Of a stretch of 64,000 nt of DNA, positions 1 through 64,000 are shown one piece after another. A program made the position numbers and the translations under genes. Every line of letters begins with the position of its first letter. Within the stretch, counting starts at the first letter, position 1. Source of the stretch: Tubulanus polymorphus (lineage: Eukaryota; Nemertea; Palaeonemertea; Tubulaniformes; Tubulanidae); the NCBI RefSeq assembly GCF_964204645.1, contig NC_134033.1, positions 4,337,631 through 4,401,630 of the forward strand, in the 5' to 3' direction. The notes below the pieces were generated by a model. The model was not told the origin of the DNA. It saw nothing but the letters and a program-made list of their open reading frames with translations, and did no database searches.

Positions 1-640
1 TTTAAAACCTTACAGACTTCTTGGACGAATGAGACTTGAATGGGACATATGATAGCAGATTTTCTGCATGCAAATTGATATCTAGTATCGTAGTTAATTT
101 CAAGAGAAACAATATCATGATTTAGAATTTGAAATTATACACCGATTAAGTTAGTACAGTGGAACCTTGTTATAACGAGCTCGGATATAAAGATTTATCA
201 GTTATAACAAACCTACGATGCCCACCATTTTAGGTTCGTTCTCCACTATTTTAGGGTCTCGACCATTTTAGCAACATAATTTTTAGTTGCTTTTTTCCAA
301 GTATGAGAATGTGAACGATTTCACCAATTTATTTCTATTTTACGTAGTTTATTTCCGTCCTAATCGAACGAGGAGCAGGTGCAGAGTGATCGAAAACTGA
401 GTTTATTTAGAAAAGAAAAATCCCAAATAGGACAATTTCAATAATTGTAAACTGGATATACCGGGATGACGATCATCAGAAGCTACGTTTGGAAGGCGCA
501 GTCTTTACTGTGGTTCATCGTAATATTTTCAAATGTCGTATTAGGTGTAAAGTCTGATCGTGATTTTTGTAAAGTGAAGCGGATATCTTTTAAGCTGCAT
601 TGTAGAGGAAATAAGTTATAATCATTCATCAATATTATCA
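1..640. other. Intergenic flank of receptor copy A
   Basis: No gene seen. Bases ~161-215 (ACCTTGTTATAACGAG and following) recur at ~8239-8293 and, in broken form, at ~15943. The stretch just past the receptor stop codon (about 520-640) also resembles 8420-8548. These shared blocks mark the edges of the tandem duplication that produced copies A and B. Confidence 0.6.
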
Positions 641-3600
641 TCATTTTATTGGTTGTCGTTTTCTGCGTTTATTTCGAGCTCGTATGGATTTCATATCGAT
701 AGTTAGAATAGTGTAAAGAAGCGGGTTCAAAGTGGGTATTATCGGCAAGAAAAGAACGGCCAGCCAAGCGGCCACCTGGTTCGGTATCTCGACCGAAAAT
801 ACGGCACAAAACTGAACGATTATCAACGGTAACCAGCAAAATAAATTACACAAATTGATGACTAAACTGCGTCGAGCTAGAACGAGTTCTGTAGGATCGA
901 CTCTACCCGAACCGGACCTGCTTCCGGATACATACTTGTACATCTGCGCGTACGACATCATTATCAGAGTGAGAATGATCGCGTTTAATACAGCGAATAT
1001 AGCGAACGAATATTGCCAACCATTGACATCTATAGATATTAGATTCATAGGTAAACAGATACCCGTACTACCGTAAAAATTATCACCGAAATAAGACGAC
1101 CGAGACAGCGGCAGAAAGGCGATTAAACTTAAAAATATCCAGCATAAACAAGACAGAATCATAATAATATTTGAGGATAAAACCGGGTTACCGGAAAATG
1201 GATCGATTATATTGGAATATCTGAAACGCGTGAGGAGAAGGAGAAATGTTAAAGAGCCTTCGCAAGATATCGTCACCACAATTCCGGCGACACCGCATAA
1301 TGAACTACGAGTCCAAGTTTCAGAATTCAGAAAATAAACACCTTTATAAACGTGATCAGTTGCAGCGATCAGAAACAGATAAACAGACATCAGCAAATCA
1401 CAAAGCGCGATATTAATGATGAGGATATCCGGCGATTTATTTTGTGTTTCTGACGAAACTCGAATCGACCTAAACCGAAATAAGATAACGGTTATATTGG
1501 AAACGAACGTAAAACAAACGATGATCCAGATAACAGCTGTGAGGACAGTGTTCTCAATGAGGTCTGAACACGATGAGAATTGATCTGGATCCGGGAGACA
1601 CCGGTCAATATTCGGCGCCATACAACAGAATTTATACGCGTCCGAAGCGAGAAAATATAAAGACGTCAGATTATCGAAGATATTATTTTCCGTAGAAATG
1701 ATCCGAGAATTGTTGGTGAAATCTAGAACTCCCAGTGAACTCAACCCAGTAAACGCGTATCTGGATATTGATTCGATTACGTTACTGCTGATATTCAAAT
1801 ATTTCAGCGCTGGTAAACCTCGGAATACGTTACGAGTAAGAAAAGAAATAGAGAGTTCACGGAGATCCATAACCGGAAGAGACGTCAAACCGTTGAAGCT
1901 TCCATCGTTCAAATATCTCAGCGGATTTCCAGCGAGTAAAAGTTGTTTCAAACTGTTTAAACCAGTGAATGTATCAGCATGTAGTGATACTAGGCGATTA
2001 TACGACAGATCTAATGTATTTAGATTGCGTAGATTAGAAAACGCGTTGGAGACAATGTCAGATAAATCATTACGGGAAATATTGAGTAAGAAAAGGTACA
2101 GAAAAGAGGAAAATGTCGATTCATTGAATCTAACTCGGTTATTCGATAAAATCAAAATTCGAGTCGACGCGGCAAAAATTCGAGAAATATCCGATAAAAA
2201 AGTATTTTCACAATCGATGAAACGACCTTGACATTTACAATAGTTAGGACACGTGACGTCGCAGTAAGCCTCGTCATCCGAGTTATGTTTACAATTAACG
2301 ACGCCATCGCAAACTTCCGACTGAGGAATACATCGATGTTCGTCAGCGCATTTAAACATTCCCGGACACGAAAACGTTTCGCAATTCAATTCATCTTCTG
2401 AATTGGGACAATCTGATCGACCATCGCACACGTGTCTAATCGGTATACAGTAAGACGATGGACATTTCACTGTACCAGCTGGACATTCAAACTCATTACA
2501 ATTCAGTAAATGTTCGAGTCTTCTACAAACAGGAAAACCTGTCGGCATTCTTTCTAAAATACATCTATCTCTTCTCGCGTAACAATGAGGAGAATCGAAT
2601 GAACATCTTTGTTTATCCGATTCGGTACAGAGTGTAGTGAAATTCGTCGTGCAGTAGTTCTCTGTAGTGCAATGAATGTGTGGTTTGATTGTTATATTGG
2701 TAGTTACTATTTCATCTTCTTCGAGGTCCCCGCCACAATCTACAACACCATCCCGATACAACAGAGAACTGATACATTCGCCATTTACGCACAAAAATCC
2801 GTTACATTCGTCCGAAGAGCAGCCGATCTCATCGGATTTATCTTGACAGTCAACCAGTCCATCACATCGTTTATATTTACCCACACATTGTCCGTCGTTA
2901 CACTTAAACTGATCAGAGGAACATGAAATATGATAGCACGAGTTCTCATCCGAGCCATCGACGCAATCTCTCATAAAGTCACAGAAACCGCTAATCGATA
3001 TAACCTGTCCATCGTTACAGCGGAACTGACTGTGTAAATTGATATCCGTACAATCGAGTTCATCTTCACCGTGTTGACAGTCGTGTCTAGTATCGCATAC
3101 GCGATGGTCGCTGATACATCTTCGATAGTTACATTCAAACTGCCACGATTTACAACCGCTTATAGAAGCTAACTCTTCACCAGTTACATTATAGGAACAT
3201 AGCACGGAATGCGCTTCATCTGTGACATTATCGAAGGTAGTCACTGACCATTTCACTGTTTGAAAATATGTTATCCAATCTCTAATTACAACTGGTTTTA
3301 TTGCCATAATTCTTCCGCTTGTATGATTAGTCAGTATAGCGCCATATTGATGCTGATAGTGGAAAACATTTTTTAAATGCTGAATTTCAATACTAGATGT
3401 TATTATACCTATGTCTCCGCCGATTGTAAGACACATTTCTCTGGCTGTTTGGATTGTTAAACTTTCAGTATAAAGCGTTTGCCAGGCTGTAAGTATTTGA
3501 TAGCAATGCGCTTCTATATGAATCCATCCTCTTAGACACGTGGAGTTAAATCGTTCAAAGTTGTTCCGCGTTATTTCAGTTGTTTCGTTTTGTGAAGATG

Positions 3601-6600
3601 CATTAAATACGTTTCTCTCTGTTTCACAAATGAATGTCGTATGTGTCTCCTCGATTTGACACGGGAATCGAACCCAGTTCGCCAATCCTCGTGGATTATT
3701 CAGTATCATCGCCGTACACGGCATATTGACGTCGTTTATCGGTTGTTTTCGTAGCAGAGATATCAATCCTCGAATAACTTTTGGTATCGTTTCATTAACA
3801 GCAGCAGGTTTAAACCATTCTGCGTAACTGAACAGCTTCCCATCAGACCACGAGTAATAACCACTGGACTCCTTTAAAAATAAAAAAATACACACTTGTA
3901 ATACAATCATTGAAGAAAACTCTTTTTGGATTATTTTCTGTGTTCTAATCATTTTTGGAATAACTTCTTATCTTGTCACATGACAAGAACATGAATCATA
4001 ATCATCAAAGCTCAATTAGATGATTGATATTTGATATGTATTTTACCTGCCATTTCAATCCAATCATCACAATAAGCGCCGCCTGTGAATATGCCACATG
4101 AAGTAGTTCTGTAGCGAACAGCTTTTTTACGGCCATCATTTCACGTTGAGAGTTGATACTGAGAAGATGTCCTCCATATTTCTGTTGACAGTAGATTTCA
4201 GCGTTCTCCCAATTCAGACGTTCATGTTTAATGTATCTGATACACGAAACGCCTGAATCTATGAAATCTGATCGGCAGCCATTGATTCGGTGTTTCAGTA
4301 AAGGCGATTGTTCTAAAGTGTATTGAATTCGAAATATTGGCATGTACATGGATAACTCAAAATACAAGTCATACCCGAGTAGACTGTACAATACAAGTCC
4401 TGCTACTGCGTTATTCGCACATATTGTTGTTATATGACGGGTTTCTGTAAAGGTGGAAAATAAATTGTTCGGTTCATCAAATAATTTGATAATTTGTGTT
4501 AGTACAATTGATCCCCTTGTGCGGGTACCAACAGATTCGGAGCATGATGTTTGTCCGATAAATTTAAACAGGAATCTGATGTAACGATTTATATTTTTGT
4601 CAGTAGGAAAAGAAAAACTAAAGAATATAGTTGAGGAGGTTGATAATCCAGGGAAGTCCGGTGACTGCACGAGTCCACAATCTACAGTGTTCCTTGAAAT
4701 TCCACCCATAAACCGTGGAGCCGGTTGACTTGGTTTTAGTTTCTGACATTTACGTCGTAATACAATCATTAGTGCTGACCTCCAGAATTCATATTTAGTG
4801 CGTAATAATTTCACATGGTTTAATACGAGACTGGTGTTTAACACGTGACTATCGAAACTTATCGCTGAACAGGGATTCATAGCTCCACGATAACATCTGT
4901 CAATTTGATATTCGTGTTCTGATAATACATCAATGCTTTCTATCGGTAGGCGTCGATTTCCAGGTGTAATCACGAGACAGTATGACGTCATTGTGACCTG
5001 ACGTTCTCCTTCCTGCAGAACATGACCGTCACAGTCAGTCGGAACTAATTTTAGTCTACCAGTTACTAGTTTATCGTGCCAGTTGTAAGCGTACGCTACT
5101 ACAGTAACCGGTCCACCTGATGTAATCAGACTGACGACAGATCGACCGTAGTTTCCCAAACCACCAGCAGGACAATACGGACCATAGCGTCTAGCTGTGA
5201 AATTACTACCATCAAATATATAAAAACCAGCTCTCTCACATTTCTCTGATAAAACTGTTAATTCCTGAGTTCCTAATACAGACTCATAGATGTCGATTTT
5301 CGAGCTGAGTGCAAATCTACTGATACGATATTGTAACTTCCGTTTCGGATAACGGGGGAACAGACTGGTAAGTTGCACTGAATGAGTATTTGCAACCTAC
5401 AATAGATGTAAACATAGAGTAAATCATCGGTATTCAATAAATATTCATTCCGTATTTTCCTTTGCCCTTTAACCGAAAATATTGCGACTCTGTCGTTAAA
5501 GGGTCAATGACTTATGTTCGACCAGGTTTGATTTAAAAAAATTACGATTCATGTGAATTTTACACATTGTTTCATCGTTGTTAAACAATTTAAATACAAT
5601 ACAATAAATTGACGATGTATTTTCATGCTGTTTTAACTCACTTTTTTATCTTCCACTTTGACGTCTGTTTCCCTCAATGATTCTATTTTGTATTCGATCG
5701 ATGTTGAATTCCTCAACGATTTTCCGAAAAGATTCTCTGACAACAGTAAACACAATATCACGAGAAATCCGTCAGATTTTACGCCTAACGATTCCAGGAA
5801 GTTTTCGCCGAGTAAAATATCAGTTCCGACAACCGTTAAACCTTCCAGTTTATAAACACCGATGACGTCACCGGAAGTGACGAGATCACGTGACCAGTTG
5901 AAGACGACGTACTGCAGTATTTCAGCTGTGATAGACCAGCAGTATAAGCGTTTAGACTGAGTTATTACGTGCGGCCTATCACCAGGAATGAGCACTCCGG
6001 ATTTGATTTTACAGATCGGAATCGATGGATTCGAAATATTCCAATCTGATATCCTATACAGTTTTACAAATAGATTAGTTTTGAGATATAATCCAGCCCG
6101 TTTCATTGAAAAAGTGATGATAGCTCTGTTAGTTTTCGTGTAAATAGAGATGGGCGGATGTCCGGTTTGTTCCCGTATATTCATTATAGGTTCACTTGTG
6201 TTCCATCCGTCATAAATTTGAACGGTCAAATTTAAACCTGCTTGTTCTAATCTAAAATCTATTTTCTCAAAAGTCAGATTCATACCGAAACCCTCTGGTA
6301 TCCCGGACCACTCGAGCTGCAGGAAATTACATATTCCATACATCTGGATGATAGTAAATTTATAACCAGTTTCAAAAGTTTGCAATTGTTTTAGTTGGTT
6401 GGACGAACAGTGGTGAACAGTTTTCAGATGTTTTTCCTCCAAACGGTAAAATACATAAACTCGACTTCCTTTCACAACATCATTTACATCACTCTTAAAC
6501 ATCAACGATAATGAATTACTGCGGTAAATATCTAATTATTTTCCAGCACCGCACAGTAAGTTATCAGAATCGCTGATTTGAAGATAGTTATCTCTACAGA

Positions 6601-6871
6601 ATATAGACGGCTCGATGTCGTAGTAAACTTGGACGCGAAAGGTACCAGGTAAAGAGCTGTTGACGAACCAACGACACTCAACACCGCGTGTAAACGACGG
6701 ATAGTTCGGTGAAACGATGTAACCGGACGTAGAATCGAGTGAAAACCACGTATTGTTACACCGTGAACTGACAGTTACAGACGGTTGATCGGTAGAGATC
6801 CGATCAGTCGTCTGAACCGACGACAGTTTCATTAGTAGAATGAGTAATAACGTTAAGAGACTGCGCGTCAT
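641..6871 (-). pseudogene. GRL101-like CUB/C-type lectin/LDLa/LRR/7TM receptor, copy A, with a premature stop
   Basis: Three exons on the minus strand: 6871-5642, 5396-4047 and 3868-641. The donors are GTGAGT and GTAAAA, and all junctions are phase 0. The encoded order is the same as in copy B: signal peptide, CUB, CUB-like segments, CTLD split by intron 2, second CTLD, LDLa repeats, LRR-NT and LRRs, hinge with a CC pair, then 7TM ending in NPLLY and a short basic tail. Everything is open except one codon. At 6536-6538 the CAA (Gln) of copy B is TAA, stopping translation after 111 residues inside the first CUB domain. The frame resumes immediately afterwards with no indel. The other 1,800-odd codons are intact, so the lesion looks young. 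It may be a segregating null allele, a sequencing error or an early pseudogene. The start is the ATG at 6871, followed by a hydrophobic leader. Confidence 0.85.
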
Positions 6872-8548
6872 GTTGACATTCTCCTCGATCAGTTTAACTC
6901 TAACTACAGCGAATAGATTTTAATCCAATTAATGTTGGACGTTTCCGAGTGAGTGAGAGAGAGAGGAAGAGAGGATGAGTCGACTACACGGCGCTCACTA
7001 AAAATTAAATTCGATAATCTACGAAACCGAGTAATGATTAACGAGATTAAAAATCTTATTCGATATTCATTGCCTAGTCAGTTCTATATCTATATATCTA
7101 CATACAATTTTAAAATGTCCTTCGTCCAGTGGTAAGCCGACAACGCTACTGCGGCAAGCGAGGATTCAGAGATAATCCTCCAGGTGTCGCTAGTGGCACT
7201 GGGTTACCGCACTGCAAATTTATTTTTCACAAGAGACCCGCGCATGCGCAGCAATAAACACCACGACTATTTTATGATCCCAATTTTGATCGTCGATAGA
7301 AAATGGCGGCTTTTTTGATAGTATTTATTCTTTCTAAGGGCATAAGATTCACACTAAGGTCCAAAGGGTCAGAGTTAGGTTAGGGTTAGAGTAGGCTTAG
7401 GTTTAGGATTAGCGTTTTAACGGGAAAAATGATAGGTAAAAATGTAATAAATGTAAGTATAGTTAAAAGTTGCTTAGCCTTCACTCGAGCTTGTGTGTTC
7501 GAATCCAATTTTCAAAATATCAATTTCCAATTTTCCAAGAGGATGAAACATACTGAAAAACTGATAAAGATAATAATTATCTAAGAAATGTTTTATTATG
7601 TTAATGTGATGATATCTTAACTGCCGAAAAGTGAACTATCTGCAATAAACGACTTTACACTTGCTCATTCTTACCAGTAAGATCTGGGCGTATTGTAGAT
7701 TCGTAATCATCTTTGAAATAAAGAACAACGCCACCGCCCTTTACATCATTCGAGCGGCTTTTGGAAATACTATTGTAGCCAGGTAGTTTATAAAGATTAT
7801 TGTTATGGGCATTATTATTACTCCAAGTCTCAGTAAGTCCTTTGATAGAAAAATCGGATTTCATACAATTGATATAGACAGTGAAAGAATCAAAATTTTT
7901 GTTGCAACTTCGAATATTAAAAGTGAAAATTGAAAATTGACTTTTATCGAATTCAAATTTATTTTCCTCTTACTGACAATTAGAAAATCATTTCTGAAAA
8001 TAATGCAGTTAAGCACCCTGGATTTTTATGCGCGCTTTAAAAAAAACTGACCACCGATTTTCATATCGCTCCCATGTCGCATTGTGGCATATCGGAGACA
8101 TGTTTTTGCATCACTGAAAACTAGAGATTCATACGGTTTAAATGTTGTTAAAACTGTCAAATTCCAACAATGGACCAAAGAAACGTGATACAGGACAAAA
8201 GTGCTCTAACTAAATGGCAGCTATAGTAATTGTACGTTTTTTGAACCTTGTTATAACGAGTTCGGATATAAAGATTTATCAGTCATTACGAACCGTGAAT
8301 TTCATCCCAAATCGAATAATTTCAATATATTCACACCGGATGAGCCGGGCTGGCGATGGTTTGCAATCTCGGGGTACGCGATAAAAGAAGCCCCGTTTGG
8401 CAGGCGCTGTCTTTACTGTGGTTCATCGTAAAATTTTGAAATATCGTATTATGTGTTATATCTGAACGTGATTTTTGTTGAGTGAAGCGGTTATCTTTTA
8501 AGCTGCATTGTAGAGGAAATAAGTTATAATCATTCATCAATACTATCA
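6872..8548. other. Spacer between copies A and B, duplicated at 14670-15955
   Basis: Non-coding except for a retrotransposon fragment at 7655-7864. Nearly every base to ~8040 and again from ~8158 to ~8290 has a close counterpart beyond copy B. About 100 bp at ~8045-8155 is missing from the second copy. It holds a degenerate GTTAGG-rich patch near 7375-7415. The upstream ~100 bp of each copy should contain the receptor promoter, but I see no confident TATA box. Confidence 0.7.
7655..7864 (-). mobile_element. Non-LTR retrotransposon endonuclease fragment (in A-B spacer)
   Basis: A 69-residue open stretch on the minus strand contains LTETWS, LPGYN and GGGVVLYFKD. This order is typical of the apurinic-like (EEP) endonuclease domain that opens ORF2 of CR1/Jockey/RTE-type LINEs. 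No reverse transcriptase follows, so this is a short dead fragment. A near-identical copy lies at 15454-15663 because the fragment was carried along in the A/B segmental duplication. Confidence 0.7.
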
Positions 8549-11500
8549 TCATTTTATTGGTTGTCGTTTATTGCGTTTATTTCGAGCTCGTATGGATTTC
8601 ATATCGATAGTTAGAATAGTGTAAAGAAGCGGGTTCAGAGTTGAGTTAATCGGCAAGAAAAGAACGGCCAGCCAAGCGGCCACCTGGTTCGGTATCTCGA
8701 CCGAAAATACGGCGCAAAACTGAACGATTATTAACGGTAACCAGCAAAATAAATTACACAAATTGATGACTAAACTGCGTCGAGCTAGAACGAGTTCTGT
8801 AGGATCGACTCTACCCGAACCGGACCTGCTTCCGGATACATACTTGTACATCTGCGCGTACGACATCATTATCAGAGTGAGAATGATCGCGTTTAATACA
8901 GCGAATATAGCGAACGAATATTGCCAACCATTGACATCTATAGATATTAAATTCATAGGTAAACAGATACCCGTACTACCGTAAAAATTATCACCGAAAT
9001 AAGACGACCGAGACAGCGGCAGAAAGGCGATTAAACTCAGAAATATCCAGCATAAACAAGACAGAATCATAATGATACTTGAGGATAAAACCGGGTTACC
9101 GGAAAATGGGTCGATTATATTGGAATATCTGAAACGCGTGAGGAGAAGGAGAAATGTTAAAGAGCCTTCGCAAGATATCGTCACAACAATTCCGGCAACA
9201 CCGCATAATGAACTACGAGTCCAAGTTTCAGAATTCAGAAAATAAACACCTTTATAAACGTGATCAGTTGCAGCGATCAGAAACAGATAAACAGACATCA
9301 GGAAATCACAAAGCGCGATATTAATGATGAGGATATCCGACGATCTATTTTGCGTTTCTGACGAAACTCGAATCGACCTAAAACGAAATAAAATAACGGT
9401 AATATTGGAAGTGCAAGTAAAACAAGCGATGATCCAGATAACAGCTCTGAGGACAGTGTTCTCAATGAGGTCTGAACACGATGAGAATTGATCAGGATCC
9501 GGGAGACACCGGTCAATATTCGGCGCCAGACAACAGAATTTATACGCGTCCGAAGCGAGAAAATATAAAGACGTCAGATTATCGAAGATATTATTTTCCG
9601 TAGAAATGATCCGAGAATTGTTAGTGAAATCTAGAACTCCCAGTGACCTCAACCCAGCAAACGCGTATCTGGATATTGATTCGATTACGTTACTGCTGAT
9701 ATTCAAATATTTCAGCGCTGGTAAACCTCGGAATACGTTACGAGTAAGAATCGATATAGAGAGTTCACGGAGATCCATAACCGGAAGTGACGTCAAACCG
9801 TTGAAGCTTCCGTCGTTCAAATATCTCAGCGGATTTCCAGCGAGTAAAAGTTGTTTCAAACTGTTTAAACCGGTGAATGTATCAGTATCTAGTGATACTA
9901 GGCGATTATACGACAGATCTAATGTATTTAGATTGCGTAGATTAGAAAACGCGTTGGAGACAATGTCAGATAAATCATTACGGGAAATATTGAGCAAGAA
10001 AAGGTACAGAAAAGAGGAAAATGTCGATTCATTGAATCTAACTCGGTTATTCGATAAAATCAAAACTCGAGTCGAAGCGGCAAAAATTCGAGAAATATCC
10101 GATAAAAAAGTATTTTCACAATCGATGAAACGACCTTGACATTTACAATAGTTAGGACACGTGACGTCGCAGTAAGCCTCGTCATCCGAGTTATGTTTAC
10201 AATTAACGACGCCATCGCAAACTTCCGACTGAGGAATACATCGATGTTCGTCAGTGCATTTAAACATTCCCGGACACGAAAACGTTTCGCAATTGAATTC
10301 ATCTTCTGAATTAGGACAATCTGATCGACCATCGCACACGTGTCTAATCGGTATACAGTAAGACGATGGACATTTCACTGTACCAGCCGGACATTCAAAC
10401 TCATTACAATTCAGTAAATGTTCGAGTCTTCTACAAACAGGAAAACCTGTCGGCATTCTTTCTAAAATACATCTATCTCTTCTCGCGTAACAATGAGGAG
10501 AATCGAATGAACATCTTTGTTTATCCGATTCGGTACAGAGTGAAGTGAAATTGGTCGTGCAGTAGTTCTCTGTAGTGCAGTGACTTTGTGGTTTGATTGT
10601 TATATCGGTCGTTACTATTTCATCTTCTTCGAGGTCCCCGCCACAATCTACAACACCATCCCGATACAACAGAGAACTGATACATTCACCATTTACGCAC
10701 AAAAACCCGTTACATTCGTCCGAAGAGCAGCCGATCTCATCGGATTTGTCTTGACAATCAACCAGTCCATCACATCGTTTATATTTAACGACACATTGTC
10801 CGTCGTTACACTTAAACTGATCAGAGGAACATGAAATATGATAGCACGAGTTCTCATCCGAGCTATCGACGCAATCTCTCATAAAGTTACAGAAACCGCT
10901 AATCGATATAACCTGTCCATCGTTACAGCGGAACTGACTGTGTAAATTGATATCCGTACAATCGAGTTCATCTTCGCCGTGTTGACAGTCGTTTCTGGTA
11001 TCGCATACGCGACGGTCGCTGATACATCTTTGATCGTTACATTCAAACTGCCACGATTTACAACCGTTTCTAGAAATTAACTCTTCAACAGTTACATCAT
11101 AGGAACATAGCACGGAATGAGCTTCATCTGTGACATTATCGAGGGCAGTCACTGACCATTTCACTGTTTGAAAATATGTTATCAAATCTCTAATTACAAC
11201 TGGTTTTATTGCCATAATTCTTCCGCTTGTATGATTAGTCAGTATAGCGCCATATTGATGCTGATAGTGGAAAACATTTATCAAATACTGAATTTCAATA
11301 TCAGATGTTATTATACTTATGTCTCCGCCGATTGTAAGACACATTTCTCTGGCTGTTTGGATTGTTAAACTTTCAGATTGGAGCGTTTGCCAGTCTGTAA
11401 GTATTTGATAGCAATGCGCTTCTATATGAATCCATCCTCTTAGACACGTGGAGTTTAATCGTTCAAAGTTGTTGAGTGTTATTTCAGTTGTATCGTTTTG

Positions 11501-14500
11501 TGAAGATGCATTAAAATCGATTCTTTCTGCTTCACAAATAAATGTTGTATGCGTTTGTATGATTTGACACGGGAATCGAACCCAGTTCGCTGATCCTCGT
11601 GGATTATTCAGTATCATCGCCGTACACGGCATATTGACGTCATTTATCGGTTGTTTTCTTAGCGGAGATATCAATCCTCGAATAACTTCTGGTATCGTTT
11701 CATTAACAGCAGCAGGTTTAAAACATTCTGCGTAACTGAACGGTTTCCCATCAGACCACGAGTAATAACCACTGGACTCCTTTAATTAAAAGCCAAACAC
11801 TTGTTATACATACATTGCAGTAAACTCTTTTTGTTCTAATCATTTATGAATAACTTGATCATTATCTTCACACATGTATTTTACCTGCCATTTCAATCCA
11901 ATCATCACAATAAGCGCCGCCTGTGAATATGCCTCTTGAAGCAGTTTTGTAGCAAACAGCTTTTTTACGGCCATCATTTCACGTTGAGAGTTGATACTGA
12001 GAAGATGTCCTCCATATTTCTGTTGACAGTAAATTTCAGCGTTCTCCCAATTCAGACGTTCATGTTTGATGTATCTAATACACGAAACACCTGAATCTAG
12101 AAAATCTGATCGGCAGCCATTGATTCGGTGTTTCAGTAAAGGCGATTGTTCCAAAGTGTATTGAATTCGAAATATTGGCATGTACATTGACAGCTCAAAA
12201 TACAAGTCATACCCGAGTAGACTGTACAATACAAGTCCTGCTACTGCGTTATTTTCACATATTGTTGTTGTATGACGGGTTTCTGTAAAGGTGGAAAATG
12301 AATTGTTCGGATCATCAAATAACTTGATAATTTGTGTTAGTAATATTGATCCCCTTGTGCGGGTACCAACAGATTCGGAGCATGATGTTTGTCCGATAAA
12401 TTTAAACAGGAATCTGATGTAATGATTTAATTTTTTGTCAGTAGGAAAAGAAAAACTAAAGAATATAGTTGAGGACGTTGATAATCCAGGGAAGTTCGGT
12501 GACTGCACGAGTCCACAATCTACAGCGTCCCAAGAAATTCCACCAAATGACCTTGGATACAGTTGACTTTGTTTTAATTTCTGACATTTACGTCGTAATA
12601 CAATCATTAGTGGTGAACTCCAGAATTCATATTTAGTTCGTAATGATTGCACATGGTTTAATACAAGACTGGTATTAAACACGTGACTATTGAGACTTAT
12701 CGTTAAACAGGGAGTCCTAGCTGTACGATAACATCTGTCAATTTGATATTCGTGTTCTGATAATACATCTATGTTTTCTATCGGTAGGCGTCGATTTTCA
12801 GGTGTAATCACGAGACAGTATGACGTCATCGTGATTCGACGTTCTCCTTCCTGTAGAACATACCCGTCACAATCAGTTGGAACTAATTTTAGTGTACCAG
12901 TTACTAGTTTATCATGCCAGTTGTAAGCGTATGCTACTACAGTAACCGGTCCACCTGATGTAATCAGGCTGACGACAGATCGACCGTAGTATGAACCAGG
13001 ACAATACGGACCATAGCGTCTAGCTGTAAAATTTCCACCATCAAATATATAAAAACCAGCTCGATCACAATTCTCTGATAAAACTGTTAGTTTTAATCCA
13101 TAACCTGATAATTCATACTCATGAATGTCAATTTTCGAGCTGAGTGCAAATCTACTGATACGATATTGTAACTTTCGTTTCGAATTACGGGGGAACAGAC
13201 TATAATATTGCACTGAATGATCATTTCTAACCTACAATAGATGAAAACAGAGTAAATCATCGGTTTTCAATTAATGTTCATACCTTATTTTCCTTTGCCA
13301 TTTAAACAAAAAATATGACTCATGTTCGATCTGATTCGATTGCAAAAATTACGTGAATCGTACTTTCATCGTTGATAAAACACTTTCAAATCAATACAAT
13401 AAATTGACGATTTATTTTCATGCTGTTTTAACTCACTTTTTTATCTTCCACTTTGACGTCTGTTTCCTTCAATGATTCTATTTTGTATTCGATCGATGTT
13501 GAATTCCTCAACGATTTTCCGAAAAGATTCTCTAATGACAATAAACACAATATCACGAGAAATCCGTCAGATTTTACGCCTAACGATTCCAGGTAGTTTT
13601 CGCCGAGTAAAATATCAGTTCCGACAACCGTTAAACCTTCCAGTTTATAAACACCGATGACGTCACCGGAAGTGACGAGATCACGTGACCAGTTGAAGAC
13701 GACGTACTGCAGTATTTCAGCTGTGATAGACCAGCAGTATAAGCGTTTAGACCGAGTTATCACGTGCGGCCTATCACCAGGAATGAGCACTCCGGATTTG
13801 TTTTTACAGATCGGAATCGATGGATTCGAAATATTCCAATCTGAAATTCTATACAGTTTTACAAATAGATTAGTTTTGAGAGTCACTCGGACCTGTTTCA
13901 TTGAAAAAGTGACGATAGCTCTGTTAGTTTTAGTGTAAATAGAGATGGGCGGATGTCCGGTTTGTTCCCGTATATTCATTATAGGTTCACTTGTGTTCCA
14001 TCCGTCATAAATTTGAACGGTCAAATCTAAACCTGCTTGTAACAATCGAAGATCTATTCTCTCAAAAGTCAGATTCATACCTAAACCCTCTGGTATCCCG
14101 GACCACTCGAGCTGCAGGAAACTACATAATATTCCATACATTTCGATGATAGCAAATTTATAACCAGTTTCAAAAGTTTGCAATTGTTTTAGTTGGTTGG
14201 ACGAACAGTGGTGAACAGTTTTCAGATGTTTTTCCTCCAAACGATAAAATACATAAACTCGACTTCCTTTCACAACATCATTTACATCACTCTTAAACAT
14301 CAACGATAATGAATTACTGCGGTAAATATCTAATTGTTTTCCAGCACCGCACAGTAAGTTATCAGAATCGCTGATGTGAAGATAGTTATCTCTACAGAAT
14401 ATCGACGGCTCGATGTCGTAGTAAACTTGGACGCGAAAGGTGCCCGGTAAAGAGCTGTTGACGAACCAACGACATTCAACGCCGCGCGTAAACGACGGAT

Positions 14501-14669
14501 AATTCGGTGAAACGATGTAACCGGACGTAGAATCGAGTGAAAACCACGTATTGTTACACCGTGAACTGACAGTTACAGACGGTTGATCGGTAGAGATCCG
14601 ATCAGTCGTCTGAACCGACGACAGTTTCATTAGTAGAATGAGTAATAACGTTAAGAGACTGCGCGTCAT
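8549..14669 (-). CDS. GRL101-like CUB/C-type lectin/LDLa/LRR/7TM receptor, copy B (intact)
   Basis: Exons are 14669-13437, 13231-11885 and 11776-8549 (411 + 449 + 1,075 codons, about 1,935 residues). All junctions are phase 0; the first intron has GTGAGT and TTGTAG borders. The start is the ATG opening MTRSLLTLLLILL, a clear signal peptide. Exon 1 encodes a CUB domain (SPNYP, CRWFV, YYDIEPS) and CUB-like sequence. Exon 2 has another CUB (CGLVQSPNFPG) and the first half of a CTLD (NWENAEIYCQQKYGGHLLSI). Exon 3 completes that CTLD (NWVRFPC, TFICE) and continues with a second CTLD, about six LDLa modules (e.g. CDGRSDCPNSEDEFNC), LRR-NT (CPNYCKCQGRFIDC), about seven LRRs, an LGR-like hinge (KFCC) and seven membrane segments with CWLP and NPLLY. 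TM3 has FRY where DRY/ERW is expected. It is likely a cell-surface receptor for a peptide, glycan or composite ligand; ligand and G protein cannot be read. One oddity: a Trp of the first CTLD (AEWF in copy A) is Cys here. Confidence 0.9.
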
Positions 14670-15453
14670 GTTAACATTCTCCACGATCAGTTTAACTCTA
14701 AATACGGCGAATAGATTTTAATCCAATTAATGTTGGGCGTTTCCGAGTGAGTCAGAGAGAGCGGTAGAGAGGATGAGTCAGACTACACGGCGCTCACTAA
14801 AAATTAAATTCGATAATCTACGAAACCGAGTAATGATTAACGAGATTAAAAATCTTATTCGATATTCAGTGCCTAGTCAGTTCTATATCTATATATCTAC
14901 ATACAATTTTAAAATGTCTTTCGTCCAGTGGTAAGCCGACAACGCTACTGCGGCAAGCGAGGATTCAGAGATAATCCTCCAGGTGTCGCTAGTGGCACTG
15001 GGTTACCGCACTGCAAATTTATTTTTCACAAGAGACCCGCGCATGCGCAGCAATAAACACCACGACTATTTTATGATCCCAATTTTGATGGTCGATAGAA
15101 AATGGCGGCTTTTTTGATAGTATTTATTCTTTCTAAGGGCATAAGATTCACACTAAGGTCCAAAGGGTCAGAGTTAGGTTAGGGTTAGAGTAGGCTTAGG
15201 TTTAGGATTAGCGTTTTAACGGGAAAAATGATAGGTAAAAATGTAATAAATGTAAGTATAGTTAAAAGTTGCTTAGCCTTCACTCGAGCTTGTGTGTTCG
15301 AATCCAATTTTCAAAATATCAATTTCCAATTTTCCAAGAGGATGAAACATACTGAAAAACTGATAAAGATAATAATTATCTAAGAAATGTTTTATTATGT
15401 TAATGTGATGATATCTTAACTGCCGAAAAGTGAACTATCTGCAATAAACGACT

Positions 15454-15663
15454 TTACACTTGCTCATTCTTACCAGTAAGATCTGGGCGTATTGTAGATT
15501 CGTAATCATCTTTGAAATAAAGAACAACGCCACCGCCCATTACATCATTCGAGCGGCTTTTGGAAATACTATTGTAGCCAGGTAGTTTATTAAGATTATT
15601 GTTATGGGCATTATCATTACTCCAAGTCTCAGTAAGTGCTATGATAGAAAAATCGGATTTCAT
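15454..15663 (-). mobile_element. Non-LTR retrotransposon endonuclease fragment (second copy)
   Basis: Duplicate of the fragment at 7655-7864, with the same LTETWS and GGGVVLYFKD motifs and only a handful of substitutions. It differs at SIIALTETW (SIKGLTETW in the other copy), the form closer to the usual endonuclease consensus. It is a passenger of the segmental duplication, not an independent insertion. Confidence 0.7.
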
Positions 15664-16671
15664 ACAATTGATGTAGTCAGTGAAAGAATCAAAATTTTTG
15701 TTGCAACTTCGAATAATAAAAGTGCAAATTGAAAATTGACTTTTATCGAATTCAAAGTTATTTTCATCATACTGACAATTAGAAAATCATTTCTGAAAAT
15801 AATGCAGTTCAGCTACCTGGATTTTTATGCGCGCTTTGAAAAACTGACCACCAATTTTCAAATTCCATCAATGGACCAAAGAAACGTGATACAGGACAAA
15901 AGTGCTCTAACAAAATGGCGGCTATAGTAACTGTACGTTTTTTGAACCTTGTTATCACGAGTTCGTATCCCTTGTGAATGAGAAGTCGAGAGAAGCGGGA
16001 GGTCCTGGTACTGAAATAAATACCACAGACAAATTACTTATAAAATACGAATTGACATCTACTTGAAGACGACAACTAACAGCATTTAATTTCTAACTGT
16101 TTAATGGATCTGCAGTAAAAAAACATGTTTATCACTATTCCTGTGTTTGAATTGATGATTAAGAGTTCATTAGAATGAGGGATTTTACCTGCATACAAAG
16201 CCTGTATTAGTTAGTCTCGGACTAGTCAGACTCGCAGTTGATATAAGTCGACTGTTCTCTAATTTCTGTAGTCTAACAGCTATCCGATACCCGGTATTAG
16301 GTGTTGTAACCGTTGCAACAGTTTATCAAAGCCAGATGGCTATAGTGCGCGTGGTTGCCACCGAGATCCCGTGTGAACTCGCGTATCATAATCGTTAACG
16401 CGTTTATAATTTTTGTTTTTAACTAGTTTAAGACTGTGCCTGTTCTCTCGTTTGTATATTTTTGTACTTTTTATAGTAACATTTTGACAGTTTGTAACAT
16501 TCTCAACAGATTGAGTAATCATAATTAGTTCCCAGCCTGATTTTGTATAAAAGCCGTAACAAATTTCCTGTAAAATCATTTCATCTTTGTAAGCCTGATG
16601 GTGCACGTCTCTCCGCTAAATAAATCGCTATAGTCTGAAGAAAGGCCTTGCAGTAGGTCATTTCATGACAA

Positions 16672-16750
16672 AGGGACAGGACGACGACTTTGCCTCGCTT
16701 TGCTGCTTCAAGGGACAGGACGACGACTCTGCCTCGCTTTTGCCGCTTCA
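16672..16750 (+). repeat. Two-copy 39-40-bp direct repeat
   Basis: AGGGACAGGACGACGACT followed by a TGCCTCGCTTTGCTGCTTCA-like tail occurs twice back to back, with a few differences. It would read KGQDDD(F/S)ASL in one frame, but that frame closes at about 16803. Confidence 0.7.
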
Positions 16751-17372
16751 ACCAGGGAACGCTGTTGACTCTGCCCGACTCGCTAATTTTGCCTCTGCCC
16801 GGTGACCCGCCTGGCTTTGCTTCTACCTTGACGACCCGCCTGGCTTCTGCTTCAGCCCGGCCTCTGCTTTGCTTCTGTCCGAGAACGAATACAGTCCTCC
16901 TCGCTCAATGGCTTCCTCACTCCCCATCGACTGTCAGTGGAGTGAGCCCGAAACCCCGTGGTGTTGGACCGAGAACTCTCCAAACATTAGGAGTTAGACC
17001 AGTAATTGTGTCATGTGTAAGGACTCCTGCAGTTTCCTGATTAGTCCTAGTGTTTTCTGATATCTTACGATAAACGACTTGATACTGAACGCTGACAGTA
17101 CCCCGTCTTGAATCTTCTACAGAACCCGACTAAGCTCTCCAACTAACTATTACACTGTTATCTGTCAGCGCAGACCTTGTTAATTGAGAAAACAACTTCA
17201 ATTCTGAAAAAGAAATCGATGTTAATTTCAGGTGAATCAAACAAAATAAAGGGTAAGGATCTTTTACTTTGGGTTTTTTTGACTTGGTATCATTTTCGAT
17301 TCATATTGGTTACTATATTCAGGGAATAGGGAGTGAGATTCTTAGGAATCTATGATTCAGTGTAATATATAC

Positions 17373-17981
17373 CTGACTCGCACCACTTTCCGATGTAATT
17401 CTGTGAACAGCCAGATTCACAGATACCACTCAAATAGTTACAACTTTCACTGTTGTAACATCTACATTCAATCATACATCCAAATGAGTTCGATCCCTTA
17501 CTACAATCACCGGGTGCTAAACAGAAATTCAAATTTGATACGAAAAGTAAATATGAATCATTTGATCTTTCGGAAATATATTCTCATTACAAGTCACTGA
17601 ATATTGTTATGAATCGATCTAATTTTAACAATGATATAATCCATAAATGAATGGGTGCTTAAAACAAAATTTTGGTAATATAGGGAGACTTCATTTCATT
17701 TCGAAATTTTTCGTTCGGGGGTAAATGCTATATACAAGTCACGGAATATTTTCGAGAAAAGCAAAATTCATTGCCATACTCTTAATAGTTTACACATATA
17801 TATAGTCATGTAAAACTTACCGATATATTTGAACCCGATATCTTCTATTTCTGCCAGTACGAGATACTCTCGCCTACCCCTGTTCTTGTGTTGAACGGTG
17901 ACGTATTGTCCAACTACAGGACCTGGGCTGCATACGAATGTTTTATGTTTACCACAGAGAGGGGCCCTGGTAAGCACATTT
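17373..17981 (-). pseudogene. Fucolectin (FTP) domain + EGF-like exons, partial gene
   Basis: Two minus-strand exons fit together. The first, 17981-17821, has acceptor ..CTAACCAG and donor GTAAGT. It encodes the end of a fucolectin/tachylectin-4/pentraxin-like domain: FVCSPGPVVGQYVTVQ, then REYLVLAEIEDIGFKYI, matching the usual C-terminal 'GRYV..Q....LTLCEVEVYG' pattern. The second, 17516-17373, is 144 nt with phase-1 borders at both ends. It encodes an EGF-like module (GDCSKGSNSFGC, CRCYN, CESGCSQNYIGKWC). The phase-1 junction joins cleanly as YIAPGDC. FTP followed by EGF modules is a known invertebrate lectin-receptor layout. I cannot find the first half of the FTP domain before receptor fragment C begins at ~18238, nor more EGF exons downstream. 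It is therefore a fragment, or its other exons are unrecognised. Confidence 0.6.
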
Positions 17982-18237
17982 CTGGTTAGAAATAAATATA
18001 TTCGGGTTATTTCCGACTCGAATTTCCAAATTGCGCGCGCGTTTTTCTGAGAAAAATTAAGAAGCTTTGAAATATGACAGTTTATTCCATGAAAAGAGAA
18101 AATTAATGCACGAAATCAGGGAAGTTGAAGATTGCTTTGTGTGCAAAACAATTTTGTTCAAATTCTTTTGACGAAGAAATATAAAAATGAATTCATTGTT
18201 TTCGACAGGCGCACGGCCCCTAGAAATTTCCAATCAG

Positions 18238-20059
18238 TACTGTCAAATGCTTATCGTCTTATTGTATCCCGGTGAGATCGGTTTGTGATGGACAGCCCGA
18301 TTGCCCTGATTCAGAAGATGAATTAAACTGCGAAGAGCTTTCGTGTCCAGGAATGTTTAAATGCGGCGATGAAAAACGATGTATTCCTCAGTCAGAAGTT
18401 TGTGACGGTGTCGTCAACTGCCGATACAACTCCGATGATGAATCTTTTTGTAACAACACGTGTCCAAACCGTTGCAAATGCCAAGGTCATTCTGTAGATT
18501 GTGAAGACGCTAATTTGTTTGATATGACTGGCATTTTTGCGGCGACCACTCGAGTCTTACTACTGTCCAACAATCGGATTCTATTCAACATTTCGACCTT
18601 CTCCTATTTCGTCTATCTTCGTATTCTTGATATTTTCCGTAATAATTTGCCCGACCTTGTCTCCAACGCGTTTGATCCTCTTCATAATCTAAACACATTA
18701 GATTTGTCCTTTAACCACATCGCATCATTACCCGCCCATATATTCACTGGTTTGTTTCGTCTGAAAGAATTGATTTTTATTGGAAATCCGCTGAGGTATT
18801 TGGAAGCCGGTTGTTTTAAAGGTCTAAGGTCTTTAAATGTTCTTGACCTTCGCCAACTTTCTCTTACAGCGCTTGGTGATAATATTTTTGAAGGTCTAAC
18901 GGCTTTACAGTCGTTGAATATCAGCAGCAACCAAATCAAATATATTTCGAACCACGCTTTTTCTGGATTATTCTCTCTCAACGTCCTGGACATAACGAAC
19001 AACTCTGACATGATAAATGTAGGAAAGACGGTTATGAATAATCTTACTGCATTGAACTCCCTCGCATCAGACGCATACAAATTTTGCTGTATGGTACCAA
19101 ACATCGAGAAGTGCTCCCCGAAAGCCGATCAGTTTTCATCGTGTTTTGATTTAATGGCTAATACTGTTTTGAGGGCTATTATTTGGGTTATCGCGACTTT
19201 CAGCTTTATCGCCAATGCTCTGGTCGTTGCAATGCGAGTAAATCGCTTCTCATCGACTGAATCTCATAGAAAATCATCCGATATCCTGATAATTCAAATT
19301 GCAGTGTGTGATTTCCTGATGGCAGTTTATTTGTTTTTGATTGCGGGGGTGGATTATGTTTATAAAGGAGTCTATTTTCTTAATTCGCAATCCTGGACAC
19401 GTAGTTCATTATGCCGTCTCGCCGGAATTCTGGCGACTCTATCGTGCGAGGGTTCTTTAACTTTCCTCTTGATTCTTACACGCCTGAGATATTCTAATAT
19501 AGTTCATCCACTTTCTGGAAACCGAACTGCATCTCCAAAACATGTCTTCTGTATCTGTTGTCTTTGTTCGATCATTCTAGGCTCAATTGCTGTCCTACCA
19601 CTATCGCGGTTCTCTTATTTTGGAAACAATTTCTATGGCACTACTGGCGTTTGTCTTCCTATGAACTTACTTTCAATTGACGTCAATGCCTGGCAATATT
19701 CATTTACCATTTTCGCCGTGCTTAATTCCATATTACTGTCTACGATAATGGTGACATATGCGCAGATGTATGTAATTGTATCCGGAAGCAGGTCGGGCTC
19801 GGGTAGAGCCGATCCTACCGAACTGGTTTTAGCTCGAAGGAGTTTGGTGATAAACCTTTGTAATTTATGTTGTTGGCTACCGATAATAATCGTTCAGTTT
19901 TGCGCCGTATTTTCGGTCGAGATACCGAACCAGGTGGCCGCTTGGCTGGCCGTTCTATTCTTACCGATCAACTCGTCTCTGAATCCGCTTCTTTATACAA
20001 TACTGACGATCGATATGAAATCAATTAGAACGAGATATAAACGTCAACAAAAGAAGTAG
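18238..20059 (+). pseudogene. GRL101-like receptor, copy C, 5'-truncated
   Basis: The frame is open from after a stop at 18221-18223 to the stop at 20057-20059. Homology to the other copies starts inside an LDLa module (TVKCLSSYCIP) and runs through one more LDLa, LRR-NT, LRRs, the CC hinge and all seven membrane segments (CWLP, NPLLY, tail RYKRQQKK). CUB, lectin and most LDLa modules are missing, and no signal peptide precedes the frame. A possible acceptor (TTTCCAATCAG) at 18227-18237 could splice it to an upstream exon, but none is found. TM3 has LRY at the DRY position. Nucleotide similarity to other copies is highest over TM5-TM7. The tail groups it with copy D. It is most simply a truncated duplicate; the intact ORF of about 600 codons leaves open expression as a short receptor or chimera. 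Confidence 0.75.
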
Positions 20060-21731
20060 ATTAAGAACACTTCAGTAGCAATAAAGGAGCTTTTAAACGA
20101 ATCTTCTTAGTGTTCATGGTTGCGCACCAAACTCTAGTAATGAATCTAAAGAACAAATGACAGATATTAACGACGACCTTTGGGCCCATGGTCCATTCAG
20201 TTTTGTTTTTCATCACTTCTTTATCTAAACAATTCATATGAAATAGTGTTCTTCGTAGCTATTAGATTCATTGTAGATTGTTTGTTAAATGCAAGAGTAT
20301 TTACTTAAGGTGTGGATTTAAGGTGCTCGGTGAGGTCTTTACTGACCAGTGTAATTTAGATAGACGATTACATAGATGACGACTTATTAATCTATGAATG
20401 TATTCACTGATGTAGTGTGAGCGTGTGTGTAAGAGTGATTGGTTTGATTTTTCTTTTAGGGCGGCACGGCTCCGATAGACCTAATCTATTAATCTATGAA
20501 TGTATTCACCGATGTAGTGCGTGTTGCGTGCGTGCGTGCGTGCATGCATGCGTGCATGAGTGTATCAAAAACTGGTATGCACTTGGGTAATATGATCGCT
20601 ACCGATGAGACAGACTCTCAACGACCCACGCGATGTGTGATTTAAACAGAATAGTAGATTTATTTCTCTCACAATCTAATCATGTTAACCCCTTTATCAG
20701 ATTTAATTTCGAAAGTTGACTGTATTCGAGTATATTGGGGTGTTGCTCGCTATACAGGTATATAGTTTATGACTATTTTTCCTAGTTTTATTCCGGTCAC
20801 GATACAGTTGGATTGACAGATACTTCCGTTTGATCACGCTTAATCAGTTATCAGAAAAGAACACTAACTCTCCATCTATCCACTTATTCTGGAAAATGAA
20901 CAATTTGAAATTTGTTTTTTAATGGCTCACAGAATTGAGTCAAAACCTCCCTTAGTTTTTCTTCTTACTATCGATGTGTTTATCAACTAACAGTATGAAG
21001 AGTTAGCCTATAGATAATGCTTTGATACGATCCTCAGGAAATGACAGAAATCGTTTTTCTATATCAACCACTTTTGTGGGTAGGTGCCGAATGGATGCTC
21101 CATCTTTTAGTTTTATGTAGGACCCAGTTTCGTTAACTGAATTTATGGTTTAATCGCTTTCAATGCGGAAAAAAATTCAAACTCAACCGCGATTTAAAGT
21201 TAAAACTTTTTCATAAATATTTTGCCGTTTTCGTATAAGCAAGTAAATTCCTTTAGGTAAGCGATGTTGTTATTCAGCCATATGAACTGTTCAAACCCGT
21301 CAGTTTTACGGTACCGAGTATCCATTGTATTACGTACGCTTAATGCGGGTATCAGTTTGTATCCATGGAACCACATCGCTTCAAGCGATCACGATTGAAA
21401 GGCTGCTGATTGAATGCAACTTATGTCTGGTGCAGTTAATTTTTTCCGGGGTGAACTCGGTTCAAAAATATATTAGATTTTAAATTTTAGAAATATAACA
21501 GATTCGAAGTTCTAAATTCTAACATTCATTTGTTCATTGTTTTGATGATAGCAATAAGCACCTGCCCCTGCCCCTGCCCCTGCCCTTGCCCCTGCCCCTG
21601 CCCCTGCCTCTGCGCCTGCTCCTGCCCCTGCCCCTGCCCCTGCCCCTGCCCCTCTCCCTGCCCCTGCCCCTGCCCCTCTCCCTGCCCCTGCCCCTGCCCC
21701 TGCCCCTGCCCCTGCCCCTGCCCCTGCCCCT

Positions 21732-21763
<32 letters not shown>

Positions 21764-22150
21764 CTCTGCCTCCTCTCCCTTTCCCTCTCCAATAATAAAT
21801 ATGACAGCTAGTGATAAACATCACGGTTAGACACATCGTTTCATAGCGATGTATAAATATTACAAGAATTTTCGTCTCGCATCCAAATATGTGTAAAATC
21901 TAATGGTTTTAGTCTCAGACAATAGAGCGGGTTACAACAAATACATGTAGTTTGTAAGATCTAATATTCAAAGTCAAGTTGTTTATATACCGATAAAACG
22001 TAAGACTCTTCTTTACTCTTTGAAATAAACAATTCGAACACAATAATTAGAATCATTACATCCAATGATGCCAGTCAAATTTCTATGGTTTAGCTTAAAT
22101 TCAAACGCAAATCGCTGGTCACATTTGATCCGAGTTCAGATTGAGTCTAC
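20060..22150. repeat. 3' spacer of copy C, paralogous to 30862-33240
   Basis: Starting directly after the stop codon (TTAAGAACACTTCA), this region matches the spacer after copy D for about 2 kb. It includes blocks near 20570-20700, 20990-21450 and the hexanucleotide tract at 21559-21779. A TGCG/TGCA microsatellite at ~20518-20562 interrupts it. No gene is seen. It shows C and D were duplicated together with downstream DNA. Confidence 0.75.
21559..21779. repeat. (CCCCTG)n hexanucleotide tract
   Basis: About 220 bp of CCCCTG with CCTCTG and CCTCTC variants, ending in a run of (TGCCTC). It creates long spurious frames of Pro-Cys, Pro-Leu, Gly-Gln and Arg-Gly repeats on both strands. None is a gene. 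A shorter paralogous tract lies at 32723-32884. Confidence 0.95.
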
Positions 22151-22255
22151 TGTATCCGAGTGTTGCTATTACGAGGGTCCATTTGTTTAAAACTAAGATC
22201 AAACCAAACCTAACCTCAGTCTCCTAAAGAGAAACAATTCAAAATCTCTACTCAC

Positions 22256-22937
22256 CGGTTTAAATCAGCAGTTTTTCGATTATCTTTTCTTTGAAGAAAT
22301 TTCAGCTCACAGGAGTTATCTATCAGATCAGGTTGTTTTAGTCAGCACACACTTGATGCAATCAGGTCCTGATGAAGTGATGAAGGTCTGGAATCTGGAA
22401 ACTGTATTTGTCGGTTTAGTCAACACGCATTGACAGCAATCAGATCCTGCACAGGAAGATCTTCTCTGAAAAAGCAACAAAGTGTTTAATTAAACTTGAA
22501 TCAGCTTGAATCCGACCTAAGTTAAGTTTGACATTTAGATTTGAAGTTAAATTGTCTGCTCACCAAATCATGAGTGGAACTTCATGGATTATTTCGATCA
22601 GTTATCGTTTCCTTGGGAGATGTGACGCCAAAACTACAGCACTAATATCTGTCCGGCCTTGTTGGTTTAGTCAGCAAACATTGACAGCAATCAGATCCTG
22701 AGAGAAGTAGAGCTTATCTGAAAAACAGTACTGATCTCAATGATAATTTTTAATTCGCCTCGATACATGCACATTGTAATCTGTTATAGCCAGTATTAAA
22801 AACCTACAAATCTACTCACCACCAATTTCTGTGTGGAGCATCATGGATTATCTCAAAAATGTCTGGAGTTCACAGCGTCGGTTTAGTCAGCCTTGTGGTA
22901 TTGGCAGCAATCAGGTCCTGAGTGAGGAATGGCTGAT
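22256..22937 (-). other. Three related exon-like modules (22465-22256, 22717-22564, 22937-22820)
   Basis: On the minus strand three modules each begin after a TTTTCAG acceptor and end at a GTGAG donor (GTGAGTAGA, GTGAGCAGA, GTGAGTAGA). Each carries a core like TCAGGATCTGATTGCTGTCA followed by TGACTAAACC, and ATAATCCATGA-type sequence before the donor in two of them. Module 1 contains the core twice (22333-22370, 22411-22449). In one frame the core reads SGSDCCQC(V/L)LTKPT in modules 1 and 2; module 3 is diverged there (SGPDCCQY) and closes soon after. Module 1 stays open for about 60 codons. All frames of modules 2 and 3 contain stops, so this may be a spliced non-coding RNA, alternative terminal exons of a small cysteine peptide, or decayed duplicates. 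No upstream exon was recognised. Confidence 0.4.
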
Positions 22938-24025
22938 CTGAAAAACAACAATTTCATATTTCAGTTCTGACTGAAAGAATCAATGTTTAAGTTTAGGTTG
23001 GATGCCTGAGTGAGATCCCAGAGGCAGGGAGTCAACTAGACTAATTTATACACGAGATGTGAACTGTCGAAAGCATCCCTCGGCAACTTCCCAAATAAGT
23101 CTTTAAATTAGTGGAAAAAAACTTATAGATCTCCCTTTTCACTAACCAAACCTCACGTAAGGACTGGACATATATGCGCGTGTATAGTGAGTTCAACGTG
23201 TTTTAAGAATTAATCCTATGAACTGGTTCAATTCAAATCGAAACGTATTCATTGATTTCAAAGACCGAGGACAATAGCAGGACACAATATGAACTGAGTT
23301 TGTCATAATGCGGTTCAATGGACACGAGAACCACTGGCTAGATAATACCGGACTGACCCCGTTAATATTTTATCTTCAGAAACCTAATTAATATATGAAG
23401 TAGATATAATATCAGATATTCTCTAACAGTCCTCGTTAAAATGATAGTTCTATGCAGTAATTTAAATCCTTTCAAAATCGAATTGAAAGAAAAATCAGTT
23501 TGCAACCCAATTTATCAATCACATTTCAATTATTGAATTGTCACTCGAATTTTCACAGGAATCAAGCACGAATCTTAGAACTATTTGCAATTGATTATCA
23601 CCTAGAATAAATTAAGATGATATCATCATAGGAAATATGCAATAAATTCAATTTATCAAATCTTCATTGTCTGTAATATAAATAACATTTTCATTGTCTA
23701 TAACTCGAATCGTCACTGAAATTAAACACGTATCTTATCATAAACAAATAAAATTAAGACGATATCATCATAGTAAATATGCAATAAATTCAATTAATCA
23801 AATGTCCATTGTCTGAAACTCGAATTTCTTAGAACTATCGCAGCAGCAGCAGCAGCTAGCGTATATATCTAAATATCGTCAGCAGCAGCAGCGGCAGCGG
23901 CAGCGGCAGCGGCAGCGGCAGCAGCAGCAGCAGCAGCAGCACAGTTATTTTCATTTATTGATTCAAATCATCAAGAGTGATGAATAGAGGCTGCTTTAAC
24001 ATATCTCTCAATTCTAAATATCGTA
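22938..24025. other. Intergenic, with CAG/CGG microsatellite
   Basis: No gene seen. Two ~60-bp direct repeats lie at about 23590-23660 and 23735-23800 (GATATCATCATAG, AAATATGCAATAAATTCAAT). A CAG/CGGCAG trinucleotide tract lies at ~23837-23942, interrupted by GCGTATATATCTAAATATCG, which recurs at ~24021. Confidence 0.6.
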
Positions 24026-24159
24026 TATATCTAAATATCGTCAACCCGTTTTCTAAAAGTCCGATGATAACACCGAAATACGTTATCGGTATTTGCTGCA
24101 TTTATTGGCTCGTTATAAGCACAGTTTCTATTCTACCACTGTCATCGTCGTCTTACTTG
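24026..24159 (+). pseudogene. Receptor TM4 fragment upstream of copy D
   Basis: About 134 bp match the region around the fourth membrane segment of copies D and E (IVNPFSKSP, YVIGICC, WLVISTVSILPLSSSSY). Homology ends abruptly before the next loop (YFGDNFYG in the others). The sequence after it, TTGGTTGGTGTTGG, is shared with the fragment upstream of copy E, so the fragment was part of the unit duplicated to make D and E. Confidence 0.75.
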
Positions 24160-24644
24160 GTTGGTGTTGGTTCTCCGTGTCAGCACCGAACAAGTCCTCA
24201 CCCGCCACAATCAGATATCGATGCGCTTCACTTAGCTTCAACTCAGTTATTATATTGACTGTACAGAGACGCAGAATATTTTGAGGTAAAGATAGAAAAT
24301 GTCATAGAATATTATCACAAACTGAACGCAGTTCGGGAGCGACAGTAAATATTTTTAGAGAAATAATTGCACATGATTATAAACACGATATATTAAAACA
24401 CGTCTAAATTTAGAAACCGCGGTAATTACAGCGAAACCGAGAACAGATGAAAGTTTTACAAATACGAGACTGGCGCCAGTTTGATGGGCGGATTTTTTTA
24501 CAAAATAATTGGACTCTGGATCAATTCGTCAACTTCTGCCATTTGCGAATTCGTCATTACTTTGCAGCGACTCTTATGAGAAATGTCGCGCAAACTTGGA
24601 AATAGTGAGAAACGGTTTGTTTTGAAGCGTGAATTGTGTTCAAT

Positions 24645-27600
24645 ATGCAGCGAATGAAAGCGTTGTTCGTAGTTTTACTGATCGCTTGCGGAGACTGTAT
24701 ATTTACGCGGGCTGATCGCGCAAACTCTGTCGAGGAAGCCGCGTCTGTTACAGTCAGTTCATCTTGTAACAACACTCAATACTCCGTCGATTCTACGTCT
24801 GGTTACATCGTTTCACCGAACTATCCGTCGTTAGTGCGCGGTGTCGAATGTCGTTGGTTCGTCAACAGCTCTTTACCGGGAAGTTTTCTCGTTCAAGTTT
24901 ACTACGACATCGAGCCGTCGATATTCTGTAACGAAAACTACCATGTCGTCGGTGAGTCCGACAACAAACTCTGCGCTACCGGAAGAAAACAACTAGATAT
25001 CCGCAGTAACGGGTTGATTTCGTTGTTGTTTAGGAGTAACGTCGATGGAGCGCGAGGTAGTCGGGTTTATATCATATATCGTTTTGAAGAACAGAGTCGC
25101 TTGAAGATCTTACATACATGTTCAAAACATGCAGTTAACAAAATACCAACTGAAACAGGTTATGAATTTATGATTTCTGTCTGGCGATGTAAATTGTTGT
25201 TAGAATGGATCGGGATGCCAGACGGGTTTGCAATGAATTTAACGTTTATACAGATAGATTTCAGATTATATCCAGGTGAGGATCCGATGAAAACTCGTCC
25301 TCAAATTTACGACGGATGGAACAGCACCAGTGAACCTATAGCTCTTATACGAGAACAAACCGGACATCCACCTTCATCGTTTTATACTAAAACTAATAAA
25401 GCACGTATTGAATTCATTTCAAATGGACACACATCTTTTCAGTCGCATTTACTCGTGCAAGTTTACAAAATATCAGATTGGAACATCTCTAACCCGTTAA
25501 TTCAAGTCTATAATAAATCAGGATTGCTCACTACAATTGATGGAATACCACATATAGTAACTCAGACTAAACACTTATACTGCTGGTCTATCACAGTCGA
25601 TGTTCTGCAGTACGTCGTCTTCAACTGGACACGTGATCTCGTCTCGTCACCAGGTGTCGTTGGTGTATATACACGGGAAGGGTTACGTATTGTGAGAACT
25701 GATATTTTACTCAGTTTTAACCATCTTAAATCTCTGAGTGTAAAATCAGACGGATTTCTCGTCATTCTGTGCGTTTTAAAGACATCGGATTTTTTAAGAT
25801 CGAATTTGAAAATAGAATTTGAAATGAAATCAATGACAATATCAGACGTCTACGTCAACAAGCCATGGATATCGGTAAGTTTATAACAATGATTTGTAAA
25901 TTATGTTCGCGTAATAGAATCATTATAATTATCTATGATCTTGATTACGATTTTGACCAGTGAAACTTTACCGAGAAACTTGGAATAACAACGTTATGTG
26001 TGACCCAAATTTCAATATAGTTGGACGCACTTGTTGTTTACGCAGAGTAATTATGATGATTTGTGGAAGAATTTAAGTTAAGATTTGATTGCAACATTTT
26101 GAACTGTTATCAATATATCGAGGTCGTACAGAGTTTGAAATTGTTGTATTGTAAACGTTCAATGTTGTAATCAATTCTCTTATATTTCAGCATTCAAACA
26201 CAAGGAAATCGATATCAGCTAATCACTTGTTCCAGAGATCAAAGAATACATTGTATCGTGTAACTACATTACAACTAAACTGGAAAGTGAACATCTATGA
26301 AGAACAGTTGAAACGAACAGTGTTATCAGAAAACTGTGATCGAGCTGGTTTTTATATATTTGATGTTAGTAATTTCACAGCTAGACGCTATGGTCCGTAT
26401 TGTCCTGGTTCATACTACGGTCGATCTGTCGTCAGCCTGATTACATCAGGTGGACCGGTTACTGTAGTAGCATACGCTTATTACTATAACAATCAGTTAA
26501 CAGTTGATAGCTCATATCTTGTATTTGCTCCTACTGATTGTGATGGTTATGTTCTACAGGAAGAAGAACGTCAGATCAATATGACGTCACACTGTCTCGT
26601 GATTACACCTGAAAATCGACGCCTTCGCTTGAAAAATATTCACATATTATCAGAACACGAATATCAAACTGATAAATGTTTTCTCAAGGTGACATTATTA
26701 TGTGAACAGTTTCTGAGATTAAGTAATCGGTTTCTTAATAACAGTCTCGTAAAAAACACTGTAGATTTCACAGGTAATGAGTTTGTATTCTGGCAAGAAC
26801 CACTAATAGTTAAACTACGTCGTAAATGTCTAGGAGTGAAAAAAGCGGTTAGTTTTGGATTTCTTGGATCCCGTCTTCCAGTTACTACTAAAGATGAATG
26901 TGGACTCGTTCAGGCACCAAACTACCCGGGTTTGGCAGACCCTACATCAAAATCTATTTCCTATAAATTCGAAAACCCGATACAACAAAAAATATTTCAA
27001 TATTACAGATTTATTGTCAAATTTATTGGATCAATTTCATGCGAAACAAACAGCAGGGTCGAGAATGATCCGATCATTTTGATACAAACAATAAATTACG
27101 CCCTCTTTCTAAATGGAAAATATTACAAAACCATTTTAACCCAACATGAAACTAAAATATGTGATAATAACGCGGTTCGTGGACTTATATTTTATAGTTT
27201 AACAGATAATACTCTGCGTTTTGAAGTAAAAAATGGTATACCCATCTTTCAAATACAATACACTTTACACGAGTCGTTACCGATTAAACATTTCGATGAT
27301 TTCTACTGTAAACAAGGATTTCTGGATTCCGGAATTTCCTGCATCAAATTCATCAGAGATGAACGTCTGAATTGGGAGAACGCTGAAATATACTGTAGAC
27401 AGAAGTACGCGGGACATCTACTCAGTATCAACTCAGAACAGGAAATGATTTCCATCAAAAGATTATTCGCTACACAACTTCTCCGAATGGCGTACTCATT
27501 AAAAGCGCTCATAATGATGATTGGATTGCAATGGAAGGTAAGACTAATATATTTAAATATGAATTAGAATAGGATGATTTTCAAAGAAATGATATATTTC

Positions 27601-30600
27601 ATTTTCTTCACGAAACAGAATGATGGTTATTACACGTGGACTGACGGTAAACCATTGAGCTACACAGAGTGGTATAAACCTGTTATTAATGAAACGATAC
27701 CAGAAGTTATTCGAGGATTGATATCTCCGCTAAGAAAACAACCGATAAATGACGTGTACGGCAATGATACTGAATAATCCACGAGGATCGGCGAACTGGG
27801 TTCGATTCCCGTGTCAAATCGAGGAGACGCACACGACATTCATTTGTGAATCCGAGAGAAGCGACTTCAAAGACAAACACAATTCAACGATAGACGATGC
27901 GAACAATTCAACAAATACAGACTTAAATAAAACCATATATCAAATGATTCCCGATATTACTTTGATTAATTCAACCTGTCCAAGAGGTTGGGTAACTATT
28001 TCTGGACAATGTTATCAAATACTAACCGACTGGAAAACCAATCGAGGTTTGAATATTCGGAGTGCTAGAGAAATGTGTCACAGCATCCGCGCCGAAATAG
28101 TAAGAATCACCTCAAATACAGAAAGCGACTTGAAAAATTTGATCAACGAATTTCAATATCGACATCAATATGGCGCCATACTGACAATGGACCGCGACGG
28201 ATTTATAGTTATCAAACCATTGGTGACCAGAAATGAAATTACTTATATTCAATCAGTTAAATGGTTATTGAAACCTTTCGATATTAGAAAAGATAAAGTG
28301 CATTCCGTGTTATGTACCTATAATGTAACTGGTGAAGAGTTAGCTTCTATAAGCGGTTGTAAATCGTGGCAGTTTGAATGTAACGATCAAAGATGTATCA
28401 GCGACCATCGCGTATGCGATACCAGACACGACTGTCAACACGGTGAAGATGAACTCGATTGTACGGATATCAATTTACACAGTCACTTCCGCTGTAACGA
28501 TGGACAGGTTATATCGATTAGCGGTTTCTGCGACTTTATGAGAGATTGCGTCGATGGCTCGGATGAGAACTCTTGCTATCATCCACCGTGTTTATCTACG
28601 CAATATCGCTGTTCCAATCAGCAATGCATCGATAGTTATAAACGATGTGACGGACTAGCCAACTGTAAAGACGGTTCCGATGAGATCGGTTGCAATGCCG
28701 AAAATTGCCAGGGGTTCTCGTGCGCGGACGGTGAATGTATCAGTTCCCAGTTGTATCGGGATGGTGTCGTGGATTGTAGCGGAAGTCTCGAAGAAGACGA
28801 ATTGGTCAATAATATGACAGTGAATCCCGAGGTTTACTGTAATAATGACAATCACTGTACGACTCGTTTCACAGATCTGTGTAAGGAATCGGATGAACAA
28901 AGATGTTCGTTTAATTCTCCTCGCTGTTATTCCCGACACGAAAGGTGTATTTTAGAAAGGATGCAAATAGGTTTCCCGGTATGTAGAAATCTTGAACATA
29001 TACTCGCGTGTAATGACTTCGAATGCGCGGCTGGTACTGTAAAATGTCCGGCATCTTACTGTATACCGATCAGACACGTTTGTGACGGTCGATCCGATTG
29101 TCCTAATTCAGAAGATGAACGAAACTGCGAGACTTGGTCGTGTCCGGGAATGTTTAAATGTGGCCAGGAAAACCGATGTATTCCGCAATCTGAAGTTTGC
29201 GACGGTGTCGTAAATTGTAAAGATAACTCGGATGACGAGTCATACTGTAAGGTCACGTGTCCTGAACGTTGTAATTGCCGGGGTCATTTCATCGATTGTG
29301 AAAACGCTCTTTTATCAGATATTACTGGCCGTTTTATAGAATCAACTCGGGTTTTAATTTTGTCGAATAACCGAGTCGTATTTAACGAGTCGACGTTCAA
29401 CTCTTTCATTTATCTTCGTTTTCTCGACATTTCGGGCAATAATTTGTCTTACATCGTTCCCTACGCGTTTTCTAATCTAAACAATCTTTACAGATTAGAC
29501 CTTACTCACAACCGTATAACATCATTATCTGCTAATACATTCGCAGGTTTGTTCGGTTTAAAACAACTATTTCTTATCGGAAATCCGCTGCAACATTTAG
29601 AAGACGGTAGTTTCCGAGGTCTCACGTCACTAACTGTTCTCGATCTTCACGGACTTTCTATATCGGTTCTCGGTGGAAATGTGTTTAAAGGTTTATCCGC
29701 ATTACAGTCGTTAAATATCAGCAGTAACAGAATCCATTATATTTCCAGCTATGCTTTTTCTGGATTGGTTCGACTTGAAATTTTAAACCTTGTCAACAAT
29801 TTTGAAGTAATATCCGTACAAAGAAACGTCCTTGGCGATCTTACATCATTGAAATACCTCGCATCGGATGCTAACAAATTTTGCTGCATGGCACCGAATG
29901 TTGACCGATGTCTCCCCGAAGCTGATCAATTTTCGACCTGCTCTGACCTGATGGGTAACGCTGTACTGAGAGCCATCATCTGGATGATCGCATCTTTCAG
30001 TTTTCTCGCTAACAGTATCGTTATTTTATTTCGGGTTCAAGCTTTGCGGGTGGAATTCTCCGGAACACGTAACACGTCTTCAGATATCCTCATCATAAAT
30101 ATTGCAAGTTGTGATTTTCTGATGTCGGTCTATTTGTTTTTGATCGCGGGAGCTGATCACGCGTTCAAAGACGTTTATTATCTGAATTCTGAAACCTGGA
30201 CGGATAGCTCATTATGTCGTCTCGCTGGGGTTATTGTCGCCGTTTCCTGCGAAGGTTCCTTGACTTTTCTCTTAATTCTAACGCGTCAGAGATATTCAAA
30301 TATCGTTAACCCGTTTTCTAGAAGTCCGATTATAACTCCGAAATACGTTATCGGTATTTGCTGCATTTGTTGGCTCGTTATAAGCACAGTTTCTATTCTA
30401 CCGCTGTCATCGTCGTCTTACTTCGGAGACAATTTTTACGGTACAACCGGAGTTTGTTTGCCTATGAATTTACTGACGATCGACGTCAATGGCTGGCACT
30501 ATTCATTCGCTATTTTTGCCTTGTTTAATGCAGCCATATTGGCTACGATAATGACGACGTACGCTCAGATGTATAGACTCGTATCTGGAAGTAGGTCGGG

Positions 30601-30861
30601 CTCGGGTAAGGCCGATCCTACCGATTGGTTTTAGCTCGAAGGAGTTTAGTAATCAATCTTTGTAATCTATTTTGCTGGCTACCGATGATAATCGTTCAGT
30701 TTTGCGCCGTATTTTCGGTCGAGATACCGAACCAGGTGGCCGCGTGGCTGGCCGTTCTATTTTTACCGATCAACTCGTCTCTGAATCCGCTTCTTTATAC
30801 AATACTAATTATCGATATGAAATCAATTAGAATGAGATATAAACGTCAACAAAAGAAGTAG
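24645..30861 (+). pseudogene. GRL101-like receptor, copy D, with two frameshifts
   Basis: Exons are 24645-25874, 26191-27537 and 27619-30861, with donors GTAAGT and GTAAGA and acceptors TTTCAG and AACAG, in phase 0. The start is the ATG of MQRMKALFVVLLIACGDC, a signal peptide. Exons 1 and 2 are fully open and encode the CUB part and the first half of CTLD1. Exon 3 has two lesions. At ~27753 an 11-bp deletion relative to copy E removes part of the first CTLD; GT microhomology flanks the break. At ~30622 GAACTGG has become GATTGG, a net loss of one base in the loop before TM6, stopping the frame at TGGTTTTAG. The remaining LDLa, LRR and TM sequence is intact between them. TM3 has QRY. The tail RYKRQQKK pairs it with copy C. 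Confidence 0.88.
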
Positions 30862-32722
30862 ATTAAGAACACTTCACTAGCAATAAATGAGCTTTAAAAG
30901 GAATCGTTTTAGTTTTCATCGTCGCGCACCAAACTCTAGTAATTAATCTAAAGAACAAAGGACAGATATTAACGGTGACCTTTGGGCCCGTGGTCCATTC
31001 AGTTTTGTTTTTCATCACTTCTTTATCTGAACAATTCATATGAAATAGTGTTATTTTCGTAGCTATTAGATTAATCGTATATTCTTTGTTGAATGCAATT
31101 TATAGTATTTACTTCAGGATGTGGATTTAAGGGGCTCGGTGAGGTCTTTACTGGCCAGTGCAATTGAAATAGACGATTACATAGATGACGACTTATTAAT
31201 TTATGAATGTATTCACTGATGTAGTGTGAGCGTGTTTGTAAGAATGATTGGTTTGATTTTTCTTTTAGGGCGGCACGGCTCCGATAGATCTCTGTGATCT
31301 CTTCGTGTAGCACACATTTTCTTGTTACATTTTGTCACTGTATATTATGCGATATCAATAATGTAATAATGTAACGACCTTATGAAAAATAAATACTATA
31401 CTATTATACTAAATATGCCACCGAATGAAATTATTTTTCAGCCACCATCGAACCGTATGGTGACCGATTCGGGTAAACGAAATTGCCACGTAAAAGAAAG
31501 TGCAATATACCCCATGCAAAATATCATAAGCATTGAATATCATGATTGATATATGCAATCAATAGACTACGAAGTCAAGTTCAACGCTAAAAAGACTATA
31601 TATTTTATCTACTTGTTCTTCCCTGGTAGGATCAGAATCATTGATAATCACAGTGTTTTATTTCAATCATCAAGACCACATTATTTAAGTATCAAAAACT
31701 GGTATGCACTTGGGTAATATGATCGCTACCGATGAGACAGACTCTCAACGGATATACCACGTGATGTGTGATTTAAACAGAATAGTAGATTTATTTCTCT
31801 CACAATTTAATCATGTTAACCCATTTATCAGATTTAATTTCGAAAGTTGACTATATTCGAGTATATTGGAGCGTTGCTCGCCACAGTTACATTTTCGGTC
31901 ATCGAAGCGTTCAGATTCAACAGGTTTAACGTTTATGATTATTTGTCCTAGTTTAATTCCGGTCACGATACAGTTGGATTGACAGGTACTTTCGTTGATC
32001 ACGCTTAATCAGTTATCAGAATAGAACACTAACTCTCCATTTATCCACTAATTCTGGACAATGAACTAATTGAAATTTGGTTTTTAATGGCTCACAGAAT
32101 ACACAGAGTCGAAACGTCTCTTAGTTTTTCTTCTAAGTGTGGGTTTATCAACTAACAGTATGAAGAGTTAGCCTATAGATAATGCTTTGGTACGATCCTC
32201 AGGAAATGACGGAAATCGTTTTTCCATATCAACCACTTTTGAGGGTAGGTGCCGAATGGATGCTCCATCTTTTAGTTTTATGTAGGACCCAGTTTCATTA
32301 ACTGAATATTTTGGTTTAATCGCTTTCAATGCGGAAAAAAATTCAAACTCAACCGCGATTTAAAGTTAGAGCTTTTTCATAAATCTCTTGCCGTTTTCGT
32401 ATAAGCAAGTAAATTCCTTTAGGTAAGCGAAGTTGTTATTCAGCCATATGAACTGTTCAAACCCGTCAGTTTTACGGTACCGAGTATCCATTGTATTAAG
32501 TACGCTTAATGCGGGTATCAGTTTGTATCCATGGAACCACATCGCTTCAAGCGATCACCATTGAAAGGCTGCTGATTGAATGTATCTTATGTCTGGTGTA
32601 GTTCATTTTTTCCGGGGTGACCTCTGGTTCAAAAATATATTAGATTTTTAATTTTAGAAATATAACAGATTCAAAGTTCTAAATTCTAACATTCATTTGT
32701 TCATAGATTTGATCATAGCAAA

Positions 32723-32884
32723 AAGCCCCTGCCCCTGCCTCTGCGCCTGCCCCTGCGCCTGCCCCTGCGCCTGCGCCTGCGCCTGCCCCTGCCCCTGCCC
32801 CTGCCCCTGCCGCTGCCCCTACCCCTGCCCCTGCCCCTGCGCCTACCTCTGCCTCTGCCTCTGCCTCCTCTCCCTTTCCCTCTC
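32723..32884. repeat. (CCCCTG)n / (GCGCCT) hexanucleotide tract
   Basis: Paralogue of the 21559 tract, at the same position relative to its receptor copy. It is shorter and richer in CCTGCG variants. Confidence 0.95.
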
Positions 32885-33243
32885 CAATAATAAATATGAC
32901 AGCTAGTGATAAACATCACGGTTAGATATATCGTTTCATAGCGATGTATAAATATTACAAGAATTTTCGTCTCTCATCCAAATATGTTAAAAATCTAATG
33001 GTTTTAGTCTCAGACAATAGAGCGGGTTACAACTAATACATGTAGTTTGTAAGATCTAATATGCAAAGTCAAGTTGTTTATATACCGATAAAACGTAAGA
33101 CTCTTCGTAACTATTGGAAATAAACACTTCGAACACAATAATTAGAATCATTACATTCAATGATGCCAGTCAAATTTCGATGGTTTAGCTTAAATTCAAT
33201 CGCAAATCACTGTTCACATTTGATCCGAGTTCAGATTGAGTCA

Positions 33244-34275
33244 ATTTGAAAAATCGGAAATTCTGAAAAAAGAAGTAAAAAAACCTGAAAATAGAGAGAA
33301 ACCCTGGAAAAAAAGAAGCATGACAGGATCCTGAAATAAAGATATAAGGCATAAGTAATAAACAAACTGCTATTTCTATATGTAGACCTAGAGACCCACA
33401 GGACCCTCGACGCAAATAGAACCCTATTTATTAATTAACGCATTTGATTTAAGATTGTATTAATATTCATGCACTCCTTTAACTTACTAACTCACCGAGT
33501 AAGTTCCTTAACTAACTTAACCTATAAAACATAATTTTAGCTGTTATTGTTTTTCTAACTTACAGTTTATCCAATCCTGTGCGTGTAATGAATGAATCCA
33601 ATGATCATCCTTGAGTCAATTTGAATCCTTGTGTTTTAACAGTTTTTAGCACAGTTTATATAAATCCGGTAATTAGTTTGAGCGCGATTCCATTCCAACT
33701 AAATCCTGCACAAGAAGACAATTCAAATCCATTTAATTTCCAGTAACAGCTAAGTTTTTGAGAACAGTTTATCTTTAATTCGTTTCAACACGATTCCATA
33801 CATGTTCACAAGAGGTGTCTACTTTTTACGGGAGACAGTTTGAGCACCTCTGTCCAGACTGGTAAACCATATACTATCGCGATAACCTCTAGGTGTGAAC
33901 ATACACGGACACCCAAATGTAATAATCTGTGCGAACGACAAGAATTTTCGAACACAATGACGTTCCATATTTCATATTATCTAACTATCGGGGTCACTGG
34001 TCATAATCCATCTCCGCTCTATAAACTGCGCGGTGACTCTAGTGAAGATATCAATCCATTCTGAACTGCATGAAGTATGTATCAACTTATAGTATGAATC
34101 AGACACTAGCAATATCTAATAGCAGTTGATTTGATTTGAAAATTCAATAATCAAATTTGATAATGCCGCTAACACCAGGTCGTGCTCACAAAACATTACC
34201 ATCTTTGATAGAACGCATAATTAGTCATACTCGACGATGATTGGCTAATTGGTACGAAATATGCATATTCTAAAC
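33244..34275. repeat. Dispersed ~1-kb repeat, copy 1
   Basis: Long stretches match 60582-61592 in the same orientation: CCTGAAAATAGAGAGAAACC, AAACTGCTATTTCTAT, CTCACCGAGTAAGTTCCT, CACCTCTGTCCAGACTGGTA, GATGATTGGCTAATT. No transposase or RT frame and no clear terminal repeats are visible. Confidence 0.8.
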
Positions 34276-34698
34276 AGGCTGAAACCAGCTTCGATGCGAC
34301 CCGCGCGTCACGTGGGCATTTGACACATTTCACGTGACTTTTCTCATTTTCTCCTGAAGGTCATTGAATCTGTATCGGAATCTGTTCATTTCAGATATAC
34401 AGTAAACCCCGAATCCTAACAAAAATTATTTCCTGATTTCCTGATATATTTCACGACCATTATCTCGGACGTCGCTTACCTCGGAGCGAAAAACTGATAA
34501 AAGAAGAAATGAGAACACGCGCCATCGAAATATCATCAGTGTTGTTTATGGTTTCGTGAAATTTTTTTCAAATTAGTGATTTTATCGATTTAGTTGCGCG
34601 ACACGTTCATTGAGAGCTGTGTTTATATGAACGTTAGAACTGGACGCGCGTCGGAGAGACACAAACGATCAGTTTAATTGTGTTATACAATGTAACTT

Positions 34699-34830
34699 TA
34701 TTCAAATATCGTGAACCCGTTTTCTAGAAGACTAATTATAACTCCAAAATACGTTATCGGTATTTGCTGCATTTGTTGGCTCGTTATAAGCACAGTTTAT
34801 ATTCTACCGCTGTCGTCGTCGTCTTACTTG
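34699..34830 (+). pseudogene. Receptor TM4 fragment upstream of copy E
   Basis: Counterpart of the fragment at 24026-24159 (SNIVNPFSR-like, YVIGICCICWLVISTV), ending at the same base and followed by the same TTGGTTGGTGTTGG. The following ~400 bp up to the start codons is nearly identical before D and E, so promoter sequences probably lie there. Confidence 0.75.
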
Positions 34831-35260
34831 GTTGGTGTTGGTTCTCCGAAAAGTCAATAGCGAACAAGTCCATACCCGCTACAACACGAAGTGCTTAGAG
34901 ACGCAGAATATTTTGAGGTATAGAGAGAAAATGTCATCGAATATTATCAAAAACTGAACGCAGTTCGGGAGCGACAGTAAATATATTTTAGAGAAATAAT
35001 TGCACATAATTATAAACACGATATATTGAAACACGTCTAAATTTAGAAACCGCGGTAATTACTGAAAGTTTCACAAATACGAGACTGACGCCAGTTTGAT
35101 AGGAGATTTTTTTAACAAAATAATTAGACTCTGATCCATTCGTCAACTTTTCATATTAGCGAATTCGTCATTACTTTGCAGCTACTCTTTAAAGGAATGT
35201 CCTGAAAACTTTGGAAATAGTTAGAAATGTGTTTGTTTTGAAGCGTAAATTGTGTTCAAT

Positions 35261-38200
35261 ATGCAGCGAATGAAAGCGTTGTTCGTAGTTTTACTGATCG
35301 CTTGCGGAGACTGTATATTTACGCGGGCCGATCGCGCAAACTCTGTCGAGGAAGCCGCGTCTGTTACAGTCAGTTCATCTTGTAACAACACTCAATACTC
35401 CGTCGATTCTACGTCTGGTTACATCGTTTCACCGAACTATCCGTCGTTAGTGCGCGGTGTTGAATGTCGTTGGTTCGTCAACAGCTCTTTACCGGGAAGT
35501 TTTCTCGTTCAAGTTTACTACGACATCGATCCGTCGATATTCTGTAACGAAAACTACCTTCTCGTCGGTGAGTCCGACAACAAACTCTGCGCTACCGGAA
35601 GAAAACAACTAGATATCCGCAGTAACGATTTGATTTCGTTGTTGTTTAGGAGTAACGTCGATGGAGCGCGAGGTAGTCGGGTTTATATCATATATCGTTT
35701 TGAAGAACAGAGTCCCTTGAAATTGTTACAACATGAATGCAACAAATATTCAGTAAAAGAATTACCAACTCAAACAGGTTATGAATTCATGCTTTCTACC
35801 TCTCGGTGTAAATTGTTGTTGGAATGGATCGGGATGCCAGACGGGTTTGCAATGAATTTAACGTTTATACAGATAGATTTCAGATTAAGACCAGGCGAGG
35901 ATCCAATGAAAACTCGTCCTAAAATTTACGACGGATGGAACAGCACCAGTGAACCTATAGCTCTTGTACGAGAACAAACCGGACATCCACCTTCATCGTT
36001 TTATACTAAAACTAATAAAGCCCGCATTGAATTTGAAAATAGGAATTTGTTTCAGTCGCGGTTAATCGCGCAAGGTTATAAAATATCAGATTGGAACATC
36101 TCTAACCCGTTAATTCAAGTCTATAATAAATCAGGACTGCTCACTACTATTGATGGAATACCACATATAGTAACTCAGTCTAAACACTTATACTGCTGGT
36201 CTATCACAGTCGAGGTTCTGCAGTATGTCGTCTTCAACTGGACACGTGATCTCGTCTCGTCACCAGGTGTCGTTGGTGTATATAAACAGGAAGGGTTACG
36301 TATTGTGAGAACCGATATATTACTCAGTTATAACAATCTTAAATCTCTGAGTGTAAAATCAGACGGATTTCTCTTGATTTTGTGCGTTATAGCGACTTCA
36401 GATTATTTAAGATCGAATCCGAAAATAGAATTTGAATTGAAATCAACGACAATAACAGACGTCTACGTTAACAAGCCAAGGATATTGGTAAGTTTTACAA
36501 AATGTCGTGGTAATTCGTTTTTTTTCTAATTATCTATGATTTAGATTATCATATTGACGGATTTGACCAGTGAAATCTGGGATAACCACGTCATGTGCAT
36601 TTTGGCATAATACATCAGGTTCCCGGAAGATGAAAACGATAGTAACAATGAACTCATTCCCGCTATGTCAACTATCCATTGGTTAACTGTAACCAAATTT
36701 TGGGCATTTGGCCCAAGAAATGCATGTTTACACGGACTAATTGTAATGATAAGCTGGAGAATTGTAACACCTCAAACTATAATTGATATTTCTATCCAAT
36801 TTAGGTGAATTTTATACTGCCATTTTATTCTTATGCAATTCAGTAATCGATTCTCTTACATTTTAGAGACCAAACGCACCGACTTCAATACCAGCTAATC
36901 GACTGTTCCCGAGTTCAAAGAATGCATTGTATCGTGTAACTACATTACAACTAAAGTGGAAAGTGAACATCTATGAAGAACGGCTGAAACTAGCAGTGCT
37001 ATCAGAAAACTGTGATCGAGTTGGTTTTTATATATTTGATGGTAGTAATTTCACAGCTAGACGCTATGGTCCGTATTGTCCTGGTTCATACTACGGTCGA
37101 TCTGTCGTCAGCCTGATTACATCAGGTGGACCGGTTACTGTAGTAGCATACGCTTATTACTATAGCAATAAGTTAACAGTTGGTAGCTCATCTCTTAATT
37201 TTGCTCCTACTGATTGTGATGGTTATGTTCTACATGAAGAAGAACGTCAGATCAAGATGATGTCACACTGTCTCGTGATTACACCTGAAAATCGACGCCT
37301 TCACTTGAAAAATATTCACATATTATCAGAACACGAATATCAAATTGATCGATGTTTTCCCAAGATGTCAAGGTCATGTGATCAGTTTCTGAGTTTGAGT
37401 AATCAGTTTCTTAATAACAATCTGGTATTAAACACTGCAGATTTCACAGTTAATGAGTTTGGATTTTGGCAGCGACCATTAATAGTTAAACTACGTCGTA
37501 AATGTCTAGTGGTGAAAAATACTCAAAGTAATACTGGTATGCTTGTCCCAGTAGTGAGAAAAGATGATGAATGTGGACTTGTGCAGTCACCGAACTACCC
37601 GGGTTGGGCAGGACGTACATCAAAATCTATTTCCTATAGACTTGAAAACCCAAAACAGCAAAACATACTTCAACATTACAGATTAATTATCAAATTTGTT
37701 GGATCAGTTTCATGCGAAACAAGCAACGTGGGTGAGAACGATCCGATTTATTACATACAATCAATAAACTACTACATTTTCCTCAACGGAAAATATTTGA
37801 AAACTAAAAAAAGACAACATGAAATCAAAATATGTGAAAGTAACGCGGTTCGTGGACTTATATTTCATAGTTTAAAAGATAATGCTCTGCATTTTGAAGT
37901 GAAGAATGAAATCCCAACCTTTCAAATACAATACACTTTACACGAGTCGTTACCGATTCAAGATTCCGATGATTTTTACTGTGAACAGGGATTTCTGGAT
38001 TCCGGAATTTCCTGCATCACATTCATCAGAGATGAACGTCTGAATTGGGAGAACGCTGAAATATACTGTAGACAGAAGTACGCGGGACATCTACTCAGTA
38101 TCAACTCAGAACAGGAAATGATTTCCATCAAAAGATTATTCGCTACACAACTTCTCCGAATGGCGTACTCATTAAAAGCGCTCATAATGATGATTGGATT

Positions 38201-41200
38201 AAAATGGCAGGTAAAATGAATGTATACAAATATGAATAAGAAAAGGGAGATTTTTTATAAATGAAATAATATTCTTTTTTACAAAACAGAATGATGGTTA
38301 TTACACGTGGACTGACGGTAAACCATTGAGCTACACAGAGTGGTATAAACCTGTCATTAATGAAACGATACCAGAAGTTATTCGAGGATTGATATCTCCG
38401 CTAAGGAAACAACCGATAAATGACGTCAATATGCCGTGTACGGCGATGATACTGAATAATCCACGAGGATCCGCGAACTGGGTTCGATTCCCGTGTCAAA
38501 TCGAGGAGACGCACACGACATTCATTTGTGAATCTGAGAGAATCGACATCAAAAACAAACACAATTATACGATAAACAATGCGAACAATTCAACAAATAC
38601 AAACTTAAATAAAACCATAGATCGAATGATTCGTAATGATACTTTAATTAATTCAACCTGTCCAAGAGGTTGGGTAACTATTTCTGGACAATGTTATCAA
38701 ATACTAACCGACTGGAAAAACTATCGAGGTTTGAATATTCGGAGTGCTAGAAAAATGTGTAACAGCATCCGCGCCGAGATAGTAAGACTCACTTCAAACA
38801 CGGAAAGCGATATCAAACATTTTCTAAGCAGATTTCAATATCGACACCAATTTGGCGCTATAATGACAACTGACCGAGACGGATTTAAAGCTATCGAACC
38901 ATTGGTGACCAGAAATGAAATTACGTATATTCAATCAGTTAAATGGTTATTGAAACCTTTCGATGATACAAAAGATAAAGTGCATTCCGTGTTGTGTACC
39001 TATAATGTAACTGGTGAAGAGTTATTTTCTATGAGCGGTTGTAAATCGTGGCAGTTTGAATGTAACGATCAAAGATGTATCAGCGACCATCGCGTATGTG
39101 ATACCAGACACGACTGTCAACACGGTGAAGATGAACTCGATTGTACGGATATCAATTTACACAGTCAGTTCCGCTGTAACGATGGACAGGTTATATCGAT
39201 TAGCGGTTTCTGTGACTTCGTGAGAGATTGCGTCGATGGCTCGGATGAGAACTCGTGCTTTCATCCAACGTGTTTATCTACGCAATATCGCTGTTCTAAT
39301 CACCAATGCATCGATAGGTATAAACGATGTGACGGACTAGCCAACTGTAAAGACGGCTCCGATGAGATAGGGTGCATAGTTGAACTGTGTCAGGGGTTCT
39401 CATGCGCGGACGGTGGATGTATTAGTTCTCAGTTGTATCGGGATGGTGTCGTGGATTGTAGCGGAAGTCTCGAAGAAGACGAATTGGTAACTAATATGAC
39501 AGTGGATCCCGAGGTTTACTGTAATAATGACAATCACTGTACGACTCGTTTCACGGACCTGTGTAAGGAATCGGATGAACAAAGATGTTCGTTCAATTCT
39601 CCTCGCTGTTATTCCCGACACGAAAGGTGTATTTTAGAAAGGATGCCGATTGGTTTCCCGGTATGTAGAAATCTTGAACATATACTCGCGTGTAATGACT
39701 TCGAATGCGCGGCTGGTACTGTAAAATGTCCGGCATCTTACTGTATACCGATCAGACACGTTTGTGACGGTCGATCCGATTGTCCTAATTCAGAAGATGA
39801 ACGAAACTGCGAGACTTGGTCGTGTCCGGGAATGTTTAAATGTGGCCAGGAAAATCGATGTATTCCGCAATCTGAAGTTTGTGACGGTGTCGTTAATTGT
39901 AAATATAACTCGGATGACGAGTCATACTGTAAGGTCACGTGTCCCGAACGTTGTAATTGCCGGGGTCATTTCATCGATTGTGAAAATGCTCTTTTATCAG
40001 ATATTACTGGTCGTTTTATAGAATCAACTCGGGTTTTGATTTTGTCGAATAACCGAGTCGTATTTAACGAGTCGACATTCAACTCTTTCATATATCTTCG
40101 TTTTCTCGATGTTTCGGGCAATAATTTGTCTTACATCGTTCCAAACGCATTTTCTAATCTAAACAATCTATACACATTAGAACTTACCCACAACCGCATT
40201 ACATCATTATCTGCTAATACATTCGCAGGTTTGATCGGTTTGAAAGAACTATTTCTTATCGGAAATCCGCTGCAACATTTAGAAGACGGTAGTTTCCGAG
40301 GTCTGACGTCACTTACTGTTCTCGATCTTCACGGACTTTCTATATCGGGTCTCGGTGAAAATGTATTTAAAGGTTTATCCGCATTACAGTCGTTAAATAT
40401 CAGCAGTAATAGAATCCATTACATTTCGAGCTATGCATTTGCTGGATTAGTTGGACTTGAAATTCTAGACCTCGTCAAAAATGCCGAAGTAATATTTGTA
40501 AAAAGAAACGTTCTTGGCGATCTAACATCATTGAAATACCTCGCTTCGGATGCATACAAATTTTGCTGCATGGCTCCGATTGTTGATCGATGTCTTCCCG
40601 AAGCTGATCAATTTTCGACCTGCTCTGACCTGATGGGTAACGCTGTACTGAGGGCCATCATCTGGATGATCGCGTCTTTCAGTTTTCTCGCTAACAGTAT
40701 CGTTATTGTATTTCGCGTTCAAGCTTTGCGGATGGAATCCTCCGGAACACGTAACACATCTTCAGATATCATCATCATAAATATTGCCGGTTGTGATCTT
40801 CTGATGTCGGTCTATTTGTTTTTGATCGCAGGAGCTGACCACGCCTTTCAAGACGTTTATTATCTGAATTCTGAAACCTGGACGGATAGCTCATTATGCC
40901 GTCTCTCCGGGGTTATTGTCACCGTTTCGTGCGAAGGTTCCTTGACTTTTCTTTTATTTTTAACTCGTCAGAGATATTCAAATATCGTCAACCCATTTTC
41001 TAGAAGTCCAATTATAACTGCAAAATACGTTATCGGTATTTGTTGCATTTGTTGGCTCGTTTTAAGCACAGTTTCTAGTCTACCGCTGTCATCGTCGTCT
41101 TACTTCGGAGACAATTTTTACGGTACAACCGGAGTTTGTTTGCCTATGAATTTACTGACGATCGACGTCAATGGTTGGGTCTATTCATTCGCTATTTTTG

Positions 41201-41559
41201 CCTTGCTTAATGCGGTCATTCTGGCTACGATAATGATAACGTACGCTCAGATGTATAGACTCGTTTCTGGAAGTAGGTCGGGCTCGGGTAGAGCCGATCC
41301 TACCGAACTGGTTTTAGCTCGAAGGAGTTTAGTAATCAATCTTTGTAATTTATTTTGCTGGCTACCGATAATAATCGTTCAGTTTTGCGCTGTATTTTCG
41401 GTCGAGATACCGAACCAGGTGGCTGCTTGGCTGGCCGTTCTATTTTTACCGATCAACTCGTCTCTGAATCCGCTTCTTTATACAATACTAACTATCGATG
41501 TGAAATCTATTCGTGAACGCAATAAACGACGACTAGGATTGACGACATCCAGTAAATAA
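35261..41559 (+). CDS. GRL101-like CUB/C-type lectin/LDLa/LRR/7TM receptor, copy E (intact)
   Basis: Exons are 35261-36487, 36867-38210 and 38290-41559 (409 + 448 + 1,089 codons, about 1,946 residues), all phase 0 with GTAAGT and GTAAAA donors. The start ATG opens MQRMKALFVVLL; the codon often used by ORF callers just upstream is GTG. Domains in order: signal peptide, CUB (SPNYP, CRWFV), CUB-like sequence, a second clear CUB (CGLVQSPNYPG), CTLD1 split by intron 2, CTLD2 (CPRGWVTISGQCYQIL), LDLa repeats, LRR-NT (CPERCNCRGHFIDC), LRRs, CC hinge and 7TM with CWLP and NPLLY. TM3 reads QRY. The tail (SIRERNKRRLGLTTSSK) differs from A/B and C/D but matches fragment F. Role: plasma-membrane receptor of the LDLa-bearing LGR group that includes snail GRL101; ligand unknown. 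Confidence 0.9.
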
Positions 41560-44267
41560 ACAATATAAAGCTATATCTATGTTAAATATTTATTTTTCTC
41601 GTACGAATCCGATTCATTGAAACAAACCGTTTCATTATTCCAAGACGTTTTGTCTCAAATTTCTCTAATCGATTTAATGCGATTTTGAAAAAGATTCAAT
41701 TCAAGCAATGCGTATTCAAAGTAAACATTTCAAGTCGGCTCAATCGATTTCTAAAAATCCGGTGTAGTTACTGTTTATTCAACTCAAGAAAAATATCCGA
41801 TCACCTGACATCTCTACTTTTAGAGGTTTTAACATAAAATAAGAATGATTTGACATCAAATCATTTGATATTCTGATCTTTTATAATAGTTTGTTATCCT
41901 TCGGATTTGTCGAGAAACTACTCTCAAATATGAATTGAAGTCTTCGAAAATAGAAGTTTATTGAAAATGAATAATTAATTATTCCGATTTTGAGAGTTTT
42001 TCGATATCTACGGTATAGCTCTTTAAAATAGTAAAAACTACTCTCAAATAGTATACTATTGGAAAGTAGTTACTACTATTTTTACGACTATAGTGACTGT
42101 CGTAGTTAGATCCGCAAACCAAATCAAATCAGTTCGATCAAACCGGTCTGAGCAGTTGTATTTATTTCAGTAAACCTTAATCGTTTATGCTAAATTAATG
42201 CGTCTTAGGAAACGGTCCAATCGAAACCCATGCATTGACTGGTAATGATTTACGACGATTACGATTGGATATCAATTTTTTATTTCCAACGAAATCAACA
42301 ACATATTACAAACCACAAATCTTTTGTATTTGAAGTTTTAGTTCAGTAGAGCGCGGTTCATAATTTTAAACGAAATTTACCCGATACATATTTCGTGGCC
42401 TATTTAGCTACTTCGCGTCATAGTTTCATTACCGGTTCGAACCCGGGACCCGGTGATCGTGGACGGCTTACATAATGTCCTGTTTCTCTGAACGGCAGGA
42501 ATACTGTTTAAGAGGTGACCGGGTTGTCGATGATAAATGAAATAAGAGTTGAACGTTGGAAAATATCGTGAAGTAAAGCAAACGTTTTCAAACTAGTTTT
42601 TTGACCCAAACCCGGGAGTTTCGTTTTTGACAACGAAACAACTGTTACAATAATGTTTAATGTACATTGATATAGTATAAGGGGTTCTGTGTGATTCGAT
42701 GTGCACTACGTCAAGTGAGCGTTTGAGCATGTTTATTTGTAGTTAGATATTAAGAGGCCGGCTTGATCTGGAGCCCTACACTATGATTATATAAGCTAGA
42801 ATCAGGGTTGTCAAGAAGCCTTATGTTAATCTCCCAATCAGTAAAACGTAAAACCCAGTCACTTTATAGGTTACTCACACAGGGACTTGTTTACCCGATG
42901 AAGCCACTATACTAGTAGCAAAACTCGTATCTAAATAAGACAAAAATACACTACGCTGTCTTTATATATTTCACTGAATAAACAAAAATGTTGTATGAAA
43001 CTTGAAATCAGTGGTTATCTGACTGAATCTCTACAGCGGATTTGCATACAGAAATATTCGCGAATTTCTCGTCGCAGTAAAAGATATATGTATACCACAA
43101 AATTACACATTTGATATATTAGTATGGATACCGTTACCGAACTAGCAGTTAATCGTCTCAAAAGTGCGCTTAAAAACTATACAACTGTGACTAGATTGGA
43201 AGCAGGATGGTTTTGCATTTTTTTAATAAGTCATACAGAAATTATCTGTGTTTCTGTGAGACTTGTAAAAATGTAGTAATAGTGGAAGGAAGTGTAAATA
43301 TTGCGAATGCGAGTGAAACTGTTACAAGCATTATTGTCGTGCGTTTTGATTTTGTAGATTTCTGATCGGACGAAAACAATTACGAATCTCTAAATAACTG
43401 ATGTATTTTAACAGAACTTGATGTTAGTAGAATTAAATGTAAAATGTAAATATGAATGACAATTATGGGGAAAAATTTAATTTGGTCAAATAATTCGCGG
43501 TAACATCCGAAAAACTGATCGGTAAAATGTAGCGACAAAGAAGATGATATAACCAGCGAATTCACTGCAGTAATTATCAACATAGTAAATCTAGCGAATA
43601 TCGGTGTACATCAAACGAGATGTGAACGGGAAGAGCACAAATGCCGCACGCTCTAGATATATGGCTATTATTAACCACGAACTATTGCTTGCTGCGAGTA
43701 TGATTACAAATTCATAAATTTGACAACTGATCAGTGAATCCATGATGAATATAGGCTCATCTCAAACGCGCAAGAGAACAAACTGTAAAATGGGCATCAG
43801 CGTAAAACTGATACAGTACATAAAATCACTGATTGACAATACGATCAGATAGTTAGCTTAGAAAGTAGCTGAATTTCAAAATGTTCAAATAAGATCAGGG
43901 TAGGAGGAATGACCAATGATACAGTAAGGCAGACTCCGGACCTGTTCACTACAGACATGATGATAATGATTTAACTGATATAAGTTCGACCAATGTGCAT
44001 TAGAGTAGATTTCATTATTCATGAGGCTCGAAATTAGAATCGAATGGAAGTGTAACTGTCCTGTAAGATTTATTCTTAATAGCGAATAGAAAATCTATTC
44101 TCCGAAATCTAACACAATCTACTGGTATGTTGTGAAACTTACTGCGTGAAATAAAAATTCAACTTAGTCAAATGAAAATACACAACATGCGAGAATTCAT
44201 CGTATTTAAAAACATTTGAACGGGTTAAATGTATCTCAGTTCTATACACAGGAATTACAGGTAAATA
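41560..44267. other. Intergenic
   Basis: About 2.7 kb without a supported gene. It contains a short perfect palindrome near 42045 (AATAGTATACTATT) within a patch of ACTACT/AGTAGT repeats, and a B-box-like GGTTCGAACCC at ~42437 with no tRNA fold around it. ORFs are short and domainless. Confidence 0.6.
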
Positions 44268-44903
44268 GCATCAGGTGTGGTGCCAAGTGATTTCAGGTGT
44301 GGTGACTGGTGATTTCGGGTGTGGTGAATGGTGATTTCAGGTGTGGTGCCTTGTGATTTCAGGTGTGGTGAATGGTGATTTCAGGTGTGGTGCCAAGTGA
44401 TTTCAGGTGTGGTGAGTGGTGATTCCAGGTGTGGTAACCGGTGATTTCAGGTGTGGTGACCGGTTATTTCAGGTGTGGTAACCGGTGATTTCAGGTGTGG
44501 TGACCGGTTATTTCAGGTGTGGTGCCAAGTGATTTCGGGTGTGGTGAATGGTGATTTCAGGTGTGGTGCCTTGTGATTTCAGGTGTGGTGAGTGGTGATT
44601 CCAGGTGTGGTAACCGGTGATTTCAGGTGTGGTGACCGGTTATTTCAGGTGTGGTAAACGGTGATTTCAGGTGTGGTGACCGGTTATTTCAGGTGTGGTG
44701 CCAAGTGATTTCGGGTGTGGTGAATGGTGATTTCAGGTGTGGTGCCTTGTGATTTCAGGTGTGGTGAATAGTGATTTCAGGTGTGGTGCCTTGTGATTTC
44801 AGGTGTGGTGACTGGTGATTTCGGGTGAAGTGGCTAGTGACTTCAGGTGTGGTGCCTTGTGATTTCAGGAGTGGTGACTGGTGAATTCAGGGGTGATGAT
44901 TAA
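44268..44903. repeat. 22-bp minisatellite, about 29 units, with an 8-unit higher-order period
   Basis: Unit consensus GTGATTTCAGGTGTGGTG plus four variable bases (CCAA, AATG, CCTT, AGTG, ACCG and others). Units 7-14 repeat as units 15-22, an exact 176-bp shift (GAGTGGTGATTCC at 44414 and 44590). The last units decay (GTGAATTCAGGGGTGATG). It is not coding, since 22 is not divisible by three. Confidence 0.95.
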
Positions 44904-45052
44904 GTTCATCACTAAGAATGACGTCAAACGGACGATATCTCCCCCGGCGCGAGCTGATGGCTAAAAGTAAATACAAGAATGAGCCCTCGCCTCGCCTAAA
45001 TTTTCATGTGGGAGACTAAAAATCTAGATGCAAGTTAATTGAATATGAACGT

Positions 45053-45421
45053 AATATTTTGCCTTGTTTAATGCGGCCATATTGGCTACGATAATGATGA
45101 AGTACGCTCAGATGTATAGACTCGTTTCTGGAAGTAGGTCGGGCTCGGGTAGAGCCGATCTTACCGAACTGGTTTTAGCTCGAAGGAGTTTAGTAATCAA
45201 TCTTTTGTAATTTATTTTGCTGGCTACCGATAATAATCGTTCAGTTTTGCGCCGTATTTTCGGTCGAGATACCGAACCAGGTAGCCGCTTGGCTGGTAGT
45301 TCTATTTTTACCGATCAACTCGTCTCTGAATCCGCTTCTTGATACTATACTAATTATCGATATGAAATCTATTCGTGAACGCAATAAACGACGACTAGGA
45401 TTGACGACATCCAGTAAATAA
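45053..45421 (+). pseudogene. Receptor 3' fragment F (TM5-TM7)
   Basis: Homology to copy E starts at TTTTGCCTTG within TM5 and continues through loop 3, TM6 and TM7 to the identical stop (ACATCCAGTAAATAA). An extra T near 45205 (CTTTTGTAA for CTTTGTAA) shifts the frame, and the NPLLY codons read NPLLD-like (TTGATAC). It is clearly non-functional. The tail groups it with copy E, which lies 3.5 kb upstream. Confidence 0.85.
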
Positions 45422-48206
45422 AACGCAGTTTACACGAGTCCCTGTGTTGATCGTCACAATTATAACGACTTCAACAGTGAATTGTAAAACTTTTTGATTT
45501 AATCTTATTGACAACGAGAGGGTTGTGAAATTTGAGGAACTGACTCCGTGAAATTAAAATACACAGATACCTACCTACCTAGGGTCGCCGTGACAAAAAT
45601 AAAACAGCAAGAAATGGCTTTAAAATAATGACTTAAAATGTCGTAGCCACTATTATCTACAGAATAATTTCAATACATTGTTGAATCTAATTCTGTTTTA
45701 TGTAATAAGTTTCTATGTTTGCAATAAAACACTGATGTTCATTGGTACGAAAACAACCGCTCCTATTACGAGAATATAAAATTGAGAGGAGACCCAAAAA
45801 TATCAAGAAGCGAGTGATTTGAATCATCAATTAAAAAACCGCTAAAAATATACCCGAGAAATAGTGACAGCGACAACAAACAGCGCGCACCCGAAATCAG
45901 CCAAATATCAATGAATTAATTCAACCAAATAAACCAGAAACCTAGGTACCACAGGAATAGGGCGCGACCGGGTTGGGTGAGTTGATGGGTGCTGTCTGAA
46001 CCTGAAACCAGTTGTACGTAAGTAAATGTCATTTGTATTTTATAAGAAAGTAGAGTTGAGTACTGTTCAACTCTTCATCTTACTCAAATCACACTTAACT
46101 CACAAACTGTCAAACATTGCCAATCCAGTTCATTTGTAAATAAATGCGACTTTTACTGTTGAATAGATACACTTTAATTTATGACTGTATTTTACATCAA
46201 CAGCTGAAATTATGTTTTAATTCAAAAGATCTCTATCTTTACTTCTTGGACTGGATCATGGCAATATCTAATAGAATCATGGGACAAATATATCAAATCT
46301 CAAATCAGTTTTGGTCAAATTTGATATGAAATGTCCTCCCTAAGATCTGATGAAATGAGGTTTCACGTCGGCTGTGATAATGTCATGTTCTCTCTCTCTT
46401 GACTGGAGATGAACCTGGAGCTGATGTGGACTGTCAGCTACCCTAAGTTTACAATATTTTATTTCAACCGCCGATCGAACAACTAATTTGATTTCCGATT
46501 TCAAAATGAAACCCCCTGTTTCACTCCCGGCAGGTGTGGTGGGTTTGTTACGGACACCAAATCAAAGCAAATCAGACGAAATCTACCAATCAAATAAATA
46601 ACTGGATCGATCCTTATTTTAAAGATAAAAAAGCGTCGATAGCTCTCTAAAGGGGCTCCACGGAAATTCTGGCATAATAACCAGGCACTAGATGGCACTC
46701 ATTGAGAGATTAAAAAAGAAACCACCCGGCGTGTTCTTAATATAAGACAAGAGTCAGAGACCCTAATCTATGAACTTTATCAAAATGACAATTCTAAGCA
46801 TAGAATTGAGTAACAGGGACCTGAATGAAAATTTTCTGGTATTTTTTACCTGTTGATAGTTCAAGTTTTCAGTTCATCTGATACGCGACGACTCGAGTTA
46901 TTAGATTCTGACCGGTGACGCAAGCGGTGAACGTCTGGAATCCGGCGCACAAACCAAATATCGGGAAATACGTCCCGCCATCGTTCAACTGAAATATCGG
47001 CGCAAAAAGAGGAACTGAATGAATTATTAAGACCGGAAACAAGGTCGCAGATGATATAGATGTAAATCTTCTAAAATATCAAGAGTAAATTCCCAAGCAT
47101 GATTTCAATTTTGACAGTCACACAGAGTTAAGGAGTAAAGCGATGCTTCAGGAATCCTACGACTCAGTTTGTGCTATGGCGAATCTAACTAGTTATCAAT
47201 CCGAAGCCTGTAGATCCTGCAGCTCTCAGACCATCTAGTGACGTCACAAGTATTCGGAACTTCACCCGATACATTTTTGATTGAAGATTAACTATACTGT
47301 ACGTGCGTTATTTTAAACAAACTTTCAAAACATGATCCTTCACATTGATCCTTGGAACGGTCTAACCAGCGGTAGAGTGTGAACGCACCCGGTTGAATAT
47401 TTTGAAGGTGGTTCTCCCTGACTGCAGATTGAACTGAATTAGAATTAAACGATTGAATTTGATCGAATGTCTAATAATAACGTGAAAGACTAAATCGGTT
47501 CATATTCGATACTGGGATGTCGAATACATACCAGAATGGCATTGATCAGTCTGAGAGCGGCTTTAGCGTAGTCCAGAATTCAACGATCATTAGTCCGATC
47601 TCTGGACAGTATCAACCTACGTACAAACGGATACCCAGAAAAATCATTCAACACTAGATTATAACAGACGGGATCATCAGAAGTCCCTCTCCAGGGATTA
47701 ACTAATGAAAGGCCCGTAGCGTACGAAGGTTTCCGATCCGCGCAAAAAATGGGCCTTACACCGAGAGTTGAAACTTACAACTATATTAACATGATACATA
47801 TCGTTATGAAACCACTGCTGCTACACTAACAGATGGGTTTTTTGTAAAACTAGGTTTAAAAAATCAAAGGCTTTTGTACCGTCGAAGATATCAATGATAT
47901 ACATCATTTCACGTTTATATATTTCGTCTCTAAAACGCTTGAATTTATCCATTGTGTAAAACTAAACTTGAGTCGTCTACACGTGTTACAGTTGTTCGAT
48001 GACTTTTGTGCGCGTTGCGATGAAGAAAATACTCGGCACCACCGAATCAATAACGAATAGCGAATAACGTATGACGATTAACCAATAGCGGATAACGTTT
48101 AGCGATTGACGAACAGCGTGGCGGTCCAGGAATTCCGTACGGTTGAGGTTTACAAAAAGAGAGAGATCGTGAAAATATATACATACAAGCATTCATAGAA
48201 TGTGTG
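45422..48206. other. Intergenic; includes a repeat shared with 59500-60218
   Basis: Bases ~45509-46245 match 59500-60218 in the same orientation (GAGTCGCCGTGAC-like, AAATGGCTT, TTGAATCTAATTCTG, CAATAAAACACTGA). The rest, to the transposon's target site at 48207, has no recognised gene. 48042-48120 is a run of degenerate CGAATAACG/CGAATAGCG-like elements just outside the transposon. The last ~270 bp presumably was the original 5' flank of the GPCR at 56866. Confidence 0.6.
45509..46245. repeat. Dispersed ~740-bp repeat, copy 1
   Basis: Shares most of its sequence with 59500-60218. It begins about 90 bp after receptor fragment F and contains no recognisable protein. Confidence 0.8.
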
Positions 48207-48215
48207 CATTTTACG
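48207..48215. other. Target-site duplication, left copy
   Basis: CATTTTACG immediately before the left terminal inverted repeat; identical to 56806-56814. Nine bp is the usual length for Mutator-superfamily insertions. Confidence 0.92.
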
Positions 48216-48279
48216 CGGTATTCGAAAAACGCCTAATGAAAAACACCGAATCGGAAAACGCATAACGCCTAATTCCTAG
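48216..48279 (+). repeat. Left terminal inverted repeat of the MULE
   Basis: 64 bp beginning CGGTATTCGAAAAACGCC, a perfect reverse complement of 56742-56805. Inside it CGCCTAAT occurs twice and AAAACGC twice, possible transposase-binding repeats. Weaker similarity to the other end (TGACCTAA) continues inward to about 48303. Confidence 0.96.
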
Positions 48280-49021
48280 CAATATCCAAGAAATTGACCT
48301 AAATCCCTACGTGAACTATGTAACGCAAAAAACCGATACGGTCTTTTGCAATAAATTGGATTGACATTTTTACGGTTGAAGAGTGCGTGGAGCCCCGCTT
48401 GTTCCGTTTCTACTAACGTTCGACGTTCGTTTGGTTACGCTACAAAAACACGATTATCGGTACTACGTTTGATTGATTATTCAGCAGTAGGTATTCTTTT
48501 TGATTATTGTTTAATGTTTAACCTTCGTTACTTCTACTACTTGCGTAGGCCGAATAAGTAGTACTATAGGCCTAGCGTCAGCGATGATTTTTTATTTTTG
48601 CTGCTTCAACTTGTTGAATGTTGGAATGTTGGCCTACTTTTTAGCCTCTATCATCCTTCCAATCTACTAACGACTTACAGTATACAGGTCAGCTAAACTA
48701 CTAATATTACACTCAGTTAACCTAACCAAAACTTAGTGGTATTCTAGCCTTTATTATAAAAATGGGATCGAGGACATCAATTAATTATTATAATTTTAAA
48801 AAATGACGTTTATGATTAAAAGGTAAAAGGGTCCATACAGAAGAGGGTTCGAATCTGGAATTTTCTGTAAACCTTTTTCCTTCAATTGTCACGCAGCTCA
48901 GTGATTTTTAGTATTTATCTAATTCTGTATATCTGTATATGTACGTCACCACATTCAATTCACATAGGCCTATGACACTAATTCCTTGTTTCTTCTAGTT
49001 TCACTGTAATTAACCATTCCT

Positions 49022-52000
49022 ATGGAACCTGTTTCCCTCGAGAATTTGAACAACTGCAGTTGTTATATGAATGCAGTTATTCAATCACTCCGCTGTTTGC
49101 CCGAGTTTGTCGAGCGTTTGCAGAGGCACACCGCTGTAGAAGAATGTAAGTAATGGACTAAAAAAGGACTTATAGCCTAAATTCATGGCTCAATTTCTGA
49201 TACATCTACATTTTTTTTATAGGTTCTGATAAATGTTGCTATCGATGCAAGTTGGCAGATGCATTTGACGGAAATAATGAACCTCTTTTTGAATACGTTG
49301 ATGGTAACTAAAAAATTCTGTTTTTTTATGGGTTACTCGCATAGGCACTGTATGTTTGTATTGTATAAAGAAATATATTTCTAGAAATTATACCTAATGG
49401 CTGTCAAGTCGAGCAGCAAGATGCCGAGGAGTTCTTTTTAGGACTCCTACGAAAAATTCGTCAGGAAGATTTGTAAGTATTAAACCTCCAATGTATGTGG
49501 TTTGGCCTCCATAAATGAATTTCATGCATGCAATGATGACAATTTATTTTTCAGAGTTTTAGGAGATATGTTCAAATCCACATGGATTCAGACGAGTAAG
49601 CATGCTTTGAATAATAAACTGATTGTTTATCATATGAAAAGTTTTGGCCATTCCACTGTATCTGATGACTTATATACTGAATATATTTATATAGGCCTAT
49701 GGATAATTACTGCCATCTATTACTGTCGTCTTAGAGTGATCTTTTGTCATGATTTCAGCGACATGTGAACAATGTGGGTTCGAAAATAAACTATCTGATT
49801 ATACGCCGATCACCTCTTTGCCATGCGTGGTTGGTATTTGAATTTTGTGGTTTTGTGCTTCATGACAATTTTAATTTAATTTTAATCTTCGCACAATAAT
49901 TTTGACATTTTTTGCAGGATTCTACAGATGGTTCGCTTGTGTCGAACATCCCCAAAGGTCTTGGAATCATGGATCGAAGTGAAACTATAGATTTTCGTTG
50001 CAGCAGGTATGTGTCTTTTGTAGAATTCACGATTTGTAATTCCACTAACATAGTGTTAGTTTTGTGATTTTTTTTCAGGTGTGGATTTTCTTCTGCAAAA
50101 CAATCGCGAAAATTAGCAGGGAAAAGCAGTGGAAAATATATGGCGATACACTTAAAACGGTATGTTTCTTAATATTGAGGGTACCGGTTTTAAAATTTTG
50201 TGAGCACTGTACATATACAGTTGTTTTTCATTATTTGTCTTGCCGACGCATAGACACGGTTTTAAATTGGCTTCCCAGACAATAACTGATTGAGTTTTCA
50301 ACTTAGACTGAATAATCATCACTCATTGGAGACATGTAATGATGAATTATACTATACATGTGTTATACAGTGAATGTGTGCATGCGACTAATACATAATG
50401 ATACATTCTGTTTTTTTTCAGATCTACCGTCTTCGTGCTAAGTATCCTCTGCCTATTATCATTAGACACTATTATTATGTTGATAAATGTATTTTTATGA
50501 TATTCTCATTCTATACATGTACATCTCAGATATTCTTTTTGATTGTATAAGCTTACATGTATTTGTCTCATTTTCATATCAAATATCTCTTTCTAAGATT
50601 TATATACACCTCTGGTGCAGAGCACATATACTTAATCGCTGTTTCTATCATATTCTCAATCGTATACGACTATATGAGTGGATAATGGTTGCCTAAATGG
50701 TGGTAGCATTTTCAAGCTGGCAGTTAGTTACATGAAAAGCATATACCATTTTTATTTCCAGCTATGCATTTGATAGCTTTTCAAGGACAATTCAAAGATT
50801 AGCGCATGACATTCACGCACCTATAAAACTGATGGGTCAAATGGGCAAAGAAATAGTATGTATATTTATTGAGTTTTGATACTGAGAAAACCAGTTATAG
50901 GTAATAATGACCTTATTTCTTCGCAGGTGCGCTATTCTTTGAAAAGTATTGTCCTTCATAGTGGCCATTCAACCAGATCTGGACACTACACTAGTGTGGT
51001 TAAATATGGTTGCAATTGGTTTTATGTGAATGATGATAATGTAAGTAAGATGATACACCTGACACTAATGTAACTACGGTAACAGTTTTTGGTTTGGCAA
51101 TATACTTAAATATTCATGTTTTGTTTTAGTATGATTCAACTTATATGTCTCGGCAATTCGATGGAGATTCATATATTGTGTTCTATGAACAGGATAATGT
51201 AAGCATTACATTCTTTCAACCACCATGTGCTTTTAAAATATTTTATAGCCCAATTTCTGGGGGGGGTGTTGAATAATGAAATTTTATGATTGTTTGGCAT
51301 TTCAAACCACTTCCCAAGTGGGTGTGGTTGCATTCCCTGGACCCCTAGTTTCCTTTTATAATATTACTATATCAAATCATTTTAGGATGAATTTCCAACA
51401 ACTCTGGAAAATGTTGGGGAAGTAGAAATTCAGCACCGTTGGATATGGAATCAAGTTGCATGTAAACAAAAAAAGAAAAAATGTGTAGGAAATTTCTATT
51501 TATTATCATTGACATAGATTATCAATATATGAGATTTTGTTCCAATATTTAATGTTATTGTAGGAATCAATGGTAAGAATGTCAAATAAGAAAAGAAGGG
51601 TGGAACGATCAAAGTAAGTGCAGATTATTGATTTAGAGTTATGATCCATGTAGACCTTTACTACATGTTCCAGTGTACATTTATATGTGTTTAATGGCTT
51701 AAAATTAGAACCCTGTTGAACAGATGAATCTATGTAGGATTTAAATATTCCTTTTTAGGGGTACAAACTTGAAGTGCAAGTTATGTATGTTTACATCGCA
51801 TTCGAAGTCTGGCATGATAGACCATCAAGTAGATAAGCATTTAAATGAATATATGGAAGAGATCGAAAATGATAGGTCAGTGAAATTTTGCAATATCTCT
51901 CTTAACTCTTCAATTTAACCTCATTAATTCTACATGCAAAATATAAAGTTTTTCAGGGATATATATATATACACCCTATTCAATTAGCTACTTTCTGAAA

Positions 52001-52227
52001 CTGAGCTATTTTCGGGGCAGAGCTATGTATGTAAGTCGGCTATTGTTATAAAAATTGGATATTGCAGTGAAGCTGATACATCCCCCAGTAAAAACTCTCC
52101 AGAATACATTGATATCTCGACATCTGATGAAGAAGATTTATCAAGGTAGGTTTCAACTTGTATATGAAAAGCCCTTAACTCTCCAATTTAACCTCATTAA
52201 TTCTACATGCAAAATATAAAGTTTTTC

Positions 52228-52305
<78 letters not shown>

Positions 52306-55300
52306 ACCCTATTCAATTAGCCACTTTCTGAAACTGAGCTATTTTCGGGGGCAGAGCTATGTAAGTCGGCTATTGTTATAAAAATTGGATATTGCAGTAC
52401 ATCCCCCAGTAAAAACTCGCCAGAATACATTGATATCTCGACATCATCTGATGAAGAAGATTTATCAAGGTAGGTTTCAACTTGTATATGAAAAGCTACT
52501 TTCATTCTTAGGTCTTAGGTAATTTGCTGCACTATTAGAAAATATATTATAATTGTTTTAATTTTTTCATAGTAAGCCTCCTAGAATTATTGTATCAGCT
52601 GAAAATTCTGAATCTGATGAACTACCGAGTTATGAAAATATTATGTAGGTTATCGATTCCTCATATTCCAAGCCATCTGTAAAAAATATTTTAAAACGAA
52701 TTATCCTTTACTGTTTTAGGCGCCATTCATCAGAAAAGGATACCTGTGATCAGATTCAGGTTGAACCAATAATGATATCGTCAGATGATGAGTGTCATGC
52801 CCATAGTCATACTATTAAGTAAGTTATTTCAAAATTCAGTATAGATTCTAAATAATTTCTAACGCACTTTCCAGAGAATTGTTGATTTCTTTTGTTTTAG
52901 ATATCTGAATGAAGATCGATGCCTCCCTGTTTTCAGCTCTGAAAAAGAAATTTCCGTCAGTGATGTCTGTGAAGCACTTCTGGAACAACATGATAGAATT
53001 TGCTCAAAAGTACCATATCGGTGTCAAGAAAACATGCATTTCATTGTTTCATTGAATGAGGTACCTGAAAGTGACCTAAAATGTGATGGCAATGGAGTCT
53101 TTAAAAATAGGGGTACAACTAAAAAGTTTGTCAAGAAAAGTACAACTTCCGATTATGTATTCTGCGATGAACAGGCAGCAGATTTTATATTGAAAACAAC
53201 TTATTGGAACCACAAAAAATACCCAGACTTTGGGAAAAAAATTAGATTTATAGTTGACAAATCAGGCAATATTTTAAATTCGAGGGCTTCTATCCAATAT
53301 CGATTTTCTGGAGAACCTCACATAATAGAAGTTGCTCCCCATGGCAATGCTCGCAATAATAAACCATACAGCCGAGTTAAACCAAGTGTTGTGGATAAAG
53401 TGAAAGACAATATGCTTGGACAAAGTCAAAGTGAAGCGGTCAGCAGTATCATCAGCTCTCAGAATGGAATTCTCGGAATAACTTCTTTGGCAGACATTCC
53501 CAAAAGATCTCAGGCCTATAAGATTTCACAAAAACATAGAAACGTTACTCATGGGAAAAAAGATGATGAAATATACCATGTTCTAGAACTTTCCAAAAGT
53601 GAATTGAAATTTTTTATCCGAGACATTAAACTCCATCCTGATTTATGTATAATTTTGTATTTAGATGAAACTTTGACAGATATTTACCGCTTTTCATCAG
53701 ATCCTGTTGACATGGCCACAATAACATTCGATCCAACTTTTAAATTTGGAGAATTTGATGTGACACCTATTACCTATAGACATTTACATTTTAAGACTAA
53801 ATCTACTGGTAAGACACCTATTTTTACTGGCCCAGTACTAATTCATTTCAAAAAGTCTAAATCTGTTTACACTGAACTTTTTGATGCAATAACCAAAAAA
53901 TGTCCGGACTTGCAAGATATCCTTTCATTTGGTACAGATGGGGAGAGCGCTTTAAGTGAAGCTGCACATGAGTTTTTTCCAAGTGCTATTCATTTAAGGT
54001 GCACAAGACATTTTCATCAAAACCTAAAAACCCACTTAAACACAATAGATATTCCCCAGGAAGCTAAGAAACGTATTATTACTGAAGTAATTGGCAACAA
54101 AAATGTAAAGGGTTTAATTGATTATGATTTGAATGATTTTGATGAGAAAGCTGTAGATTTATTTGATTCATGGGTTTCATCTTTTTCTCCGAGTATTCTT
54201 CCGTTTATTAATTATATCAAGTCACAGATGACAATGATGAAACAATGTATGATTTCTACTGTACGCTCATCCTCTGGCCTAGGTTTTCCTCCCGATAAAT
54301 TTTATACAAATGTATCAGAAAGTACCAACGCGAAACTAAGAAGATGGGCTCAAAGTAGAGAAATGGGTATTTCCAGTTTTATTAATTCAATTTACAATTT
54401 AGTAAAAGCTGAAAGAGATAGCATAGCTATGGCTTATGCCGGAATAGGTGAATATTTTGAAGTTAGAGATGAGTTCAAACATATTTTATTAGACCCTTCC
54501 CTCTTAGACAAAAGCATTGACCAAAAAAAACTGTTTTTGAAGAAAGCTAATTGTGTAACTATGCACGAATTGCTTAATTCTTCATCTAATATTAATGGTA
54601 CCACGGGTACCCATTCATTATCAGTGTCATGTGACGAAGCAAAATCTGTCTACTCAGTAAAGACTAGTGAAGCAGTTTTGAAAGGGATTTGGAAAAAGGC
54701 AGCCCATGTTCTTAGTTTTGATAATCATATTTCTGATGCACCAAGTCAAAATAACTCAGTTCTAAAATATAGTGTAGTAAGTGAAAGTTCAGATAGAAAC
54801 AATCAGGTTAATTTCTATTTACAACAGAACAAGTTTACGTGTACATGCCCTCAGTACAAATTTCACTCATTATGTTCGCATTCTGTAGCCGTTGCTGAAA
54901 AAGTAAAATTTCTCAAAGAATTTTTAATCTGGCACAAATCATGTAATAAGAAGACAAATCTTACTAGTCTAGCGACGGTTGGGGTGAGTTTATCTGCTGC
55001 TGGAATGAAGGGACAAACTGTTAGAAGATATCGTGGTAATCCTGGTTGTGATAATAGTATTTCCCATTCTGATGATGGTTTTTTTCTTGTATTCTTACTT
55101 GGTGTGCGAATTAAAAAATGTTATGGATGTAGGAAAGAATTTACTGATTTTGATAGATTAACTCCAAGTGATTTGATTGTACGAAAATTAGATTACCGCA
55201 CATACTTAGATAAGAATACAAATAATTTAGGTGTTAGTGACAAACGACAAAATACATATTACCATTTGAATGTTTCTTGTATTAATAAGAAATATCCTAA

Positions 55301-55403
55301 TTTCGTTCCAGGTGCAGTAAAAGTTACTGCAAGTTTACAGGCATCAATGACTGTTGGCCATTTGAAAAACTACCAACAATTTCTTCATAAAGGTTATTTT
55401 TGA
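49022..55403 (+). CDS. Ubiquitin-specific protease / C2H2 / SIM-like / MULE transposase fusion protein
   Basis: Eighteen exons join into one frame of 1,311 residues: 49022-49145, 49223-49303, 49385-49472, 49555-49595, 49759-49833, 49928-50006, 50079-50159, 50762-50855, 50927-51040, 51130-51198, 51386-51484, 51564-51613, 51759-51875, 52068-52145, 52398-52469, 52573-52644, 52720-52818, 52901-55403. The weakest joins are 49833/49928 and the donor at 51484. Residues 1-282 form a compact C19 (USP) domain: Cys box NNCSCYMNAVIQ (Cys14), QQDAEEFF, two CxxC pairs (CEQCGF, CSRCGF), IHLKRYAF, His box SGHY (His241) and WFYVNDD (Asp257). Next come basic runs, a C2H2 finger (CKLC...HQVDKH) and acidic SIM-like patches (YIDISTSDEED twice, RIIVSAENSESDE, PIMISSDDE). 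The last exon is the transposase: counted from the Met at 53034, DDE is D233 (FDPTF), D302 (GTDGE) and E429 (SESTN). SWIM is C603-x-C605-x8-C614-x-H616. A late CxxC (CYGC) follows. Expected role: nuclear cut-and-paste transposition, with deubiquitinating activity on an unknown target. Confidence 0.85.
51899..52497 (+). repeat. Tandem duplication inside the transposon that doubled an exon
   Basis: Segment 51899-52170 is repeated as 52171-52497: CCAATTTAACCTCATTAATT, AGGGATATATAT, AGCTATTTTCGGGG, GGATATTGCAG, then the exon. The second copy has an expanded (AT)n tract and small in-frame changes (loss of EAD, gain of one Ser). Both exon copies keep their splice sites and phase 2-2 borders, so the protein carries the motif YIDISTS twice. 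Confidence 0.9.
52232..52303. repeat. (AT)n microsatellite
   Basis: About 36 AT units in the intron of the duplicated segment; only a short AT run is present in the first copy at ~51959-51970. Confidence 0.97.
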
Positions 55404-56741
55404 TTTTAGATCAATGAATTCAATTTTTCTGATTATCATTTAACTCTTATTTTCAGTGGATCGAGTGTGATCTATCGAGTTTGTGTACCAGTTTGTAGCC
55501 TATGCATTGATTAGTGAAGAAATATATGTATTTATGCATTGGTAAGAAAACTTATCATTTTTCAGTTTTTCATTTAATACTTCCAATGTCTATTTAACCT
55601 TATTTGGGTGAAGTAACTCAGTTTTGGTTATAAAGTACCAACCTTCCCAATGTCCCAGATCAATGTGTCAATAAAGTTTGAAAATATGCCTTCTGTTTCT
55701 ATGCCTACAAACCGAGATACGTGTATTTTCAAAACATTTTTATCATGGTTTGTAGGTAATTTAGACATTGGAAACAGAAAATGAAGACTTTTTTCTCCGA
55801 TTCTGTTTTAGTAAATTAGAGAACTTTTGACATTCCTTCAATATAGCGTAAAATGCATGAAAAAATTGATGTTTTAGTTCCACTGTCCACTGCTGGTGAT
55901 TTACGGACATATTAATTAGGTAAATACGTCAGTTGTTAAAGTACAAGTATTTCCTTGGGTGTAAGCCTACGTGGCCATCCATAAAGTATGCATGCACAAC
56001 TTCTTATATTTTTAATTCCCTTGACTCAATTATGTGTAACGAAGAGAGAAGTTGATAAGAAATCAGGGAGTGTACCGAAGTGATACGTAAGTGTACCGGT
56101 TTTATACTGCTAATAAATCTTGTTATTATTTCATGATAATAAAAGACATTTATTTTTGATATGGAACTTAGTTTATTATTTTTGTCTTTGAGTTCAGGGG
56201 CTGAGATCATTTACATCTCTCGTTGGTAGGCCTAATCTGAATTAGACTCACATAGCGTGGATGTGAACCGTTGGAGGATTATTTGAGAAAGGCTATCAGT
56301 CTTCGTGCGCGTTGCCGTTGTACAATATTTATGCACGACCATCTAATGATTCCGGCATTCAAAATTCAAGGCCGGTTTTAAAGGGTAGATCCTAATAGGC
56401 TCGTCATGCACATTGACTGTATGGACTTAAAAACTCTTGAAAAATACCCCAAAAAGTCAGGAGTCGAACACGCTAACACCGGAGTGTAAGCGTAACGTTT
56501 TACCGCAGCACTAGCGATGCGAGGTTCCGAAACCGCATTTTGTAACTATGTAAAGCCTACCCCATAGTATTTAACCATAAACCCTCTTGATACTAACCCT
56601 TCTGATCTTTCTAATATCATCGGTTGAGAAAGCTGCCATTTTTCCGTTATGTAATTGAATTGGATTGTGAGTATCACTAAATAGTATGTAACGAAAGTGA
56701 CAATATCGGTAAATAGCACAGCTTCTAAATTAGGTCATTTT
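55404..56741. other. 3' non-coding part of the transposon
   Basis: No gene seen. A polyadenylation signal AATAAA at 55670-55675, about 270 bp after the stop codon, probably ends the transposase transcript. The remaining ~1 kb up to the right inverted repeat is unique in the window. Confidence 0.55.
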
Positions 56742-56805
56742 CTAGGAATTAGGCGTTATGCGTTTTCCGATTCGGTGTTTTTCATTAGGCGTTTTTCGAA
56801 TACCG
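56742..56805 (-). repeat. Right terminal inverted repeat of the MULE
   Basis: 64 bp ending TTTTTCGAATACCG, perfectly complementary to 48216-48279. An ATG-less frame on the minus strand crosses it and is not a gene. Confidence 0.96.
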
Positions 56806-56814
56806 CATTTTACG
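56806..56814. other. Target-site duplication, right copy
   Basis: CATTTTACG directly after the right inverted repeat; matches 48207-48215. Removing the element and one copy gives the original site TGTGCATTTTACGTGACGC. Confidence 0.92.
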
Positions 56815-56865
56815 TGACGCATTGGTAGGTGTTCCATTTCATAGATTACAGGTTTCTCTCTCACG

Positions 56866-57933
56866 ATGAATTTCAGTTCGCAGACGACTTCACTACTCTC
56901 TACAACTACTAGAAATCCCTGCACACCTTACTTATTCCAAAACGTATTGTCAATCAGCGTAAAACTAGCTGGAGGTTTTCCTATCAGTATCGTCGGAATA
57001 ATTTTGAATAGTTTCAGCATTGTGATTTTACGTCGCCAAACTTCAAATCACATATGGCTCTACATTCTGCGATGTCTGGCAGTGGCTGACATAATCTTTC
57101 TTACATTTCACATAATTCAAGAGCCTTTTCGTTTCATTGTCTCCGGTTTGACCCAGGGTAGTCATATGTTCGTGATTCCTACGAGTATGAGTTGGGGTAT
57201 TCGGCCATGGATCTATCGGGTAGCTTGGTTACCGAGAAACTCAGCGCAAGTGACAAGGAACTGGATAACTGTACTACTAGTTTTAGAAAGGTCTTTTTCT
57301 ATCGCTAGGCCATTCTTCGCTAGAACTCATTTCACAATACCAAGGGTAAGAATTGTAGTTTGTTGTTTCTATATTATTTTTGGTATCTTAGGCTCTCCAT
57401 TGATTATCGGTACTACAGTAGGTATCTGGTTTTATGACGAATGTAATAAAGTCGTTATAAAATCTATCCGCCCAGCAAGCGATCCCATACGAAAATACTT
57501 TCTCATTGAAATATTTACGTGGATTGATCACTTTCCTAATCCTTTGTATAAAGAAATCCTACCTGCTTTTTTGCTAATTACTTTCAACAGCCATCTGATA
57601 TGGACTCTGAGAAAGATTAGTTCCAGGAGAAAAGAAATGACACAAGAAGGCGAACAAAGGCTAGACGTGAAAGCTATCAGGATAGCTGTACCTATTGTTA
57701 TTTTGTTTGTCGTCTGCAAAATCCCTGCTTCGTTCCGATCTTATAACAGTTTCATCGGTCGCTTCGTCAAAATGCCACCTATTAAATACTCTCACACCAT
57801 CTATACCCTTCAAGAACTGTTTACCGATCTTTTACCGACCTTGAACTCGTCTGTAAATTTCTTTATCTATTACATAGCAAACGATAATTTTAGAGGAACT
57901 GCAATAAAATTGTTGAGAAGGCGGCCAATTTAA
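56866..57933 (+). CDS. Class A (rhodopsin-like) GPCR, probable peptide receptor, single exon
   Basis: 355 residues, one coding exon. The N-terminus has an NFS glycosylation site and no signal peptide. Seven hydrophobic segments are visible: TM1 around residues 38-57 (ISIVGIILNSFSIVILRR), TM2 with LAVADIIFL, TM3 ending LERSFSIARPF (ERS in the DRY place), TM4, a loop with YDEC, TM5, TM6 (IVILFVVCKIP) and TM7 (NSSVNFFIYY, a variant of NPxxY), then a short basic tail. The layout resembles invertebrate FMRFamide/neuropeptide receptors, but I cannot assign a ligand. I do not see the usual cysteine at the top of TM3. The start ATG lies 51 bp beyond the transposon's target duplication, so its original promoter or leader has been separated from it by 8.6 kb. 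Confidence 0.8.
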   Translation: MNFSSQTTSLLSTTTRNPCTPYLFQNVLSISVKLAGGFPISIVGIILNSFSIVILRRQTSNHIWLYILRCLAVADIIFLTFHIIQEPFRFIVSGLTQGSHMFVIPTSMSWGIRPWIYRVAWLPRNSAQVTRNWITVLLVLERSFSIARPFFARTHFTIPRVRIVVCCFYIIFGILGSPLIIGTTVGIWFYDECNKVVIKSIRPASDPIRKYFLIEIFTWIDHFPNPLYKEILPAFLLITFNSHLIWTLRKISSRRKEMTQEGEQRLDVKAIRIAVPIVILFVVCKIPASFRSYNSFIGRFVKMPPIKYSHTIYTLQELFTDLLPTLNSSVNFFIYYIANDNFRGTAIKLLRRRPI

Positions 57934-59499
57934 ACTCAGTCGAGCGAAACAGATATATTTTGGATCCGTCCAGGCTTTTTTTTAGATTTCAGAGCCCCAT
58001 CCCCTACGCCACATTTGACGAGAATTTAAAATGTGTGATTGCCGTTTAATCACTAAACCAGTTAATTACAAAGATGGAACAGAATTTGAAAAAATCAGTC
58101 TGGATACTTAATCTTCCGCTGGGGATATATTTCTTCATTATCCATTCAATGTGGGGAATTAATTTTGGCCTTTATTGTCTTATGATTTCTATGTAAAGTT
58201 AGATACATTTCCAGTGTAGAGACCCTCCTAAAACCAATATCTGTTATGAAGCTAATTGGTATCTCTACCAGAAAATGTTAGTTATAAAAAGTTTGGACCT
58301 ACGGGTGCAAGGTAGGGGGTCCTACCCCCCAAAACCTGAGGTCAAGTTGAGGTCACGCAACCAAAAACGTCTTTGTATTGCACTTTAGAAGCCAGAATCT
58401 TATACAAATAAAATAGTAAATAGCTATTTTCTTTCATAATATCATAGGACAACAAGAAAACCATCCAGGGCAGTCGTTTTATTCTTTGGGGGGTCAGAAA
58501 TTTCAAAAAATCCTCAGGGATCATAAAAGTGAAAATCGCTCAATTTTCGCTGATTTCGTAATCACTTCTCAGTTGTTTGGTTTCTTTGGGTTTCCTCAAT
58601 GTTGATCCTCTGAATCCTCTAGATATCTCATTTCCTTGATATAAAACGTGTCAGGGAGTCATCTGGGGGTCACCTTGACCCCCCAGATGACCCAGGGTTT
58701 TCAGATAATTAGGCTCCTAAAAATGAAACTTATTCAAATGAAATTCAAAGAAATCGTTCAAATTTATTCAAGCATTAATTTGAGAGTTTATTTAGTGATA
58801 AGATTGCATTTTGCAAGTTTGTTTAGTTAAATGATTGATATGTTCTAAGCGATAATTGAGCTGGGTATGGTATATGTCGAAACTAGGAATATGGTCCAAA
58901 ACCGCTGATACAACACTCACATTCCTGGTTGCCGACGACAACCAGTACATACTGCCTGTGTGTGTAGAGTATATACAATCGCTTGTGAGCTCTCTATAGA
59001 GCATAGTGGCTCTCTATAGAGCATACTGACTCAGTGTCAGCAGCCAGGCTTGACTACTTTGCCATCTATCGGGGGTAATAGGAACCGTCACTTGAGGCGT
59101 GACCACGACCTAGTCTCTTTGTTTAAGCTGTCACGTGAGGCGTGGTGACGCCAACTGAAGAGTTTAAAGTTGCTGGGAACATTAAGATAATGATTAATGC
59201 AACATGAGCCAGGCACTTTGAAATGGATGTTGTCATTGCGAATTTATTAAAAGAACTGTTGAAGGTCTCTTTAAAACTGTGTACATTAATTAATTAATTT
59301 TTTTAGAACATCAAATCTCTATATGGATCCAATTAACCCGATTGCCTTCGTTCTTGCACTTTATGTCACAGTATCACTATCTTCGACGGTCTTAGTTATT
59401 ACGTAATAAGCAAATTGCGATACTTTGTGATATTTGCTAACAGTATGAATTCAAGCGTATATGCGGCTTTCTGTGATATGTAATACGTACCATAGCGAA
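57934..59499. other. Intergenic
   Basis: No supported gene. It contains a near-perfect hairpin at 58659-58690 (TCATCTGGGGGTCA / TGACCCCCCAGATGA with a 3-base loop) and a short two-copy palindromic repeat at ~58990-59024 (CTCTCTATAGAGCATA twice). Confidence 0.6.
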
Positions 59500-60218
59500 T
59501 TGACAACGTGAGGGTTGTGAAATTGGAGGAACTGATGTGGAATAACAATAGACCGAGATCTACCTATCTAGAGTCGCCGTGACAGAAATGAAACAGCGCG
59601 AAATGGCTTCAAAATGATGACTTCAAAAGTTCGTAGCCACTATAATCTACATATAGAATAATTGTAATAAATCGTTGAATCTAATTCTGTCTTCTGTAAT
59701 GAATTTCTATGTTCGCAATAAAACACTGACGTTCACTGGTACGAAAAAACAACCGCTTCTATTACGAGATTATATGAAATTGAGAGGAGACCTCAAAATA
59801 ACAAATAACGAGTGAATTTGAATCATCAATTAAAAAACCGCGTCTTCTAAAAATACACCCGAGAAATATCGACATCAAAACAAAATCGCGCGCCCAAAAT
59901 CAGCTCAAATACCAATGAAATAATTCACCCATATAAAACCAGAAATCTAGGTTCCACAGGAATAGGGCCCGACCGAAACCGGCTGTCTGAACCTGAAACC
60001 AGTTGTACGTAAGTAAATGTCATTTGTATTTCATAAGAAGTAGAGTTCAACTCTTCAACTCTTTATCAAATCACACTTAACTCACAAACTGTCAAAAATT
60101 TCCAATCAAGTTCAATTGTAAATAAATGCAACTTTATTGTTAAAAAGTTCCACTTAAACTTACATATTCTGTATTTTATATCAACAGCTGAAATTATGTT
60201 TTAATTAAAAGATCTATC
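59500..60218. repeat. Dispersed ~740-bp repeat, copy 2
   Basis: Same orientation and order as 45509-46245 (GAGGGTTGTGAAATT, AGTCGCCGTGACA, CAATAAAACACTGA, GTTGTACGTAAGTAAATGTC). It contains no receptor-coding sequence, unlike the context of copy 1. Confidence 0.8.
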
Positions 60219-62657
60219 AACTAAGTATTCTAACCTAACCTATATATTCGGCCTACCCATTCAGGCTAGGGTTTGGGGGTAGGGAGGAGGATACTGAAAT
60301 TGAGAGACATGATATACAGGTCACACCGGAATTCTTCAGTCACTCTGTCATCATCATTCAACTTAAGGTTCAATCTACTGTGACTAGGGGATCTTGATCT
60401 TCTCACTGAAGTAGAACATACAGGCCGCACCTGAATCGGGCCACTCTGTTGTGTGCTGGGGGTGAAGACACGTACTCTGTGGCCCAGTCTTCTGGGGTCT
60501 TGTCTCAGCGATGACCCTGAAATTGTCATGTTTATTTCAAGTAAAATATTTACATAAAAGGCGTTGTCTTATAAAACAATACATTTGAAAAATCTGAAAT
60601 TCTGTAAAAATAAAAAAAAACCTGAAAATAGAGAGAAACCCTGGAATAAAAGAAGCATGAAATACAGGAACATGAAATAAAGATATGAGGCATAAGTAAT
60701 AAACAAACTGCTATTTCTATCTGTAGACCCAGAGACCCACAGGACCCTGACGTAAATAGCACCCTATTTACTAATTAAAGCATTTTATTTAAAATTGTAT
60801 TAATATTCATGCATTTCTATAACTTACTAACTCACCGAGTAAGTTCCTAAACTAATTAAACCTATAAAACATAATTTCGACTGTTAATGTTTTTCTAACT
60901 TACAATTTATCCAATCCTGTGTGTGTAATGTATGAATCCAATGATAATCCTTGAGTCAATTTGAATCCTTGTGTTTTTGATAACAGTTTTTTTTTAGCAC
61001 AGTTTATATCAATCCAGAACTAGTTTGAGCGCGATTTCATTCCAAATAAATCCTGAACAATAATACAATTCAAATTCCATTTAATTTCCAGTAACGGCTC
61101 AGTTTTTGAGAACGGTTTATCTTTCGTCCATCCAGAATACATCCTGATATGTTCACAAGAGGGGTCTGCTTGTTTTACGGGAGACAGTTTGAGCACCTCT
61201 GTCCAGACTGGTAAACCATACACCATCGCGATAACCTCTAGGTGTAAACATATACAAGACACCCACTTGTAATAATCTGTGCGAACGACAAGAATTGTCG
61301 AACACAATGAAGTTTCATATTTCATATTATCTAACTATTGGGGTCACTGGTCATAATCCATCTTCGCTCTATAAACTGCGCGGCGACTCTAGTGAAGAAA
61401 TCAATCTATTCTGAAATGCATGAAGTTTATATCGGTATAAATCATAAATCTCTGATAGCAAAATGATTTAATTTGAAAATTGAATTATTAAAATTGCCGT
61501 TAAAACCAGCTTCCAAAACTTCCTCATTAATGATTGGACGCATAATTAGTCATACTCGTCGATGATTGGCTAATTTGTACGAAATATGCATAAACTGGAT
61601 GATTTACGTAAGTTCTCAGCGGACCCGATATTTACGCGGGAACCTTACAAATGGTTCCACCTTCTTAGGAATAAAAGTTCCATCACTTCTGTGAAAATCC
61701 ACCCTCCGAAGACATGGCTGACTTCAGCCCCGGAAATCCAGGAAGAAAGACACTGAATATTTGGATGGATGAAAGCTGTGGGTACTGGAGTGTGTAATGG
61801 GTAGTGTAGTGCGATCTGTGTGCATTTGTGGCCAGCACACCGATCACATTTTTCATTGGGGTTTGGTCCAGAACTCACGAGATTTTCAACAACACGGAAG
61901 TAACGTGTAATAAATGATGACTTGAATTGCATGACTACCTACCACCCCTCATTATTGTTGGAAAACTAAACGTTCTGCACTGACTAAAAATTAGTAATAA
62001 TAATTAATAAAATTTTAGAAATGGCCAGAATTTTAACTAAGGTTCCATCTCATTTTTATTTTACAATTGCGATTGGTATAATTTTTTTTTTAAAGGCCGT
62101 TATGGCTTCGTATATCGTCTGCAATTCACTGCAAATAGTTACGCAACTACGCACGTGTTTTTGGCAGCTGTACACTCAATCGGCACCGTTCGTGACTAGC
62201 TTCACTGTGGAATTATCATTAATCAACATCGCCATATCACATCATCAACTTATATTGTGCCTTAAAACCCTAACAGCCGACCTTAATTGAAATGCACACA
62301 CGATTTCTATCATTGAAAATTGAGAGAGTGGCCATGTTTGTGTTCTGCTGCTTCGCGTAAATCCCGCGCAGTGGCGCAACCGCGCGGAGTGGGGCTGATA
62401 CGTCTAGCGGCAATATCGTTCTTGACTCCTTGAAAGGAATTGTCGCCCATAGGGCTGATCAGGTCAGGAAGGTCCGCTGATTTTTTCATCTAATAAATTT
62501 CACATTTTTATCTTCCTCCATTTGCTTATCTATAACACGAGGATATATTTACTCTTTTATCGATCCATCTAAATCTGTTAAACTTCCTCAACCAAAGCGA
62601 TTGTTTTGGCTATGTATATACGGGTATAGGTGAATCAATCCTTTCTATATCACGACG
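60219..62657. repeat. Intergenic with dispersed ~1-kb repeat, copy 2 (60582-61592)
   Basis: Bases 60582-61592 match 33244-34275 from the receptor array, same orientation. The rest holds no recognised gene. Frames at 60266-60529, 61020-61325, 61645-61932 and 62021-62290 have no domain, signal peptide or splice support that convinces me. Confidence 0.7.
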
Positions 62658-63500
62658 ATGAAGACGCGTCTGTTCTTTATTATCTGCACAGTTTTGTTGC
62701 AACTGGGAAATTTATACATTACACAAACATCTGGAGCTGAAAGTAAGTTACTGCAGCAGCCATTACTAGACTTTGTGATTATATTTCAGTCAGATTTGCG
62801 AATTCGATGACGTCAGCTGTTTAATAATAGATTTTCTACAGGCCCTAAATGCAACCTGACAAAACAACAAACTATAAACACATCTGGTTGACTTAATTTC
62901 GCATGAAGTTTGTATCTTGATGTCTGGTTTGATAAAAAACGAGTCGCTCATATAATCACCTCACTAACCAGGGGCGGAGTCAGACGTTTGAGTAGAGGGG
63001 TCAAGTGCAGTTTTTTCCCAGGTATCTCTTATATATTTCAATGAAAAATACATTCATAAATTAACCGTGTGCAGTAATTTCCGGCAGACGCCGCGAAACA
63101 GAAATAGATAAAGATTTGAATCGTGGTTTATTTCATCATTAATATGATTGATGTTTATATTCATTTGTTTCAGCAATTTACAGGACGCCTCATTCTGCTC
63201 GAGATGCAAAACCCGACAATAAAATGCAAGGAGAAACGATTCGATATACTTGTAAAATAATTGGCGGAAATTCTAAAGTATCATTCCAAGAGAAGAGAAA
63301 AGGTTCGGAACAATGGTTAACAGTTCCAGACGACCAGCTTCGCAGAACTAACGACAAACAGAATCATGTTGAGTTGGTTGAGCTAAGATTCCGAGCAGAT
63401 TTCAAACTACACAATGGATCTTCATTTAGATGTCTTATAAATGAAAGCCCAACAGATCCGGAACCTAATCAGTTTGATCTGATCGTAGTTAAACGAACTG
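62658..63500 (+). CDS. Ig-domain secreted or membrane protein, 5' exons only
   Basis: Exon 1 (62658-62742) starts at ATG and encodes a signal peptide, MKTRLFFIICTVLLQL, ending at a GTAAGT donor in phase 1. Exon 2 (63174-63500) follows a TTTGTTTCAG acceptor. It encodes one Ig-like domain: first cysteine in IRYTCKI, a Trp in SEQWLTV, second cysteine in SFRCLI, ending at a GTAAGT donor in phase 1. Phase-1 borders on both sides are typical of Ig modules. The join reads AETIYRTPHS and stays open. No stop is present before the donor, so the gene continues beyond this exon. I found no certain third exon before base 64000. Identity beyond 'Ig superfamily' is not readable. Confidence 0.75.
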
Positions 63501-64000
63501 GTAAGTAACCGTTTGAGTTGCTTATTGAAATAATCAAATAATCTAGAGCATTAACTTGCATTCTTGGTTTTCCTAGAAATATCATATAGTCAAATTGAGC
63601 TGATAAAATGTCTGATATCTGGTGTTTGTAGAGTTCGTTTTTAGCCCATTTTGGACTTTAGTCCCAGCGGGCTAGTGCGTTCACTTTTCGTCCGTAGACG
63701 GGATCCAGTTATTTTGACGAAGTTTCAAGACTGGCAGCCATTGTTGTTCGCCAAAATCAGCACTTTTTCCACATTTTTCAAGTTTTTAAGGGAAATTTTG
63801 AAGAGACTTTTATCAATTATCGTGGTCTTTCGTAAATGTTTTCATCCCCCAAAGGGCCCATCAGCACGAGAAAAATTTGGCCGATAGGACTCAAGATGGT
63901 CGTCCTCTGACCTAGGCGCTACAAATATCAATCGATGTAGATTTTGATTGTGGTTAGTTCCATCATTAAATGATTGATCTCACTATCAGAAATAATCTGA
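63501..64000. other. Intron or downstream sequence of the Ig gene
   Basis: No exon I can support. A 78-codon frame at 63651-63887 has no domain features and is probably chance. Confidence 0.5.

Follow-up and report, generated by a model that had tools for sequence, protein, structure and literature searches.

The gene at 49022-55403 of the window (the whole stretch of 64,000 nucleotides analysed here) fills a complete transposon in the genome of the nemertean Tubulanus polymorphus, which spans 48216-56805 (8590 bp) and is bounded by inverted repeats and a 9-bp target duplication (Table 1). With considerable confidence we regard it as an apparently autonomous, recently mobile Mutator-like element (MULE), whose one gene encodes a 1313-aa fusion comprising, in this order, a predicted USP deubiquitinase, a C2H2 finger, an acidic linker with SIM-like motifs and a Mutator-type DDE/SWIM transposase.

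Gene model, ends and domains of the element

Eighteen exons splice into a single frame of 3942 nt including the stop codon, with no internal stops and with GT-AG borders at 17 of 17 introns. An earlier note on this DNA had read the same 18 exons and open frame, albeit with a summed length of 3,936 nt, and its assignment of USP, C2H2 finger, SIM-like motifs and DDE/SWIM transposase to one predicted frame was borne out by the splice model, Pfam and alignments. The NCBI protein of LOC141911244 (Tubulanus polymorphus) matches exons 1-17 and the first part of exon 18 without a difference, its model joining exon 18 in frame; the model then leaves exon 18 after 53598 and resumes at 63174 in an exon outside the element that we describe as Ig-like and that has no Pfam match, giving a 3' end unlike that of the 18-exon model. 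This splice reflects either a chimeric transcript or an annotation artefact.

Table 1. Features of the element and its surroundings in the window
Feature	Position	Strand	Evidence
Left target-site duplication copy, 9 bp, CATTTTACG	48207..48215	.	Read from sequence; equals 56806-56814
Left terminal inverted repeat, starts CGGTATTCG	48216..48282	+	Inverted-repeat arms
Exons 1-10, USP (peptidase C19) domain, aa 1-284	49022..51198	+	Splice model; Pfam UCH; C2 relative; PDB sequence matches
Exons 11-12, basic linker	51386..51613	+	Splice model; same residues in NCBI protein
Exon 13, C2H2-type finger, aa 340-363	51759..51875	+	Read from sequence; matched in C2 and C4 relatives
Exons 14-17, acidic Ser-rich linker, SIM-like motifs YIDISTSDEED, YIDISTSSDEED, IMISSDDE	52068..52818	+	Splice model; motif counts
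Exon 18, MULE transposase	52901..55403	+	Pfam, alignment, fold match to ISCth4
Right terminal inverted repeat	56739..56805	-	Inverted-repeat arms; 18-mer match
Right target-site duplication copy, 9 bp, CATTTTACG	56806..56814	.	Read from sequence
Ig-like exon, spliced from 53598 in NCBI model LOC141911244, outside element	63174..63508	+	NCBI protein sequence located in window

The inverted-repeat arms (48215-48282 and 56739-56806) are 68 nt long and match at 99%, the outermost base of each being part of the target duplication and the inverted repeat itself measuring 67 bp. A terminal 18-mer is present at both ends with no mismatches (0.08 expected), and the inverted repeat has 40 scored matches across the genome, the element's own counted.

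The N-terminal part, which had been expected to match Peptidase C19, matches Pfam UCH (PF00443) at aa 6-280 with an E-value of 2e-23 and 83.7 bits, above the curated cut-off of 23.9, and its PDB sequence matches are USP21, USP2 and USP36. Cys14, His243 and Asn258/Asp259 align with the corresponding boxes of USP2 and USP21, positions that we take to be the catalytic ones in those enzymes, and zinc-finger cysteines lie at 114, 117, 163 and 166. The Cys, His and Asp boxes proposed earlier are thus present, with two amendments: the third catalytic position reads Asn258 then Asp259, and the Cys box (NLNNCSCYMN) has one residue more than the boxes of the USPs aligned with it, presumably near the oxyanion hole. 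The longer box is common to the window element and a diverged relative (C2, see below) and is therefore not recent damage. Conserved catalytic residues make enzymatic activity of the predicted USP likely. Peptidase C48 (Ulp1) was absent among the 7 Pfam families found at E-values up to 1, with UCH found instead, so the element does not class with the ULP-carrying MULEs of Kaonashi type. Ulp1 (C48) and USP (C19) differ in fold.

The transposase has D757, D826 and E953, the SWIM residues C1127, C1129, C1138 and H1140, and further C1220, C1223 and H1268. When the window protein is aligned with five database homologues, the D, D, E, C/H and SWIM C-C-C-H residues are shared by all 6 sequences, and D, D, E and the SWIM residues are also invariant in the C2 relative. 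The search of the last exon, from which MULE and SWIM matches had been predicted, returned both families, each below its curated cut-off: MULE (PF10551) at aa 797-854 with an E-value of 2.3e-4 and 22.0 bits against 27.6, and SWIM (PF04434) at aa 1126-1148 with 0.004 and 17.1 bits against 19.6. Because of these scores, the transposase call rests more on the homologue alignment and on a fold search, in which four ISCth4 transposase chains were the sole matches at E-values of 0.001 or less; the structure model, weak overall (mean pLDDT 55.8), was used for this search only. The element hence combines a MULE-family DDE transposase and terminal inverted repeats with a SWIM finger, a C2H2 finger whose spacing was read from the sequence, and a target duplication within the 8-11 bp of MULEs, 9 bp in both this copy and a second one.

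Between the two enzymatic parts, the C2H2 finger exon is 46% identical to that of the C2 relative over 35 aa and 65% identical to that of another relative (C4) over 31 aa. Exons 14 and 15 duplicate each other in tandem (duplicated blocks D1-D5). Linker peptides of three elements hold 3, 2 and 2 SIM-like motifs against shuffle means of 0.05-0.07, for a pattern that was picked after seeing the sequence.

Copies and relatives in the genome

A second full-length copy (C8), on a different contig, is identical to the window copy in coding sequence and protein, the two differing by one intronic substitution and by length differences outside exons. Since it also has its own 9-bp target duplication (GATGGAAAA), the unit appears to have moved recently; two copies one substitution apart are indirect evidence of transposition. 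Twenty-five of the 39 other inverted-repeat sites were fetched; one was the C8 copy, and at the remaining 24 blastn matched nothing of the coding part at an E-value of 1e-10 or better. For the sites read (1 full element in 25), we therefore rejected the view that the inverted-repeat copies are mostly complete. A script saw both ends at 17 of these 24 sites, 15 of them 740-782 bp long and the other two 1475 and 4525 bp; by its criterion an exact 9-bp duplication is present at 8 of these 17 and absent at 9.

Across the genome, 10 of 39 transposase loci have a USP match upstream of their transposase match (10 of 16 USP loci are so paired), whereas about 0.015 such pairs are expected by chance, pairing being defined by a USP match at an E-value below 0.01 on the same strand and within 12 kb. 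The genome search gave 56 USP matches, 38 of them below 0.01 and 18 above, the latter uncounted; 26 of the 38 entered the count, the other 12 falling in additional exons of the C8 and window copies and changing no locus. About 14 kb separate one uncounted match (C4:19065350, E 0.047) from a transposase match downstream on the same strand, which is beyond the 12-kb limit. Judged by similar scores, the 10 paired loci amount to about five pairs of copies, and at 5 of the 10 the transposase match contains stop codons. Five of the 13 larger loci (identity 40% or more) have no USP match, and one of these five has an open transposase frame. Had USP and transposase never co-occurred in other copies, the fusion reading of the earlier note would have fallen; they are paired at these 10 loci, and the C2 relative carries a full USP.

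The C2 relative, whose transposase is 41% identical to that of the window element, is the sole diverged relative read for the USP. It retains all ten USP exons in the same phases and without a stop (for exon 10, the exon adopted in place of a stop-containing candidate lies in a better position and has the phase predicted), followed in the same order by the finger, the SIM-like stretches and the last exon with its splice acceptor. Its USP matches Pfam UCH with an E-value of 1.4e-26 and 94.0 bits; Cys14, His243, Asp259 and the zinc-finger cysteines are invariant between the two elements, and position 258 is Asn in the window element and Asp in C2. Between them dN is 0.50 for the USP (259 codons, exons 1-9 only) and 0.61 for the transposase (731 codons), with dS saturated for both (NG86). 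As judged from these codon comparisons, constraint on the USP in the C2 relative is no weaker than on the transposase, which shows that purifying selection maintains the predicted domain in this diverged element. From this retention and constraint, and from the pairing at 10 loci, we infer that the family keeps the USP by selection and does not carry it as a passenger. The C4 relative has an open transposase frame of 823 aa, the finger and SIM-like motifs, and no clear USP in the approximately 4.1 kb that precede the finger exon, nor any by genome search, so not all members need the USP. C4 could hold a remnant, since USP residues 196-220 (E 2.5) and 276-304 (E 1.1) have weak matches there in the right order.

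Comparison with known transposons

Searches beyond this genome returned only the same species' model, both with the full protein (among 4736 candidates) and with the USP part (among 851); the transposase part retrieved that model and five distant homologues. No USP was seen in the stretch examined of these five, which is weak evidence because they look like single-exon predictions. Pattern searches gave 24 matches in a collection of viral genomes and 86 in one of prokaryotic genomes, none of which was confirmed.

We found no C19 (USP) enzyme in a MULE in the literature, and the earlier note likewise knew of none fused to an animal MULE transposase. Its account is incomplete in that C19-transposase fusions as such are not wholly new, since Trichomonas vaginalis XP_001314237.1 is described as joining Transposase_11 to Peptidase C19 (PMC2836005). 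Both proteins have a C19 and a DNA transposase domain, but by that description the protist protein belongs to another transposase superfamily than the MULE transposase here. MULEs with a ubiquitin-family protease are likewise described: the plant Kaonashi elements with a Ulp1 SUMO protease, rightly invoked before as precedent (PMC6117577), and hydra and lancelet Mutators with a Ulp1 domain (PMC2836005). All of these carry peptidase C48, whereas the window element carries C19, a separate family. The cnidarian MULE MuDR-6_HM, for which Table 1 of PMC6446971 lists an ovarian-tumour (OTU) domain, is by this description also an animal MULE with a deubiquitinase-type domain, although OTU and not USP. 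In Ginger1 transposons an OTU or Ulp1 domain is also fused to a DDE transposase, but the protease is C-terminal and the transposase integrase-like, as opposed to the N-terminal USP and MULE transposase described here (PMC2836005). Animal MULEs such as Spectre share with the window element the DDE transposase, a SWIM or C2H2 finger and target duplications of 8-11 bp, and some groups also inverted repeats of tens of bp; no USP domain is listed in the rows consulted of Table 1 of that account, and its main text has none of the terms ubiquitin, protease, peptidase and C19 (PMC6446971).

Possible roles of the predicted deubiquitinase and alternative explanations

The transposase part would bind the inverted repeats and cut and paste the element, as MULE transposases do, and the USP part, attached to it, would be an active deubiquitinase serving the element in cis. 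The earlier note suggested that it may serve as a counter-defence by stripping ubiquitin from the transposase or from host silencing or repair factors. For the role of the USP part we tentatively favour a scheme, the likeliest of those considered, in which the protein is anchored to SUMO-modified proteins through its linker, and its USP takes ubiquitin off the transposase itself or off SUMO-marked proteins on DNA. A protein of this kind would undo what a SUMO-targeted ubiquitin ligase does, and the transposition complex would last longer as a result. It is conceivable, if somewhat doubtful, that several SIMs and a USP on one transposase make up a transposon-encoded reverse SUMO-targeted ubiquitin ligase, which would seek out SUMO-marked proteins at the element or at the break and deubiquitinate them, so that the complex or opened chromatin escapes the proteasome. 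We give similar, limited credence to repair and silencing factors, taken together, as the main substrate. In a related and equally uncertain alternative, the USP would act mainly on host repair or chromatin proteins (e.g. ubiquitylated histones) at the excision or insertion site and leave transposase stability unaffected. A repair role has been proposed for the Ulp1 and OTU domains of transposases (PMC2836005), and SUMO is described as promoting Argonaute-directed silencing in C. elegans (PMC8131101); the sequence evidence, however, does not separate action on host proteins from self-deubiquitination.

The remaining alternatives question the fusion, its origin or its activity. A catalytically dead USP acting as a ubiquitin-binding module would accord with the extra Cys-box residue, placed as we assume near the oxyanion hole, but is improbable given the alignment of Cys14, His243 and Asn258/Asp259 with the USP2 and USP21 boxes, the invariance of Cys14, His243 and Asp259 in C2 and the sharing of the longer box by both elements. 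Less credible still are two adjoining genes, one for the USP and one for the transposase, that look fused only through exon chaining: the NCBI model does leave the frame within exon 18, yet its protein links exons 1-17 to exon 18 in frame, and the C2 relative keeps USP exons, finger, SIM-like stretches and last exon in order. We consider it slightly less probable still that the USP is a captured host fragment, a passenger without use to the element as in Pack-MULE-like transduplication. Capture of host DNA by MULEs has precedent (PMC8277862), introns in the USP part are as after capture of genomic DNA, and the C4 relative has an open transposase frame without a clear USP; decay would nevertheless be expected of a passenger, and the C2 USP keeps its frame, phases, catalytic residues and a constraint no weaker than that on the transposase, while USP and transposase matches recur together at the paired loci. 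A host gene domesticated from a transposon is the least probable reading, notwithstanding the many introns and the existence of an NCBI gene model: the inverted repeats are intact, 9-bp duplications are present and the same coding sequence recurs in a second copy on another contig.

If the reading as a reverse SUMO-targeted ubiquitin ligase is true, an animal MULE lineage would evade host control via the ubiquitin pathway, by means of an enzyme that forms part of its transposase. Three protease families acting on ubiquitin or SUMO have joined DNA transposases, Ulp1 and OTU as described before (PMC2836005) and, with the Trichomonas protein as precedent, USP here, an indication that cut-and-paste elements have in common a need to change ubiquitin or SUMO marks. 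With an apparently intact and recently mobile element of testable size, and with diverged relatives in the same genome that do or do not have a detected USP, the question why transposons carry deubiquitinases is directly addressable.

The fused gene and its transposon

Splicing of the 18 exons that the earlier note had assigned to one gene, joining a USP (peptidase C19) domain to a Mutator-like element (MULE) transposase, yielded a single fused frame (1313 aa; 3942 nt with the stop codon), in which all introns are GT-AG. The N-terminal part matched the Pfam family of the C19 domain, UCH, at residues 6-280 (E 2e-23), as had been predicted. For the last exon, the anticipated MULE transposase (797-854, E 2.3e-4) and SWIM (1126-1148, E 0.004) matches were both recovered, but both lie under the curated cut-offs. 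Five distant database homologues of the transposase part, P0003-P0007, are MULE-like proteins from ENA and JGI records (784-987 aa, 26-31% identity); the Pfam MULE domain is below cut-off in four and undetected in the fifth. Comparison of the full protein with 5.8 billion proteins gave a single match among 4736 candidates: LOC141911244, the NCBI model of this locus in Tubulanus polymorphus, a palaeonemertean ribbon worm. The two proteins agree fully over exons 1-17 and the first part of exon 18, which the model leaves after 53598 to resume at an exon ~9.6 kb downstream (63174-63508), past the right end of the element; this join reflects either exonisation of the transposon or an error of annotation.

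The gene sits within a complete DNA transposon of 8590 bp, flanked on both sides by the 9-bp target-site duplication CATTTTACG, which fits the 8-11 bp given for MULEs in a published account (PMC6446971). A GPCR open frame follows the right end of the element, its first in-frame ATG (56866) being ~60 bp further on; the insertion may have changed the promoter of this frame.

Coordinates of the element, its surroundings and related loci (C numbers are contigs of the same genome)
Feature	Location	Remarks
Receptor gene array	641-41559	tandem, large genes, both orientations; one copy scanned: LDLa, LRR, rhodopsin-type 7TM domains; neighbouring frame: CUB match below cut-off
Minisatellite	44271-44899	22-bp unit, 28.6 copies
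Degenerate 14-bp repeats	48049-48118	immediately outside left end; resemble 14-bp periodicity within inverted repeat; perhaps remnant of an older relative
Inverted-repeat arms	48215-48282 / 56739-56806	68 nt each, 99% complementary
Element ends	48216 and 56805	set at CGG/CCG
Fused gene	49022-55403 (+)	USP exons 1-10, transposase exon 18
Exon 14 tandem duplication	51901-52496	with flanking intron; contains (AT)36; doubles one SIM-like motif; also in C8 copy
GPCR frame	56845-57933	single exon, Srw-type
C2 relative	C2:10133200-10143480	diverged element
C4 relative	C4:17036293-17038707	diverged element
Locus pair 1	window element + C8 copy	similar scores
Locus pair 2	C2:10141255 + C10:7351278	similar scores
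Locus pair 3	C3:17707297 + C10:9170791	similar scores
Locus pair 4	C6:14605019 + C6:14633050	similar scores
Locus pair 5	C2:12559450 + C20:111423	similar scores; only short fragments matched
USP-like set, no nearby family transposase match	C31:35829, C5:12458440, C3:14464265	E 0.006-0.008
Second such set	C8:1723299, C1:12711397, C5:3043481, C11:6783469, C4:14807869	E ~0.5-0.6

Copies and pairing across the genome

A genome-wide search with the inverted repeat gave 40 scored matches among 121 candidates, the window's own included, and 25 of the 39 other sites were retrieved for reading. One, on contig C8, is full-length (8641 bp) and differs from the window copy by one (intronic) substitution and by length differences, all outside exons. 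All 3942 nt of its coding sequence agree with the window copy, and its 9-bp duplication is a different one, so USP and transposase have moved together, recently. The other 24 retrieved sites showed no match to the coding part; both ends were seen at 17. Of these, 15 are 740-782 bp long, and an exact 9-bp duplication flanks 8 of the 17. The family thus has short non-autonomous members. Many short copies share ~200 bp with the element near 56133-56335 (roughly 70-77% identity).

Co-occurrence of the two parts in other copies had been set as a test of the fusion. The transposase exon found at least 58 genome matches in at least 39 clustered loci, a lower bound from 54 of 101 candidates scored, and the USP part found 56, of which 38 have E <0.01, in 16 loci. 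The two are paired at 10 loci, with the USP match no more than 12 kb upstream of the transposase match and both on one strand; chance alone would give ~0.015 such pairs. The association extends to other copies. By similar scores these loci form five pairs (see table), which suggest, short of proof, that each fused form moved or duplicated after fusion. Stop codons occur in the transposase match at 5 of the 10. The two sets of mutually alike USP-like matches are possibly other repeated or mobile USP genes, or chance.

Thirteen loci combine an identity of 40% or more with a length above 1.5 kb; a USP match accompanies 8 of them and is lacking at the other 5. In the C4 relative the transposase frame is open over 823 aa and is accompanied by SIM-like motifs and the finger exon (65% identity across 31 aa), but there is no clear USP in ~4.1 kb upstream of the finger and no match there in the genome search with the window USP; two weak upstream matches to USP residues 196-220 (E 2.5) and 276-304 (E 1.1), in order, may be chance or a remnant. 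The loci without a USP match may reflect loss of the USP in some lineages, its gain after those lineages split off, or its divergence past detection by the window query.

USP constraint and linker motifs

One diverged element, the C2 relative, was read across its complete USP and the greater part of its transposase. The latter shares 41% identity with the window's over 731 codons and, in the last exon, keeps D277, D346, E473, C367, H370 and the SWIM residues. The USP upstream of it (284 aa, Pfam UCH E 1.4e-26) comes from ten exons with phases as in the window gene and no stop; seven exons are equal in length, the exceptions being exon 1 (by 3 nt), exon 7 (by 6 nt) and exon 10 (by 3 nt). Invariant between the two are Cys14, His243, Asp259, Asn8, Asn10, QQDAEEF and zinc-finger cysteines 114, 117, 163 and 166; both have an extra Cys-box residue, and position 258 varies, with Asn in the window protein and Asp in the C2 relative. 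Differences per codon position were 0.45, 0.29 and 0.63 over 259 codons of exons 1-9 (random pairing, 0.73-0.74). Over these codons USP dN was 0.50, compared with 0.61 for the transposase, dS being saturated in both; in this comparison the USP is thus under no weaker constraint than the transposase.

The linker between them is acidic and Ser-rich. A SIM-like (SUMO-interacting motif) pattern chosen after the sequence was read (hydrophobic-x-hydrophobic-Ser, then acidic/Ser/Thr) has three matches in the window linker, against a mean of 0.07 in shuffles (0 of 5000 reach 3), two of the three being non-independent because they are halves of one exon duplication, and is absent from the USP and transposase parts of the protein. 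The C2 and C4 linkers, as pieces read from open frames, each have two (reached by 0.02% of shuffles in either case); the C2 match VRLSDSS is less SIM-like than the others.

Precedents and proposed role

Earlier papers report Ulp1 in Mutators of plants, hydra and lancelet, OTU domains in Ginger1 and Helitrons, and a Trichomonas protein combining Transposase_11 with C19 (PMC2836005), C48 domains in Kaonashi MULEs (PMC6117577) and an OTU domain listed for MuDR-6_HM (PMC6446971). The Kaonashi and Ulp1 cases agree with the earlier view that protease-carrying MULEs are precedented. With the Trichomonas protein, a C19-transposase fusion had already been put in print; the titles and abstract openings listed for open-licence papers yielded no USP/C19 domain in a MULE. 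A term search of the main text of an arthropod MULE survey found neither ubiquitin nor protease, peptidase or Ulp1 (PMC13359780).

Protease domains of transposases have been proposed to act on repair factors (PMC2836005), and this USP may have such a role. With the architecture, recent mobility and constraint of the USP-transposase element demonstrated, family knowledge suggests that the DDE transposase would cut and paste the element by acting on its inverted repeats and that the predicted USP would deubiquitinate. SUMO-targeted ubiquitin ligases of the RNF4 type combine several SIMs with a RING; the window protein, with several SIM-like motifs and a USP, has the reverse arrangement. Most likely, the USP would act in cis to clear ubiquitin from the transposase or from SUMO-marked proteins at the element.
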